Positions 1 through 59,121 of a stretch of DNA of 59,121 nucleotides are shown here, piece after piece. The DNA is taken from the NCBI GenBank assembly GCA_027310565.1, contig DAIDAP010000017.1, positions 1 to 59,121 of the forward strand, read 5' to 3'. The DNA comes from Chloroflexota bacterium. Its GTDB lineage: Bacteria > Chloroflexota > Limnocylindria > P2-11E. The notes under the pieces are model-generated. The model searched no databases, was not told the origin of the DNA, and saw nothing but the letters and a program-made list of their open reading frames with translations. The first letter of the stretch is position 1, and every line of letters begins with the position of its first letter. Position numbers and translations under genes: made by a program.

Positions 1-13
1 GGGGGGGGGGGGG
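1..13. other. Poly-G run at contig edge
   Basis: The first 13 bases are all G, followed directly by coding-like sequence. The run abuts the end of the contig, so it may be a sequencing or assembly end artefact rather than biology. The adjacent reading frame stays open through it, so it says nothing about the true start of the first gene. Confidence 0.6.
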
Positions 14-18
14 TATGG

Positions 19-1631
<1,613 letters not shown>

Positions 1632-1828
1632 CTGATTGTCGTAGCGGACGCGTGTATCAGTGCGACCCAGCGCGGTCACAATGACACGGGCTCTGGAAGG
1701 CGCACCATGTGGATGCGCCCGCTGCCGGCCGAGTCCGCCCGGCGAGCAGACGCCCTACCCAGGCGCTTGGATTCACCGCGCGGAACGGTGCTTGCCGTCG
1801 GCAGTCTCCAGTAGATGAGGATCGTCGA

Positions 1829-3097
1829 ATGAAGCTGGCTGACTTGCGACCGCGGGACCGGGCGACGCGAAGCCAGGACATCACATCGGGGCTGCTGAAC
1901 GTCGACCAGACAAGCGCGCCGGTGGTGCAGCTACGCGCCACCCGGATCACGGGCTGGTCGGCAAGCCTGTCGGCGACGCTCCGCGAGCAGGAGGTCGAGG
2001 ACCTCAACTCACTGCAGCTGGTCGCTGCTCAGCACTTCGGCATCGAGGGCTTCGCATTCGATTCGGTCTTGCGCAATCTCCAAGAGGCCGGGATCGCCAG
2101 CGTGCAGCGTCGACGCGATCGCGAGGTCCTCTATGTTGAGCAACTCGCGCTTGGAGACCTCTATCAGCGGCTTGGAGAACGCTTCGAGGCGCAACGACCA
2201 AGTGAGTTCGATGTGGCTACCCTCGCGGTCGTCGAGACGCTCGCGGCGACACCGATGCGATCCTCACGTCTGATCTCGAGTCTCGGCCTCGATCCCGAGA
2301 CGCTGGCCATGATTCGCGGTCTCGGCGAGGACGCTCAGCTAATCAAGGTGATTGACGACGTGCCGGGGGATCCGCTCCTGCATTCGCCGCTCTTCACGCT
2401 CGAGCGCCCTGACCAGCTGGCCCGAATCTTCAATGGCGCTGATGACGAGGAACTCGTCGCCGGCTTCAAGCAGATCCGCAGCTATCAGGGTCTGCCGCTT
2501 GAGCAAGCACCAGCGGCCATGCAGGCCGCGGTCAAGCGCGGACTTTTGACGGCGCCGACCGTCCGCGGAGTCAGCGGCGAGCATGCTTTTCTTTCGCTCC
2601 CGCCCGCGCCGCCGGCTGGAGTCGAAAGGGTCGTGGCCGAGAAGGCGATGGCGATTCTGGCCGCAGTGCGTTACGGGCAGCACCATGGACGTCGCTTCAA
2701 GATCAAGTGGCCAGAGCTGGTCCTCGAGAAACTTGGCGATGCTAGACGCTCGTACATGTTGAACCCTCATCCCGAGCTTGCTACCCAGTACCAAGCATTG
2801 GCGTCCATGGGGATCGTGCGTTTGGTCCCCAGCAGCAACATGTACGCGGCGCAGCTCATCCCGACTGAGGACAACAGGCGTGCATTGCGCATCGCGCTGG
2901 ACCTCATTCGCTACGGGGAACCACTCGATCAGCGCGCACAGGCGCAGCCCGAGATCGAAGCCCTGCTGCGCTCTTCGCAGCAGTACCGTGGCACGCTGTG
3001 GACAATGAAGCACCAGAAGGTGCAGGCGAGGATGTCGGACAAGACGTTCACCAAGCTCCTGGTGAGCGTTCAGGGCGGAGCGCCGCTTGACGTCTAG
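1829..3097 (+). CDS. Uncharacterised protein with winged-helix-like N-terminal half
   Basis: About 422 residues from ATG 1829 (MKLADLRPRD); a GAGGAT lies just upstream and sequence before this codon is low-complexity. The N-terminal 150 residues contain segments that read like winged helices, for example NSLQLVAAQHFGIEGFAFDSVLRNLQEAGIASVQRRRDREVL. A second similar block (TLAMIRGLGEDAQLIKVIDD) follows. No catalytic motif or membrane segment is seen. The stop lies 46 nt before the ATG of the next gene, or overlaps its alternative TTG start by 11 nt, so the two are one transcription unit. I do not recognise the family. Context (next to a nuclease-fold-like gene and facing a zinc-ribbon nuclease) is compatible with an accessory defence or mobile function but does not show it. 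Confidence 0.7.
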   Translation: MKLADLRPRDRATRSQDITSGLLNVDQTSAPVVQLRATRITGWSASLSATLREQEVEDLNSLQLVAAQHFGIEGFAFDSVLRNLQEAGIASVQRRRDREVLYVEQLALGDLYQRLGERFEAQRPSEFDVATLAVVETLAATPMRSSRLISSLGLDPETLAMIRGLGEDAQLIKVIDDVPGDPLLHSPLFTLERPDQLARIFNGADDEELVAGFKQIRSYQGLPLEQAPAAMQAAVKRGLLTAPTVRGVSGEHAFLSLPPAPPAGVERVVAEKAMAILAAVRYGQHHGRRFKIKWPELVLEKLGDARRSYMLNPHPELATQYQALASMGIVRLVPSSNMYAAQLIPTEDNRRALRIALDLIRYGEPLDQRAQAQPEIEALLRSSQQYRGTLWTMKHQKVQARMSDKTFTKLLVSVQGGAPLDV

Positions 3098-3143
3098 GAC
3101 TCCGCGTCGACATCGCGCCCAATCGCGTGCCAAGAAGGAGCCA

Positions 3144-4295
3144 ATGGCAACGCCACCGGGTGAGCTCGACTGGGGACAAAAGCTCGCCGTGCGGCGCGCC
3201 TTGCGCGTGATGGGAGCGGGGACGCGCCTGAACGTGCTCTTGGCGAACGTCTCCGAAAACCACACAAGCGTTCAACCGACGAGTTACACGGATCTCGATG
3301 TCTTTGGGATGCAGGTTCTGCCCGACTTCCGCCTCGCCTACACGCTCGCGTACTGCACGACCTCGGCGATCGGAACCGATCGCGTGCTCTGGTTAAGGGG
3401 CCTTCGCGACGAGTTCGAGGGCGCGACGGCGATCTTGGTCGCCCGCGAGATCCCCCGCAGCGCACGCGAGCTCGCAACTCGCAGCCACATCGTCCCTTTC
3501 ACCGAGCCTGAGCTCGAAGTGTGGCTCGCCACGCACACACCGCGCGTCGGTGACGCACGGCGCGCATTCGAGGCCGCGCTCGAGCCGGCGGTCGGACGGT
3601 ATCACGCCGCGCTTCGCACGCTCCCGCGCGCATTCGATCAGCTCGTTGGCTTTCGCGACTACCTGTTCCTGCAATTCGGCCCGGCGCGCGCTCTGCAGCT
3701 GACGATCGGCTATCTCAAGTCCGCACAAGGGCAGTGGCACGCGAAGGAACCGCTTCACTTGGCACTACTCCTGGACATCGCCCAGCTCTACGCGACCGCG
3801 TTGCTGGCCTGTGCGCGTCATGTGTTGGAGAACGCGATCGACCGCGAACTCGACGGTGTGGAGAACTTTGTAGGCGGGGGAATCCTAGGCCGGCGGGAGA
3901 AGCAGAACTTCGCGCGGTTGCTGACCGACCTGCTGGATGAGCTTGAGCGCGGAGGGGTACATATCACGCCGGGTATGCGCGAGACCATCCGCCCACTCCC
4001 TCACTACACCAAGGACCTCGCGCTCCTGACTCGACAACTCCTCGACGCGCCTGAGTTGGCCCAACGACTACCCTGGTACTTTGAGACGTTGCAGCTGGCT
4101 GCGCTGCAACGGACCCAGGATCTGGCCGGCAGGCTCGTCGACGCTGGCGACCCCGAGATGAGCGTCGAGCGCGCGCTACGACTCGCGCGTGAGGTGCTCT
4201 CTTTCCTCGTCCGTGAGGCGGGCCTCGACCGTGGCTTCCTCGACGCCTTCGATCAAATGCTCGCGCCTCCCCTGCTTCCACTTGGAGCCAGTTGA
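3144..4295 (+). CDS. Uncharacterised protein with degenerate PD-(D/E)XK-like segment
   Basis: About 383 residues from ATG 3144 (AAGGAG three bases upstream). A TTG at 3087 preceded by GGAG is an alternative that overlaps the previous stop. Near the N-terminus YTDLDVFGMQ is followed by LAYTLAYCTTSAIGTDRVLWLRGL. The layout resembles the core of restriction-endonuclease-fold proteins (Asp strand, then E-x-K strand), but the expected Glu and Lys are replaced (YCTT), so it would be inactive if related. The remaining 250 residues look helical. It is paired with the upstream wHTH gene and converges on the 731-residue zinc-ribbon nuclease gene 63 bp away. No family name is offered; the fold suggestion is inference from one motif. 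Confidence 0.65.
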   Translation: MATPPGELDWGQKLAVRRALRVMGAGTRLNVLLANVSENHTSVQPTSYTDLDVFGMQVLPDFRLAYTLAYCTTSAIGTDRVLWLRGLRDEFEGATAILVAREIPRSARELATRSHIVPFTEPELEVWLATHTPRVGDARRAFEAALEPAVGRYHAALRTLPRAFDQLVGFRDYLFLQFGPARALQLTIGYLKSAQGQWHAKEPLHLALLLDIAQLYATALLACARHVLENAIDRELDGVENFVGGGILGRREKQNFARLLTDLLDELERGGVHITPGMRETIRPLPHYTKDLALLTRQLLDAPELAQRLPWYFETLQLAALQRTQDLAGRLVDAGDPEMSVERALRLAREVLSFLVREAGLDRGFLDAFDQMLAPPLLPLGAS

Positions 4296-4358
4296 TCGAC
4301 ACCATCAGGACCGCTCTTCCATGAGCGCCCTCTTGACACCTGCTGAAACACAACCGAG

Positions 4359-6554
4359 CTATTGATGCGCTTCGACAAGGCCTCGTCGCTGAACGCGGAC
4401 CGGCAGCGCCACACGGCTGAGGAGGTGGTCCCGTACGAGGAGCTCGACAAGTGGATTGCCCGAGACTGCCACAGATTGCGCGGCCTCAAGGAGGGAGGTG
4501 GCGGTTTCGGACCAGCGGGCCGCGCCGGTCGCGAAGATCGCGTAGCCCTCGAGACGTCGTGCCGCGCCGACCGTACGCGTGACCTCTGACGCGTCGAGCT
4601 CGCTGCCGTCTTTCACCTCAAGAACCGCTGGCTCGCGGTCGACGGTCATGATCGCGTCGAGTTCGCCAAGATCCGCTACGAGATGCCCGAGGGTGAACCG
4701 GAAGCGGTACGCCGCGCGCGAAGCTAGCAGCCTGAGCGTGAGGATCGCGGGAAGCACGCCCTGATTGATCGGTCGTTGCAGAAGCCCGTTCAGCCGGTAC
4801 TCCCACGTCGGTTCAAGGTGTCCGTAGCGCAGGCTCCGGAGCCCGAACGGGAAGGGCGCGCGACAGCTCTGGCACGTCATCGCGGTGCGGATCTCGTCGA
4901 CGATGCGCCACTCGGACATACCGCAACTGGGACACTGGACGCGGATCCCAGCGAAGACGAGGCGCGCGCTCACCAAACGATCGAGAGCGGGCGCGATGTC
5001 GGCCTTGCCGCGTCGCGGCTCGCCCTGCCAGACGCGCGAAGAGATCTCCTCGAGCCCGAGCGCTGTCCGTTCGTCCTGAACCGGGCGTCCGCTCTCGGCA
5101 AGGGCGACCTCGGCGAGCGCGCGCAGGATGCGCAGGGCGATGTCGTCCTGGAGGATTGAAGCTCCCTGCAGGCCGCCGACCAGACCGAGCGTCCGCTGCG
5201 CCAGTTCACCCCACGCGCTTTGCTCGCCGGGTAGACCGCGGCGTACCGTCAGCGTTCGCAGCACCTCGGCGTCGCTGGGCAGTTTGATCGGGAACTCGGA
5301 TGGACTGAAACTCCCAATCCAGGTGAAGTCCGCACCGCTAGCGCGCGCGTTGGGATGGACGAGCTGAGCAAGAGCGGGCTCCCGCGGCATCATGAGCGGT
5401 GGGAAGTCCACCAGATCCAGCGCGGTCGAACCCTCCGCTCGCGCGACCGCGTCCGGCGGTGCAAGTCTGAGTCGCAACTCGCCTCTGACCGTGATGGGGT
5501 ACTCGCGAGAGGTCGAGACGGCGAGACGCACGAACTCGGGGAGTGGAACGATTCCGAAGCCGACGTCCGCCGGCTCGTCGGCTCGACGGCGTGGGGCCGG
5601 CCACGAGTAGTGTGCGCTGATTGTGTGCTCCTTGCGCTCGACGAACGCGTACAGCTTGGGGAGTGCGGCCCGCGCCTCAGCGATCGTCTCGCGGTAGCAG
5701 GCGACGAATACGTCAGGTTCCGTCGTGCGCTCCTCACCAATACCGTGCCTAATCAACGGCTCGAGCGGCGCGAGCTCATCGCGGCTGGCCCAGAGCGGCC
5801 ACGGAACGACGCGAACGTGATAGGGCTTGTGTAGCGCTCGCATGTTCCAGAAGAGCGCGATACTCGATACGTCCTCGGGTGAGTGGAGCGGGACGAAGAT
5901 CCAGCGAAACGGCATCTGGCTCTCACCCGACTCCAGACGCACGCCATGCGCAGTCGAATCGATCAGCGTGTTCTCTGCCATAACCTGCGACATCACGCGA
6001 TCGATAGGCATCGGCCACGCCCCATCAGCATCGACGCGGATCTCATCGCCCTCGATTTCGAGGAGCGCATCCATGTCCTGTTCGACGAGTGATGGCGCCT
6101 CATCGCCCCAAGCCGCCGCCTGCCAGAGCAAGGCATTTCCAGGTGCCGCGACGGGTGTGGTGCCGATTCCCGACAGAACAAAGGGACGGCGGGCATGCGC
6201 AGGAACCAGATGGCGACGGACGGTCGCGATCTCAATGTGGGTTGTTGCTCGCAGTCGCTCCATCCGCGCTACTTGCGTATCGCCATTCCCGCCGGCAACG
6301 AAGATGGTGTCCGGACTGAGGGCGTGGAGCAGCCACCAAGTGTCACCGTTCCACGCCCCGCTGAGATCTGCGCGTTCGACGGCGATCAGGTCGAAGATCC
6401 CGCCCCAGCACTTGCTGGCGAAACGGATGACATCCCGGCAAGTGGCCACGTCCCCTTCGCGCACGGAGTAGGCGCGCCTCAGGGGGCGGTAATTCAACTG
6501 GGCGGGCATCGCCGCGAGCGCGGCGAAGTCACCGCTCACGAGGTCGACACTCAT
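4359..6554 (-). CDS. Large uncharacterised protein: zinc ribbon plus C-terminal PD-(D/E)XK nuclease-like domain
   Basis: 731 residues, ATG start, TAG stop. The first 480 residues are unrecognised (RDVIRFASKCWGGIFDLIAV early, many beta-like segments). A four-Cys zinc ribbon follows (CPSCGMSEW then CQSCRAPFPFG, about residues 554-583). The C-terminal 130 residues contain DLGELDAIMTVD followed by PAVLEVKDGSELDASEV, the D...E-x-K arrangement of a PD-(D/E)XK nuclease, then a helix and the strand YAIFATGAA. Cysteine ribbon plus nuclease suggests nucleic-acid targeting. It faces the two-gene unit at 1829-4295 and stands upstream of an unrelated ABC exporter on the same strand. It could be the effector of an undescribed defence system; that is inference. 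Confidence 0.75.
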   Translation of the reverse strand: MSVDLVSGDFAALAAMPAQLNYRPLRRAYSVREGDVATCRDVIRFASKCWGGIFDLIAVERADLSGAWNGDTWWLLHALSPDTIFVAGGNGDTQVARMERLRATTHIEIATVRRHLVPAHARRPFVLSGIGTTPVAAPGNALLWQAAAWGDEAPSLVEQDMDALLEIEGDEIRVDADGAWPMPIDRVMSQVMAENTLIDSTAHGVRLESGESQMPFRWIFVPLHSPEDVSSIALFWNMRALHKPYHVRVVPWPLWASRDELAPLEPLIRHGIGEERTTEPDVFVACYRETIAEARAALPKLYAFVERKEHTISAHYSWPAPRRRADEPADVGFGIVPLPEFVRLAVSTSREYPITVRGELRLRLAPPDAVARAEGSTALDLVDFPPLMMPREPALAQLVHPNARASGADFTWIGSFSPSEFPIKLPSDAEVLRTLTVRRGLPGEQSAWGELAQRTLGLVGGLQGASILQDDIALRILRALAEVALAESGRPVQDERTALGLEEISSRVWQGEPRRGKADIAPALDRLVSARLVFAGIRVQCPSCGMSEWRIVDEIRTAMTCQSCRAPFPFGLRSLRYGHLEPTWEYRLNGLLQRPINQGVLPAILTLRLLASRAAYRFRFTLGHLVADLGELDAIMTVDREPAVLEVKDGSELDASEVTRTVGAARRLEGYAIFATGAARWSETATSLLEAAQSVAVSGNPLVELLVRDHLLSRVALPVRVQRRGLVEAHQ

Positions 6555-6959
6555 GCACTGTCTCTATCGGAATGTCTCGCGCACAACCGAAACTTCCTCT
6601 CGTCGTTCTCGAGAGCGACCAGCTTCCGCGGAGTAGCGAACGGCGAACTGCGTGGACATGCGCACAGCCACGTCGAGGTCGTTCGCGCCAGCGCACCGCG
6701 TGGGGGCGTGCATCCGCTCGACAGACACAGAATCCGGGCTGGAAGCCGTGTGTTCCTTGAGGTATCCCACGCTCACAGCGTATCGGCCACGGCATGCCGT
6801 ATGGCATCATCGGTCCCGCGACCCACACGGTCAACGCGGTCTCGAGGTCGGAGATGTCTTCGCGCTTGGAGCACCGCCCAGCCGCCCAGCGCAGTTCGGG
6901 TCACGCCACTTCGAAGTGACTCTTGATGAGCATGAATTGGCAGCGCTGCCAACTCGTCG
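6555..6959. other. Intergenic stretch with no convincing gene
   Basis: About 405 bases between the 731-residue gene and the ABC permease, both on the minus strand. A 70-codon minus-strand reading frame (6564-6776, GTG start) ends 9 bases before the large gene, and pieces of protein-like sequence occur in other frames (EDISDLETALTVWVAG around 6810-6860). None forms a complete gene. It may be decayed coding sequence. No clear terminator or repeat is seen. Confidence 0.4.
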
Positions 6960-7986
6960 CTACGGTCGGCGCCGTCGCACGAGCCAAAAAGCCGTGGGCA
7001 GAGAGATGAGGCCAACAGCGCCGAAGATCGCGGCGTCATAAGACGCCCAGCCCAGGGCCATCTCATCGGTGATTCCGACGATCAACAGCCGATAGCCGTG
7101 AGCATCCAGCCACACAGCGGCGGCGACGTCTTGAGAATCGTTGGCCCGCGGGAGTGGCACACCCGCTGCCGTTGCGATCCTCCGAGCCTCCTGAAAGGAG
7201 ATTCGCTTTCCGTCGGGGGCTCTCCACTCGTACCCAGTTGTGATCGAACGCGGAGCAACGACAACCTCCCCTCCTGCCGGCGGCGCTTCGCCGATGACGA
7301 CCGGCGCGAGGCCAGCTCTCCATGCATCTCTGACCAACCCCGTCGCGGTCAGCAGTGAGAAGCAAAGAGCAGCCCCAAGTAGGAACGCAGGTAGCGCGCG
7401 TCCGACGACGGCGCCCGTGAATAGGCCGATGCCGAACGCCGCAAACGCGCGGATGAGAACGAGCGGCCCGTGAAGACCGAGGTCCAACGACGCACTCCAG
7501 CCCCACGCGGCGCGATCCGCCGCGACGGGACCTGCAGCAAATGCAGCGAGCGCTACGCCGGGGCCGAGCACCAAGGCGACCGGCGCAAGCTGCCGGGCCA
7601 GCCAGCTCGCTCGGGAGGGGAAGAGCGACCAAGCAGTCTGCGCGGTCCGTGCCTCCAACTCACGTGCGACAAGGGGGACGCCACCGAGGAGCCCCACGAC
7701 GAATGGGAGCAAGGGCATCGCCGCAAGTAGGGATGGGTCCTTGACCATTGAAAATGCCTTCGCCGGCATGAAGCACGGATCCCCACTCCCGCATCGCGCC
7801 GACGCACTCTTCGCGTCCCGCGGGTCCCGTGATGAGCCAGTCATCGATACACCGAGCGGAGACCCCGAGAGCGGTGAGACGAAGTTCAGTCACGAGCGCC
7901 CAAGAGGCAACGGCGATCGCGGCGAGTGTTGCGAACGCAACCTCGAAACGGTGCTGCTTCAGAGTCACCAGTGCGGCTGGGATCAT
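6960..7986 (-). pseudogene. ABC-2-type transporter permease, frameshifted
   Basis: The N-terminus starts at ATG 7986, which shares its A with the TGA of the ATPase gene. It runs in one frame through a first membrane helix (FEVAFATLAAIAVASWALV) to about 7760. The rest of the protein continues in another frame: LLPFVVGLLGGVPLVARELEARTAQTAWSLFPSR and five further hydrophobic segments down to the TGA at 6960. The switch falls near the TTTT of GGCATTTTCAATGG (minus strand, about 7750-7760) and needs one extra base. Joined, the product is about 340 residues with six membrane spans, a usual size for permeases of this exporter type. It is either a real loss of function or a homopolymer error. The ATPase upstream is intact. 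Confidence 0.75.
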
Positions 7987-8837
7987 CAAGCGGCCTCCGC
8001 TCGGCTTCGGCGAACCGAGGCAAGATGACCGAGCACGACTTCCTCGAGCGTCGCGCTTCCCGACTGCGCTGACCGTATGAGGGCCAGTTGTTCACCGTGG
8101 GGCCCGCTAAAGAACCCGACGGCGTCCTGCCCAGCCGTCTCACTCGCACGGATCGTCGAGTACTCGGCCTTCGCGCGCTCTATGGGCGAGTCTAGGATGA
8201 CCTGGCCATCGCCGAGGACAACGAGGTGATCGCAGACCTGCTCGACGTCCCCGACGATGTGTGATGAGAGGACCGCAGTCGCCCCTCCGGCTCGTACATC
8301 GACGACCAGTCTTGCTAGGAAATCTCGTCGTGCAAGTGGATCGAGGCTGGCGAGCGGCTCATCGAGGAGTAGCAGCTGCGACCGCGTGCCCAGAGCGAGA
8401 GCGAGTGCGACCTGTGCCTGCTCGCCACCGGACAGCTCTCCGACCATGCGTGTCGGTGCGAGACCGACGGCAGCCAATTGGGCGATGGCAGATGACCGAT
8501 CGAAGGCCTGCCGCGCCGCGGCCGCGATCGTGAGGTGATCCGCGATGCTGAGGCCGCGGTACAGCGACGCCGTCTGCGGCACGTATCCGACGTTCCGCAC
8601 GACCGTGGCGGGCGCTCGCGACGGGTCGACACCGAACACCAGCACGCGGCCTTCGTCGGGCCGCTCGAATCCGATACAGGACCGAATGAGTGTGGACTTG
8701 CCGGCTCCGTTCGGGCCCACGAGGGCAGTGATCGATCCCTTAGGTAGCGTGAAGGACGCGTTCCGGACGGCCCATGGGCGATTCCGCTTGTACCTGCGCC
8801 CGAACCCTTCGATGCGTAGAGGAACGGTATCGAGCAC
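7986..8837 (-). CDS. ABC transporter ATP-binding protein
   Basis: 283 residues from GTG 8837, chosen because AGGGAGGAAAGC lies immediately upstream and the family homology begins there (LRIEGFGRRYKRN). Walker A GPNGAGKST near residue 42, Q-loop YVPQT, signature LSGGEQAQ, Walker B LLLLDEPLASLDP and the switch His in SSHI are all present, so it should hydrolyse ATP. The C-terminal 70 residues match the accessory tail of exporter ATPases. Its stop overlaps the permease ATG by one base and it lies 50 bases after the membrane-anchored hypothetical gene, giving a three-gene operon. The substrate is unknown. Confidence 0.9.
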   Translation of the reverse strand: MLDTVPLRIEGFGRRYKRNRPWAVRNASFTLPKGSITALVGPNGAGKSTLIRSCIGFERPDEGRVLVFGVDPSRAPATVVRNVGYVPQTASLYRGLSIADHLTIAAAARQAFDRSSAIAQLAAVGLAPTRMVGELSGGEQAQVALALALGTRSQLLLLDEPLASLDPLARRDFLARLVVDVRAGGATAVLSSHIVGDVEQVCDHLVVLGDGQVILDSPIERAKAEYSTIRASETAGQDAVGFFSGPHGEQLALIRSAQSGSATLEEVVLGHLASVRRSRAEAA

Positions 8838-8887
8838 GCTTTCCTCCCTGACACTCTGCGCTCGCTTCGACGCACGCCACGGGGTGT

Positions 8888-9541
8888 TCACTGGCCAGCG
8901 ATGAAGTAACGCCGCTGCCCATCTGCGGACCAGCCGGTCCCAGAGTAGATAAAGCAACCCTGCGCCACGTGTTGCTTGATCTGCTCTTGTTGGTCGAGCG
9001 GACCGCCGATCGGACCATCCGTCCGTAGTTCCCATCCGAGTTCGCCCACGTCCTCAAGCGCCGCGCTCACCACTGCAGCGGCCTGGTCCTTCGTGAGGCA
9101 CTCAGCCAGAAGTCGGGCCGCGACTGCAGCCAGGGTCTGTTTCACCTCAGGCCGCAGGGCCATGATCAGGACGACGCGGTGTCCAACCGTGTCTATCGTC
9201 GAACTGACGCAACCGTCACTCCTGACGCCAGTCCCTCGCGCCACGGACCAGTCCCGGTACCCAAGCTCGAGGAGACGTGGGCCTATTGCCTCCTCGGCTT
9301 GGGTACCGGTAACGCAGGGATGACCTGCGAAGACAGCTGCGATGGCGGTCTTGAGATCAGCGGGCGGGGCGGGATCGGCGAGCCACGGCCGGGGCTCCGC
9401 GCCCGCCCTCGAGAACGCTGAGCCGAGGAACCCGATGGCGACCACGACGACCGCCACCGCGATGCGTCGAGTGGCGAGGCGCCACCCCCCACGGTGTGCA
9501 GATGGTCCGAGTCTTCGTCCGTGACGAGTTTCGGCGTTCAT
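8888..9541 (-). CDS. Membrane-anchored hypothetical protein, ABC operon
   Basis: 217 residues. Residues 1-25 are basic, 26-45 form one membrane segment (RIAVAVVVVAIGFLGSAF), and the rest is an exported domain with four Cys (HPCVTG, SDGCVSS, AECLTK, QGCFIY) that could form disulfides. No family is recognised. It is first in the operon with the ABC ATPase and permease, so it may be an exported accessory or partner of that transporter. No function can be read from the sequence. Confidence 0.65.
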   Translation of the reverse strand: MNAETRHGRRLGPSAHRGGWRLATRRIAVAVVVVAIGFLGSAFSRAGAEPRPWLADPAPPADLKTAIAAVFAGHPCVTGTQAEEAIGPRLLELGYRDWSVARGTGVRSDGCVSSTIDTVGHRVVLIMALRPEVKQTLAAVAARLLAECLTKDQAAAVVSAALEDVGELGWELRTDGPIGGPLDQQEQIKQHVAQGCFIYSGTGWSADGQRRYFIAGQ

Positions 9542-9581
9542 CGCAGCCCGACGATTCCGACGCCCCTACCAGCGACGATCG

Positions 9582-9992
9582 CTAGCAGGCATTGTCGTCG
9601 GCGCCAACTTGGTGCGAGCTAAACGTGTCGCGCAAGAAGAAGTTGATGGAGGTGTACCCGTAGAACGAATCAACGCAGAACGAGCTTCCCGACTGGTTCG
9701 CGTCTCCGTGGAACGTCACGTCCTGGGCGGAGTACCAGTTCTGCATCGAGTTGATCGAGTCATTGATCGACTGGCCGTTGCTGTTGTAATAGACATCGCC
9801 TGAGTAGTTGGAGTCGCTGTCGTTCGTGGTCGCGTGAGGATCTGCGTAGTTGTCGTTGGCGAACACACATACGAGGTAACTGCTGCCGCAGCTCTCCCCG
9901 AAGCTACTCCACGCCGTCGCGCTGAATGCCCAACTTCCGCTCAGAAGAAGGGCGAGCATGGTGGGGTACGCGAGTCGCCTAAGAACTGACAT
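9582..9992 (-). CDS. Small secreted protein, peptidase-inhibitor I36/beta-gamma-crystallin-like
   Basis: 136 residues from ATG 9992, preceded by GGAGGAG at a 4-base distance. A Sec signal (RRLAYPTMLALLLSGSWAFSATAWS) is followed by a compact Cys-containing domain: SCGSSYLVCVFANDNYAD, then NDSINSMQNW, which resembles the Greek-key pattern of the I36 inhibitor family (C-x-YVC-x-F-x-N-x-NF ... SS-x-x-N). Four Cys follow the signal. It is probably extracellular. Neighbour 10117-10476 is another short secreted protein on the same strand. The I36 assignment rests on pattern similarity only. Confidence 0.65.
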   Translation of the reverse strand: MSVLRRLAYPTMLALLLSGSWAFSATAWSSFGESCGSSYLVCVFANDNYADPHATTNDSDSNYSGDVYYNSNGQSINDSINSMQNWYSAQDVTFHGDANQSGSSFCVDSFYGYTSINFFLRDTFSSHQVGADDNAC

Positions 9993-10116
9993 CTCACTCC
10001 TCCGTGATTCGGAATCAGTCAGGTGCCTAGAGGTCAGACTGAGCGTGAGCTTCTTGCCGCAAGGTCTAGAACGCGCGAGTGCGCAATCGTCACCTCCTCT
10101 GCCGCTCGGTTTCACG

Positions 10117-10476
10117 TCACCAGACCAGCGTCTGAGTCGAGCAGGTCGCCGATGAGCCTGCGGACCTCACGTAAGCCGTCTGCGTGAAGGTGCCGGTCGT
10201 CTGGAACCAGTGCGCGAACGTCGCCTGCGGACCGGTGACCGAAGCGGCGTCGACCCAGCCGTCGCCATAGGCGAAGGAGATCGAGTAGCTGCCGTTCCCG
10301 CCGAAGAGATGAACGACGTAGCGCGCCTGCGCGCCGAGCGAGATGCTCGGCGTCTGGTTGTCGATTGAGCAGTCGGTGACCTCTGACAACGTGCCCGCAC
10401 GACTCGTCGATGCGCCAACGAACTGTCCGGCGAGGATGAGCGCCAGAACGGCGAGTGTCCTGATCCGAACGGGCAA
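10117..10476 (-). CDS. Small secreted hypothetical protein, Ig/PKD-like
   Basis: 119 residues from TTG 10476 (AGGGAAGAAGG upstream). The N-terminus RIRTLAVLALILAGQFVGASTSRA is a signal peptide. The mature part is beta-rich with a central GGNGSYSISFAYGDGW, which recalls PKD or Ig-like folds, and two Cys (TDCSID, ATCST) suited to a disulfide. No enzymatic motif is present. It precedes the I36-like gene on the same strand and is divergent from the ECF sigma gene, so both secreted genes could be targets of that sigma factor (inference). Confidence 0.55.
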   Translation of the reverse strand: MPVRIRTLAVLALILAGQFVGASTSRAGTLSEVTDCSIDNQTPSISLGAQARYVVHLFGGNGSYSISFAYGDGWVDAASVTGPQATFAHWFQTTGTFTQTAYVRSAGSSATCSTQTLVW

Positions 10477-10571
10477 ACCCTTCTTCCCTCTCTCCAGTGC
10501 GTGCCGGAAGCGTTCTCTTGCTCGGTACGTCGCTGAAGGGGCCGAGAAGTTGCACGCCCGTTCAGGCACCC

Positions 10572-11138
10572 TTGCGTACGGCTGTACGGAGCCGACCGCG
10601 TAACTTCTGGGGAGTTCGAGCGACGTACGAAGCAGACGAGCAGGCCACGGGTGTTCCACGCTTCACGGACGAGGGCTTCCGTCGGCTGTACGACGAAACG
10701 GTCGATGAGGCACTACGCGTTGCGCGGGGGATCTGTGGGAGCGATGAGGATGCCAGGGAAGCATGTCAGGACGCGTACGTCGCGCTCGCACGGTACTGGT
10801 CGCGCGGCGGGCTTCGCGAACCGCCGCGCCGGCTGCTGTTCCGCGCGCTCCAGCGCTCGTCCATCGATGCGCTTCGGGCGCGACTGCGCCGCGAGCGTCG
10901 CATGGGAGTGAGCGCTACTGCGACGCCGCCGCCCTTGGTGCGCGGGCCGCTCGAGCGAGCGCTCCAGCGGCTGCGCCATGAGGACGCGGCCCTCCTGGTC
11001 ATGCAGTCGGTCGTGGGCATGACGTACGAGGAGCTCGCGAAACTCCAGCGGATCAGCGTCGGCGCCATCCGGGCGCGGCTCTTCCGCGCCCGTCGCGAGC
11101 TCGCGCGCCGCTACGAGGAGGAGGGCGGAGAGTGGTGA
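10572..11138 (+). CDS. ECF-type RNA polymerase sigma factor
   Basis: About 188 residues. Region 2 is visible as FRRLYDETVDEALRVARGICGSDEDAREACQDAYVALARYW. Region 4 is LQRLRHEDAALLVMQSVVGMTYEELAKLQRISVGAIRARLFRARRELARRY with the recognition helix SVGAIRARL. The start is uncertain: the first in-frame codons are GTG 10497, which overlaps the divergent gene, and TTG 10572, used here because it gives a normal N-terminal length. The stop overlaps the anti-sigma start as GTGA, a classical coupled sigma/anti-sigma pair. It probably autoregulates. Confidence 0.88.
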   Translation: MRTAVRSRPRNFWGVRATYEADEQATGVPRFTDEGFRRLYDETVDEALRVARGICGSDEDAREACQDAYVALARYWSRGGLREPPRRLLFRALQRSSIDALRARLRRERRMGVSATATPPPLVRGPLERALQRLRHEDAALLVMQSVVGMTYEELAKLQRISVGAIRARLFRARRELARRYEEEGGEW

Positions 11139-11890
11139 GGTCTCACCGGATCGCCGGACACCTGGTCGAGGAGCTCGTCTCGGCAAACCTCGACCACAGC
11201 CTCACGCCCGAAGTGTCCCGCACGCTCGAAGAGCACCTTCGAGGCTGCCTCTCGTGCCGCGGCCTCGTCGCTCGCCAGGAGCGACTTCGCACCGGGCTCC
11301 GCGAGTTGTCAGCGCCGATCGCTTCTCGTGACAGCGATGCGCTCTGGGTAGGAATCGCGTCGCGGCGCGCTCGGCCTCACCGCGCATTTCCGCGTGGTCT
11401 CGTGCAGGTGGGCCTCGCCGCAGCGGTCCTAGTCGTGGCTGCCGGCACCAGCGTCGTGCTCCTCGAGCGGCGACCAGCGGCGGCACCAGCACCCGCGCGC
11501 GAGACCGTCTCACGGTCCGCCTTCGTGCTGCCTGGTGGCGATGGGACGCTCACCGTCGAGCAGGGCAGCGCCCTCGCACGCGCCGACGCCGAGGTTGGTG
11601 TCGGCGCGCGTGCGGAACTCCGCCTCACGCAGCCTCCGACGCGCGGCAGCGCTGAGATTCGCATCCGGCGTGAGGGGGACGCCTCGTACGGAGTCCTCGG
11701 ATCTTCGCCGGACGTCGCCGGCTCGACGCGGGTCAGTTTCGGCGGCTCGTTCCCGCGGCCCGAAGGGCTCGTGCGGGTCACGTACGAGGTCTGGGTCCAC
11801 TTCGAGAGCGACGCCGACACCGTCGACAGCGCGCCTCTGATCATCGAGGTCACAGCGACCCGCAGAGGCGAAGAGGCGCGCAGTCCATAG
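11135..11890 (+). CDS. Membrane anti-sigma factor with ZAS zinc motif
   Basis: 251 residues from GTG 11135 (GTGA overlap with the sigma stop; GTG 11132 is also possible). The cytoplasmic part has the H-x3-C-x2-C anti-sigma zinc motif (LEEHLRGCLSCRGL, residues 33-46). A single membrane helix follows at about 88-109 (GLVQVGLAAAVLVVAAGTSVVLL), then a 140-residue exported domain. This is the standard layout of a regulator that holds the ECF factor at the membrane until an envelope signal releases it. The signal is unknown. Confidence 0.85.
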   Translation: MRSHRIAGHLVEELVSANLDHSLTPEVSRTLEEHLRGCLSCRGLVARQERLRTGLRELSAPIASRDSDALWVGIASRRARPHRAFPRGLVQVGLAAAVLVVAAGTSVVLLERRPAAAPAPARETVSRSAFVLPGGDGTLTVEQGSALARADAEVGVGARAELRLTQPPTRGSAEIRIRREGDASYGVLGSSPDVAGSTRVSFGGSFPRPEGLVRVTYEVWVHFESDADTVDSAPLIIEVTATRRGEEARSP

Positions 11891-12137
11891 CGCCCAGAGG
11901 GCGGGAAGCCAGCGGAGAGTCACACCGCTTCGCGCCGCGCTCGACGAAATCGAAGCCAACCGTGCGCCACCGAGCGAGTACGTGAGGCGGGAGCAGTTAC
12001 TCCATCCGCGCGACGGCACGTGCGCGGAACATGCGGGCCTCGAGCGAGCCCGGTTCGTCGATGCTCACAGGACAAGGCTACGGCGTTGCAGGGCTAATTG
12101 AGGCGGCTGTCTTCAGGTTTGCCCGACGGACCGGACT

Positions 12138-12524
12138 CTACTGGCGCTCCCAGCGATACGGGTGGACAGGCTCATCGTCGCGAAACGGCTTGAACCAGTC
12201 CTCGAAGTCGAGGTTCGCCGTGCGCAGCGTGTTCTGGGCAGGAGTGTGCTGGATCCCGTTGTACTTCTCGTCGAACAACCAGAGGAAGTCCGTGTCCTCG
12301 AAGACCTCGTCGATGAAGTCGTCGAAGTCGAACTCCTCCTCCCCACTCGGCCCGGTGGCGCGCTCGATGATCGCGTAGAGGGCAAGCTCCTCCGCGACGG
12401 ACGCCGGCCTGAACTCGCGGCCTGACGTGAGCTTGTCCGCGACCGTGATGCAGGATCGCGTCGCGTCGGTGATTGTCCCGGTGTCTTCGTGCCCGCTGCT
12501 GCGAGTTGGCCACGGTCCCTCAAG
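12138..12524 (-). pseudogene. Acidic hypothetical protein lacking a usable start codon
   Basis: A 128-codon open frame (in-frame TGA at 12525-12527 to TAG 12138) with clearly protein-like composition: REFRPASVAEELALYAIIERATG, FDFDDFIDEVFEDTDFLWLFDEK, ANLDFEDWFKPFRDDEPVHPYRW. No ATG, GTG or TTG occurs in frame before the conserved-looking part. A TTG at 12523 lies one frame away, so a single-base indel near 12480-12510 would restore a start. I do not recognise the family. Either the gene is 5'-broken, it starts at an unusual codon, or there is a base error. Confidence 0.55.
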
Positions 12525-12591
12525 TCAAGTCATGTGCGGACTCGTATCGCAAACTCCTACATCGGACCGAGGAGCGCTTCGGTCGCGCGCC

Positions 12592-13482
12592 CTACGACTC
12601 GAGCTCGTCGAGGAATGCGTGGCAACGCCGGACGGAATCGGGCACGTCGTCACCCCAGTTCACGCCACCGAAGACGAGCAGGTGCATCATCCGACAGGCG
12701 ACGCTCACGACGAATGCGCCTCTGCCAGCGACGGCGAGGCACTCCTGCTCAAGGCGTAGCCGCACACCGGGCGCTGGCGGAACGTATTCGCGACCGACGC
12801 TTGTCTCCACTAATAGCGTGGCAAGGTCGTAGACGCGCGTGCCTTTACCAGCATGGGCTGCGTCGAGCAGGACCGGCTGCCCGTCGCGCACGACGATGTT
12901 GTTGAGCACCATGTCGCCGTGCACGAGATCATCGACCGGCAGCGCGAGACCGCGCGCGGGAGCGACTAGCGCCTCGAGGCGGAGCTGCAGGACTGCAGTC
13001 TCCGGACGTGCGCGCATCCGCTCGGCGAGCCCTGCCTCGCCCTCGAAGACACAGCGATAGATGTACCTGGACCAGTCCTGAGTGGTCTCCGGTCGGGTAC
13101 CAGCCTGGAGGTTGACCGCGGCGAGGAGTCTCTCGACCAACGGCTCGTCGATCGTCCGGGGGCGCTCGCCGTCGACGTACTCCTCGACGATGTACGCGCC
13201 GTCGTTCGGTAGCGGCGCGTACAGCAGCCACGCCGAGGTCGGCCAGCCATGCGATCGCGCGTCCGCGAATAGCCGAGCTGTCGCGTGCAACTGCGCCTCG
13301 GGTAGGTACCCCTTGTGCCACTTCAGCACAGCGCGTGTTCCATCAGCCTCGCGCAGCTCGAACGCGCCTTGCTGATAGCCGCCGGCGAGCCGACCGACGA
13401 GTGACCAATGCGAGCCATGTCGCCCGTTGATCTCGCGAATGAGCCCTTCCACGCCAGGTAGGCCGTCACCGGTTCGCATCAT
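12592..13482 (-). CDS. Aminoglycoside phosphotransferase-family kinase
   Basis: 296 residues from ATG 13482. N-lobe: GRLAGGYQQGAFELREADGTRAVLKWHKG with the likely ATP-binding Lys in VLKW. C-lobe: DLVHGDMVLNNIVV (HxDxxxxN catalytic loop, with HGD) and QPVLLDAAHAGKGTRVYDLA, where the metal-binding Asp is in LLDAA. The fold is that of APH/choline-kinase-like small-molecule kinases. The substrate cannot be told; antibiotic resistance should not be assumed. It ends with a conserved-looking helical tail (VNWGDDVPDSVRRCHAFLDELE). It lies downstream of 13688-14740 on the same strand. Confidence 0.8.
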   Translation of the reverse strand: MMRTGDGLPGVEGLIREINGRHGSHWSLVGRLAGGYQQGAFELREADGTRAVLKWHKGYLPEAQLHATARLFADARSHGWPTSAWLLYAPLPNDGAYIVEEYVDGERPRTIDEPLVERLLAAVNLQAGTRPETTQDWSRYIYRCVFEGEAGLAERMRARPETAVLQLRLEALVAPARGLALPVDDLVHGDMVLNNIVVRDGQPVLLDAAHAGKGTRVYDLATLLVETSVGREYVPPAPGVRLRLEQECLAVAGRGAFVVSVACRMMHLLVFGGVNWGDDVPDSVRRCHAFLDELES

Positions 13483-13687
13483 CTGCGAGCGTAGGCGCGA
13501 CCGCATTCGCACATCGTGTGGAAGGCGTGGTAGCGCTTTCCATGCAGGGCCGCGTCTGCGAGCGCCGCTGGGCAGTACACGGCGTGCCTGCCGCACGGAG
13601 GCGGGCAACTCGATCTTCGAGCCGCTCAACCGGCTCGGCGGAAGCGACTTCTCAGGCACGACGCAGGAGTCTACGGCGGCACTCTGC

Positions 13688-14740
13688 CTATGAAGCGCCT
13701 GGCGGCACACGATCCTTGCGCGGGCCCGCGCCACCGCAGAACCGGCCGCCAACGTCGATCGGTCCTCCGCGTCGCGCGAGATAGTCCTTGACCACCATCA
13801 TCTCGGCGAAGAGCTTCGCTTCGACAGCCTCCTCGCGTTTTACGACCGCGAGCTCTGCGCCGTGCGCACTCGGACCACTCCGCGTGACATAGATCTGTGT
13901 GATCTCGGCCTCACTGAAGCCTGAGCCTTCGGACGAACCATCGTCCTTTGCGACTCCTATCGTTCGTGCCTCGCGGATCACGTCTTTTAGCTCGGGCCTG
14001 CGATTGCCGGAACGGCGTGCCGTGACGGCTTCGACCATCCGGAAGAAGGCAACGACCGCCTCGGCGCAGTAGTAGTAGTCGGCGTACTGGTATCCAAGAC
14101 TCGAGCGCATGAGGAAGAGGCCGGATGCGTGGAAGGTGAGCACCTGCGGATACTGGGCGGCTATCCAGCCCGCCAGTTGCGTGGAGTACGCGATGTCCGA
14201 ATCCTCAAGATCGAGTGGGCCACTGGCGTCGATCTCCTTGTCCTTGACCAGCGCCAGCGTGCGCGGCTCGCGCCAGATCAGATTGAGGTCCTCACTGAGA
14301 AGGACGTGCTCGACCCACATGTGCCCGAACGTGAGCATGGTCAGTCCGGTGACGTAGAACTTCACGCGCCTGAGCAGCCGGGCGTGTGCGTCGTGTGCAC
14401 CTTCCTCAAGGTTGTGCGCAATCACGTGTACGCGGATGAACGCTGCGCCGTTCTTCAGCGCTATCGAGTACAGCGATGTTTCGCCTTGGTTCGAGAACCC
14501 CGGAAGCTCCCGCAAACGGAGCGCGATGCTGTGGACGGGAACCAGGACAGTCATCCCGACGCTCAGGGGGACCGCGGAAGGCTGACCTCCCCCTGGGGAG
14601 CTGTTCACGGTCGGGCTCGTATCGGCCACCACGTCCCCCTCCCCATGCGGCGACAGGCGGTTCACGCCATCAGCACTGGTGCCGTTACGCCGCAAGAGAA
14701 ATGACCGCAATCGGTGCCACAGGATCGTCCAGAGCGCCAT
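13688..14740 (-). CDS. Hypothetical protein, unrecognised
   Basis: Up to 350 residues. ATG 14740 is the longest start and ATG 14554 (MTVLVPVHSIALRL) is an alternative, because the intervening 62 residues are Ser/Gly/Pro-rich. The middle is well ordered: ETSLYSIALKNGAAFIRVHVIAHNLEEG, then RRVKFYVTGLTMLTFGHMWVEHVLL, a helical block with YQYADYYYCAEAVVAFFRMVEAVTARR, and an acidic C-terminal part. No signal peptide or catalytic motif is seen. The N-terminal alternative MALWTILWHRLRSFLLRRN could be a short membrane-associated helix. No function is proposed. Confidence 0.6.
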   Translation of the reverse strand: MALWTILWHRLRSFLLRRNGTSADGVNRLSPHGEGDVVADTSPTVNSSPGGGQPSAVPLSVGMTVLVPVHSIALRLRELPGFSNQGETSLYSIALKNGAAFIRVHVIAHNLEEGAHDAHARLLRRVKFYVTGLTMLTFGHMWVEHVLLSEDLNLIWREPRTLALVKDKEIDASGPLDLEDSDIAYSTQLAGWIAAQYPQVLTFHASGLFLMRSSLGYQYADYYYCAEAVVAFFRMVEAVTARRSGNRRPELKDVIREARTIGVAKDDGSSEGSGFSEAEITQIYVTRSGPSAHGAELAVVKREEAVEAKLFAEMMVVKDYLARRGGPIDVGGRFCGGAGPRKDRVPPGAS

Positions 14741-14762
14741 GTTCGGCGCGGAGAATGCCCGC

Positions 14763-15110
14763 GTGAGGCTTTATCACGAGACGCCAATGAGAACGTGTCT
14801 TCAATCCTCACGCACGGCTTTCGTGATGGGGGCCCGATTCCCACCGCATGCGGTGAGATCTTCGGCGTGTTCGCTGCGGATCAACCGCCGATGTTCGGAC
14901 GGGGATGGGCCCTGCTCGTTATCGAAACAGATCTCGAGGAAGCGGACCTTTGCGCCCTACGCCTGCAACACGCGCGTTTGGCCACCGCACCGCAATCACT
15001 ACCGCGAATGGCACCGCCCTGCGGACAGGTGGCCGCCGCAGGCAAACGTCACCGCATCAATCGCGGCGAGGACCGACGATGGTGTGTCGAGCTGCCGGAA
15101 GCGGACCTAA
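14763..15110 (+). pseudogene. LYHxTP...SILxxGFRDG-type protein, two frameshifts
   Basis: The pieces of one small protein lie in two frames. GTG 14763 gives RLYHETP. After a missing base the next frame gives NENVSSILTHGFRDGG...IFGVFAADQPP...ALLVIETDLEEADL. The first frame resumes with NTRVWPPHRNHYREWHRPADRW to a stop at 15110. The order LYHxTP / SILxxGFRDG / WxADxP / LLxIExxL / YREWxxPA is one I have seen in small actinobacterial and chloroflexal proteins of unknown function, possibly ADP-ribosyltransferase-like. At least two indels separate the pieces, so no full-length product is expected unless they are sequence errors. Confidence 0.55.
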
Positions 15111-15170
15111 GACTTCTCATCGCGACGGACAGCGTAGCGACGACTGTTGAGCCACCTCTGACGCGATGCT

Positions 15171-15857
15171 CTATGCGACTTGATAGACAGTCATGCGCGC
15201 TCCGCTCTCGAAGCGAGGGACCTCAAGGTTGAAGCTTGCCTCGCTCCGTTGTCCATGCCCATAGAACACCGTGACGTCGAGCCGCGCCTCATACGGGTGA
15301 CCGAAGGCAGGCCGGACCTCCGTGCGCGCTCGGTCGTCTTTCAGGAACGTGATGTCCGTTAACCACGCACGCCCCGTCTCGAGCGCGACGCCGTAGACCG
15401 CGTGGCCCCCCTCGTGCGCTCGAATGACGAGTGGGATCTGCACGGGCAACCCAGGCTCGAGATCGACTTTGTCGTGGACGCCTGTCCACACCAGCCGCCA
15501 CGTGTTGAAGCCTCAAAGAACACGCATGCGGATCCAGGCGCCGAGCGCGCGCTCTTGTCCGATATTCTCGGCCTCGAGGTGCAACCACTCGAGCCATGCC
15601 TCCTCAGGCTGCCCCTGATGCACGCGGATGACCACGTTCGCCGAGCCCGGACGGGTCCCCGCAGACCGACGCGAAAACACCAGAAGTGTGCCGATGGCGG
15701 CGAGGGCGACAACTGCGATCGCTGCCACGGCTACGGACTGGTCTGCGCGCAGCACGAGGGCAACAAGGCCAGCGGCAGTCGCCAACACCGTTGGGAGCAG
15801 CCACCAGATAGCGTTCGCGACGAGGTTCTTGAGGACGTCGCCGAGGTGCCGCCCCAC
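15171..15857 (-). pseudogene. Membrane protein interrupted by an in-frame TGA
   Basis: ATG 15857 starts a frame with two membrane segments (WWLLPTVLATAAGLVALVL and VAVAAIAVVALAAIGTLLVF) and a beta-rich domain. TGA stops it at 15513-15515 after GAWIRMRVL. The same frame continues without another stop through GFNTWRLVWTGVHDKVDL to QVA at 15171. The two halves join smoothly into 228 codons. A substitution (for example CGA or TGG to TGA) explains it most simply. A 6-bp hairpin with an AGGC loop lies 24-39 bases after the TGA, so recoding was considered (see findings). The function is unknown. Confidence 0.6.
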
Positions 15858-15896
15858 GACCCCGAAGGATAGGCATCTCCCGGTTTTGGGGCGCCA

Positions 15897-17438
15897 CTAT
15901 CGTGTTGCTCTCGCTCTCGTGCGCCTAGCAGGGTGCGACGCTGCAGTGTCCGCAGCGACCCTCCCAGATAGCGCGGCCATGCTCGTGCCCCCAAGGTACG
16001 TCGAGAGCACTTCCTCGAACTCTCGTGTCGCGTCAACCGTCAGCGTCGTTGCGTGCGCGGCCTCGTGCAGCAGTGTCGATGCGAAGAGCCGCGGGGACGC
16101 AAGTTGCGTCCGCTTGATGATCACCGCGCCCTCTTTCATGTCCCACACCCCGGCGCTGTCGAAGCGATCCGCGCGGATCGTCTCGGAGATACGAACTCGC
16201 GGGGCGCGCTTGCCGGTGATACCGACGAGTGCGAGCAGCGCTGGCGTGAGCTCAAAGACCGCTCGCTCTTTCGCGTTCAGCTGCGCTGGTTCGACGAAGC
16301 TGTACTCGAAGCTCGCGTTGTACTCCTCAACGTAGACGTCGAAGATGCGAACGGACGGACCGCCCGTGCCAATTTGTTGCTGCAAGCGCGCGCGCTGCGC
16401 CTCGCCGACCAGTACGACGCGATACCCATCACGTCGCATCTGATCCACGACGTCGGGACTCGCCTCCATCTCCTGCTCCGTCACGAAGGTCACTCGGCCA
16501 GATGCGTGAAGGGCATTAAGCGCGAGCTGGCTCACCTCCAGCCACTGCATCTCGTCGCACTGGTCGCCCTTTGACCTCAGCGCCTGCTCGCTGAGCGCAG
16601 CTCGAACCGCCTCACTCGTGCTCTGCTTCAAGATCGCGACCACGCGTTCGGTGTAGGTGGTGCGACCGACGTTCACGCGCTCGCGGTTCAGCCGTTTGCG
16701 CATTGCGGGCGTCAGGCTCGTGATGTTGTACGAGAAGAGGAAGTTAGGTTCGTCGTTCGCGTAGACGCCATTGACGTACACGCGCGCGCCATCATCGCGG
16801 CGTCGCAGGACCGAACCATACTGCGTCTGCTCGACCGTAGTCTCGCTGGAGAAGCGGAGAAATAGCCCCTTCGCTGCTTCGACGTCGTCAGCCGACACCC
16901 CACCCATGAGAACGTCCGTGCCGTCCACATCCACCGGTCGAGCGTCGCAGGCAACATGCAGTGTCGTGATGCCGCGAAAACCACGCTTCTCCGCAGTCAC
17001 CAACCGGAAACTGCCGTGACGTGACCGAAGTCGGACGTCGATTCCATGTCGGTGAAATGTCGCGAGCGCGTCCTTGAGCCCCACACCGAACTTCCCGATG
17101 ATCCCCGCCGGCGCGGCCAGCTTCTCTGGGTTCTCGTTCTGGGTGAAGTGGCGAATCTCGATGCCGCGGCCGAAATCGCGCACGTGCCATCCATCCGACT
17201 CACGAGTGATCTCGGGTGGCCGTGTCTGTGAGAGCAGCTGCTCATCAAGCGCGTTCGCGATCACCTCACGAATCGCATGCCGCAGTTCCCAGTTCTCGAG
17301 GACCTCTTCGATGTTCAGGTCGAAGAGCGTCTCGTGCTCGGCTACGAGATGGATGGACGTCGTCTCGGCCGCACTCCGGGAGGGCGTCGTTCCGACTGCC
17401 GATGCGATCCGAGTCGGAGCTCCTCCGCCCTTCGCCAC
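15897..17438 (-). CDS. GHKL ATPase fused to a C-terminal zincin-type metallopeptidase motif
   Basis: 513 residues from GTG 17438. The N-terminal GHKL/HSP90-like ATPase shows the N-box LRHAIREVIANALDEQ, the G1 box VRDFGRGIEI and GIIGKFGVGLKDALATF. The middle is a transducer-like beta/alpha region (ARVYVNGVYANDEPNFLFSYNI). Near the C-terminus FASTLLHEAAHATTL carries HEXXH, followed by TREFEEVLSTYLG with a possible third ligand Glu. It is divergent from the XRE/ImmA/SIR2 genes 62 bp away. TAGACT six bases before the GTG fits a leaderless promoter. GHKL ATPases joined to peptidases occur as uncharacterised proteins in defence-like contexts; the role is inferred only. Confidence 0.82.
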   Translation of the reverse strand: MAKGGGAPTRIASAVGTTPSRSAAETTSIHLVAEHETLFDLNIEEVLENWELRHAIREVIANALDEQLLSQTRPPEITRESDGWHVRDFGRGIEIRHFTQNENPEKLAAPAGIIGKFGVGLKDALATFHRHGIDVRLRSRHGSFRLVTAEKRGFRGITTLHVACDARPVDVDGTDVLMGGVSADDVEAAKGLFLRFSSETTVEQTQYGSVLRRRDDGARVYVNGVYANDEPNFLFSYNITSLTPAMRKRLNRERVNVGRTTYTERVVAILKQSTSEAVRAALSEQALRSKGDQCDEMQWLEVSQLALNALHASGRVTFVTEQEMEASPDVVDQMRRDGYRVVLVGEAQRARLQQQIGTGGPSVRIFDVYVEEYNASFEYSFVEPAQLNAKERAVFELTPALLALVGITGKRAPRVRISETIRADRFDSAGVWDMKEGAVIIKRTQLASPRLFASTLLHEAAHATTLTVDATREFEEVLSTYLGGTSMAALSGRVAADTAASHPARRTRARATR

Positions 17439-17444
17439 GGTGCG

Positions 17445-17450
17445 AGTCTA
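17445..17450 (-). promoter_or_regulatory. Candidate -10 box of leaderless GHKL gene
   Basis: TAGACT (TANNNT) ends 6 bases before the GTG start and no Shine-Dalgarno fits between them. Transcription starting 6-7 bases downstream would begin at the start codon. Confidence 0.45.
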
Positions 17451-17499
17451 GGACGAGTGCTAGCCTCTCGTTGAGCGGTGAGTCAACACGAGGAAGAGG

Positions 17500-17919
17500 A
17501 TGCCGAAGGAGACTGCTGAGCCGCGCTTCGGGCCGCTGCTTCGCAGCCTACGGGTCGCAGCGGGACGAACGCAGCGTCAGTTGGCGGACGACGTTGGCCT
17601 CGACTTCACGTACCTGAGCAAGATCGAGAACGAGAAGCTTCCGCCGCCCAGCGAGGACAAGATCCTCGTGATCGCGCGGGTGCTCAAGCAAGACACCGAG
17701 ACGCTCCTCCGCGCTGCGCGTCGTGTGCCGGCCGACTTCCAATCCCGGCTCGCGGACCTCCCGCCAGAAGCTTCGGTGATCCTGCGCCGGATGGCGCGGG
17801 GCAACCTCACGCGCGAGCAGTTCAAAGCGATGTTGCGGGCCACCGAGCGCGGCCCCGGAGGGACGACGCGTGCGCAAACCGGTTCACTTCATCCGAGCCG
17901 ACGTCCTCGAAAGGCGTAG
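17500..17919 (+). CDS. XRE-family helix-turn-helix regulator
   Basis: 139 residues from ATG 17500 with AGGAAGAGG just upstream. The HTH is FGPLLRSLRVAAGRTQRQLADDVGLDFTYLSKIENEKLPPPSEDKILVIARVL (residues 10-62), recognition helix LDFTYLSKIEN. The C-terminal part (about 63-115) is helical and may dimerise. It overlaps the ImmA-like start at 17870 by 50 bases. XRE plus ImmA pairs act as repressor and repressor-cleaving metallopeptidase in ICEBs1 and temperate phages, so it probably controls this block or itself. Confidence 0.85.
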   Translation: MPKETAEPRFGPLLRSLRVAAGRTQRQLADDVGLDFTYLSKIENEKLPPPSEDKILVIARVLKQDTETLLRAARRVPADFQSRLADLPPEASVILRRMARGNLTREQFKAMLRATERGPGGTTRAQTGSLHPSRRPRKA

Positions 17920-18549
17920 CGCCGAGCTCCTCGCGCGACACGCTGCGCGGTTCGGCCCGATCGAGCGCTTCCCGGTGCCCATCGAGCCGATCATCGAGGG
18001 GACGCTCGAGCTTGCGATCAGCTGGGAGGAACTCCCAGCCCAGGACGGGCTCGTGCTTGGAGCGCTCCGGCCAGCGCTGCGCACCGTCGTCGTGAACGAG
18101 CTCGCGCGTGACTACTTCGGCGAGTTCCCCGGCTCCGAATCCTTCACCTTCGCCCACGAGGCAGCGCCCTGGGCGCTGCACATCGACGCCGGGCTCGTCG
18201 GGCAGCCGACGCTCGGGTGGCCGTTACGAACGACGACGTGGTCTGCGCTCGCGCGTCTGAGGGTCCACGCCCGCCGGCGGAGTGGCAGGCGGACAGTTTC
18301 GCGGCGAGCCTACTAATCCCACGTGACCTGCTCACGCAGGCGCTGCGCGACGCCGAAGGGTTCCAGAACTGGCCGACCGTGTTCCGTCTCGCCACACACA
18401 TCGGCGTGAGCATCACCGCGCTGCGCATTCGTCTGGAGCAACTCGGTCTGCTCTTCGTCGGACCTGACGGTGAGCTCTACCCCTCCCGCCTGGACGCACT
18501 AGGACAGCGCCGTCTCGGCAGCGCGTCGGATTCCGTCAAGCGTGCCTGA
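17870..18549 (+). pseudogene. ImmA/IrrE-type metallopeptidase, frameshifted and with degenerate active site
   Basis: GTG 17870 with CGGAGGGA upstream. In the first frame the family core is reached at SFTFAHEAAPWALH: the usual HExGHxxLH here reads HEAAP, with the second zinc His replaced by Pro. After about 18220 the frame changes by one base and the family C-terminus continues (PAEWQADSFAASLLIPRDLLTQAL) to TGA 18549. The two pieces form one protein of about 226 residues. Both the indel and the lost His argue against peptidase activity, though the indel alone might be a sequence error. Confidence 0.75.
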
Positions 18550-18594
18550 CGTGCCGCCTACGGCGAAGACGCGTACGCCGGCGCGCGAGTGTTG

Positions 18595-20375
18595 ATGGGC
18601 CTCGATCAGATCACCGCGCTCGCATTCGCCCTGCGCACGGCAGCGGGCGCGTACGCGCTCCTCATCGGCTCAGGGGTGTCGTCAGCCGCAGGGATTCCAC
18701 GGGCTGGGACATCGTGCTCGATCTAATCAAGGCGCATCGCTGCAGTCGAGAAGTCCGACGCTGCGGAGGATCCTGTCGCCTACTACGTCAAGACCTTCAA
18801 CGAAGAGGCGACGTACGCCAATGTCATGGCGAAGGTTGCGCGGACCCAGACCGAACGCCAGGAGCTGCTCCGACGCTACATCGAACCCACGGACGAGCAG
18901 CGCGCCTCGGGTGTTCGCGTGCCGACGGCCGCACACCGAGCGATCGCGGAGCTCGTGCGTCGGCAGTACGTGCGCGTCATCCTGACGACGAACTTCGATC
19001 GGCTCATCGAGCAGGCGCTCGAGGAGCGCGCTGTGTCGTTCGATGTCATCGATTCCGTGGACGCTCTGCGCGGCGCGCGCCCGCTCGGCCAGAGTCCAGC
19101 GGTGCTCGTCAAGCTCCACGGCGACTATCGCGACGCGCGGCTACCAACACGCCAGCGGAACTTGGCAGCTACGAGCCCGAGATTGACCAGCTGCTTGATA
19201 GGGTCCTGGATGAACACGACCTGATCGTCTCTGGCTGGTCGGCGACCTGGGATGACGCGCTCCGGTCGGCCATCCGTCGTCAGCCAAACCGTCGGTTCAC
19301 GACCTTCTGGTCTGCCCGGGGTGAACTCAGTCCCGAAGCGAGCGAGCTCGTGCGAGCACGCCAGGCCGTGCTCATCGCCGGGCACGACGCCGAACGATTC
19401 TTCACGCAGCTCGAGCGGAAGGTCACCGCGCTCGAGGAGGTAGACCGGCCGCACCCGCTGAGCGTGAAGACCGCGGTCGCGGAGCTCAAACGCTATATCC
19501 CCGATCCGCAGGCGCGCCTGCGACTCGAGGATCTGCTGCAAATCGAGACCGAACGGGCGGCTGAGGCGATCGCGCCCGCGCGCTTTCCGGCGCAGGCGCC
19601 CGGCTCGAACGACGAGGCGCAGGGGCGCGTGGCGCGGTACGAGGCCGCCGTTGAAATCCTCGTGGGGCTACTCGCAACCGGCTGCTCGCACAGCACTGGT
19701 CCCGAGCAGGATCGGCTCTACAGCGCCGTGATCGAGCGTATCGCGGAGACCGCCGCGATCGAGAGCGGGCTCACGGCGTACATCGCCCTGCGGAGGTACC
19801 CCGGTCTCGTGTGTCTTTACGCGGCTGGCATCGGCGCGCTCGCGGGTGAGCGCTGGGCGACGCTACGTGAGGTCTGGTTCGGTCGAACGACGCGTGATCC
19901 GAACGGGCGAAGCGTGCCGCTGGTGGCGGGTCTGTTCCTCCACGACGCGTTCCAGGACGTGAACGCCCAGACGCTCTTGCACCCGGCCGCCGACCCCAAT
20001 CGGCGCATGTTCACGCCGATCTCCGATCACCTGCACGACCTGTTGCGTGAGCCGCTGCGCGAACTACTCCGCTCGGACGAGCGCTACGCGAGCGCGTTCG
20101 ATCACTACGAGCTGCTCTCCTCGATGGCGCGCATCGACCTGCACGCGAGTTGGACCGCGCAGGGATACGTTCCCGACGGGTTCATCGGCTCCTTCGCTTG
20201 GCGCTACCGGATGCACAACGAGGGTTGCCCGGCCGAGTGGGCGACGAACGAGCTCGCGCGTAGCGGCGCCAACTGGCCTTTGCCGCAGTCGGGCCTCTTC
20301 GGGGGTGAGCCGCAACGCTTCACTGCTGCACTCGCTGCTGCGATCGCGCTCGCCCAGAAGCTGCCCTGGTTTTGA
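18595..20375 (+). pseudogene. Long SIR2-family protein, multiple frameshifts
   Basis: ATG 18595 opens ALRTAAGAYALLIGSGVSSAAGIP, the SIR2 NAD-binding loop. TGWDIVLDLIK follows in another frame (one base missing near 18699). The original frame returns near 18736 with IAAVEKSDAAEDPVAYYVKTFNEE and reaches VRVILTTNFDRLIEQ and VLVKLHGDYRDAR. A last shift near 19140 leads to NTPAELGSYEPEIDQLL, SGWSATWDDAL and an uninterrupted 400-residue C-terminal domain to 20375. GSGVSxAAGIP, TTNFDRLIE and KLHGDY match the SIR2 domains of NAD-depleting anti-phage proteins. The intact coding quality of every piece suggests recent breakage or read errors. Confidence 0.8.
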
Positions 20376-20432
20376 CGCTGTCAGCTTCGTAGGTCCGCGC
20401 GCCGCGAGTTGCCGTCGTTGACTAACTGACGT

Positions 20433-20783
20433 ATGTCGAGCGACAGCGCGCTCGTGCGCGCACTCTGTCGTGTCTCGCGCTGGGATCTTGCTGGGTTCGT
20501 CGCGGTCGTCGTCGTGACCTTCGTGGCCAGTGACATGAGCAATGCGCGGCACGTAGCCGTCGGACTCGTCGCCTTGCTGACCGCGTTCGTGACCCTGGTG
20601 TGCTCCTCATTTGTTGCGAGATCGAGATCGCAACGTCGCGATCAGCCGCGCCGCGTCGGGCTTCAGCCCACGCTTCTTCCACACCGCAATCCGATAGACG
20701 AAGTGATCGACGAAGTATCCGACCGCAAGTCCGCAGATGGCGACCGAAATCGCGACCGTCGCGCCTCGCGTCTGCGGGAGTGA
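20433..20783 (+). CDS. Small two-helix membrane protein, overlaps opposite gene
   Basis: 116 residues. Two membrane segments (DLAGFVAVVVVTFVAS and VAVGLVALLTAFVTLVCSSFVA) occupy residues 18-62. The last 50 residues are basic/acidic, lie antisense to the 3' end of 20607-21137 and look like an extension past the original stop. It starts 58 bases after the SIR2 gene. No Shine-Dalgarno is obvious and no family is recognised. Confidence 0.45.
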   Translation: MSSDSALVRALCRVSRWDLAGFVAVVVVTFVASDMSNARHVAVGLVALLTAFVTLVCSSFVARSRSQRRDQPRRVGLQPTLLPHRNPIDEVIDEVSDRKSADGDRNRDRRASRLRE

Positions 20784-21137
20784 GCTTTGCAGCGTGACAA
20801 GCACGACGATCCCCACGCCCAACGGCGCACCAAGTCCCGCCGCTACGTAGAACGCTCGAAGCGACTGAGTCGGTACAAGAAAGGCCCGGAGTGGCACTGA
20901 GCGTGAGCGTTGCCACTTCAGAACGCCTGCGACGCCCGCGCTCACGGCGAGCAGGAGGAGCCCGAGGCCGGGACCTGCCGCTCCTGGCTGGGAGAACGCC
21001 CAGATGCCAACGCCCGCTGCCGCGATCGCGAGCGTCAACGTAGCTCTGGCGCCAGCGTGCAGCCGCGCGCGTAGCGCCTGCGACCGCGCGCGACGCCTGT
21101 GCCGAACACGCGAAGATCCCACACCCGTGTTGGCCAC
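20607..21137 (-). CDS. Four-helix membrane protein of unknown function
   Basis: 176 residues from GTG 21137. After a basic N-terminus there are four hydrophobic segments: ATLTLAIAAAGVGIWAF, GLGLLLLAVSAGVAGVL, AAGLGAPLGVGIVVLVTL and AVGYFVDHFVYR with its preceding VAISVAICGL. The C-terminal tail is basic (KKRGLKPDAARLIATLRSRSRNK). No transporter or enzyme motif is visible. Its 3' end overlaps the convergent plus-strand gene by 177 bp. Confidence 0.55.
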   Translation of the reverse strand: MANTGVGSSRVRHRRRARSQALRARLHAGARATLTLAIAAAGVGIWAFSQPGAAGPGLGLLLLAVSAGVAGVLKWQRSRSVPLRAFLVPTQSLRAFYVAAGLGAPLGVGIVVLVTLQSSLPQTRGATVAISVAICGLAVGYFVDHFVYRIAVWKKRGLKPDAARLIATLRSRSRNK

Positions 21138-21179
21138 GCGGATCAGAGCGTATGACGCATCACCAAAACGTGAGGCTCT

Positions 21180-21473
21180 CTATTTCGCGAAGGCAGTATC
21201 CCGAGCGCGCTCGAGCGACGCGATGAATGCGTCGAGCTCCTCGCGCGTGTAGAACTCAAGCCACGGGAGCGGCTCCGTACGCAGCGCCGCGATCACGCGA
21301 TCGAGCTTGCGCTGCGGCGTGTTCGCAGCGAGGCAGCGGTGGACTGAGAAGAGCTGAACCTCGACGTACGGGCACTGCCAATTGCCCTCGCCGTCCGCGC
21401 CCTCGAGGTTCGGGCCGGCGGTCACGCGCAGCACGCAGTTGGAGCAGAAGGTCTCGACGTAGGCGGTCTGCAT
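21180..21473 (-). CDS. Small cysteine-containing hypothetical protein
   Basis: 97 residues from ATG 21473, with GGGAG eight bases upstream; longer in-frame starts lack support. CSNC near the N-terminus, then QCPYVEVQLFSVHRC, give four Cys and a His suited to one zinc site. The rest is an amphipathic helix region (QRKLDRVIAALRTEP, REELDAFIASLERARD). It may be a small zinc-ribbon protein; no family is recognised. It is followed upstream on the same strand by another small zinc-ribbon-like gene. Confidence 0.5.
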   Translation of the reverse strand: MQTAYVETFCSNCVLRVTAGPNLEGADGEGNWQCPYVEVQLFSVHRCLAANTPQRKLDRVIAALRTEPLPWLEFYTREELDAFIASLERARDTAFAK

Positions 21474-21511
21474 CGCAGGGTCTCCCTTCGAGCCAGGCCG
21501 CTTTGGGCGGC

Positions 21512-21712
21512 CTAGGCTAGGGAGCCCGCCATCGCATCGCGCCGCCGTCCGAGCTCGACCTGCAGATCGCGCCGCTCCCAGCACGGCCCGCAGATCTCGA
21601 CCAACACACCATCAATGTCCCGACGCCACCACGTGTGCGGCGCCTTCCGCACCCGCCCGTGCTGGTCAGCCTCGTTGGGGACCACACCGCACCACCAGCA
21701 CTCGTGCCGCAC
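21512..21712 (-). CDS. Small zinc-ribbon-like protein
   Basis: 66 residues from GTG 21712. CWWCG near the N-terminus and ICGPCWERRD near residue 40 make a CxxC...CxxC treble-clef or ribbon. Between them lies RKAPHTWWRRDIDGVLV. Such proteins are typical of phage and island DNA. No function can be assigned. It lies 39 bp from the next small gene on the same strand. Confidence 0.5.
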   Translation of the reverse strand: MRHECWWCGVVPNEADQHGRVRKAPHTWWRRDIDGVLVEICGPCWERRDLQVELGRRRDAMAGSLA

Positions 21713-22123
21713 GAGCCGATCCTAGCGACGCGCGCTACTCGCCGAGGAAGTCGCTGGGCTCTTGCTCTCGTCTGGGTCGGACCGAAGTCAGGACGAGGGC
21801 GGACGAGACCCCGCGAGCGACTGACGTCTCTGACCGTGCAACCCGGCTGGGATCTTCCGTCGCGATCGTCGGCGTCGCGTCTCCCGGACGTAGTCGATGC
21901 CGACGGCAGGTATGGACCTCCTGCAAAGCTTGGCGCTTTGTATGAACGCGACTACTCGTGTCGAAGCCGTTGCCGCGCTGAAGACTATAGTCTTCGAAGA
22001 GTGAAGGGCCGTGGTCGATCGGGGCGTTGCGTCAGGGAGGAAGCTGACCGCTGGATTGGCACCGAGAATGGCACCGATCGCGTGCGCAAGTGCCTGGGAA
22101 ACGGCCCGCGCGAGCGGTGTGTT
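21713..22123. other. Non-coding stretch bearing a palindrome and direct repeats
   Basis: No protein-like frame is seen. It contains a 16-bp perfect palindrome at 21980-21995 and direct repeats of TGGCACCGA at 22057-22065 and 22070-22078. GATTGGCACC at 22054-22063 recurs at 22242-22251, on the other side of the tRNA fragment. The arrangement resembles arm-type recombinase sites around an attachment core, but no integrase gene lies in the window. Confidence 0.45.
21980..21995. repeat. 16-bp perfect palindrome GAAGACTATAGTCTTC
   Basis: The sequence equals its own reverse complement and is AT-richer than its surroundings. It could be an operator or recombinase site. Without a loop and T-run it is not a typical terminator. 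Confidence 0.55.
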
Positions 22124-22168
22124 GGCGGTTTTCAAGACCGCCGCATTCGACCGCTCTGCCACCCCTCC
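22124..22168 (-). pseudogene. 5' half of tRNA-Ser(UGA), 3' half missing
   Basis: Read on the minus strand, the 45 bases carry a serine-tRNA acceptor 5' strand (GGAGGGG), the D-arm (TGGCAGAGCGGTCGAATGC) and a complete anticodon stem-loop, GCGGT CTTGAAA ACCGC, with anticodon TGA. What follows is neither the class II variable arm nor GGTTCGAATCC nor the 3' acceptor CCCCTCC. The tRNA is thus cut at the end of the anticodon stem, a known target position of tyrosine recombinases. The missing half is not elsewhere in the window. Confidence 0.8.
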
Positions 22169-22190
22169 GAGTGCAGATACACGCATTGTC

Positions 22191-22230
22191 GCGCACCAGC
22201 GCGCAACAGCGCGCACCCTCGCGCACCCGA
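22191..22230 (+). repeat. Four 10-bp tandem repeats (GCGCACCAGC-like)
   Basis: Four contiguous decamers, each beginning GCGCA: GCGCACCAGC, GCGCAACAGC, GCGCACCCTC, GCGCACCCGA. The exact 10-base period puts them on one face of the helix. They lie 22 bp from the truncated tRNA-Ser and may be accessory or arm-type binding sites of an integration apparatus. Confidence 0.7.
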
Positions 22231-22304
22231 TTGGGCCCACCGATTGGCACCACGCGACGGTCACTTCGCTCGTTCGATTCGTGCCTCACGGACGGCGGTC
22301 ACAC

Positions 22305-22391
22305 GGGAAGGTGGCTGAGCCAGGTTGAGAGCGGCGGCGTGCTAAGCCGCTAGAGCGCAAGCTCTCGCGCGTTCGAATCGCGCCCTTCCCG
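22305..22391 (+). tRNA. tRNA-Ser(GCU)
   Basis: Full cloverleaf: acceptor GGGAAGG pairs with CCTTCCC followed by discriminator G, anticodon stem-loop GCGGC GTGCTAA GCCGC (anticodon GCT), class II variable arm AGAGC-GCAA-GCTCT, and T-arm GCGCG TTCGAAT CGCGC. CCA is not encoded. It sits 137 bp from the broken tRNA-Ser(UGA), on the opposite strand. Confidence 0.95.
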
Positions 22392-22398
22392 CCGACAA

Positions 22399-23712
22399 GT
22401 GTCGGACCCCTGCGTGGTGGGCGTGGTGCCGCGTCCGACTATCGTCCTTCACGTGAGCGTCGGCGCGAGTAGCAGTCCCGGCGATGAGGTGCGCTCCTGG
22501 CCGGACCATCCAGTGTTATGCACCTTCGCTGCCCGCCTGCCGTTTGCACTACGCCTCGGCGACGGCGGCGTCCATCGGTTCATCCTCGCCGACACGTACG
22601 GTGACATCAGAGAGGCGAAGCTCTTTCCGGGGCCTCCATTCGTTCGAATCCGTGTCTGCAACTTATCGACCGGTGGGGTCGAAATCGAGTCCCCTACAAC
22701 ACCGCTCGCGCTACGCGCGATGTATGGCGTCGAGCTCCCGTCATCGCAGGTCGATGCCCTACCCGGCCTCGCGTACGAGCAATGGATCTCGATGGAGACG
22801 CCGAGCGCGCGACTCTCGCTCGAGAAGGTGGAGGACGCCGCCTATCCGTTTCACCGTTGCGTCGGTGTGCTCGGTTTCTTCCTGCGGAGCCACAACTTCG
22901 TCTTCCATGACCCGCACGTGTATCCGGTGTCGACGCAGGAGCTCGGTAACGTCGTCTACATCGGGGAGTACGAAATTGGGGGAAGGGCGTGGCACTACCG
23001 ATCGTCGATGCTGATGCACCCCGGTCGACTTCCGGCGTACAAGCCGTACGAGACGAGATTCAAGAGCGAGAGCGAGGCGATTGCCTGGGGCGCACGCGCG
23101 CTCGCGCTCGGACGGCCGTTCTCACGGTCGGTTCAGCTCGTGTTGCGCGCCGAGCGCGCGAGCGGCATTCGCGGCGACGGTGCGGATGCGGTCGTGGGTC
23201 TGCAGACCGCGCTTGAGAGTCGGCTGTACGAGACTTGGCGATTGCTTCTCGTCGACAAGGGAGAATCAGCGGCCGACATCGAAAGGCGCGTCGCCGCCGA
23301 AACATCGTTCCGCTCGTTGTTGCTGACGATCCTGCCGCAGTTCCTTGGTGGCTCGTGGAACCGTACTGACAAGGAGTCGGCGGTTGGGGCGTGCTGGGAA
23401 AAGCTCTACCTGTTACGGAATCGTGTCGTCCACGTGGGTCACGAGCCATCGGTCTACGAGTTCCAGGCTGGACGCGATGCGTACGACCGCCTGCGTCATT
23501 TCGTCCGCGAGCGCGTCTGGGAAAGACGCTTCCTCTACCCACGGACCACGCTCGCTGTCATTGGTCGCGATGGAATGGCTGCTCGAGGCTGGTCGGATCC
23601 CAACTTCGATCGCCGCATCGAGCAGTTTCTTGCCGAGCCGGCGCCGTACTTTCTCCCGTGGGACATCGCTGGTCGGCCGAAGAACGCGCGAGGTTCCACG
23701 AGTACAGCTTGA
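22399..23712 (+). CDS. HEPN-like domain protein of unknown function
   Basis: Up to 437 residues. GTG 22399 is only 8 bases after the tRNA, so a later GTG (for example 22453) may be the true start. The N-terminal 250 residues are unrecognised, with beta-like character. The last third is helical: DAVVGLQTALESRLYETWRLLL, then CWEKLYLLRNRVVHVGHEP, where RNRVVH is an R-x4-H motif as in HEPN ribonucleases and related helical domains. HEPN proteins are frequent in toxin-antitoxin and anti-phage systems. It lies between tRNA-Ser and a truncated core gene, which suggests acquisition by insertion. Confidence 0.65.
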   Translation: MSDPCVVGVVPRPTIVLHVSVGASSSPGDEVRSWPDHPVLCTFAARLPFALRLGDGGVHRFILADTYGDIREAKLFPGPPFVRIRVCNLSTGGVEIESPTTPLALRAMYGVELPSSQVDALPGLAYEQWISMETPSARLSLEKVEDAAYPFHRCVGVLGFFLRSHNFVFHDPHVYPVSTQELGNVVYIGEYEIGGRAWHYRSSMLMHPGRLPAYKPYETRFKSESEAIAWGARALALGRPFSRSVQLVLRAERASGIRGDGADAVVGLQTALESRLYETWRLLLVDKGESAADIERRVAAETSFRSLLLTILPQFLGGSWNRTDKESAVGACWEKLYLLRNRVVHVGHEPSVYEFQAGRDAYDRLRHFVRERVWERRFLYPRTTLAVIGRDGMAARGWSDPNFDRRIEQFLAEPAPYFLPWDIAGRPKNARGSTSTA

Positions 23713-23761
23713 CCCCATCCGGTGAGATTGGGACCGTGGATCGCGAATTCACGACACCTGT

Positions 23762-23899
23762 TTGCAGGTCGCACCCGAGGACGTGAAGGCATACGAGGTG
23801 AGTAAGGGGACGCTGCGCTTCCCGGTGGACCGTCCGCTGCCCGATCGGCTCGTCGCGAAGATCGTGAAGGCGCGCATCAAGCAGATCGACGCCGAGTGA
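23762..23899 (+). pseudogene. 3' remnant of a DUF1801-like gene
   Basis: Forty-five codons ending at TGA 23899: YEVSKGTLRFPVDRPLPDRLVAKIVKARIKQI. This is the C-terminal signature of DUF1801/YdhG-type proteins (TSKGTIRFPxDKPLPxxLVxKIVKxRI). An in-frame TGA lies just upstream near 23727 and the N-terminal two thirds of the family are absent. The missing part was replaced by the HEPN-like gene segment, so this marks an insertion or deletion boundary at about 23.71-23.76 kb. Confidence 0.7.
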
Positions 23900-23906
23900 C
23901 CCACCG

Positions 23907-24521
23907 TCAGCGCGAGCCGACGCTGAACACGAGCTCGGCGTCGGCGGACGCGGCGCCGTCGTTGCGCAGCTCGAGGCCGCTGCAGCCGCTGTCCACGGTC
24001 CCCCATCGACCGCGCCCCAGGTCCGAGCGCGAGCGCGCGTCGTACAGGGTCGCGACGAGCGGCTGGCTCGCGCGCCACGCCGCGGTCCACACCAACGATC
24101 CGCAGGGCGGCGCGGTCCTGCCCTGCCGGCCGGCCAGGTCCGAGGGCTCCACCAGATAGGAGCGGCCCGCGCCCACGCTGAAGACGATCGAGCCGCTCGC
24201 GGCGACCGCGGCCCCGCTCGGCAGAGACGGCTGGGCCGGCATCGGCGGCAGCGCGCCGGTCGAGCCCGGCGTCTCGGTCGGCCTCGTCGTCGCCGTCGCG
24301 GTCGGCGAGGGGCTCGGCGAGGGGCTGGGGCTCGCCGTTCGCGAAGGCGGAGGCGTGGTCGGCCGGGCCGTCGGCGGCGCGGAGGACGGCGGCGCGGTCG
24401 GCGGGGGCACGGTCGGCGTCGCGGTCGAGAAGACGCGCGTCTGCGGCTCGCACGACGCGAGCAGCAGCAGCAGCACGAGCGTCCCCGGCACCAGACGAGC
24501 GGCGCTCACAGGTGGCAGCAT
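23907..24521 (-). CDS. Lipoprotein with Pro/Thr/Ser-rich stalk
   Basis: About 204 residues from ATG 24521 (GTG 24509 is an alternative). The signal LVPGTLVLLLLLASC ends in an LASC lipobox. A 55-residue Pro/Thr/Ser linker with SPSPSPSPSP follows, then a beta-rich C-terminal domain (AASGSIVFSVGAGRSYLVEPSDLAG ... LVWTAAWRASQPLVATLYDA ... ELVFSVG) with a possible Cys pair (PPCGSL, DSGCSG). It is presumably tethered to the outer face of the membrane. The role is unknown. It is divergent from the S4 gene. Confidence 0.7.
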   Translation of the reverse strand: MLPPVSAARLVPGTLVLLLLLASCEPQTRVFSTATPTVPPPTAPPSSAPPTARPTTPPPSRTASPSPSPSPSPTATATTRPTETPGSTGALPPMPAQPSLPSGAAVAASGSIVFSVGAGRSYLVEPSDLAGRQGRTAPPCGSLVWTAAWRASQPLVATLYDARSRSDLGRGRWGTVDSGCSGLELRNDGAASADAELVFSVGSR

Positions 24522-24527
24522 GCCAGC

Positions 24528-24887
24528 ATCGACCCCGTCCGTGTAGACGCCTGGCTCTGGGCGGTCCGCCTGTACAAGACGCGCTCCGCCGCGACGGCGG
24601 CGTGCCGCGGCGGGCACGTGCGCGTGAATCGCATCGCCGCGAAGGCATCGACGCACATCACGGTCGGCGACCGCATCGACGCGCTCACCGATCGCGCGCG
24701 GAGCGTCGAGGTCGTCACGCTCGTCCACAAGCGTGTCGGCGCCGCGATCGCCGCCGCCTGCTTCGTCGACCACAGCCCGCCGCCGCCCGTGGTCCGGCGA
24801 CAGGCGCCCGCGCCGCGGCGCGAGCGCGGCATGGGCCGGCCCACCAAGCGCGAGCGGCGGCGGATGGACCGCGTGCGCCGACCGTGA
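24528..24887 (+). CDS. S4-domain RNA-binding protein (Hsp15/RqcP-like)
   Basis: The frame reads VRVDAWLWAVRLYKTRSAATAACRGGHVRVN, then AKASTHITVGDRIDAL, the S4 RNA-binding fold of Hsp15-type ribosome-associated proteins, and a basic C-terminal tail (RRERGMGRPTKRERRRMDRVRRP). No ATG, GTG or TTG lies in frame before the conserved N-terminus. The M expected before RVDAWLW is GTC at 24537, and ATC 24528 is the nearest alternative. A GTG at 24618 would delete half of the S4 domain and is unlikely. It may use a rare start or carry a base error. The family acts on stalled 50S subunits. Confidence 0.75.
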   Translation: MDPVRVDAWLWAVRLYKTRSAATAACRGGHVRVNRIAAKASTHITVGDRIDALTDRARSVEVVTLVHKRVGAAIAAACFVDHSPPPPVVRRQAPAPRRERGMGRPTKRERRRMDRVRRP

Positions 24888-24895
24888 GGCCCGCG

Positions 24896-24901
24896 TAGCC
24901 T
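24896..24901 (+). promoter_or_regulatory. Candidate -10 box of a leaderless gene
   Basis: TAGCCT (TANNNT) ends exactly 7 bases before GTG 24909, and there is no Shine-Dalgarno in the gap. The same geometry recurs at argC and at both genes flanking 27.73 kb. Confidence 0.5.
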
Positions 24902-24908
24902 GCATCTC

Positions 24909-25181
24909 GTGGCCGTCGAGATCCGCGTCGAGCGCGGCGGCGCGGTGTGGATCGTGTCGGTCGCGGTCGCGCAGCGCGGGAAGCGCACCGAGCATCGCGT
25001 GACCGTCTCCGCCGCCGACCTCGAGCGCTACGGCGCGAGCGATCCGGCGGATCTCGTGCGGCGCGCCTTCGCGTTCCTCCTCGAGCGCGAGTCGAGCACG
25101 TCCATCCTGCGCGAGTTCCGCATCACCGAGATCGAGCGCTACTTCCCCGAGTTCCGCGAGGCGATCCAGTCCAGCGCGTAG
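24909..25181 (+). CDS. Small conserved hypothetical protein
   Basis: 90 residues from GTG 24909. A beta-hairpin N-terminus (VEIRVERGGAVWIVSVAVAQ ... TEHRVTVSAADLERYG) leads to a helix and the motif SILREFRITEIERYFPEF. I have the impression of a small conserved actinobacterial/chloroflexal family ending ERYFPEF, function unknown. The 3' end overlaps the end of the convergent regulator gene by 43 bp. Confidence 0.65.
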   Translation: MAVEIRVERGGAVWIVSVAVAQRGKRTEHRVTVSAADLERYGASDPADLVRRAFAFLLERESSTSILREFRITEIERYFPEFREAIQSSA

Positions 25182-27712
25182 TGCAGCGCCTCGTCGAACG
25201 ACATGGCCCGTCCCCTCTCCAGCTCGGCCAGGGCCGCCGCCTCGCCGAGGCTCGCGCGCACCCGCGAGACGGGCGGCTCGGCGAAGCGCGCCCACGCCGC
25301 GGGCGGCCGCTGGGCGGTCGACTCGAACAGCGAGCGCGCCGCGCCCGACAGGCGCAGCGCGCCCTCGGCGTCTCCGGCGAGCGCAGCGAGGCAGGCGAGC
25401 ACGTCGAGCGACCAGGCGGCCCGGTGGTCGCGCAGCGCGAGCGACAGCGTGAGCGCCTCGGAGATGTCCTGGCGAGCGCGCTCCAGATCGTTCGTCAGCA
25501 TCTCGGCGAACGCGCGGAGCGCGAACGTCGTCTCGGCCTCGTCGAGGCGCCCGTCGCGCCGGCGCACCGCGAGGCTCTCGCCGTACAGCTCACGCGCGTG
25601 GTCGTGATCGCCGCGCACCAGCGCGAGCGTCCCGAGGTGATGCAGCGCCTCCGCCTCACGCAGCGCGTTGCCGGTGCGTCGGGAGAGGTCGAGCGCTTCG
25701 GTGAGGGAGCGCTCGGCCTTCGCGTCGCCCGACGCGACCGAGAGGCTTCCCTGCAGCACCAGCGCCCGCGCGAGGATCTCGTCGTCCAGTGACCGGACGC
25801 GCGCGACCGCCTCGTCGATCATGCGCGTCGCGCCGGCGAAGTCACCGGCGGTGTAGGAGAAGCCGCTCGTTTCGAGGAGCGCGCGCGTCCGCGCGGCGGA
25901 CGTCTCGGGGAGCGCGGCGACGATCTGCTCGAGGAAGGCCCGGGCCTCGAGGGCATAGCCGCGCAGGAGCCAGAACGGGAAGAGCGCCTGCGACAGGCGT
26001 GCTCCCATCTCCGGGTCGGCGCCGATGCACCAGCGCAGGGCCTCGCGCATGTCGGCGTGATCCTCCTCGACCGCGTCGAGGTACGACGCCAGCGCCCCCG
26101 GGCGCCGCGACTCGGCGACGGAGAGGAAGTACCGCGCGTGCGCGGCGCGCAGCGCGTCCATCTCGCCGGATTCGACCAGCTTCGCGCGCGCGTACGCGCG
26201 GATGGTCTCGAGACACAGGTACCCGTCGCCGGCGCGCTGCACGAGCGACTTCGACACGAGCTGGCTGAGCTGCTCGAGCGCGAGGTCGCCGGCGGGGTCG
26301 CTCGCCGCGCACACCGCCTCGACCGCCCCGATCGAGAAGCGGCCCACGAACACCGCGAGCCTGCGGAACAGCCTTCGCTCGCCCTCGCTGAGCAGGTCAT
26401 AGCTCCAGTCGATCGTCGCCTCCAGGGTCCGCTGCCGCCGTGGTCCGGTCCGACTGCCGCCCGTCAGCAGGGCGAGCCCGCGGTCCAGGCGGCGCTGGAC
26501 CTCGCCGAGCGGCAGCGTCGCGGTGCGCGCCGCGGCGAGCTCGATGGCGAGCGGGATCCCGTCGACACGCCGGCAGATGTCCGCCGCGGCCGGCGCGTCG
26601 CGCTCGCTGAGCTCGAAATGCAGCGACCGTGACCGCGCCCGGACGGTGAAGAGCCGGACCGCATCCGAGATCGCGAGAGGCGGCACCAGCCACGTCGTCT
26701 CCCCCGGGAGATTCAGGGGCTCGCGGCTCGTTACGACGATGCGCAGATCCGGGCACGAGGCCAGCAGCCTCTCCACGAGCTCGGCGGCCGCGTCCAGCAG
26801 GTGCTCGCAGTTGTCGAGGACCAGCAGGAGCTCGGGGCCGCGACAGCGATCGACGAGCGTGTCCACGAGCGGACGGCCCTGCTGCTCCTCGACGTCGAGC
26901 GCCGTCGCGACGGTGCGCGGGAGCAGGCGGCCGTCGGAGACCGGGGCGAGCTCGACGAGCCAGACGCCACCGGCCATGTCGTCGACCACGCTCATGGCGA
27001 GCTGCGCCGCGAGCCGCGTCTTGCCCGAGCCGCCGACGCCGGTGAGGGTGAGCAGCCGCACCTCACGAACGAGCGCGCGCAGCTCCGCGAGCTCGCGCTC
27101 GCGGCCGACGAACGCGCTCAGCGCGGCCGTCAGGTTGGTCAGGGATGCGGCCCGCGACCGCAGCGGCGGGAACCGCTCCGGGTAGCGGAGGTCCGTGAGC
27201 TGGAACGTGCGCTCCGGGCGCGCGATGTCCTTCAGGAGGTGGAGCCCGAGGTCGGTGAGCTCGACGTCCGCTGGCGGATCCTCGACCAGCAGCTGGCGCG
27301 TCGCCTCCGTGGCGAGCGTCTGTCCGCCGTGACAGAGCGCCAGCATGCGAGCGCAGCGATTCAGCGGCGGGCCGAAGTAGTGTCCGGCGCGGAGCTCGAC
27401 CTCGCCCGTGTGGAGCCCGATGCGGATCTTCAGCGCGACCGCCTCGCTCCAGTCGGCGCTCCGAAACCGCCGTTGGATCTCCAGCGCGCACGCGGCCGCG
27501 TCCTTCGCCGCGCGGAACACCGCGAAGATGCTGTCGCCGGCGCGCCCGCTCTCGACCATCACGCCCCGGTGGCGCTCCACGGACTCGTACACGATCTCGT
27601 CGTGCCGGGCCATCGCCTGCCGCATGGCGGGTGGCTGCGCCTCCCAGGTACGGGTCGAGGCGACCAGATCCGTCAGCATGAGCGTGAGCGTGCCGGTGGG
27701 GAGCACGGCCAC
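25139..27712 (-). CDS. Class III cyclase-domain / NB-ARC ATPase / TPR regulator
   Basis: 857 residues from GTG 27712. Residues 7-175 form a class III nucleotide cyclase homology domain with metal Asp15 (TLMLTDLVAST) and Asp60 (AGDSIFAVF), and N118...R122 in PLNRCARM, so activity is possible. Next is an NB-ARC/AAA ATPase: Walker A GVGGSGKT (225-232), Walker B LLLVLDNCEHLL, VVTSREPL and a GIPLAIELAAAR helix. The last 350 residues are TPR-like helices. There is no DNA-binding domain. This layout is common in actinobacteria and Chloroflexota for signal-integrating proteins whose ligands are unknown. TAGGCT seven bases before the GTG implies a leaderless mRNA. Confidence 0.88.
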   Translation of the reverse strand: MAVLPTGTLTLMLTDLVASTRTWEAQPPAMRQAMARHDEIVYESVERHRGVMVESGRAGDSIFAVFRAAKDAAACALEIQRRFRSADWSEAVALKIRIGLHTGEVELRAGHYFGPPLNRCARMLALCHGGQTLATEATRQLLVEDPPADVELTDLGLHLLKDIARPERTFQLTDLRYPERFPPLRSRAASLTNLTAALSAFVGRERELAELRALVREVRLLTLTGVGGSGKTRLAAQLAMSVVDDMAGGVWLVELAPVSDGRLLPRTVATALDVEEQQGRPLVDTLVDRCRGPELLLVLDNCEHLLDAAAELVERLLASCPDLRIVVTSREPLNLPGETTWLVPPLAISDAVRLFTVRARSRSLHFELSERDAPAAADICRRVDGIPLAIELAAARTATLPLGEVQRRLDRGLALLTGGSRTGPRRQRTLEATIDWSYDLLSEGERRLFRRLAVFVGRFSIGAVEAVCAASDPAGDLALEQLSQLVSKSLVQRAGDGYLCLETIRAYARAKLVESGEMDALRAAHARYFLSVAESRRPGALASYLDAVEEDHADMREALRWCIGADPEMGARLSQALFPFWLLRGYALEARAFLEQIVAALPETSAARTRALLETSGFSYTAGDFAGATRMIDEAVARVRSLDDEILARALVLQGSLSVASGDAKAERSLTEALDLSRRTGNALREAEALHHLGTLALVRGDHDHARELYGESLAVRRRDGRLDEAETTFALRAFAEMLTNDLERARQDISEALTLSLALRDHRAAWSLDVLACLAALAGDAEGALRLSGAARSLFESTAQRPPAAWARFAEPPVSRVRASLGEAAALAELERGRAMSFDEALHYALDWIASRNSGK

Positions 27713-27719
27713 GGCAGAG

Positions 27720-27725
27720 AGCCTA
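27720..27725 (-). promoter_or_regulatory. Candidate -10 box, leaderless cyclase/NB-ARC gene
   Basis: On the minus strand TAGGCT is followed by 7 bases and then the GTG start. It lies back to back with the -10 of the divergent gene at 27738. Confidence 0.5.
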
Positions 27726-27737
27726 GCGGACGGGTGC

Positions 27738-27743
27738 TAGGAT
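27738..27743 (+). promoter_or_regulatory. Candidate -10 box, leaderless 27752 gene
   Basis: TAGGAT, then 8 bases, then ATG 27752, with no Shine-Dalgarno. Confidence 0.5.
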
Positions 27744-27751
27744 TCCGGACC

Positions 27752-28066
27752 ATGCCGATCTTCGGGAAGGACGTGCCGACGCTTTCGCAGGTCGTGAAGG
27801 AGACCGAGAGGTTCGGCGCGCTGCTGAAGAAGGTCCCCGTGGTGTATGGAGCGCGATCGTCCCACCCCGCGGTGAGACCGATGCTCCGGTCCTTCCGCAG
27901 CATCAACAGGGCGCTCGCGTCCCGCGACAGACGCGGCTACGTGAGCGTCGCGCAGCAGGCGCGGATCGGTCGCGAGTTCAAGAAGATCGGCGCGGCGTTC
28001 CAGGATCCGCGGATCGCGCGCCTCAAGCTGAAGGCCACGAGGCGTCCCGCGGGCAAGACGCGCTAG
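27752..28066 (+). CDS. Small basic hypothetical protein
   Basis: 104 residues, very basic: helices PTLSQVVKETERFGALLKKV and AQQARIGREFKKIGAAFQDPRIARLKLKATRRPAGKTR. No motif is recognised; it could be a nucleic-acid-associated protein. Its TAG stop is part of CTAGAG, the target-site duplication of the transposon that follows. Before the insertion this stop lay in the same CTAG that provides the serS stop on the other strand. Confidence 0.6.
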   Translation: MPIFGKDVPTLSQVVKETERFGALLKKVPVVYGARSSHPAVRPMLRSFRSINRALASRDRRGYVSVAQQARIGREFKKIGAAFQDPRIARLKLKATRRPAGKTR

Positions 28067-28068
28067 AG

Positions 28069-28092
28069 CCTCCCTGCGGGTTCGTGTGTTGA
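28069..28092 (+). repeat. Left terminal inverted repeat
   Basis: Twenty-four bases starting CCTCCCTGCGGG and ending GTGTTGA, identical to the reverse complement of 30443-30466. The copy of CTAGAG outside it contains the stop codon of the 27752 gene. Confidence 0.9.
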
Positions 28093-28166
28093 GAACTCGA
28101 CGTGTCGCCGAATGTGACAAACGGCCCTAGCGACCTGCTCGAGCGCGGCTAGGCTCTCCAACTTCG

Positions 28167-29488
28167 ATGGCACGGCCCAGAATCGCTGGGCTGCCGCCGT
28201 GTCCGCTCGGGACGCAGGACACACCGTCCGCTTCGGGACGTACGGCCCTCGTCGCTACGCGCGTCGGCGCGGCCAGCCCAGACCCTTTCCGCCGGAGCGC
28301 GCGACGCGCACGCGTCAGCGCTATCGCTGCGTGCGCGCCGACGGCCAGGGCGAGCACACGTTCACCGAGCGTCTGCCGCGGCACCAGCCGCGACCCGATC
28401 CGGTGCAGGGCCTCGCGGTCTGTCCCGAGTGCGAGCGGCCCGCCTCACCTCGAGATGGACCACCGGCACCGCGGCGCTACAGCTTCACCGCGCGCGAGAT
28501 CGCTCGTGCGCTCATCGAGGTGGGTCGTGGTGTGAGCTACCGCAGCGCCGGCGAGAGCCTGCGTCGTGATGCTCGAGTGCGGCGACGCAACGACCGCGGC
28601 GCCGTCGACTGGAGCCTCGTGGCCGACTGGGTGGAGGTCTTCGGTCCGACGATCGCCGGCGAGCTGCTCCCGGCGGCGTGGCAGGGCGGAGTGCTCCTCG
28701 ACAGCGTGCCCTTCAGCGTTCGTCGGCGGCGGAACGTCGTCAGCGGCCAGCTGGTGACCGGAGGTGGTGCGACGTACACGATCATGCTCGGCGTCTGTCA
28801 CACGTTCGAGAACGGCTGGCGCATCTACAACGTCGAGGCGGTCGGAGGACGACCGAACGCGAACACCTGGGTGCGCTTCATGGGACGCCTCGTCGGGCAG
28901 CCCACGCACACGTGCACGGACGAGGATGCGACGCTCCTCGCGGCGATCGAACAGCACTGGCCCCACCTGCCGCGACGCATCGCGTTCGACCATCTCCAGT
29001 ACCAGCTCAGTGAGGCCAAGCTCAGCCAGCTCGCGCGGATCCGGCGGCACGGCGAGCACGACCCCGTGTATCAGACCGGGCGGGTCGCGTTGAAGTCGCG
29101 CGCCCAGTGGCTCGCGTTCCTTCGAGCCATGCGCATGCCACCGCGCGTGCAGCCACGACGCGTCGGCCACATCACGTACAACCTGCGGCGCTGGGTCGTT
29201 GCGCACCGCAAGCTCCTGCGCGAGCAGTGGGCCGCCCAGCCGTACTTCCCCGATCGCAATGCGCCGATCGAGCAGTTCGCCGCGCAGATCCGCGGGCAGC
29301 TACGCCAGCGCCACGCGATGTTCACCAACAAGCAGCGCACGGACCGGCTGCTCCAGCTCATGGCCCTCCACCAGAACAAGCAGGATCGGCTGGCTGACTG
29401 CGAGCGGATCATCCGGCGCGAGCTCCTGAACCGTCAGGGCTGGAGCAACGAGCGCCATGTTGTGTTCACGAGCCCGCGGCTCCGCTGA
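28167..29488 (+). CDS. Transposase-like protein, N-terminus frameshifted
   Basis: ATG 28167 gives MARPRIAGLPPCP. The protein then continues one frame away from about 28199 (RDAGHTVRFGTYG) to a stop at 29488, over 400 residues. The order zinc-knuckle-like Cys (PPCP, RYRC, CPEC), HTH-like helix (YSFTAREIARALIEVGRGVSYRSAGESL), ADWVEVF, GVLLDSVPF and RIAFDHLQYQLSEAKL suits a DDE transposase (candidate D, D, E). Its location between matched TIRs supports that. GTG 28199 could start a version lacking the first zinc ligand. No slippery heptamer is seen, so programmed frameshifting is unlikely. I recall similar uncharacterised actinobacterial proteins. Confidence 0.65.
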
Positions 29489-29534
29489 CTCTCTGCGCTT
29501 ACCGCAGATACACATCGCGGGTAATGTTTCTGGT

Positions 29535-30329
29535 ATGAGCGACGTGCGCTCGGAAGCACCGGAGGAACTGGACCTGCCCGGCGGTAACTTGAGCGCCGCC
29601 GTCAAGGTCGGTGATACCGTGCGGCGCCGCGCAGGTCCGTGGACGCCTGCGGTCCACGCGCTCCTTGAGCACCTTCGTCGCGTCGGATTTCACGCGGCGC
29701 CCGAGCCCCTCGGAATGGAGGACCAAGGTCGAGCCATCCTTCGCTTCCTCCCAGGCGAGGTACACAGCGGGTGGCCGGAGCCGATGCCGCTGTGGGTATT
29801 CGAGGATGAGGTCACCTTGGTCGGAGCCGCTCAGCTCCTTCGGCGATACCACGATGCCGTCGCGAGCTTTGAGCCGCCGCCCGACGCGCAGTGGGCGCAG
29901 GTCGCGCCCGGAAAGCACGAGGTGATCTGCCACAACGACTGGGCGCCGGGGAACGCGGTGTTCGATGGGCATCGCCCGGTCGCCATGCTCGACTGGGACA
30001 GCGCCGGTCCAGGCAGTCGCGCGTGGGACCTGGCGTACTCCGCCTTCACCTGGGTGCCGCTCGATCCCAAGTCCAACGAGCCCGGTCTCAAGCGGAAAGG
30101 ATCGCGGCTGCGGCTCTTCTGCGATGCCTATGGACGTCACGTCCCACCCGCAGATGTCCTCGAGGTCCTTCCTCTTCTGCTCCGCCTCGCCGCGGATCGG
30201 ATCCAGGCCCGGGCGCAGGAAGGAGACCCGGGCTCCCAGAAGCTGGTGGGTTGGAACGTTCCCGAGCGGTGCCGCGAAAACGCCGCGCTCATCGCGGCGC
30301 AGACGCCGAACCTGCTCACGCGGGGATAA
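29535..30329 (+). CDS. APH-family phosphotransferase, transposon passenger
   Basis: 264 residues from ATG 29535. The catalytic loop is HEVICHNDWAPGNAVF (HND in place of HGD) and the metal site MLDWDSAGPGSRAWDLAYSAF, both as in many APH/choline-kinase-like enzymes with an HND variant. The N-lobe is short: GDTVRRRAGPWTPAVHALLEHLRRVGF. It lies 46 bp after the transposase-like gene and inside the TIRs, so it moves with the element. A resistance role is possible but not shown; the substrate cannot be read from sequence. Confidence 0.82.
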   Translation: MSDVRSEAPEELDLPGGNLSAAVKVGDTVRRRAGPWTPAVHALLEHLRRVGFHAAPEPLGMEDQGRAILRFLPGEVHSGWPEPMPLWVFEDEVTLVGAAQLLRRYHDAVASFEPPPDAQWAQVAPGKHEVICHNDWAPGNAVFDGHRPVAMLDWDSAGPGSRAWDLAYSAFTWVPLDPKSNEPGLKRKGSRLRLFCDAYGRHVPPADVLEVLPLLLRLAADRIQARAQEGDPGSQKLVGWNVPERCRENAALIAAQTPNLLTRG

Positions 30330-30442
30330 GCCCGACCACTACGGCTCGCCGACGCACGTCGCGTCCGGTGCGATTGGCTTGTCACATTCCCCGACACGTC
30401 TTGGCTTCTGACTGGACACGGCCGTTTTTCACGGTTCGGTTA

Positions 30443-30466
30443 TCAACACACGAACCCGCAGGGAGG
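30443..30466 (-). repeat. Right terminal inverted repeat
   Basis: Reverse complement of 28069-28092, 24 of 24. It is flanked outside by CTAGAG (30467-30472), whose first three bases are the TAG stop codon of serS on the minus strand. The right end has 36 more bases than the left between outer and inner repeats. Confidence 0.9.
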
Positions 30467-31741
30467 CTAGAGCGAGAACTCTCCGGCGGCGATGCGCTCG
30501 CGGCCGCGCAGGTACGGCCGCACGACCTTCGGGATGAGCACGGATCCGTCCGCCTGCTGGTAGCTCTCGAGCACGGCGATCATGAGCCGCGGCAGCGCGA
30601 GCCCCGACGCGTTGAGGATGTGCGGGTGCTCGACCTTCGCCCTGGGGTCCCGCTTGAAGCGGATCGCGGCGCGCTCGGCCTGCAGCGTGCCGCCGTCGCT
30701 GCAGGACGACACCTCGAGCCACTCCCCCACGCCCGGTGACCACACGCGCACGTCGAAGCCCTTCGTCGCGACGAAGCCGAGGTCGCCCGCGCAGCGCTCC
30801 TCGACGCGCACCGGCAGCTCGAGCTTCTCGCAGACGTCCACCGCGAGAGCCGTGAGCCGGTCCAGCTCGGCGCGCGACTCCTCCGGCCTGGTGAGCACGA
30901 CCATCTCGACCTTGTCGAACCAGTGCACGCGCTTGATGCCGCGCACGTCGCGGCCGGCGCTCATCTTCTCCCGCCGGAAGCACGGCGTGTGCGCGACGTA
31001 GCGGATCGGGAGGCGCTCGACCGGGACGGTCTCGTCGCGGTGGAGCGAGACGAGCTGCGCCTCGGCGGTCGGGATGAGCCAGACGTCGTCGTCGTCGTCG
31101 CGGTAGAGGTTCTCGTCGAAGTGCGGCAGGTGCGCCGACGCGACGAGCGTCTCCTTCCGCGTGACGGACGGCGGGTAGATCTCGGTGAAGCCGAGCCCCG
31201 CGTCGAGCTTGTGGTCGATCATCCACGCGATGAGCGCGCGCTGGAGGGCCGCGCCCGCGCCGCGCAGCACGTAGAAGCGCGTCCCGGCGAGCTTCACCCC
31301 ACGGGGGATGTCGAGGATCCCGAGGGCCTCGCCCAGCTCCCAGTGGGGCTTCGCCGGGAAGCCGAGGGCGCGCTCGGGATCCTGCCGCACCACGCGGTTG
31401 TCGTCCTCGCCCGCGCCCGGTGGCACGTCGGGCGCGAGGTCGTTCGGGATCCACAGCGCGAGCTCGTCGCGCTCGGCTTCGACCGGCGCGAGCTCCTCGC
31501 CGACGGCTCGGATCCGGTCGCCCACCTCGCGCATGCGCGTCTTCACGGCGTCGGTCGGCGGGCCGCCCCGGCTCGCCCGGTTGCGCTCGGCCTGCAGGCC
31601 CTCCATCTCCGAGCGCAGCTCGCGGCTGCGCCGGTCGAGGTCGAGCAGCCGATCGAGGGGCGCCTCGAAGTGCCGCGCGGCGAGCATGGCGCGCACGGCG
31701 GCGGGGTCGTCACGCACGCGCTGGAGGACGGTCACGGTCAT
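30467..31741 (-). CDS. serS: Seryl-tRNA synthetase
   Basis: 424 residues, usual length. It charges tRNA-Ser with serine. The N-terminal coiled-coil arm (LLDLDRRSRELRSEMEGLQAERNRAS, about 31-105) binds the tRNA variable arm. The class II core shows IPTAEAQLVSLH, motif 2 CFRREKMSAGRDVRGIKRVHWFDKVEM and motif 3 ILNASGLALPRLMIAVLE. Motif 2 has KMSAGRDVRG where E. coli has EAGSAGRDTRG; I associate this form with Chloroflexota. ATG 31741 may be preceded by GATAAT three bases upstream, and GTG 31735 would fit a leaderless start. The stop codon lies in the transposon target duplication. Confidence 0.95.
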   Translation of the reverse strand: MTVTVLQRVRDDPAAVRAMLAARHFEAPLDRLLDLDRRSRELRSEMEGLQAERNRASRGGPPTDAVKTRMREVGDRIRAVGEELAPVEAERDELALWIPNDLAPDVPPGAGEDDNRVVRQDPERALGFPAKPHWELGEALGILDIPRGVKLAGTRFYVLRGAGAALQRALIAWMIDHKLDAGLGFTEIYPPSVTRKETLVASAHLPHFDENLYRDDDDDVWLIPTAEAQLVSLHRDETVPVERLPIRYVAHTPCFRREKMSAGRDVRGIKRVHWFDKVEMVVLTRPEESRAELDRLTALAVDVCEKLELPVRVEERCAGDLGFVATKGFDVRVWSPGVGEWLEVSSCSDGGTLQAERAAIRFKRDPRAKVEHPHILNASGLALPRLMIAVLESYQQADGSVLIPKVVRPYLRGRERIAAGEFSL

Positions 31742-31760
31742 GCCATTATCGGCACGTCTC

Positions 31761-33011
31761 GTGTCGAACGTCGTCCTCGTCGCCTTCGAGGGACCCGACA
31801 GCTACGCGCTCGTCGGCGGCCTCGGCACGCGCATGAACGACCTCGCCGCGGCGCTCGTGGCGCGCGGGCACCGCGTGCACCACCTCTTCGTCGGCGATCC
31901 GGCGCTCCCCGCGCGCGAGGAGCGCGACGACGGGGCGCTCGTCCTGGAGCGCTGGTGCCAGTGGCTCAGCGCGCACCACCCCAAGGACGTGTACGACGGC
32001 GAATGGGCGAAGGTCGACGACTTCAGCCGGAGCGTGCCGCCCCACCTCGCGAACGACGTGGTCCCCGCCGCCACCGCGCGCGGCGAGCGCAGCGTGCTGC
32101 TGTTCGAGGACTGGCAGACCGCGCCCGCGGCGATCGGCACGGCGACGCTCCTCGCCGCGCGCGGCGAGCGCGCTCCGGTGCTCTGGAACGCGAACAACAC
32201 CTACGGCTTCTCCGAGGTCGACTTCGCGCTGCTCCGCCGCGTCGCGTCGATCACCACGATCTCGCATTACATGCGCGGCGAGATCGCCCGCATGGGCGTC
32301 GACGCGGCGGTCCTGCCGAACGGCATCGCCGAGCGCTGGCTCCGCCCCGTGCCGCCGGGCGACGCGGCGGCCCTGCGCGCGGCGTTCGCCGGCCGGCCGA
32401 CGTTCGTGAAGGTCGCGCGCTTCGACCCCGACAAGCGCTGGCTGTGGGCGGTGGACGCGATCGCCGCGATGCGCGACGCGGGCCGCGCGCCGCGCCTGGT
32501 CATGCGCGGCAGCCGCGGCGACCACGCGCAGGTCGTCATGGACCGCATCGCCGTCCGCGGGCTCTCGCTCCAGCGCATCGCGCTGCCCGCGACGGCGGGG
32601 CCGCGCGACCTCGCCGCCGCGCTCGCCGCGACGACGGCCGAGATCGTCCTCCTCGACTCCTTCGTGCACGAGCGCCCGCTGCGCGCGCTGTACGCGGCGG
32701 CCGACGGCGTGCTCGCCAACTCCGAGCGCGAGCCGTTCGGCCTGGTGGGGCTGGAGGTGATGGCCTGCGGCGGCATCGCCTACGTCGGCCGGACCGGCGA
32801 GGACTACGCGATCCCGTTCGGCAACGCCGTCGTCGTGCAGAGCGACGACCCGCGCGAGCTCATGACCGCGCAGCGCACGCTCGCCGCGCGGCCCGAGCTG
32901 GTGCGCGCGCTGCGGGCCGAGGGACGGAACACGGCGAAGCGCTACGCCTGGCCGCGCGTGCTCGAGGCGTACGAGGCGCTCTGGGACGTCGCGCTCGAGC
33001 TGGCACCCTGA
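31761..33011 (+). CDS. GT4-type glycosyltransferase
   Basis: About 416 residues from GTG 31761; ATG 31740 overlaps the serS start. GT-B fold: N-terminal Rossmann segment VVLVAFEGPDSYALVGGLGTRMNDLAAALVARGH, linker ITTISHYMRGEIARMGVDAAVLPNGI, C-terminal donor domain TFVKVARFDPDKRW and the E-x7-E motif in REPFGLVGLEVMACGG. It likely transfers a sugar from a nucleotide donor; the acceptor is unknown. The GGLGTR loop resembles glycogen-synthase-like enzymes. It converges on a methyltransferase whose operon carries a GH57 glycan enzyme, which hints at alpha-glucan or exopolysaccharide metabolism (inference). Confidence 0.85.
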   Translation: MSNVVLVAFEGPDSYALVGGLGTRMNDLAAALVARGHRVHHLFVGDPALPAREERDDGALVLERWCQWLSAHHPKDVYDGEWAKVDDFSRSVPPHLANDVVPAATARGERSVLLFEDWQTAPAAIGTATLLAARGERAPVLWNANNTYGFSEVDFALLRRVASITTISHYMRGEIARMGVDAAVLPNGIAERWLRPVPPGDAAALRAAFAGRPTFVKVARFDPDKRWLWAVDAIAAMRDAGRAPRLVMRGSRGDHAQVVMDRIAVRGLSLQRIALPATAGPRDLAAALAATTAEIVLLDSFVHERPLRALYAAADGVLANSEREPFGLVGLEVMACGGIAYVGRTGEDYAIPFGNAVVVQSDDPRELMTAQRTLAARPELVRALRAEGRNTAKRYAWPRVLEAYEALWDVALELAP

Positions 33012-33081
33012 CGACCCGCGGCGCTCCTTCGACCGAGACCCCACGCCGGACCCATGCGAGCCCGCGGGGCGCGCCGCGCGT

Positions 33082-33849
33082 CTACCTCTCGCCCCCGACG
33101 CGCTCCAGCAGCTCGTAGCCGATCGCCCGCACGGTGCGGAGCGGCTCGCGGCGCCGCCGCCGGCGCTCGTCGCGCGGGATCCGCCAGCGCACGCGATGGA
33201 CGAACCGCAGGCTGTCGTCGAGGTAGCGCTGCAGCGCGGCGGCGTCCGCCCACTCGAGCGCGTGCCGGAACACGCCGCGCCCGCGCCGGCGGAACAGGCC
33301 CTCGCGCTTCACGCGCTCGATCGCGCGGTCGGACGCGCGGTCGTCGCCCAGCGCGTCGCGGCTCGTCCCCAGCGTCCCGATGAGGCGCCCGCCGCGCTCG
33401 ACGCGCGCCAGCGTGCGCGAGTACGGGCGCGCGTCGACGAGCAGCCCGCCGGGCCGCAGGACCCGGTGGATCTCGTGGAGGGCATCGACCATGCCCTTAC
33501 GCGCGATGCATCAGAGGGCCCACGAGAGCACGACGACGTCGAACGACGCGTCGGGGAACGGCAGCTCCTGCCCCGCGCCGACGCGGAACGACACGTTGCG
33601 GGCGCCCCCCGCGCGCGCGTTCGCCCTCGCCTCGCGGATCGCCTTCGGATCCGGGTCGAGGCCGACGACCTCGCGCGCCCAGCGCGCCATGCCGAGCGCG
33701 AGGCGGCCGTCGCCGGTGCCGATGTCCAGCGCGCGCTTCCCGCGGAACAGCGCCGCGCCGCCGTACTCGGCGAGCTCGACCTCCGCGCGCGGACGCAGCG
33801 CGGACGAGCCGGTGGGGATGGAGCGGCCGACGCTAGCCGTGGCGCTCAC
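33082..33849 (-). CDS. Class I SAM-dependent methyltransferase with in-frame TGA; candidate selenoprotein
   Basis: 255 codons from GTG 33849 to TGA 33082, interrupted only by TGA at 33511-33513 (codon 113). Upstream: SAM motif I ALDIGTGDGRLALG (about 40-53), acidic loop VVGLDPDP, then FPDASFDVVVLSWAL. After the TGA: CIARKGMVDALHEIHRVLRPGGLLVDARP, the normal continuation of the fold. Related methyltransferases, as I recall them, have SWSLCC here, so TGA would sit at the first Cys. A 7-bp hairpin with loop GGUCG follows. The gene starts inside the GH57 3' end (17-bp overlap). If not selenocysteine, it is a nonsense pseudogene. Confidence 0.7.
33479..33497 (-). promoter_or_regulatory. SECIS-like hairpin downstream of in-frame TGA
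   Basis: In the mRNA AGGGCAU-GGUCG-AUGCCCU folds into a perfect 7-bp stem with a 5-base loop. The loop starts 20 bases after the UGA, inside the published bacterial SECIS window (about 16-37), and begins with GGUC, as in the E. coli fdhF element. GC-rich coding DNA makes hairpins common, so this is suggestive only. Confidence 0.5.
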
Positions 33850-35512
33850 CCGCGCCGGGGAGCATGGCGCCGCCCGCCGGCGCCGCCTGGCCGAGACGCG
33901 CGGGGTCGACGAGCGGCGCGCGCAGGTCGTCGGGCGGCTCGGCGCCCGCGTACCACCACACCACCTCGAGGTTGGCGCGGAACAGCTCGTCGAACACGAG
34001 GTCCTCGGGGCTCGAGTTGCGGCTCGAGTACCACCAGAACCAGTCGCTGCCCTGCGCGACCATGAGCGGCTGCTGCACGCTGCGCGGCATCGAGCGCAGC
34101 GGCCCCCATTGGTCCTGCGCGAAGCGGCGCGTGCGCTCGAGCGCGGCCCACGCCCGAGCGTGCGTCGGCTCGCCGATCCACACGCGCAGGTCCGCGTCGA
34201 TCCACGACCCGGTGTGCAGGCTCGGGAGCTCCGCGGTCGGCCTGTGGCGCTCGAGGAAGTCGGAGACGCGTACCGTCTCGAAGCGCTGGTCGTCCTGGAG
34301 CGTCCCGTAGAGGAAGCGCAGGAAGTCGTTGCCGTTGTTCGGGTACTGCTCCCAGGCGTTCTCGCCGTCGAGGATGATCGACGCGAGGTAGGGACCGCCG
34401 TCGTCGGGCAGCCGGTCGCGGGCGCGCTCGAGCTTCCAGATGAGGTCGCCCACCGCGTCGTTCGGCGTCATGTCGCCGTACTGGAAGCCGATGCGGTCGG
34501 AGATCTCGCGGTCGCGGAAGATCGCGACGCCGTTCCCCGGGATGCGGTACGGCTGGTAGAGCAGGCGCGGCTCGAGAAGGGCGCCGATGTCGTCGCGCCG
34601 GAGCTGCACCCCGAGCGAGCGCGCGAGGACGCCCTCGTCCGACGCGAACCACTCCAGCCCGGCCTTCGACATCGCGGCCGCGGCCTCGGGCGACACCGAT
34701 CCCTCCGACGGCCACACCCCGCGCGGCTTCCGCCCGAAGGCTCGCTCGTGCGACGCGACGGCCTGCTCGAGCTGGAACGCCGCGTCGTCGGGGTAGGCGA
34801 ACGGCGGGTCGGGCAGCACCGCGCCGGGGTCCGCGCGCTGCGCGGAGCGGTTGTCGATGAGGAGCGGCAGGATCGGGTGGTAGTAGGGCGTCGTGAGGAC
34901 CTCGATCTGGCCGTCGCGCTCGAGGCGGTGGTACAGGTGCGGGACGCCTGAGGCCATGAGGCGCTGCCGGCCGATGACGTAGCGCACGTCGTCGCGCGTG
35001 TAGCGGCGTCCCTTCTCGCGCAGCGCGGTGAGCCGCTCGTCGGACGCGATCTCGTTCGGATCGATCCACGCGAGGTTGAACCACAGCGCGAGGTCGACGA
35101 AGTAGTCGTCCGCCAGCAGCTCCGGCCGGTCCTGCGCGGCCATGCCGAGCTGGAGCAGCCGGCGGTACTCGGCGTGGCGCTGGATGACGTTGCCGTGGTG
35201 GATCGAGAAGAAGCGCCGCAGCATGTGCCGCTTCTCCTCGAGCGTGAGCTCGGCGTCGACCGTGCGCATGGTCACGCGCGTGTCCTCGTCCTCGGCGCCC
35301 TGCGCGTAGTCCTCGATCTGGTCGCGCAGGCTGGGCACCATGGTGAAGCTCGCCTTCATGCGCGGGAAGTCCTGGAGCAGACGCGCCATGTGCAGGTAGT
35401 CCTTCGACGCGTGCAGCCGCACCCACGGCAGCACGAACTCGCTCGACTGCGGATGGCGGTAGTAGGGCTGGTGCATGTGCCAGATGATCGCGACGGCCAG
35501 CTTGCCATTCAT
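33833..35512 (-). CDS. Glycoside hydrolase family 57 protein
   Basis: 559 residues. N-terminal AVAIIWHMHQPYYRH is the GH57 hallmark. The likely nucleophile is E270 in GVWPSEGSVSP and the acid/base D382 in IILDGENAWEQYPNNG, both conserved family positions; LPWVRLHASKDY is also typical. GH57 enzymes cleave or transfer alpha-glucans (amylopullulanase, 4-alpha-glucanotransferase, branching enzyme); which one cannot be told. No signal peptide, so cytoplasmic. It lies 28 bp after lysK in the greA-lysK-GH57-methyltransferase run. Confidence 0.92.
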   Translation of the reverse strand: MNGKLAVAIIWHMHQPYYRHPQSSEFVLPWVRLHASKDYLHMARLLQDFPRMKASFTMVPSLRDQIEDYAQGAEDEDTRVTMRTVDAELTLEEKRHMLRRFFSIHHGNVIQRHAEYRRLLQLGMAAQDRPELLADDYFVDLALWFNLAWIDPNEIASDERLTALREKGRRYTRDDVRYVIGRQRLMASGVPHLYHRLERDGQIEVLTTPYYHPILPLLIDNRSAQRADPGAVLPDPPFAYPDDAAFQLEQAVASHERAFGRKPRGVWPSEGSVSPEAAAAMSKAGLEWFASDEGVLARSLGVQLRRDDIGALLEPRLLYQPYRIPGNGVAIFRDREISDRIGFQYGDMTPNDAVGDLIWKLERARDRLPDDGGPYLASIILDGENAWEQYPNNGNDFLRFLYGTLQDDQRFETVRVSDFLERHRPTAELPSLHTGSWIDADLRVWIGEPTHARAWAALERTRRFAQDQWGPLRSMPRSVQQPLMVAQGSDWFWWYSSRNSSPEDLVFDELFRANLEVVWWYAGAEPPDDLRAPLVDPARLGQAAPAGGAMLPGAGERHG

Positions 35513-35540
35513 CGCGCGACCGAGTCGCTCCTCGCTCGAC

Positions 35541-37169
35541 TCACTTCGCCGCTTCCTCGAGTCTCGTTCGAACGAACTCCGGCGCGAGCGTCGTGATGAG
35601 CCACGCGGCCTTCGGGCCGCTCGGCTTGCCGAGGAACGCGAGGTAGATCGCGGCGAACGCGTCGCGCGAGACCTTGCCGTCGACGGTGAGTCCGACGCGC
35701 TTCGCCGCCTCGTAGAGCTCCTGCTGCATCGCCTCCGGCTCGCGCGTCGCGCCGACGAGCGGCACGAGCTCCGCGAGGTAGCGGCGCTGCGCCTCGCTGA
35801 GCGTCACCGGCGGCAGCTCGGGACGCACCGAGAACTTCGCCTCCTCCGGCGCCCAGCGCGCGAGCCATTCCCGCGCCAGCGCGATCCGCCGCTCGAGGTC
35901 GCTCCGCTCGGGCGCGTCCAGCGGCGCGCCCTTGCGCGCTTCGGCCTCGGCGAACGGCTCGACGCTCGGGATCTGCAGCCAGTCCGCGACGATCGAGAAG
36001 CGCATACGGAAGCCGGGCCGCTCGGGATCCTCGCTCGTCTGCGAGAGCCACCAGACCTTGCCGAGATCGCCCTCCGGCGAGGCGAGGTAGGCGTCGGCGC
36101 AGCGGTCGTACTCGTCGACGAGCTTCGGGATGCTGTCGCCCGTCGGGTCGAAGTCGATGTGCCGGCTCGGATGCGTGCGCAGCATGAGGAAGCGCACCAG
36201 CTCGGGCGGGAAGATCGCGACGAAGTCGTGGGCTGCCGCTCCGAGCGCCCTCCACTCCTCGGGGCGCGAGGTCGACATCTTCTTCCCGCCGATGTTGAGG
36301 AACTCGTGCATGAGCCCCAGGGGCGGCTCCTTCTTCCACACCACGCGGTAGATCTCGTTCGAGCGGTCGCGCGAGCCGCCCGCGGTGAGCAGGTCCTTGC
36401 CGCCCTCCTCGTACGTCACGCCGAAGTGGTCCCACATCGCGCACCACTGCAGGTTCCAGTACAGCTTCGCGCCGCCCTTGAACGGCGACCGCCGGCCGCG
36501 GCGGCCGCAGCCCTCCGCCCACTCGACGAAGTCGCGCCGGCACTCGTACGCGACGGTCTCGCCGTCGTAGTCGTACGCCTCCGTGGTGCCGAGGCGGCCG
36601 CAGCTCTCGCACACGACACCGACCGGCAGCCAGCGCTCGCTGTGCTTCACGTTGGCGACGCGCTCGTAGATCTCGCGGATGGCCGCGGCGTTGCGGAGCG
36701 CGAGGTCGATCTGGCGATCGAGCGCGCCCGAGCGGTAGAGGTCGCGCATCCAGTGGATCTCCTCGGGATGCACGCCGAGCTGCTGGAACGTCGCGAGGTA
36801 GCGCATGGCGTGGTATCGGGCGAAGTCGGAGGCGACCTCGGGGTCCGGCGAGGGGATGTCGCAGAACGGCCTGCCCATGTGCTCGGCCATGCCCGCCTGC
36901 TGCCGCATCGACTGCGAGTCCATGGGGTCATAGTCGTCGATGGTGAAGACATAGCGCACCGCGAGACCGTGCCGCTTGAAGGTGCGATAGAGCGCGTCGG
37001 TGATGATCGGCCCGCGCAGGCCGGAGATCGGCACCGTGCCGGAAGGTGTCTTGCTGTCGCGGATCACGTGGTGACGGCCCGGCTCGAGGAGGCTCGCCTC
37101 CGCGTCCGCCCAGAACGCGCCCCGCGCGGCCTCGGCCGTGCGCGCGGCGCTCGCGTGGTCCGCGGTCAA
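35541..37169 (-). CDS. lysK: Lysyl-tRNA synthetase, class I
   Basis: 542 residues from TTG 37169, overlapping the greA TGA as TTGA. It charges tRNA-Lys. Class I signatures: SGTVPISG (HIGH-like, residues 43-50) and GGKKMSTS (KMSKS-like, near 295). A Cys cluster (VCESCGRLG ... YECRRDF ... GCGRRG) can bind zinc. This is the archaeal-type enzyme found patchily in bacteria, including several Chloroflexota and alphaproteobacteria. Whether a class II lysS also exists cannot be seen here. Confidence 0.95.
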   Translation of the reverse strand: MTADHASAARTAEAARGAFWADAEASLLEPGRHHVIRDSKTPSGTVPISGLRGPIITDALYRTFKRHGLAVRYVFTIDDYDPMDSQSMRQQAGMAEHMGRPFCDIPSPDPEVASDFARYHAMRYLATFQQLGVHPEEIHWMRDLYRSGALDRQIDLALRNAAAIREIYERVANVKHSERWLPVGVVCESCGRLGTTEAYDYDGETVAYECRRDFVEWAEGCGRRGRRSPFKGGAKLYWNLQWCAMWDHFGVTYEEGGKDLLTAGGSRDRSNEIYRVVWKKEPPLGLMHEFLNIGGKKMSTSRPEEWRALGAAAHDFVAIFPPELVRFLMLRTHPSRHIDFDPTGDSIPKLVDEYDRCADAYLASPEGDLGKVWWLSQTSEDPERPGFRMRFSIVADWLQIPSVEPFAEAEARKGAPLDAPERSDLERRIALAREWLARWAPEEAKFSVRPELPPVTLSEAQRRYLAELVPLVGATREPEAMQQELYEAAKRVGLTVDGKVSRDAFAAIYLAFLGKPSGPKAAWLITTLAPEFVRTRLEEAAK

Positions 37170-37636
37170 CTGACGCTCACGATCCTCATCTCGACGGTGC
37201 CCGCCGGCACGGACATCGTCACCACGTCGCCGGTCTTGTGCTCCATCAGGGCGTGCCCGACCGGGGACTCGTTGCTGATCTTGCCCTCGGAGGGCGAGGC
37301 CTCGGCGGAGCCGACGATGACGTAGTGCTCCTTCTTCCCGTCCACCTCGACCGTGACCCGGCTCCCGACCTCGACGCGATCGTGACGCGCCTTCTCGTCG
37401 ATCACCTGCGCGTTCTTGATCGTCTGCTCGAGCGTCATGATGCGGCCCTCGAGGAAGGCCTGGTCGTTCTTCGCCTGCTCGAGCTCGGAGTTCTCGGTGA
37501 AGTCGCCGAACTCCATGGCCGCGTGGATGCGCTGCGCGACCTCCGCACGCTTGGTCGTGCGGAGGTCGTCGAGCTCGGCCTGGAGCTTCTTCAGGCCCTC
37601 GGCAGACACGTACTGAGGCTTCTCGAGGTTGTTCAT
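37166..37636 (-). CDS. greA: Transcription elongation factor GreA
   Basis: 156 residues from ATG 37636, with GGAGG four bases upstream. The N-terminal coiled coil carries AMEFGDFTENSELEQAKNDQAFLEGRI, whose acidic tip (GDFTENSE) inserts into the RNA polymerase secondary channel to stimulate transcript cleavage. The C-terminal domain has VTVEVDGKKEHYVIVGSAEASPSEGKISNESPVGHALMEHKTGD, as in E. coli GreA. First gene of the operon with lysK. Confidence 0.96.
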   Translation of the reverse strand: MNNLEKPQYVSAEGLKKLQAELDDLRTTKRAEVAQRIHAAMEFGDFTENSELEQAKNDQAFLEGRIMTLEQTIKNAQVIDEKARHDRVEVGSRVTVEVDGKKEHYVIVGSAEASPSEGKISNESPVGHALMEHKTGDVVTMSVPAGTVEMRIVSVS

Positions 37637-37733
37637 GTGGCCTCCGTCATCAGAGAACGCGCGGTCCGCGCGCCGGGTCGGCCCTAAATGAAAAGCACTG
37701 AAGGCCTCGCGGCCCTCAGCACTCGGGCTCCCT

Positions 37734-38579
37734 ATGCTGCGGCGAGTGTACAACGGCGGGCGGCCGGCGGGCACCCTCGCCGACCCGCTCCTGCGCTGGT
37801 TCCGGCGGTCGGGCCGCGACCTGCCGTGGCGCCGCGCGGGCGGCCCGTACCGGGTGCTCGTGTCCGAGATGATGCTCCAGCAGACCCAGGTCGAGCGGGT
37901 GCTCCCCGCGTACGCTCGCTTCCTCGGGCGCTTCCCCACGCCGGCGGCCCTCGCGCGCGCTCCGCTCGGCGACGTGCTCCGCGCGTGGGACGGGCTCGGC
38001 TACAACCGCCGCGCCCGCGACCTCCACCGCATCGCGCGGCTCCATCCGCGGCGCCTCCCGCGTGACGTGGACGCCCTCGACGCGCTGCCGGGTGTGGGCG
38101 CATACACGGCCGGCGCCGTGGCCTGCTTCGCGTTCGGGGCGCGCGTCGCGTTCGCGGACACGAACATCCGGCGCGTGCTCGGGCGCGTCGTCCTCGGCCG
38201 GACCGCGACGGAGCGCGAGGCCGTGTCCATCGACGCGTCGCTCATGCCGCGCGACGCCGCCCGCTGGCACCACGCGCTCATGGACCTCGGCGCGACGATC
38301 TGCCTCGCGCGTGCCCCGCGCTGCGCCGCCTGCCCGGCCGCGGCGCTCTGCCGCGCGCGCGGGCGCGTGCCGGCGCACGCGCCGCGGCGTCAGACGCCGT
38401 TCGCGTCGAGCGACCGCCGCGTCCGCGGGCGCATCGTGTCGGTCCTGCGCGCGGGCCCGCGCACCGTCGCGACGCTCACGCGATCGATCGGCGACCGACG
38501 CGTGCCGCGTCTCGTCGACGCGCTCGAGGCCGACGAGCTCGTGGAGCGCTCGCGCGGCCTCGTCCGTCTTCCCGCGTAG
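37734..38579 (+). CDS. mutY: A/G-specific adenine DNA glycosylase, short form
   Basis: 281 residues. It removes adenine mispaired with 8-oxoguanine. Visible: LPWRRAGGPYRVLVSEMMLQQTQVERV, the HhH motif LPGVGAYTAGAVACFAFG, catalytic Asp in AFADTNIRRVLGR, and the 4Fe-4S cluster Cys at C-x6-C-x2-C-x5-C (CLARAPRCAACPAAALC). The C-terminal NUDIX domain that recognises 8-oxoG in MutY of E. coli is missing; the protein ends 60-70 residues after the cluster with a winged-helix-like tail. It overlaps the convergent mug by 104 bp. Confidence 0.9.
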   Translation: MLRRVYNGGRPAGTLADPLLRWFRRSGRDLPWRRAGGPYRVLVSEMMLQQTQVERVLPAYARFLGRFPTPAALARAPLGDVLRAWDGLGYNRRARDLHRIARLHPRRLPRDVDALDALPGVGAYTAGAVACFAFGARVAFADTNIRRVLGRVVLGRTATEREAVSIDASLMPRDAARWHHALMDLGATICLARAPRCAACPAAALCRARGRVPAHAPRRQTPFASSDRRVRGRIVSVLRAGPRTVATLTRSIGDRRVPRLVDALEADELVERSRGLVRLPA

Positions 38580-39207
38580 CCTCGCGGAGCGCGGCGAAGA
38601 GCCGCACGAGGTCGCCGAGCTGATAGGACGCCTGAAGACCGCTCGTGTTCGGGAGCACCCAGACCGCGGCGCCCGTGAGCGTCCCCTCCTGCCGGCCCAC
38701 CGCGACGCGCCGCGCGCCGAACGCGGCCCGGTACGCGTCCAGGCCGAGCACCGCGACGGCGCGCGGCCGCCAGCGCCGCACCGTCCGCGCGAGTCGCGCG
38801 CCGCCGCGCGCGAGATCCTCCGGCGCGAGCTCGTCCGCGCGCGCGGTCGCGTGGTTCACGAGGTTCGTGATCCCGCAGCCGTGGCGCAGCAGCTCGCGCT
38901 CCTCGAACGGCGACAGCTCGCGCGGCGTGAAGCCAGCGAGGTGGAGCACCTTCCAGAAACGGTTGCCCGGCCGGCCGAAGTGATGGCCGATCGCCGCGGT
39001 GTAAAGACCGGGGTTGATGCCGCAGAAGAGCACGTCCAGACCCGGCGCGACGACGTCGCGGACGCCCTTCCCGCGCGCGGCGGCGAGCTGCCCGGGCGTC
39101 GGCCGGAAGGGCGTGGCGCTCAGGCGGGCTCCAGGCGCAGCGTCGTCTCCAGCGTGGCGAGCCTGAGCATCGAGAAGAGCGACGCGCTCTTCGCGTACTT
39201 GCGCCAC
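38476..39207 (-). CDS. mug: Uracil/thymine mismatch DNA glycosylase, MUG/TDG family
   Basis: Homology begins near residue 30 and includes VLFCGINPGLYTAAIGHHFGRPGNRFWKVL and VWVLPNTSGLQASYQ, the two motifs of the MUG/TDG fold. GTG 39207 is the only canonical start, but it would overlap the upstream gene by 88 bp; CTG 39123, overlapping that gene's TGA as CTGA, fits the operon style better. Enzymes of this family remove U or T opposite G. The last 30 residues are basic and lie antisense to mutY. Confidence 0.88.
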   Translation of the reverse strand: MAQVREERVALLDAQARHAGDDAAPGARLSATPFRPTPGQLAAARGKGVRDVVAPGLDVLFCGINPGLYTAAIGHHFGRPGNRFWKVLHLAGFTPRELSPFEERELLRHGCGITNLVNHATARADELAPEDLARGGARLARTVRRWRPRAVAVLGLDAYRAAFGARRVAVGRQEGTLTGAAVWVLPNTSGLQASYQLGDLVRLFAALREATREDGRGRASAPRARRPRARRRDAARVGRRSIA

Positions 39208-39488
39208 AGCGCCGCGCTCACCGCGTCGATCGTCCGCGGCGACCGCACGCGGCCCGGCCGCACCGGCACCCGGCGCGAGCCGACGTGTAGCGCCCCCTCG
39301 CGCCGCGCGAGGAGCTCGCGGTACCAGCGCCCGCGCACGCCGCGCACCGAGCGCACGTAGGGCACGCCCGCCACGACGACGATCCAGATCGGGACGCGGT
39401 GACGCTCCCCGGCCTTCGACCAGGTCTCGACCTCGACCTCCCCGGCGACGTCGAGGCGCCCGAGGAGCGGCCCGGAGAACCCGCTCAC
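39120..39488 (-). CDS. DUF2255-like protein
   Basis: 122 residues from GTG 39488 (GTGA overlap with the M16 gene). VEVETWSKAGERHRVPIWIVVVAGVPYVRSVRGVRGRWYREL, then GALHVGSRRVPVRPGRV, and a final LFSMLRLATLETTLRLEP, fit DUF2255 or flavin-reductase-like split-barrel small proteins. Enzymatic activity is unknown. Confidence 0.75.
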   Translation of the reverse strand: MSGFSGPLLGRLDVAGEVEVETWSKAGERHRVPIWIVVVAGVPYVRSVRGVRGRWYRELLARREGALHVGSRRVPVRPGRVRSPRTIDAVSAALWRKYAKSASLFSMLRLATLETTLRLEPA

Positions 39489-40747
39489 GCGATGGCGTCG
39501 GGGAGCGGCGGTCCCGCGACGGCGAGCGCGTAGCGCTCGGGCGGCAGCAGCGACCGCGCCGTCTCCACCACCTCCGTCTTCGTCACGGCACGCAGCTCCT
39601 TGGGGTAGCGCTCGAAGTGGTCGGCGCCGAGGTCGAAGAGCTCGGCCTCGAGCACCATCTGCGCGACGCCGCCGGGGCTCTCGAGCGCGACGTCGAGCTC
39701 GCCGACGAGCTTGTCCTTCGCGAGCGCGAGGTCGTCGTCCGCGATCTCGCCCCGCGTCACCCTGCGCAGCTCCTCGAGCGCGACCTCGATCGCGCGCCGG
39801 ACGTTCTTCGGGTTCACGCCCATCCGCACGACCCAGGGCGACTGCCCGCGGCTCGATCCGAGCGCGGAGAACACGTAGTACGCGAGACCGAGCTGGTCGC
39901 GGATGACGTTCCCGGCGCGGCTGGCGAACGTGTCGGCCGCGTAGACCATGTTCGTCACACGCGCCGCGACGAACCGCGGATCGCCGCGCGGGATCCCCGG
40001 CCAGCCGAGGATGACGTCGGACTGCGTCTTGTCGGGGACCGTCTCGACGCGCCGCACGATCGTCGAGAGCGCCGCGCTCGGGATCTCGCGGACGGTCCGC
40101 GGGCCGGTCGCGCGCCAGCCGCCGAACGCGCGCTCGGCGGCGGCGACCGTCGCGTCGAGCGCCGCGGCGCCGGCGACGACGAGGATCGCCCCCTCGGGCC
40201 GGATCGCCTCGCGGTGGTACGCGCGGATCTCCTCCGCCGTGGCCGCGCGGACCACGCCGGGCTCGCCCGTCGGCGGAACGCGGAACGGGTGCGTCCGCGG
40301 GTACACCAGCTCGCGCCACAGGCGGTCGGACACCGCGCGCGTGTCATGCTCCTCACGCTCGAGCTGCGCGAGGGTCTGCTTGCGGACGAGCTCGACGTCG
40401 GCGTCGGCGAGCGCCGGCGTGCGGATCGCCTCGGCCATGAGCGCGAGGAGCGGCGCGAGGTCGTCGCCCAGGCACTGCGCGCTGAACACCGCCGCGTTCG
40501 CGCCGATGTCCAGACGCGCGACCGCGCCCAGCGCGTCGAGCGCGTCGGCCCACGCCGCGGCGTCGTGCCGCGACGTCCCGCGCAGCATCGTCTGCGCGGC
40601 GAGCCGCGCGACGCCGGCGCGGCCCGCGGGCTCGTTCCACTGCCCCGCCTCCACGGCGAGGAGCACCGCCGCCGAGCGCAGATCGGCGATCGGCGCGACG
40701 GCGACGCGCAGGCCGTTCGGCAGCGCGCCGCGCTCGACGCGGATCAC
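39485..40747 (-). CDS. M16-family peptidase homologue, inactive-type subunit
   Basis: 420 residues from GTG 40747 (GTGA overlap with the active partner). LPNGLRVAVAPIADLRSAAVLLAVEAGQWNEPAGRAGVARLAAQTMLRGT shows the M16 N-terminal fold, but the zinc motif HxxEH is replaced by RLAAQ. The C-terminal part has QLGLAYYVFSALGSSRG. Two-gene M16 pairs (one catalytic, one structural) are typical of bacterial processing-peptidase-like heterodimers. Confidence 0.9.
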   Translation of the reverse strand: MIRVERGALPNGLRVAVAPIADLRSAAVLLAVEAGQWNEPAGRAGVARLAAQTMLRGTSRHDAAAWADALDALGAVARLDIGANAAVFSAQCLGDDLAPLLALMAEAIRTPALADADVELVRKQTLAQLEREEHDTRAVSDRLWRELVYPRTHPFRVPPTGEPGVVRAATAEEIRAYHREAIRPEGAILVVAGAAALDATVAAAERAFGGWRATGPRTVREIPSAALSTIVRRVETVPDKTQSDVILGWPGIPRGDPRFVAARVTNMVYAADTFASRAGNVIRDQLGLAYYVFSALGSSRGQSPWVVRMGVNPKNVRRAIEVALEELRRVTRGEIADDDLALAKDKLVGELDVALESPGGVAQMVLEAELFDLGADHFERYPKELRAVTKTEVVETARSLLPPERYALAVAGPPLPDAIA

Positions 40748-42093
40748 GGCGCGGCCTCGGGCACGAACCAGCCGACGTTGCGCGAGCGCTCGACGAAGAC
40801 CGACGCGGCCGCCTCGCGCACGTCGTCCGCGCCCACGGCGGCGAGCCTGCGGTACCAGTCGTCGATCGAGCCGGCCGCGCCGGTCGAGAGCAGCTGGCCG
40901 GTGCGGAACGCGCGCCAGGTGACCGTGTCGGTGGCGAACGCCGTCGTCGCGAGGAGCTGCCGGCGCACGCGCGCGAGCTCCTCGTCGCCGAGCGGCTCCG
41001 CGGCGATGCGGTCGAGCTCGTCCCGCAGGGTGCGCTCCACGTCCGCGTGCGCGACGTCGGGCCGCAGCGTCGCGTCGATCCAGAAGAGGAACGGGTCCTT
41101 CATGAGCTGGTACGACGCGTCGACGTCGGTCGCGAGACCCTTCTCGACGAGCGCGCGGTGCAGCCGCGACGAGCGGCCCGAGGCGCCGTCGCTTCCGGCG
41201 GAGGTGCCGGCGAGCGCGACCGCGAGCGCGGTGAGCGCGGCCGCGCGCGGATCGGTCGCGCGCGGCGCGTGGAACGCGATCATCACGATGGGCAGCGCGC
41301 CGCCGGCGCGCTTGACGACGACGCGGCGCTCGCCGTGCTGCGGCGGCTCGGGCGCCCGCGGCGGCTCGCCGAGGTCCGTCGAGGGCTCGACCGGCGCGAA
41401 CGCCTCCGCCGCGGCGTCGGCGAGGCGGCTCGCGCGGCCGTCCCCGGAGACGACGACGTACGCGTTGTTCGGCGCGTAGAAGCGGCGGTAGTGCGCGTAC
41501 AGACCGTCGCGGCTCATGAGCCTGATCTCGTCCTTGCTGCCGATCACGCCCTGGCCGTACGTGTGGCGGCTGAACGCGGCGGCCTGCAGCTCCTCGCCGA
41601 GCAGGAACGACGGGTCGTTCTCGTAGCCCTCGCGCTCGCTCACGATCACGGTGCGCTCGGCCTCGGTCTCCTCGACCGAGATGAGCGCGCCGCGCATGCG
41701 GTCGGCCTCGAGCTCGAGCGCGACCTCGTAATGCGCCTTGGGGAGCGTCTCGAAGTAGCAAGTGACGTCCTCGCTGGTGAAGGCGTTCCACTGCGCGCCG
41801 TAGCGCGCGAGCAGCCGGTCGAGGTCGCCCTTGGGGTGCTTCCGGGTGCCCTTGAACAGCATGTGCTCGAGGAAGTGGCTCATCCCGGTGGTGCCGGGGA
41901 CCTCGTCGCGCCCGCCCACGTGGTACCAGACCCACAGCGACACGACCGGCGCGTGACGCGCCTCGATCGCGTGGATGACGAGGCCGTTGTCGAGACGGCG
42001 TGTGAGAGGGCCGTCGGAGTCGGGGATGGACCCGAGTCTAGCGAGCGAGCGGCGGGCGGGTGCCCGTGCCGGTCGTGTCCACCGCCGACGCAT
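40744..42093 (-). CDS. M16-family zinc peptidase, catalytic subunit
   Basis: 449 residues from ATG 42093; a longer start at 42132 comes close to the divergent cupredoxin. The inverted zinc motif H73-F-L-E76-H77 is present, with the distal Glu near 153 in ETEAERTVIVSEREGYEN. AFTSEDVTCYFETLP is also typical. It probably forms a heterodimer with the next gene and degrades or processes peptides. Confidence 0.92.
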   Translation of the reverse strand: MRRRWTRPARAPARRSLARLGSIPDSDGPLTRRLDNGLVIHAIEARHAPVVSLWVWYHVGGRDEVPGTTGMSHFLEHMLFKGTRKHPKGDLDRLLARYGAQWNAFTSEDVTCYFETLPKAHYEVALELEADRMRGALISVEETEAERTVIVSEREGYENDPSFLLGEELQAAAFSRHTYGQGVIGSKDEIRLMSRDGLYAHYRRFYAPNNAYVVVSGDGRASRLADAAAEAFAPVEPSTDLGEPPRAPEPPQHGERRVVVKRAGGALPIVMIAFHAPRATDPRAAALTALAVALAGTSAGSDGASGRSSRLHRALVEKGLATDVDASYQLMKDPFLFWIDATLRPDVAHADVERTLRDELDRIAAEPLGDEELARVRRQLLATTAFATDTVTWRAFRTGQLLSTGAAGSIDDWYRRLAAVGADDVREAAASVFVERSRNVGWFVPEAAP

Positions 42094-42146
42094 CCGCAGG
42101 ACCGGTCTCGCACGTACACCTCCAAGAACCACTCTCGGAGGTCTTC

Positions 42147-42539
42147 ATGCGCGCTCTCGGGCGGGCCACGATCCTGGCGATCCTCGGCGCGCTCGCCCTC
42201 TCCGCCTGCGCGGCCGCCCCGAGCGGCTCGGCCCCGTCGGCGACCGCGGGCGCGAGCCCGACCGGCGGAGGTGGAGCGGCGTCGGTGACGATCAAGGGCT
42301 TCGCGTTCTCGCCCGCGACGCTAACCGTCAGGACGGGCACGACGGTCACCTTCACGAACGGCGACAGCGCGGCGCACACGATCACCAGCGGCGCCGGCCG
42401 GACGAAGGACGGGAAGTTCGACAGGCCGATCGCCGGCGGAGCGACGACGACGATCACGTTCGACGCGCCGGGGACGTACGCGTACTTCTGCGCGCTGCAT
42501 TCGTCGATGCCGGAGGCGACGATCGTCGTCCAGCCCTGA
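42147..42539 (+). CDS. Cupredoxin (plastocyanin-like) lipoprotein
   Basis: 130 residues from ATG 42147, GGAGGT five bases upstream. Signal TILAILGALALSAC with lipobox LSAC, a Gly/Ser/Ala linker, then a cupredoxin fold: VTIKGFAFSPATLTVRTGTTVTFTNGDSAAHTITS and TYAYFCALHSSMPEATIVV. The type-1 copper ligands His (AAHT), Cys, His and Met (C-ALH-SSM) are all in place. It is probably an electron carrier on the outer membrane face. Confidence 0.92.
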   Translation: MRALGRATILAILGALALSACAAAPSGSAPSATAGASPTGGGGAASVTIKGFAFSPATLTVRTGTTVTFTNGDSAAHTITSGAGRTKDGKFDRPIAGGATTTITFDAPGTYAYFCALHSSMPEATIVVQP

Positions 42540-42565
42540 AGACGCGCGGCCCGCGGAGCGCGCCG

Positions 42566-44701
42566 CTACTTCGCGCCGAACTTCGCGGCGAGGAGCTGGC
42601 GCACCGCCGCGGCGCTCACCTGCGACGCGAACGTCCCGGGGGGCTCCTTGACCTCCTCGAGCACGCCGGCGAACGCGACCGAGGGCTGCTCGAACGGCGC
42701 GAAGCCGATGAACCAGCCGTTGGGGTCGCCCGACGGCGTCTCCGCGGTGCCCGACTTCCCGGCGACCGCCACCGGGAACCCGCGGAACGGGAAGTAGGCG
42801 GTGCCGTCCGGATCGGCGACGACGGCGCGCAGCGTGTCGCGGATGAGCGAGAGCTCCCGCGGCGTCGCCTTCGCGCGTCCGAGCTCCTCCCGCTCGAACG
42901 TCTTCGTGGTCGCGCCCGACCGGTCGCGGAGCTCGACCACCAGGCGCGGCTTCCACACGATGCCGTCGTTTGCGATCGCGGCCGCGTAGTTCGCCATCTG
43001 GAGCGGCGTCGCGAGGAGGTAGCCCTGCCCGATCGCGAGGTTGGTGGCGTCGCCGGGGTTCCACACCTGGTCGGCCGGCGTCGAAAAGCGCTGCTTCTTC
43101 CAGTCCGGTGAGGGCACCAGGCCCTCGGCCTCGAGCACGTACGGGATCTCCGTCGCGGCGCCGAGCCCGAAGCTCTTCGCCTCGTCCGGCAGGAGGTTCG
43201 GATCCTTGTCGTTCAGGCGCTTGCCGAGCTCGTAGAAGAAGGAGTTGCACGAGCGCGCGACCGCGGTGCGCAGGTCGATGAGCCCGAGATCGCTCGTCTC
43301 GTGGTTGAGCTGCGCCCACTGCGCTCCGTACCCCGTCCACTTCGCCGGGCAGTCGATCCTCTCCCCGGGCCGGTAGGCGCCGCTCTCGAGCGCGGCGGCG
43401 GTCGTGATCGGCTTGAAGGACGATCCGGTGGTGTACTGGCCGAACGTCGCGCGGTTGAAGAGCGGCCTGTTCGGGTCGCGCGTGTACTTCGCGATCGCGG
43501 AGGCGTCGCCGGTCGCGAACGCGTTCAGGTCGAACGTCGGGCGGCTCGCGAGCGCGAGGACCTCTCCGCTGTACGGGTCCTCCGCGACGATCGCGCCCCG
43601 CCGGTCGCCGAGCGCCTGCTCGGCGGCGGTCTGCATCGCGACGTCGAGCGAGAGGACGACGTCCTGTCCCGCGACGGCCGGCGTCTCCGCGAGCGTGTCG
43701 ACGACCTGCCCGCTCGGCTCGATGACCGTGAGCTTCCAGCCGTACGTGCCGCCGAACACGTCGTCGAGCGTCGCCTCGAGACCGGTGCCGCCGATCGGGT
43801 CGCCGGCCTGCACGCCGCGCGCGGCCTTCCTCTGCGCGTCCGCCTCGCTCGCCTCGGTGAGGTAGCCGAGCGTCTGCGCCGCGAGGCCGGTCGGGTAAGC
43901 GCGCATCCGCGCCGGCTGCGTGACGACGCCCTCGATCACCGCGAGCTTCGCCTTCACGGCGTCGAGCGCCACGCCCGACAGCGTCTTCATCGGCACGAAC
44001 GTGTCGTCGCGGACCCACGATTGCCGCAGCTTCGCGGTGATCGCCTCCGCGCTCATGCCGAGCGCCGGCGCGAGGCTCGCGACGAGCCCGGACTCGGAGC
44101 GCATCTGGCCCGGCACGACGCCGACGACCGCGGCCTCCATGAACGTCGCGAGCTCGGTGCCGTCGCGCGCGAGGATGCGCCCGCGCGTCGTCGGGAGCCG
44201 GGTCATGCGGACGAGCCGTCCGGTCGTGAGGCCCGGCAGGATCGCCTCGGGCGTCCAGTCGATGCGCCACGCGGCCTTCTCCTTCTCCCCCGTCAGCGTC
44301 AGCTCGAGCGTCGTCGTGCGCCGGATGTCGCCCACGCGCGCGGTGCGGAACGTCACGTCGAGCGCGACGGTCGCGCGGTTCGGGTCGGGCGACCCGTTGG
44401 GCAGCCGCGGCCGCGTCGCCTCCGCGGGTCTGGCCTGGAGCGAGCGCAGCGTCATCTCCTCCGCGATGCGCGGCAGGCGGTCCAGGAAGCCCTCGGTCCC
44501 CACCCGCTGCTTGGCCGCTTCGCTGAGCAGGCCCCACATCGCCTGGTAGTCGCCCTTCTCCCATGCCGCCGCGTACGCCTTCGCGACGGGGTCCGGCGAC
44601 GGAGGGACCGGCTCGCAGCCGGCGAGCACGGCGCCGAGGACGATGAGCGCCGCGGGCGCGAGACCCCTCACGCCTGTGGAACGCCGCGGCGTGCCGTTCA
44701 A
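42566..44701 (-). CDS. Penicillin-binding protein, MecA/PBP2-type transpeptidase
   Basis: About 711 residues. TTG 44701 overlaps the upstream TGA as TTGA; GTG 44671 is an alternative. Lipobox VLAGC near residue 30, an NTF2-like MecA N-terminal domain (VAKAYAAAWEKGDYQAMWGLLSEAAK), a dimerisation domain (TRGRILARDGTELA), then the transpeptidase with SSFK (about 428-431), SCN (about 485-487) and KSGT (about 650-653). It cross-links peptidoglycan. The MecA-type NTF2 domain is also found in low-affinity PBPs, but beta-lactam resistance is not shown. Confidence 0.9.
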   Translation of the reverse strand: MNGTPRRSTGVRGLAPAALIVLGAVLAGCEPVPPSPDPVAKAYAAAWEKGDYQAMWGLLSEAAKQRVGTEGFLDRLPRIAEEMTLRSLQARPAEATRPRLPNGSPDPNRATVALDVTFRTARVGDIRRTTTLELTLTGEKEKAAWRIDWTPEAILPGLTTGRLVRMTRLPTTRGRILARDGTELATFMEAAVVGVVPGQMRSESGLVASLAPALGMSAEAITAKLRQSWVRDDTFVPMKTLSGVALDAVKAKLAVIEGVVTQPARMRAYPTGLAAQTLGYLTEASEADAQRKAARGVQAGDPIGGTGLEATLDDVFGGTYGWKLTVIEPSGQVVDTLAETPAVAGQDVVLSLDVAMQTAAEQALGDRRGAIVAEDPYSGEVLALASRPTFDLNAFATGDASAIAKYTRDPNRPLFNRATFGQYTTGSSFKPITTAAALESGAYRPGERIDCPAKWTGYGAQWAQLNHETSDLGLIDLRTAVARSCNSFFYELGKRLNDKDPNLLPDEAKSFGLGAATEIPYVLEAEGLVPSPDWKKQRFSTPADQVWNPGDATNLAIGQGYLLATPLQMANYAAAIANDGIVWKPRLVVELRDRSGATTKTFEREELGRAKATPRELSLIRDTLRAVVADPDGTAYFPFRGFPVAVAGKSGTAETPSGDPNGWFIGFAPFEQPSVAFAGVLEEVKEPPGTFASQVSAAAVRQLLAAKFGAK

Positions 44702-46254
44702 TACCCCGCCGCGTGGCCCTCGCGCCGCGGGTCGGCGCCGCCGCTGAACACGCCGTTCTCGTCGATCGCGATCGCCTGCGCGCCGCCGGTGACCTCGGCG
44801 AAGTCGCCGAGCAGCGTGATCTCGTGCCCCTTCGCGGCGAGCGCCCGGCGGACCGCCTCGGGGAAGCGGCTCTCCATGCGCAGGCCGCGCCCGGACTCGT
44901 GATACCAGCGCGGCTCGTCGATGGCGCGCTGCACGTCCATCCGCTCGTCGATGAGGGCGACGGCGAGCTGGAAGTTCGTCTGCACCTGGGCGTGCCGGCC
45001 CGGCGTGCCGAAGACGAGGCGCAGCGCCGACCCGTCCAGCGCGATGACCGTGTTGAGCGTGTGGATCGGCCGCTTGGCCGGCGCGAGCGCGTTCGGCGAC
45101 GACGCATCGAGCGAGAACCCGACGAGCCGGTTGTTCAGCAGGACGCCGGTCCCCGGGACGACGCACGCCGAGCCGAACTCGCTGAACACGCTCTCGATGA
45201 GCGACACCGCGTTGCCGTCCCGGTCCACGGCCGCGAGGTAGGTCGTGTCCGCGGCAAGCGCGCCGGGATCGACGCGCTCGCTCGCACGCGAGGGGATCGC
45301 GCGGCGCCGCGCGTCGACGAACGACGCGTCGAAGAGCCGGTCCACGACGAAGGGCACGTGACGCGGGTCGCCGCTGTACGCGTCGCGGTCCGCGAACGCG
45401 ATCTTCTTGATCTCGACCATCGCGTGCACGAGCTCGGCGCTGCCCCACCCGAGCGCGGCCACGTCGAGCCCGGCCGCGATCGCGAGCTCCTCGAGCAGGA
45501 TGTGCCCCTGCGACACGGGCGGCTGCCCGTACACGGTGAGGCCGCGATAGCCGACCGCGGCGGAGGCCGGGCGGTCGGTCGCGTGCGCCGCGAAGTCGTC
45601 CGCGGTCATCACGCCGCCGGCGGCCCGCACCGCCTCGGCGAAGCGATCGGCGAACGCCCCGCGGTAGAAGGCGGCCGCGCCGCCGCGCGCGACCAGCTCG
45701 AGCGTCTCCGCGAGGTCGGGCTGCTGGAGGATCTCGCCGGCGTGCGGGAAGCGGCCGCGCGGGCCGAACACGCGCGCGGCCTCGCCGTCCAGGCGCGCAC
45801 CGCCGTGGACGAAGCCCTCGGCGAGCCCGTCGCTCACCGGGAAGCCCTCGGACGCGTACTGGATCGCCGGCGCGAGCACGCGGTCGAGCCCGAGCCGTCC
45901 GTGGTCGCGAAGCAGGTCGCCCCACGCGGCGACGACGCCGGGCACGGTCGCGATGAGCGCGCCCTCGCCCGGGAAGCCGCTCGCGAACGACGCGCGGTCG
46001 ATGGCCCGCGGCGCGGCGCCCGAGCCGTTGTACGCGGTGACCTCGCGGCGGCCGGCGTCGTACACGAGCGCGAAGAGGTCGCCGCCGATCGAGGTGCGGT
46101 GGGGCTGCGTCACCGCGCACACGGCCGCGGCGGCGACGGCGGCGTCGGCCGCGCTCCCGCCGTCGCGCAGCGCGGCGAGACCGGCGCCGGTGGCGAGCGG
46201 ATGGTCCGTCGCGACGAGGCCGTTCACGCAGCGGACGGTCGCGCGGGTCTTCAC
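44698..46254 (-). CDS. Gamma-glutamyltransferase family, cytoplasmic type
   Basis: 518 residues from GTG 46254. It hydrolyses or transfers gamma-glutamyl groups, e.g. from glutathione. The autoprocessing nucleophile is Thr337 in ADTTYLAAVDRDGNAVSLIES; GTGVLLNN and GTPGRHAQVQTN follow. No signal peptide, so it is a YwrD-like cytoplasmic form. Followed by the PBP gene (4-base overlap). With pxpABC and gdh it could feed glutamate recovery. Confidence 0.9.
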   Translation of the reverse strand: MKTRATVRCVNGLVATDHPLATGAGLAALRDGGSAADAAVAAAAVCAVTQPHRTSIGGDLFALVYDAGRREVTAYNGSGAAPRAIDRASFASGFPGEGALIATVPGVVAAWGDLLRDHGRLGLDRVLAPAIQYASEGFPVSDGLAEGFVHGGARLDGEAARVFGPRGRFPHAGEILQQPDLAETLELVARGGAAAFYRGAFADRFAEAVRAAGGVMTADDFAAHATDRPASAAVGYRGLTVYGQPPVSQGHILLEELAIAAGLDVAALGWGSAELVHAMVEIKKIAFADRDAYSGDPRHVPFVVDRLFDASFVDARRRAIPSRASERVDPGALAADTTYLAAVDRDGNAVSLIESVFSEFGSACVVPGTGVLLNNRLVGFSLDASSPNALAPAKRPIHTLNTVIALDGSALRLVFGTPGRHAQVQTNFQLAVALIDERMDVQRAIDEPRWYHESGRGLRMESRFPEAVRRALAAKGHEITLLGDFAEVTGGAQAIAIDENGVFSGGADPRREGHAAGY

Positions 46255-46324
46255 CGCGCCGATGTTACTGACCCTTCCGGGCGCGGGAACGGCCGACGCC
46301 GTGGGAGCGTGCCGGCGCCGCACC

Positions 46325-46696
46325 TCACACGGGGATCCGCGGCACGAGCGGCACGGCGAGGGCCACGGCCACGGCGATCGCGAGCCCGAGCGCGAGCGAG
46401 CCGCGGGGCCGGGGCACGAGGGGCATGAGGGCCAGGGCGAGCGCCGCGATGGCCAGGTCCGGCGCGGCCGCGCTGAGCAGCCCGGCGAAGGCGATGAAGC
46501 CGATGGCGCCCCAGGCGAGGACCGCGGGGCCGGAGAGGACGACGACGCCCGCGCAGACGACCGCGGCGGCGGCGGCTCCCCACACCGGGCCGTGCGCGCC
46601 GGCGAGGTCGAGACGGCCGCCGGTCGCGGTGAAGGCGAGGCCGATCATGATGAGCGCGTCGAGCCCCGCGACGAGCCCGCGCGCCGAGCGGCCCAT
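46325..46696 (-). CDS. Small membrane protein, last gene of the arginine run
   Basis: 123 residues from ATG 46696, which shares its A with the TGA of the acetyltransferase. Four hydrophobic segments: LVAGLDALIMIGLAFTA, VWGAAAAAVVCAGVVVLSG, LAWGAIGFIAFAGLLSAA and GLAIAVAVALAVPLV. No family is recognised. Tight coupling to the arginine genes may be incidental. Confidence 0.6.
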   Translation of the reverse strand: MGRSARGLVAGLDALIMIGLAFTATGGRLDLAGAHGPVWGAAAAAVVCAGVVVLSGPAVLAWGAIGFIAFAGLLSAAAPDLAIAALALALMPLVPRPRGSLALGLAIAVAVALAVPLVPRIPV

Positions 46697-47232
46697 CACG
46701 AGCGCGCTCCCGGCTCGATCCCGAGGAAGAGCCGCGTGTAGCCCCACGGCTCGCCCGGCGCGAGCGGCACGGGCGTGGTGCCGTCGAGGTGCAGGAGCAT
46801 GGCCTGCTCGTCGCAGGCGAACCGCTTCGGGCAGACCGGGCACTCCGAGGCGCTCTTCTCCGGGAGGTGTCCGAGGCTCGTGAGCGTGAAGCCGCAGCGC
46901 TGGAAGAACTCGGGCACGAGCGTCAGCGCGAACACGCGCCGCAGCCCCAGCCGGCGCGCCTCCTCGAGGCACGCGGTCACGAGGGCGCGCCCGACGCCGC
47001 GCCCGCCGGCGTCGGGGAGGACCGCGAGCGAGCGGATCTCCGCGAGCTCCGGCGTGAGCACGGCGAGCGCGCAGCAGCCGCGGAAGCCGCCGGCGTCCGC
47101 GACGAAGAAGTCGCGCAGGTGCTCGAGCAGGAAGTCGCGCGAGCGCGACAGCATGCGGTCCTCGGCCGCGTAGCGGTCGATGAGCGCGCGCATCGCGTCG
47201 ACGTCCTCGACGCGCGCCGGCCTGATCCGCAT
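46696..47232 (-). CDS. ArgA-like N-acetyltransferase (likely N-acetylglutamate synthase)
   Basis: 178 residues from ATG 47232, sharing its A with the argH TGA. GNAT fold: MRIRPARVEDVDAMRALIDRYA, EIRSLAVLPDAGGRGVGRALVTACLEEARRLG, VPEFFQRCGFTL. The tail LPEKSASECPVCPKRFACDEQAML is seen in short ArgA-type acetyltransferases. argH-argA adjacency and fusion are known. ArgJ here can also make N-acetylglutamate by transfer, so this enzyme would be anaplerotic. Confidence 0.85.
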   Translation of the reverse strand: MRIRPARVEDVDAMRALIDRYAAEDRMLSRSRDFLLEHLRDFFVADAGGFRGCCALAVLTPELAEIRSLAVLPDAGGRGVGRALVTACLEEARRLGLRRVFALTLVPEFFQRCGFTLTSLGHLPEKSASECPVCPKRFACDEQAMLLHLDGTTPVPLAPGEPWGYTRLFLGIEPGARS

Positions 47233-48614
47233 CACCCGCGCAGCGCGCGGCGCGCTTCCTCGAGCGCCTCGCGCACGCGGTCCGGCGCGGTGCCGCCGGG
47301 CGAGGAGCGCGAGGCGAGCGACCGGGATACCTCCGCCGCGCGCGGCGCGTCGTCGCCGAAGCGCGGATCGGCGGCGCGCAGCTCGGCGAGCGTGATGCGC
47401 GCGAGGTCGCGGCCCGCCGCGAGGCGCTCGCGGACGAGACGCGCGACGACCTCGTGCGCCTCGCGGAACGGCACGCCGCGCGCGGCGAGGTGGTCGGCGA
47501 GGTCGGTCGCGGTGAGCATCCCGCGCTCCGTCGCGCGGCGCATCGCCTCGCGGTCGAAGCGCGCGCCGCGCAGGACGCGCGCCAGCGCGTCGAAAGAGGG
47601 CGCGACGGCGGCCGCGTCGTAGAGCGGGACGCGCTGCTCCTGGAGGTCGGCGTCGTACGCGAGCGGGAGGCCCTTGAGCGTCGTGAGGATCGCGACGAGG
47701 TCGCCGACGATGCGGCCGGCGCGGCCGCGCACCAGCTCGGCGACGTCGGGATTCTTCTTCTGCGGCATGATGCTCGACCCGGTCGCGTGCTCGTCGGAGA
47801 TCTCGACGAAGCCGAACTCCGCCCCCGACCAGAGCACGAGCTCCTCGGCGAGCCGCGACGCGTGCACCGCCGCGAGCGCGGCGGCGTAGGCGAAGTCGGC
47901 GACGAAGTCGCGGTCGGCGACGGCGTCGATGCTGTTGCGGAAGGTGCGCTCGAGGCCGAGCTCCCGGGCGACGCCGCTCGGATCCACCGGATACGGCACG
48001 CCGGCGAGCGCCCCGGCGCCGAGCGGCGACACCGCCGCGCGCTCGCGCGTCTGGGCGATGCGCGCGCGGTCGCGCCGCAGCGCCTCGACGTGCGCGAGCA
48101 GGTGATGCGCGAGCGAGACCGGCTGCGCGCGCTGGAGGTGGGTGTATCCCGGCATGACGGTGTCGACCTCGTCCGCGGCGCGCTCGACGAGCGCGAGCGC
48201 GAGGTCCTTCACCGCGCGGTCGAGGCCGTCGCACAGCTCGACGACGAAGAGGCGCAGGTCGAGGGCGATCTGGTCGTTGCGGCTGCGCGCGGTGTGCAGC
48301 TTGCCGCCGAGCGGCCCGATCCGCTCCGTCAGCACGCGCTCGACGGCGGAGTGGACGTCCTCGGCGTCGGCGGGCCACGGGAACGTGCCCGCGCGCAGCT
48401 CGTCGGCGATGCGCTCGAGCGCTCCCGCGATGGCGGCCGACTCGTCGGCCGTCACGATGCCCTGCCGCCCGAGCATGCGCGCGTGCGCGATGCTGCCGTG
48501 GACGTCGTGGAGCGCGATGCGCCCGTCGAGCTCGAGCGACGCGGTGAACTCGCGGATCTTCGGGTCGAGCCCGCCGGCGAAGCGTCCGGACCACAGCGGC
48601 CTGTCACTCCTCAT
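47232..48614 (-). CDS. argH: Argininosuccinate lyase
   Basis: 460 residues. It cleaves argininosuccinate to arginine and fumarate. Fumarase-superfamily signatures: LTERIGPLGGKLHTARSRNDQIA, YTHLQRAQPVSLAHHLLAHVE and the flexible loop GSSIMPQKKNPDVAELVRG with the catalytic Ser. It starts 28 bases after argG. Confidence 0.96.
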   Translation of the reverse strand: MRSDRPLWSGRFAGGLDPKIREFTASLELDGRIALHDVHGSIAHARMLGRQGIVTADESAAIAGALERIADELRAGTFPWPADAEDVHSAVERVLTERIGPLGGKLHTARSRNDQIALDLRLFVVELCDGLDRAVKDLALALVERAADEVDTVMPGYTHLQRAQPVSLAHHLLAHVEALRRDRARIAQTRERAAVSPLGAGALAGVPYPVDPSGVARELGLERTFRNSIDAVADRDFVADFAYAAALAAVHASRLAEELVLWSGAEFGFVEISDEHATGSSIMPQKKNPDVAELVRGRAGRIVGDLVAILTTLKGLPLAYDADLQEQRVPLYDAAAVAPSFDALARVLRGARFDREAMRRATERGMLTATDLADHLAARGVPFREAHEVVARLVRERLAAGRDLARITLAELRAADPRFGDDAPRAAEVSRSLASRSSPGGTAPDRVREALEEARRALRG

Positions 48615-48642
48615 CGCGGGGGCTCCGCCCCTTCCACCCCGC

Positions 48643-49941
48643 TCACGCGCGCCTCTTCGTCTTCGCCCGCGTCGTCGTCCCGGACGCGAGCACCCTGCGC
48701 GGCACGTCGAGCACCGCCGCGCTCCCCTCGCCCCAGAGCGCCTGCGTGCGCGCCTGCGTGCGCAGCGGCAGGCCGAACACGGTGATGAACCCCTCGGACG
48801 CCCGGTGGTCGAAGAGGTCGCCCTTCCCGTAGGTCGCGAGCGCGGTCGAGTACAGCGAGTGTGGCGAGCGGCGGCCGACGACCGTGAGCCCGCCGCGATC
48901 GAGGCGCACGCGGATCTCGCCGGAGACGAAGCGCTGCGTGCTGCGCACGTACGCGGCGAGGTCCTGGTGGTGCGCCGTGAACCACAGGCCGTTGTAGACG
49001 AGGTCGGCGTACTCCTGCGCGACGCGCCGCTTGAAGCGCAGCGCGTCGCGCGTGAGGACCATCTCCTCGAGCGCGCGGTGCGCGGCGTGGAGGATCACCG
49101 CCGCGGGCGCCTCGTAGATCTCGCGCGACTTGATGCCGACGAGCCGGTCCTCGATCTGGTCGATGCGGCCGACGCCGTGACGGCCGCCGAGCGCGTTGAG
49201 GCGCTCCACGAGCGCGACCGCGCCGAGCGCCTCGCCGTCGAGCTTCGTCGGCAGGCCCTCCGCGAGCTCGATGACGACGTCGCGCGGCTTCGCCGGCGCC
49301 TCGTCCGGATCGACGGTCCACTGGAACACGTCGCGCGGGGGCGCGCCCCAGGGGTCCTCGAGCACGCCGGCCTCGACGGAGCGCCCCCACAGGTTCTCGT
49401 CCACGCTGTACGGGCTCTTCTTCGTCGCCTCGACCGGGATGCCGTGCCGGCGCGCGTACTCGATCTCCTCGTCGCGCGTCATGTTCATGCCCCCGCGCAT
49501 CGGCGCGATCACCGTGAGGTCGGGCGCGAGCGCGCCGACGGCGAGGTCGAAGCGCACCTGGTCGTTGCCCTTCCCGGTGCAGCCGTGCGCGACGAAGCGC
49601 GCGTTCTCGGCGCGCGCCGCGTCGACGAGCAGCTTCGCCAGGAGCGGCCGCCCGAGCGCGGTGGCGAGCGGGTAGCGCTCCTGGTAGAGCGCGTCGGCCT
49701 GGAGCGCCGGCCACACGAAGAACTCCATGAAGACGTCGCGCGCGTCCTGCACGATCGCCTTCCGCGCGCCGCTCGCGATCGCCTTGCGCTGCACCCCGTC
49801 GATGTCGCGCACCGAGCCGAGGTCGCCGGTGCAGGTGACGACCTCGAATCCGAGCGTCTCGCGCAGCCACGCGACCGCCACCGAGGTGTCGAGCCCGCCC
49901 GAGTAGGCGAGGACGCACGTTTCGCCGTCGTACCGCTTCAT
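48643..49941 (-). CDS. argG: Argininosuccinate synthase
   Basis: 432 residues from ATG 49941, overlapping argR as ATGA. It joins citrulline and aspartate using ATP. PP-loop AYSGGLDTSVAVAWL near residue 12, then GCTGKGNDQVRFDLA and VDENLWGRSVE are diagnostic. Slightly longer than usual at the C-terminus. Confidence 0.96.
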   Translation of the reverse strand: MKRYDGETCVLAYSGGLDTSVAVAWLRETLGFEVVTCTGDLGSVRDIDGVQRKAIASGARKAIVQDARDVFMEFFVWPALQADALYQERYPLATALGRPLLAKLLVDAARAENARFVAHGCTGKGNDQVRFDLAVGALAPDLTVIAPMRGGMNMTRDEEIEYARRHGIPVEATKKSPYSVDENLWGRSVEAGVLEDPWGAPPRDVFQWTVDPDEAPAKPRDVVIELAEGLPTKLDGEALGAVALVERLNALGGRHGVGRIDQIEDRLVGIKSREIYEAPAAVILHAAHRALEEMVLTRDALRFKRRVAQEYADLVYNGLWFTAHHQDLAAYVRSTQRFVSGEIRVRLDRGGLTVVGRRSPHSLYSTALATYGKGDLFDHRASEGFITVFGLPLRTQARTQALWGEGSAAVLDVPRRVLASGTTTRAKTKRRA

Positions 49942-50426
49942 CGCCGCACCCCTTCCCGTCGCGTGATGCCGAACGCCACGAGGCGCGTGAGCAGCGAGCG
50001 CGCGTGGCGGTCGGTGGATGTCGCGACGAAGACCGTGTCGTCGCCAGCGAGCGTGCCGATCGCCTCCGCGAGCCCCGCCGCGTCGAGCGCCGCGCCGAGC
50101 GCGTTCGCCGTGCCCGGCAGCGAGCGCAGCACGACGAGGTTGCCCGCCAGCGCGCCCTCGACCGGATAGTCCTCGCAGAAGCGCCGCAGCCGGTCGGTGC
50201 CGCCGCCCGCGCTCATCGACGCCGGCGGGGCGTAGGCGTGACCGCCGTCGCGCGCGACCTTCACCAGACCGAGCTCGACGATGTCGCGCGAGACGGTGGC
50301 CTGCGTCGCCGGGAAGCCGGCACCGCGGAGCGCGCGCACGAGCTCGCCCTGCGTCGCGAGCGCCTGCTGCCGGACGAGCCGCAGCAGCGCCTGCTGCCGG
50401 TGGTTCTTGCGGGCCACGTCGCTCAT
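49938..50426 (-). CDS. argR: Arginine repressor
   Basis: 162 residues, ATG 50426 overlapping the argB TGA. The winged helix is at 7-65 (TQGELVRALRGAGFPATQATVSRDIVELGLVKV, recognition helix TQATVSRDI). The C-terminal oligomerisation/arginine-binding domain has GTLAGDDTVFVAT. It is embedded in the operon it presumably controls from the ARG boxes before argC. Confidence 0.95.
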   Translation of the reverse strand: MSDVARKNHRQQALLRLVRQQALATQGELVRALRGAGFPATQATVSRDIVELGLVKVARDGGHAYAPPASMSAGGGTDRLRRFCEDYPVEGALAGNLVVLRSLPGTANALGAALDAAGLAEAIGTLAGDDTVFVATSTDRHARSLLTRLVAFGITRREGVRR

Positions 50427-51244
50427 GCCGCCTCGAACACCGTCCCCACACGGTCGCCGCGCAGGAGCCGCTCGACGGCATCGGTCGCGCTCGCGGCCAC
50501 GATCGCGGCGCGCGTGCCGCTCCGCGCCGCGACGAGGCAGGCCTCGACCTTCGGCAGCATCCCGCCCTCGATCGTGCCGTCGTCCACGAGCGCCTTCGCG
50601 CGGTCGACGTCGAGCGCGGGGATGACCCTGCCGTCCTTCGACCGCACGCCCGGGACGTCCGTGACGAACACCAGCAGCCGGGCGCCCAGGCTCGCCGCGA
50701 TCGCGCCCGCCGCGGCGTCCGCGTTCACGTTGAGGATCTCGCCGTCGTCGGTCCCGAGGGCGGCCGGCGCGACCACCGGCACGCGGCCCTCCTCGACGAG
50801 CAGGTCAAGCACCGCGCTGTCGACGAGGCTCACGCGGCCGACGAGCCCCAGGTCGCGATCCTCGCGCTCCGCGCGCAGCATCCCGCCGTCGAGGCCGGTG
50901 AGCCCGATCGCCGGGACGCCGCGCGCCAGCAGCGACGCGACGATCCGCCCGTTCGCGAGTCCGCCGAGCACGGCGAGCGCGACGTCGCGCGTCGCCTCGT
51001 CGGTCACCCGCAGCCCGCGCACGAAGCGCGTCTCGAGCCCGAGCCGCCCGGCCCACTCGCCGACGAGCGGCCCGCCGCCGTGCACGACGACGAGGCCGTG
51101 CCCGGCGTCGTGCAGCGCGACGACGACGTCGAGCGCGGCGACGTTCTCCCGCGACACCGATCCGCCCACCTTGAGCACGAGCGGGCCGGGCGGCGCCGCC
51201 GCCGGGAGGTCCGCGGGGGGCGTGGCCCCCCGGTTGCCCGTCAT
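50423..51244 (-). CDS. argB: Acetylglutamate kinase
   Basis: 273 residues from ATG 51244 (ATGA overlap with argJ). It phosphorylates N-acetylglutamate. LVLKVGGSVS, VVVHGGGPLV, RFVRGLRVTDEA, NVNADAAAGAIAASLGA and DGTIEGGMLPKVEAC are family motifs. No N-terminal arginine-sensing helix beyond the usual is seen. Confidence 0.95.
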   Translation of the reverse strand: MTGNRGATPPADLPAAAPPGPLVLKVGGSVSRENVAALDVVVALHDAGHGLVVVHGGGPLVGEWAGRLGLETRFVRGLRVTDEATRDVALAVLGGLANGRIVASLLARGVPAIGLTGLDGGMLRAEREDRDLGLVGRVSLVDSAVLDLLVEEGRVPVVAPAALGTDDGEILNVNADAAAGAIAASLGARLLVFVTDVPGVRSKDGRVIPALDVDRAKALVDDGTIEGGMLPKVEACLVAARSGTRAAIVAASATDAVERLLRGDRVGTVFEAA

Positions 51245-52437
51245 GTCGTGTACTCCGCGTTGATGCGCACGTACTCGGCGGAGAGGTCGGTGCCCCATGC
51301 GGTCGCGTCGGCGTCGCCCAGCCCGAGCGACACCTCGATGGCGATCTCCTTCGCCGCGAACGCGCGGCGGAGGTCGGCCGGGTCGATGCGGGCCGGCGCG
51401 CCGTCGCGGTAGACGTCGAGCCCGCCGATGCGGACGCCGGCCCGGCGGTCGTCGACCCGCGCCCCCGAGCGCCCGGCCGCGGCGAGGATGCGGCCCCAGT
51501 TGGGATCGGCGCCGTGGATCGCCGTCTTCACCAGGTTGGACGTGGTGATCGTGCGCGCCGCCCGCCGGGCGTCGTCGCGGCTCGCCGCGCCGGTCACGCG
51601 CACCTCGAAGACCTTCGTGACTCCCTCGCCGTCCGCGACGATCTGCCGCGCGAGCGACTCGCAGACCCGCGTGACCAGCCCCGCCGCGCGCGCGACGGCG
51701 TCGCCCGACGGCCGCATGTCCGAGGCGCCGTTCGCGAGCACGAGGAGCGTGTCGTTCGTGCTCGTGTCGCCGTCGACGCTGATCGCGTTGAACGAGCGAT
51801 CCGCGGCCGCGCCGACGACCGCGCGGAGGTCGTCGAGCGGCAGCGCCGCGTCGGTGACCACGAACGCGAGCAGCGTCGCCATGTCCGGGTGGATCATCCC
51901 GGCGCCCTTGGCGACGCCGAGCGAGCGGACGGACATGCCGTCGACGTCCGTCTCGGCGAAGGCGACCTTCGGCTTCGTGTCGGTGGTCATGATGGCGCGT
52001 GCGAAGTCGCCGAAGCCGCGCTCGGACGGGCGGATCTCGGCGATCGCCCTCGCGATCCGGCCGACCGGGAGCTGCCAGCCGATGACGCCGGTGCTCGCGA
52101 CGCCGACCTCGGCCGGGGCGCAGCCGATCGCCGCCGCGGCGGCCTCGACCATCGTGGCCGCGGCGCGGTCGCCCTCCTCGCCGGTGCAGGCGTTGGCGAT
52201 CCCCGAGTTCGCGACGACGCCGCGCAGGGTGCCGCCGGCGAGGTTCGCGCGCGTGAGCACGCAGGGCGCGGCGATCACCCGGTTCGTCGTGAACACGCCC
52301 GCCGCGGCGCACGGCCGGTCCGACACGATGAGCCCCACGTCGAGGCGGTCGGCGACGCCGGTCTTCACGCCGGCCCGCGCCGCGCCGGCGCGGAAGCCGC
52401 GCGGGACGCGGTCGGCCGGCACGAGCTCGTCGTTCAC
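51241..52437 (-). CDS. argJ: Glutamate N-acetyltransferase (ArgJ)
   Basis: 398 residues from GTG 52437 (GTGA overlap with argC). It transfers acetyl from N-acetylornithine to glutamate. Self-cleavage site ASTGVIGWQLP with the nucleophilic Thr; VVANSGIANACTG, GAGMIHPDMATLLAFVVTDA and DPNWGRILAAAGRSG are conserved. Whether it is mono- or bifunctional cannot be told. Confidence 0.95.
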   Translation of the reverse strand: MNDELVPADRVPRGFRAGAARAGVKTGVADRLDVGLIVSDRPCAAAGVFTTNRVIAAPCVLTRANLAGGTLRGVVANSGIANACTGEEGDRAAATMVEAAAAAIGCAPAEVGVASTGVIGWQLPVGRIARAIAEIRPSERGFGDFARAIMTTDTKPKVAFAETDVDGMSVRSLGVAKGAGMIHPDMATLLAFVVTDAALPLDDLRAVVGAAADRSFNAISVDGDTSTNDTLLVLANGASDMRPSGDAVARAAGLVTRVCESLARQIVADGEGVTKVFEVRVTGAASRDDARRAARTITTSNLVKTAIHGADPNWGRILAAAGRSGARVDDRRAGVRIGGLDVYRDGAPARIDPADLRRAFAAKEIAIEVSLGLGDADATAWGTDLSAEYVRINAEYTT

Positions 52438-53456
52438 GGCCACAGCGGAAGCGCCTCGAGGCCCGCGGTCTCGGGCCAGCCGCGCATCGCGTTCAGGTTC
52501 TGCACCGCCGATCCCGCGGCGCCCTTCACCAGGTTGTCGATCGCGCCGAACGCGACGAGCCTGCCGTTCGCCTCGTCGACGACGGCGTGCACGAGGCACC
52601 AGTTGCTCCCCAGCGCGGCCTTCGTCGCGGGGTAGCTCGCCGTCACGCGGACGAACGGCTCCTCGGCGTACGCCGCGGCGTAGGCGTCGGCCACCCGCGC
52701 CGCGCTCGCACCCGGGCGCAGCGTCGCGTAGCAGGTGGCGAGCAGGCCGCGCGTCATCGGGACGATATGCGGGGTGAAGGTGAGCCGCGGCGCGCGGCCG
52801 GCCAGGCCCGCCAGCTCCTGCGCGATCTCGGGCGTGTGGCGGTGCGCGGGCACGCCGTAGGCGCGGACGCTCGCGTCGACGGTGCCGTACAGGTACGCCT
52901 CGTCCACCGTCTGACCCGCGCCGGAGACGCCGGACTTCGCGTCGACGACGAGGTCGTCCTCGACCAGTCCGGCGCGGACGGCGGGCGCCATCGCCAGGAT
53001 CGCGGCGGTCGGGTAGCACCCTGGATTCGCGACGACGCGCGCGCCACGCAGCTTGCGCCGCGCGAGCTCGGTGAGCCCGTACACCGCCTCGGCGAGCAGG
53101 TCCGGCGCGGGATGCGTGTAGCGATACCAGCGCTCGTACGCCCTCGGATCCCGAAGACGGAAGTCCGAGCCGATGTCGACGACCGCCCGGCCCTCGGCGA
53201 GCCACGCCGGCGCGCGCTTCGCGGCCTCGCCCGCGGGGAGCGCGGTGAACACGACCTCGGCATCGCCGACGTCCGGACCGATGACCAGCGACGGCGGCGC
53301 GCCGTGCAGGTTCGGCCGGACGTCCCGCAGCGGCTCGCCCTGACGCGAGCGGGCGACGGCGGCGACGAGGCGCACCTCCGGGTGACGCAGCAGGAGGCGC
53401 GCGAGCTCCCCTCCCGCGTACCCGGTGACGCCCACGATCGCGACGCGCACCGTCAT
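52434..53456 (-). CDS. argC: N-acetyl-gamma-glutamyl-phosphate reductase
   Basis: 340 residues. NADP-binding VAIVGVTGYAGGELARLLLRHPEV, catalytic Cys in ANPGCYPTAAILA, and AHRHTPEIAQEL. ATG 53456 is chosen because CATAAT lies 7 bases upstream and no Shine-Dalgarno exists. First gene of the arginine operon. Confidence 0.96.
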   Translation of the reverse strand: MTVRVAIVGVTGYAGGELARLLLRHPEVRLVAAVARSRQGEPLRDVRPNLHGAPPSLVIGPDVGDAEVVFTALPAGEAAKRAPAWLAEGRAVVDIGSDFRLRDPRAYERWYRYTHPAPDLLAEAVYGLTELARRKLRGARVVANPGCYPTAAILAMAPAVRAGLVEDDLVVDAKSGVSGAGQTVDEAYLYGTVDASVRAYGVPAHRHTPEIAQELAGLAGRAPRLTFTPHIVPMTRGLLATCYATLRPGASAARVADAYAAAYAEEPFVRVTASYPATKAALGSNWCLVHAVVDEANGRLVAFGAIDNLVKGAAGSAVQNLNAMRGWPETAGLEALPLWP

Positions 53457-53463
53457 GCCCGAG

Positions 53464-53492
53464 ATTATGCGATGCGACGCATATTTATGCAA
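53464..53492 (-). promoter_or_regulatory. argC promoter overlapped by ARG-box-like operator; leaderless start
   Basis: On the minus strand TTGCAT (53492-53487), a 17-base spacer and CATAAT (53469-53464) form a sigma-70-like promoter, followed by 7 bases and the argC ATG. The same bases hold the palindrome GCATAAATATGC (53479-53490) and TATGCG/CGCATA half-sites at 53466-53471 and 53478-53483, as expected for ArgR operators built of ATGCA/TATGC half-sites. ArgR with arginine would block RNA polymerase. Confidence 0.75.
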
Positions 53493-53512
53493 ACACGCCG
53501 GGGGCGCGACGC

Positions 53513-53692
53513 TAGTGTCGTGACCCGGAAGTCATGTGCAGATGCGCGGCCCGGGACGCCGAGGCCAAGGAGCCGAGGAGGACGCCCCGGAGCGTAGCCG
53601 CCGCTACGTGAGGAGCGCCCGGACGAAGGCGACACCGGCATCGGCGGATCCGGGCCGATGCAGCTGCGCATGAATTCCGGGTCACGACACTA
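53513..53692. mobile_element. 180-bp MITE with TA target duplication
   Basis: The ends CTAGTGTCGTGACCCGGAA and TTCCGGGTCACGACACTAG are 19-bp perfect inverted repeats. The similarity continues imperfectly for about 40 bp inward. TA at both edges fits IS630/Tc1-type insertion. There is no gene inside. The right-hand TA, with the first TIR base, forms the TAG stop of the glutamate dehydrogenase gene; the left end lies 20 bp from the arg promoter. Confidence 0.85.
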
Positions 53693-54979
53693 GGGGAAGA
53701 TGCCGCGCTTCTCGATCGCCCTCGCGACGCGGCGCACCGCGACGATGAACGCCGCCTCGCGGAGCGAGCAATCGTACGTCTCGGCCGTCGAGAGCACGAG
53801 GTCCATCGCCCGGCGCATGTAGATCTCGAGACGCCGCTCGACCTCGTCGAGCTCCCAGTAGAACTGCGCGCGGCTCTGGACCCACTCGAAGTACGAGACG
53901 ACGACGCCGCCGGCGTTGGCGAGGATGTCGGGGACGATCGTGACCCCCCGGTCGGCGAGCATGCGGTCGGCATCGGCGGTGACCGGGCCGTTCGCGCCCT
54001 CCACGATGATCGGCGCCCTCACCTGCGCGGCGTTCTTCGGCGTGACCTGGCCCTCGAGCGCGGCCGGCACGAGCACGTCCACGTCCATCGCGAGGAGCTC
54101 CTCGTTGCTGATCGTGGACAGGCCGGGGAAGCCCTCGAGGAGCCGCCGCGGGTGCTGCGTCGTGTGCGCGATGGCCGCCGGGACGTCGATGCCGCGGTTC
54201 GACGCGTAGCCGCCGCTCACGTCGGAGATCGCGACGATCCGGCAGCCCGCCTCCGCGAGCGCCTTCGCGGTGACGCTGCCGACGTTGCCGAAGCCCTGCA
54301 CCGCGACGCGTGCGTCCTCCGGCCGCGTGCCGCGGCCGCGGAGCAGCTCGAGCGTCACGAACGCGACGCCGCGCCCGGTGGCCTCGGTGCGCCCGCGCGA
54401 CCCGCCGAGGTCGAGCGGCTTGCCGGTGACGACCTCGGGCGAGCTCTGCCCGGTCATCATCGTCACGGTGTCCACGATCCACGCCATGGTGGACTCGTCG
54501 GTGTTCACGTCCGGCGCGGGGATGTCCCGCTCCGGCCCGATGATCGGGAGGATGGCCGCGGTGTAGCGCTTGGTGAGGCGCTCGACCTGACGGCGCGTGA
54601 GCGCGCGCGGGTCCACGGCGACGCCGCCCTTCGCGCCGCCGAGCGGCAGGTCGGTCACGGCTGTCTTCCAGGTCATGAGCATCGCGAGGCCTTCGACCTC
54701 GGCGAGGTCGACGTTCGGATGGAAGCGGATGCCGCCCTTCGCGGGGCCGCGGCCGGTCGAGTGCTGCACGCGGTAGCCGGTGTAGACCTCGAGCTTGCCG
54801 TCCTCGAGCATCACCGGGACGGACACGATGAGCGTCCGCTCCGGCGTGCGCAGGAGCTTGTGCATACCGGGATCGAGGTCCAGCGCCCGCGCCGCGCTGT
54901 CGAGCTGCCGGAGCGCCGAGTCTCGGAGCTCATCGCCGGGGTGGGCCGCGGACGGTGTGGTGAGGGTCGTGCGCGTCAC
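53690..54979 (-). CDS. Glu/Leu/Phe/Val dehydrogenase family, probably glutamate dehydrogenase
   Basis: 429 residues from GTG 54979. YRVQHSTGRGPAKGGIRFHPNVDLAEVEGLAMLMTWKTAV, catalytic Lys in LPLGGAKGGV, and the Rossmann motif VAVQGFGNVGSVTAKAL are those of bacterial NAD(P)-dependent glutamate dehydrogenases. The final codons run to a TAG contributed by the MITE edge. It would interconvert glutamate and 2-oxoglutarate. Confidence 0.93.
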   Translation of the reverse strand: MTRTTLTTPSAAHPGDELRDSALRQLDSAARALDLDPGMHKLLRTPERTLIVSVPVMLEDGKLEVYTGYRVQHSTGRGPAKGGIRFHPNVDLAEVEGLAMLMTWKTAVTDLPLGGAKGGVAVDPRALTRRQVERLTKRYTAAILPIIGPERDIPAPDVNTDESTMAWIVDTVTMMTGQSSPEVVTGKPLDLGGSRGRTEATGRGVAFVTLELLRGRGTRPEDARVAVQGFGNVGSVTAKALAEAGCRIVAISDVSGGYASNRGIDVPAAIAHTTQHPRRLLEGFPGLSTISNEELLAMDVDVLVPAALEGQVTPKNAAQVRAPIIVEGANGPVTADADRMLADRGVTIVPDILANAGGVVVSYFEWVQSRAQFYWELDEVERRLEIYMRRAMDLVLSTAETYDCSLREAAFIVAVRRVARAIEKRGIFP

Positions 54980-54993
54980 ACTAGCGCAACAGC

Positions 54994-55575
54994 GTGTTCA
55001 CCGGGACCGTCGAGGAGATCGGTGTCGTCAGGCATGTCGCGGCGGGCGCGCCCGCGAGGATCGAGGTCGCCTGCGAGCGCGTGCTGGAGCGCCTCGAGAC
55101 CGGCGGCCCGATCTGCGTGTCCGGCGTCCGGCTGAGCGTGGGCGCCCGCGACGACCACGGCTTCGCCGCCGCGCTGGACGCCGCCGCGGCGCGGACGACG
55201 CTCGGCGCGCTGATACGGGGATCGCGCGTGAACCTCGAGCGTGCGGCGACGCCGGACACCGTGCTCGGCGGCCACGTCCTGCGCGGGGAGGTCGAGGCGA
55301 CCGTGCCGGTGCGCGCGTGCGACGCCGTGAGCGGGGAGACGCGGCTGCGCCTGGGTCTCGCGCCGGCCATCGCGCGCTACGTCGTCAGGGGCGGCTGGAT
55401 CGCGCTCGACGGCGCGAGCCTCACCGTCGCGCGGGTCGGCAAGACGTTCTTCGAGGTCGTGCCCGGCGCCGAGGCCGCGCGCCGCACCACGCTGGGCGCG
55501 CTGCGGCCGGGCGACGCGGTCAACGTCGAGACCGACCTCATCGCGCGCTACGTCGAACGGCTCCTCCGCCGGTAG
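54994..55575 (+). CDS. Riboflavin synthase alpha-chain-like protein
   Basis: 193 residues from GTG 54994 (MFTGTVEEIG). Two lumazine-binding barrels are visible. The C-terminal barrel is normal (IALDGASLTV, TTLGALRPGDAVNVETDLIARYVERLL). In the N-terminal barrel the canonical GVCLTV reads GVRLSV and QGHVDG reads RGEVEA, so the usual Cys and His are missing. It may be a divergent synthase or a non-catalytic flavin/lumazine-binding paralogue. No other rib gene is adjacent. Only 14 bp separate it from the divergent dehydrogenase gene. Confidence 0.8.
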   Translation: MFTGTVEEIGVVRHVAAGAPARIEVACERVLERLETGGPICVSGVRLSVGARDDHGFAAALDAAAARTTLGALIRGSRVNLERAATPDTVLGGHVLRGEVEATVPVRACDAVSGETRLRLGLAPAIARYVVRGGWIALDGASLTVARVGKTFFEVVPGAEAARRTTLGALRPGDAVNVETDLIARYVERLLRR

Positions 55576-55579
55576 CGGA

Positions 55580-56575
55580 TCAGCCGGGCGGGCGCGACCA
55601 GCGCTGCGCGAGCGTGAGCAGCTGCTCGGGCGTCCCGCCGCCCAGCTCGCGCCCCGCCGTCCCCACCGCGCGCCCGTCGGGGAAGCGGATGAGCACGCCT
55701 CCGTCGTCGGGGACGACGGAGGCGCCGGTCCAGCGCTCGTCGATGCTGACGAACGGCAGAAGCACCGCGTTGCGGACGCCGCTCGCGTCGATGAGGACCG
55801 TCGCGGCGGCGTTCGGCCAGAAGGTGAGCAGCGCGAGGAGCGCCAGCACCGCGGCGGCCGACGTGCCGAGCAGCATGCGCGTGAAGAGCTGGAACGCGAC
55901 GCGCGTCCGGGGCGTGCCGTGCTTCCAGCCGCGCGCGGCCCCGCGCGCCCACACCAGCGCCTGATGCCCGAGCGCGAGGCGCAGCACGAGCATCGCCGCG
56001 AGCGCGGAGAGCGCGAACGCCGCCACGAACGTCCGCGGATCGAGCGGACCGATGCGGTCGCGCAGCACGAACGCTCCCGCGGGTAACGCGCGCACCTCGG
56101 CCAGGTTGAGCGCGACCGGGATGAGGAACACGAGCGCGGTGCCGAGCGAGACCCACAGGCCGACCGCCGCGGTGGCGATCACCGGCTCGTCCTGGTCGGT
56201 GAACTCGGGACGCAGGCGGTCGATCGCGTTCTGGTACTCGTGCCACGAGGTGCCGTTGAAGCTGAAGCGCGAGGCGCGCATGTCCTCCACCACGCGCACG
56301 AACGACGGGATGAGCGTCGGCTCGCGGACGCCCTCGACGGCGGGCACGAAGCGGATGACGCGCTCGTGCGGCCCGGCGATCCGCACCTCGACCGCGCCGC
56401 GGCGCGCGCGCACCCCCGCGATCTCGCCCCACTGGTAGGCGACGATCGCCCCGCGCTCGACGAAGGTCATCCCCGCCGGAGCGAGGGTGACCCTTCCGGG
56501 GTTCGCGAACGGGCCGAGGCGCGCCTCCATGCGGACCGCCGAGCGATGGTCGGCGACCCCTCCCGCAAGCGCCAT
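55580..56575 (-). CDS. Membrane protein with N-terminal PH-like region
   Basis: About 331 residues from ATG 56575 (ATG 56530 is an alternative). The N-terminal 110 residues are beta-rich (AGMTFVERGAIVAYQWGEIAGVRARRGAVEVRIAGPHERVIRFVP), like a bacterial PH domain. Then come three membrane segments (AAVGLWVSLGTALVFLIPVAL, VAAFALSALAAMLVLRLAL, SAAAVLALLALLTFWP) and a beta-rich tail. Function unknown. Confidence 0.65.
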   Translation of the reverse strand: MALAGGVADHRSAVRMEARLGPFANPGRVTLAPAGMTFVERGAIVAYQWGEIAGVRARRGAVEVRIAGPHERVIRFVPAVEGVREPTLIPSFVRVVEDMRASRFSFNGTSWHEYQNAIDRLRPEFTDQDEPVIATAAVGLWVSLGTALVFLIPVALNLAEVRALPAGAFVLRDRIGPLDPRTFVAAFALSALAAMLVLRLALGHQALVWARGAARGWKHGTPRTRVAFQLFTRMLLGTSAAAVLALLALLTFWPNAAATVLIDASGVRNAVLLPFVSIDERWTGASVVPDDGGVLIRFPDGRAVGTAGRELGGGTPEQLLTLAQRWSRPPG

Positions 56576-56606
56576 CGCACGCTTGAACGCCGGACGGGCC
56601 GGCACG

Positions 56607-57506
56607 CTATGGGTACTGGTACGCGGGTAGGAGCGCCCTCGCCGCCGCGCCGCGGCGCAGGGCCTCCTCACGCCCGACGCGCTCGAAGAGCAGCTCCTCG
56701 CCGGGCGCGGCCTGGGCGACGCGGCCGAGATCGGCCTCGACGACCGTGGCGATCACCGGGTAGCCGCCGGTGGTCTGGTGATCGGCGAGCAGGACGATCG
56801 GCTGGCCGCCGCGCGGGACCTGGACCGCGCCGGCGACGACGCCGCAGGTGAGGATCTCGCCCTCGCGGGGCGCGACGGACGGCCCGGCGAGCCGCACGCC
56901 CTGCCGGTCGCTGTCGGGCAGCACGCGGAAGGGCGAGCCGAAGAACGCCGCGAGCGCCTCGGCGCCGAAGCGGTCGGCGTGCGGCCCGGCCATCGCCGCG
57001 ACCGTGCCGCCGTAGGTGAACGCCACCGTGCGGCCGGCCGCCGACGCCTCCGCGCGCGGCGCGCCGAGCGGCAGCGCGCCGCCCGCGCGCAGCACGGCGC
57101 CGAGCCCGGCCGCCGGATACGCCGAGCGCGACCCGAGGAGCGGGGGCGTGGCGAGGCCGCCGCTCACCGCCAGGTACGCGAAGCGCGTGCGCTCGGTGCC
57201 GAGCACCGTCACCGTCTGGCCCGCGCGCACGAACACGCTCACCCACCCCGGCAGCTCGTCGCGCGCGCGGAGCGAGACCTCGCGGCCGGTGACCGCGACC
57301 AGGCGCGCGTCGTCGCAGTGGAACGCGAACGGGAGGCCGATGATCTCGAGCGCCGCGTCGCCCGGCGCGTTGCCGGCGAGCGCCTGCGCGGCGCGGAACG
57401 CGAGCGGATCGGCCGCGCCGGCATGCGGCACGCCCGCGCGCAGGTGCGCGCCGCGGCCGCCGTCCTGCACCGTGGCCCGCAGGCTCACCTCGTCGAGGTG
57501 GATCAC
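56607..57506 (-). CDS. pxpC: 5-oxoprolinase subunit PxpC
   Basis: 299 residues from GTG 57506 (GTGA overlap with pxpB). VSLRATVQDGGRGAHLRAGVPHAGAADPLAFRAAQALAGN is the KipA/carboxyltransferase-like signature. QPIVLLADHQTTGGYPVIATVVEADL is equally typical. With PxpA and PxpB it opens 5-oxoproline to glutamate with ATP. Confidence 0.93.
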   Translation of the reverse strand: MIHLDEVSLRATVQDGGRGAHLRAGVPHAGAADPLAFRAAQALAGNAPGDAALEIIGLPFAFHCDDARLVAVTGREVSLRARDELPGWVSVFVRAGQTVTVLGTERTRFAYLAVSGGLATPPLLGSRSAYPAAGLGAVLRAGGALPLGAPRAEASAAGRTVAFTYGGTVAAMAGPHADRFGAEALAAFFGSPFRVLPDSDRQGVRLAGPSVAPREGEILTCGVVAGAVQVPRGGQPIVLLADHQTTGGYPVIATVVEADLGRVAQAAPGEELLFERVGREEALRRGAAARALLPAYQYP

Positions 57507-58132
57507 CGCGGCACGAACCGCACGCGATCTCCCGCGCCGATGCGCGCGGGCGGATCGGCGGCGGGATCGAAGAGCACCAGGTCGGTGCGTCCGATGAGAC
57601 GCCAGCCACCCGGTGAGGCGAGCGGGTAGACCGCGGTCTGCCCGTCGGCGACCGCGACCGCGCCAGCGGGCACGCGCTCCCGTGGCCGCTCCAGACGCGG
57701 CGCGACGATGCGCGGGTCGAGCCGGCCGCAGTACGCGAAGCCCGGCAGGAAGCCGAGGAAGTACGCGGTGTAGTCGCGGCCGCTGTGCGCCGCGACGAGC
57801 TCGTCGACCGAGAGGCCCGAGCGCGCGGCGACGTCGGCGAGGTCGGGGCCGTCGTAGCGCGTCGGGATCTCGACGAGCGCGGACTCGCGCGACGGCGCGG
57901 CGGCCGCGCGCGCGAGGAGCCCGGGGACCAGGCGCTCGGCGGCGTCCGGGGCGAGGCGCTCCGGGTCGAAGCACAGCAGCGTCGACGCGTACGCCGGCAC
58001 CGCCGGCCCGTGCCGGAGCGCCTCCCACGCGTCGGCGAGGGCGCGCGCGCGCGCGACCAGGGCCTCGTCGAACGCCTCGCCGAGCTCCACGAGGAGGGCG
58101 CGCTCCCCGAACGCGCGGATGCGCGCGGTCAC
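57503..58132 (-). CDS. pxpB: 5-oxoprolinase subunit PxpB
   Basis: 209 residues from GTG 58132 (GTGA overlap with pxpA). KipI family: FGERALLVELGE at the N-terminus, SGRDYTAYFLGFLPGFAYCGRLDPRI and ASPGGWRLIGRTDLVLFDP are its hallmarks. Confidence 0.93.
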   Translation of the reverse strand: MTARIRAFGERALLVELGEAFDEALVARARALADAWEALRHGPAVPAYASTLLCFDPERLAPDAAERLVPGLLARAAAAPSRESALVEIPTRYDGPDLADVAARSGLSVDELVAAHSGRDYTAYFLGFLPGFAYCGRLDPRIVAPRLERPRERVPAGAVAVADGQTAVYPLASPGGWRLIGRTDLVLFDPAADPPARIGAGDRVRFVPR

Positions 58133-58878
58133 CGCGGGGCGCGGACGGTCACGCCCGCGCGCTCGAGGGCCTCGCGCACCGCGGCGGCGACGGCCGGCGC
58201 GCCCGGCGTGTCGCCGTGCAGGCAGAGCGTGTCGGCATCGAGCGCCAGGTACGAGCCGTCGAACGCGCGCACCCGGCGCTCCCGCGCGATCGACACGGCC
58301 TGCGCCGCGGCCACGGCAGGATCGGCGTGCACCGCGCCGGCGAGCCTGCGGGAGCGCAGGGTGCCGTCGGCCTCGTAGGCGCGGTCGACGAAACCCTCGC
58401 GCGCGACGCGCAGGTCCATCGCGCGGGCGGCGTCGAGCATCGCCGAGCCGGGCGGCGCGAACACGACGAGGTCCGCGTTGCGCGCGTCGTCGAAGATGCC
58501 GGCCGCGATCGTCGCGGCGACGCGCTCGTCCCGCTCGGCCTGGTTGTACAGCGCGCCGTGCGCCTTCACGTGCCGCACCGGCGCCCCCAGACGCGCGGCG
58601 GCCTCGCGCACCGCGCGGATCTGCGCCGCGACCTCCTCGATGAGCGCGAGCGGGTCCATGTCCATGGCGACGCGCCCGAAATTCGTCCGGTCCGGGTAGC
58701 CCGGGTGCGCCCCGACGGCGACGCCGTGCCGCATCGCGAGCTCGATCGTCGCGCGCATCGTGCGCTCGTCGCCGGCATGGCCGCCGCAGGCGACGTTCGC
58801 CGAGGTGACGAAGGGCATGATCTCGGCGTCGTGGCCGGCGCCTTCGCCGAGGTCGCTGTTCAGGTCGATCGCGCTCAT
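58129..58878 (-). CDS. pxpA: 5-oxoprolinase subunit PxpA (LamB/YcsF family)
   Basis: 249 residues from ATG 58878 with GAAGGGTG upstream. DLNSDLGEGAGHDAEIMPFVTSANVACGGHAGD, GAHPGYPDRTNFGR, HVKAHGALYNQ and LCLHGDTPGA are family signatures. First gene of pxpABC. Confidence 0.95.
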   Translation of the reverse strand: MSAIDLNSDLGEGAGHDAEIMPFVTSANVACGGHAGDERTMRATIELAMRHGVAVGAHPGYPDRTNFGRVAMDMDPLALIEEVAAQIRAVREAAARLGAPVRHVKAHGALYNQAERDERVAATIAAGIFDDARNADLVVFAPPGSAMLDAARAMDLRVAREGFVDRAYEADGTLRSRRLAGAVHADPAVAAAQAVSIARERRVRAFDGSYLALDADTLCLHGDTPGAPAVAAAVREALERAGVTVRAPR

Positions 58879-58899
58879 TGGTGCACCCTTCCCCCACGT

Positions 58900-59121
58900 C
58901 GACCGTGTATGGTCGGCGCGCTTCGGTGACCACCGGGGGAGGTCCTAGCGCGCTCGTCCCTCGAGGACCCGCGTGAGACCAGACCCCTCCGGTGGACCGG
59001 GCGGCAACGCCCGGCCACAGGAAGAAGCGCCCTCGAGCGCCGCTCAATGAGCACCCGGCCACAGGCCGTCCCGTCACGGGAGGGGATCCCATCTTGGCAC
59101 ACGGGGGGAAGGGCATGGACC
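58900..59121 (+). other. Highly structured non-coding stretch at the contig end
   Basis: No credible gene. On the plus strand CCACCGG (58930-58936) pairs with CCGGTGG (58989-58995), enclosing GGTCCT (58941-58946)/AGGACC (58964-58969). Next is CCGGGCG-GCAA-CGCCCGG (58997-59014), a stem with a GNRA tetraloop, and CCCGGCCACAGG occurs twice (about 59010 and 59053). This suggests a structured RNA transcribed rightward off the contig, or the leader of pxpABC read the other way. No known RNA family matched from memory. Confidence 0.4.

Follow-up and report, generated by a model that had tools for sequence, protein, structure and literature searches.

The locus considered here raises the question of whether an in-frame TGA in a methyltransferase gene of a Chloroflexota soil bacterium is decoded as selenocysteine (Sec), and what role such a residue might have in an enzyme of this class. 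The DNA analysed, referred to below as the window, is a stretch of 59,121 nucleotides. From the comparisons described in the following paragraphs we infer that Sec is incorporated at this codon, and we place the probability that the gene encodes a selenoprotein at about 0.93.

Translated from the minus strand with TGA read as Sec, the frame gives 255 residues with a single internal TGA at codon 113 (Table 1). This bears out an earlier note on this DNA, which had described a frame of 255 codons interrupted only by that TGA and had correctly placed it between SWAL and CIARKGMVDALHEIHRVLRPGG (context SWAL-U-CIARKGMVDALHEIHRVLRPGG). The note had named no strand. The plus-strand frame at 33082-33849 was rejected as the gene; the coding frame runs on the minus strand from 33849 to 33082. 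The same note had described a seamless methyltransferase core, and the Pfam matches to Methyltransf_11, Methyltransf_25 and Methyltransf_31 are indeed continuous across codon 113, with scores of 85 bits for Methyltransf_11 (cut-off 21) and 85 bits for Methyltransf_25. An AlphaFold2 model of the protein (pLDDT 89, pTM 0.86) has the class I methyltransferase fold. With a Pfam domain above its cut-off and a modelled Rossmann-type fold, the product is clearly assigned by fold and domain to the class I SAM-dependent methyltransferases, its catalysis being predicted.

Table 1. Positions of the methyltransferase gene, its putative recoding signals and other features discussed (window coordinates unless a contig is named).
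Feature	Position	Strand	Remarks
Class I SAM methyltransferase gene, predicted to contain Sec	33082-33849	-	GTG start 33849; TAG stop 33084-33082; 255 residues
In-frame UGA, codon 113, putatively read as Sec; first position of the U-U/C pair	33511-33513	-	
Codon 114, TGC (Cys); second position of the pair	33508-33510	-	
Bacterial-SECIS-like hairpin AGGGCAU-GGUCG-AUGCCCU	33479-33497 (loop 33486-33490)	-	Covariation, synonymous constraint, energy
GH57 glycoside hydrolase gene, directly upstream	33833-35512	-	3' end overlaps the methyltransferase GTG start by 17 nt
Archaeal-type class I lysyl-tRNA synthetase, adjoining GreA	35541-37169	-	
Collagen triple-helix repeat protein with a LamG_3 domain	345-1631	+	Chloroflexota genome
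selD gene with UGA (UGAKLG)	L047, own genome C8:375542-376465	-	

A hairpin resembling a bacterial SECIS element follows the UGA. It has a stem of 7 bp and a 5-nt GGUCG loop, lies 20 nt from UGA to loop and has a folding energy of -11.3 kcal/mol for the hairpin alone; in loop, stem, spacing and energy it falls within the constraints of the bacterial SECIS model, which were taken from PMC13188914. The perfect 7-bp hairpin, GGUCG loop and SECIS fit reported in the earlier note are confirmed by both the sequence and the model. By itself, the window hairpin is weak evidence. The window is rich in GC, and a hairpin of the same quality stands after 3.2% of its TGA triplets; the folding z-score of the UGA region is -0.30, a single-sequence energy that is not unusual for its composition; folding energy was therefore set aside in favor of covariation and synonymous constraint. 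A search of the window with Rfam returned nothing at gathering thresholds.

The comparison of homologues is more revealing. The UGA, the hairpin and the spacing between them recur in 64 distinct homologous sequences (one spurious frame being left out of this count). Across 52 aligned sequences, 95.1% of cells are paired and two-sided changes occur in 5 of the 7 pairs (16 cells), values reached by none of 500 shuffles. Sliding the alignment by 1-3 nt reduces pairing to 25-55%, and RNAalifold recovers the same stem. The extreme cases are L090 (GAGUGU-CGGCG-ACACUC) and L086 (GGCGC-CGUGC-GCGCC), which keep the stem with a different sequence. In 24 close sequences, hairpin codons 119, 121, 122 and 123 (GGC, GTC, GAT and GCC) are each represented by a single codon in 100% of cases, compared with an average of 68% for the commonest codon at 46 other conserved codons in the same sequences. 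Judged by this codon usage, the hairpin is frozen at synonymous sites. Thus, recurrence in 64 sequences, covariation and the frozen synonymous sites together place the hairpin above chance.

The machinery for Sec insertion is encoded in the same genome (2.79 Mb in 38 contigs, 97.5% complete), where selA, selB, selD and tRNA-Sec, which the earlier note had proposed to look for, are all present. More specifically, SelB scores 317 bits against a cut-off of 242, selA lies upstream of selB with one ORF between them, and tRNA-Sec (73.9 bits) carries the anticodon UCA according to ARAGORN. The selD gene (345 bits against a cut-off of 125) itself contains an in-frame TGA, followed by the hairpin GGCGCA-GGUCC-UGCGCC, whose GGUCC loop is close to the GGUCG loop of the methyltransferase gene.

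The ORF between selA and selB (L001 924-1328; own genome C20:101992-102393) is one that we take, from its sequence and without a family scan, to be RidA-like (2-aminoacrylate deaminase family). Judging by coordinates, selB is immediately preceded by a RidA-like gene in at least six further genomes of the family (G002, G006, G011, G013, G015 and G017); the selB loci examined in other phyla showed no such gene. Because SelA works via an aminoacrylyl-tRNA intermediate, a functional link between the RidA-like gene and SelA is conceivable.

In a search of relatives, most genomes of the window's family yielded homologues that contain a single in-frame TGA or two. When 400 Chloroflexota genomes were searched with a profile, the strong matches likewise carried one or two in-frame TGAs, with the motifs UU, UC and, in L074, CU; the Chloroflexota members are mostly soil MAGs. 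Members with TGA also occur in Latescibacterota/Gemmatimonadota, in one ANGP1 MAG and in one Thermoleophilia MAG, and a search of plasmids gave no match. The 64 distinct UGA-bearing sequences read SW(S/T)L followed by UU, UC or, once, CU. The single CU sequence is L074, in which the motif lies on the minus strand at about position 547 when the locus is reversed. It reads SWSLCUIAPESIV, and no other member found has Cys preceding Sec. Some genomes hold two Sec methyltransferase copies from different branches of the tree (L092 and L022 in G006; L091 and L063 in G138).

As the earlier note had expected, homologues aligned across codon 113 carry TGA or Cys at that codon. Its statement that relatives read SWSLCC stands in part: this form occurs naturally in one archaeal MAG (L119), whereas the majority of relatives carry Sec; Sec-Sec, the more frequent state, had not been foreseen. 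L119, from a Euryarchaeota MAG, encodes the pair as TGT-TGC, has no hairpin and is the sole genuine Cys-Cys homologue found. Its orthology is likely but less than certain, because its long branch joins another long branch on the tree. A search of 200 genomes of its archaeal class yielded no further Cys-Cys forms, the other matches being His-His methyltransferases. Four archaeal methyltransferases (L187-L190) have SLHH at the site of the Sec pair, are alignable over much of their length and may be regarded as candidates for a His-His ancestor state.

The distribution of SelB can be set beside that of the TGA forms. SelB scored over its cut-off in all five TGA genomes tested, and bacterial SelB did not do so in the Cys-Cys archaeal genome. 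In Chloroflexota, SelB was detected in 43 of 46 TGA-bearing genomes versus 267 of 354 others (Fisher p 0.004, in a test that ignores relatedness), a modest effect because SelB is common in this phylum. The three TGA-bearing MAGs in which SelB was not detected are presumably incomplete. One genome of the window's own family (G008) has neither the TGA methyltransferase nor SelB.

Exchange between Sec and Cys was counted on a tree of 71 rows, with 68 homologues scored at the pair positions. The first position (codon 113) is Sec in 66 of 68 and Cys in two (L074, CU; L119, CC), implying at least two changes on the tree. At the second position (codon 114), Sec is found in 47 of 68 and Cys in 21, and the two residues switched at least 13 times. 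No third residue occurs at either position among the 68 scored homologues of the family. Because UU, UC, CU and CC forms all occur, Sec and Cys stand opposite each other in the alignment at both positions. The UGA is thus conserved in frame and exchanged only with Cys, which is the pattern expected of a bacterial selenoprotein. In most selenoprotein families, Cys forms far outnumber Sec forms (PMC13188914); by contrast, Sec at the first position of this family is retained in nearly all members found. In a profile alignment the U-U/C-C pair falls opposite H-H of generic methyltransferases, and outside the family this site is commonly His-His.

These observations bear directly on two ways in which the UGA could have another meaning. 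It could be a true stop, or a sequencing or assembly error, leaving a pseudogene or two proteins; the two halves are formally separate ORFs (33511-33849 and 33082-33492) in a draft assembly, and chance alone puts a SECIS-like hairpin after 3.2% of TGAs. However, the same UGA is found in 64 distinct sequences from several phyla together with a covarying hairpin and frozen synonymous sites, and the sole alternative residue is Cys rather than a random assortment, so that this explanation is extremely improbable. The earlier note had considered random base errors a weak explanation, and the independent homologues with the same UGA make sequencing error implausible. Alternatively the UGA could be read as Trp or Cys through a suppressor tRNA or an altered genetic code, which would keep the frame open just as well. 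Against this, the genome encodes tRNA-Sec(UCA), selA, selB and selD, selD also uses a UGA, the aligned alternative is always Cys and a SECIS-like hairpin follows the UGA forms; we give a non-Sec decoding almost no weight.

Decoding as Sec would proceed through SelB, which, with Sec-tRNA(Sec), is proposed to bind the hairpin starting 13 nt after the UGA. In UU members one hairpin would serve both UGAs, its loop lying 20 nt from the first and 17 nt from the second. This would place a vicinal Sec-Cys pair (in most relatives, Sec-Sec) in the loop that directly follows strand beta-4, with a selenolate/thiolate pair standing where ordinary relatives have His-His. In the model, residues 113-114 are preceded by a strand (103-109) and followed by a helix (117-130), which corresponds to the post-beta-4 loop. 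In class I enzymes this loop borders the SAM pocket on the substrate side. Since the pair is in a loop known to contact that side, the soft selenolate/thiolate pair, which would face the methyl group, may hold a soft substrate (a thiol, a selenol or a metalloid such as As, Sb or Te) for methyl transfer, a role we propose tentatively and at somewhat less than even odds. The fuller version, in which tandem UGAs give Sec-Sec via a single SECIS and the resulting diselenol acts in the active site as ligand or nucleophile in methylating a soft substrate, and not in redox chemistry, is possible but is put forward with more doubt. A fold search gave Z values up to 21.8 against solved methyltransferases, the closest being ordinary small-molecule enzymes that include the thiol S-methyltransferases TmtA and GtmA and bacillithiol methyltransferase; these scores are tied across many ordinary methyltransferases and so neither discriminate among them nor point to a substrate.

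Because the GH57 gene overlaps the methyltransferase start by 17 nt, the two are probably co-translated in the window's genome, and a GT4 gene is convergent with the methyltransferase gene. GH57-like sequence lies beside the methyltransferase in other members of the window's family as well. The GH57/GT4/LysRS/GreA synteny holds only near this family. Among approximately 40 neighboring ORFs, taken almost entirely from loci in other clades, there was no recurring partner and no clue to the substrate; the neighbors in other clades include peroxidase/LigD, HpcH aldolase, TIM, IF-3, an FAD oxidoreductase and a nucleoside kinase, among others.

The main rival to the soft-substrate role accepts the selenoprotein and holds that the vicinal pair is a redox switch, forming a diselenide, selenylsulfide or disulfide that toggles an ordinary methyltransferase without binding its substrate. 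The pair positions are strictly Sec or Cys and always adjacent, as a dichalcogenide would require, and the repeated exchange at the second position with Sec kept at the first suits a resolving partner. This would also agree with a 2026 review, according to which most uncharacterized selenoproteins are thought to have redox functions. However, the pair replaces His-His in the post-beta-4 loop, a place usually devoted to substrate or catalysis in this fold, and no redox partner gene recurs nearby; on balance we consider a redox switch somewhat less probable than the soft-substrate role. The overlapping GH57 gene and the converging GT4 gene, with GH57-like sequence beside the gene in other family members, would also suit an enzyme of the window's family that methylates a glycan or glycolipid made with GH57 and GT4, as in a polysaccharide methylation cluster, Sec being incidental to the substrate. 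This GH57/GT4/methyltransferase set may resemble mycobacterial Rv3030-Rv3032. The loss of the GH57/GT4 neighborhood outside the close family counts against such a glycan substrate, which we regard as improbable. A soft substrate held by the Sec-containing pair is the role that we prefer.

The proposed family would be an additional selenoprotein family that spans several phyla of bacteria and, in its Cys-Cys form, reaches an archaeal MAG; routine annotation would break its genes in two at the UGA. Tandem UGA-UGA on one hairpin would offer a natural test of the minimum distance of the second UGA to the SECIS element, and the presence of two adjacent Sec residues in the loop of a methyltransferase would open non-redox uses of selenium to testing.

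Several known systems invite comparison. The 119 prokaryotic selenoprotein families inventoried in 2026 include the ArsM fusions, MduS, UXPK-star, arsenite methyltransferase and a methyltransferase of DNA repair, but no methyltransferase of the UU/UC kind. Literature searches turned up no account of such an enzyme either, the novelty of the family resting on the inventory table and on NCBIfam, in which no model reaches its cut-off. The window protein and five further members were compared with the NCBIfam selenoprotein models, and their scores are far below the cut-offs of the ArsM, MduS and methyltransferase/UXPK-star families. ArsM selenoproteins (arsenite methyltransferase; fusions NF041536 and NF041537) share with the window's family the SAM methyltransferase superfamily and a UGA-encoded Sec, but have their own motif, UxxG, where the window's family has an adjacent UU/UC/CU/CC pair after beta-4; its members score 28-61 bits against cut-offs of 510-575. 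MduS (NF045649), a methyltransferase domain-containing double selenoprotein, likewise has a methyltransferase domain and two Sec, but it is described by a 338-position model with the motif CxxU, to which the window's family scores 31-44 bits against a cut-off of 380. The methyltransferase/UXPK-star double selenoprotein (NF047649) shares a methyltransferase with Sec and differs in its UxxG motif (35-58 bits against a cut-off of 460). Generic UbiE/Methyltransf_11 class I methyltransferases have the fold and SAM motifs in common with the window's family, but carry His-His or other residues in place of the Sec/Cys pair. By everything that can be computed these proteins clearly classify as selenoproteins, and they apparently form a separate and previously undescribed family of methyltransferase selenoproteins with a vicinal Sec pair, often encoded by tandem UGAs, and what would set the family apart is the combination of tandem UGA-UGA on one hairpin with vicinal Sec-Sec at a His-His site.
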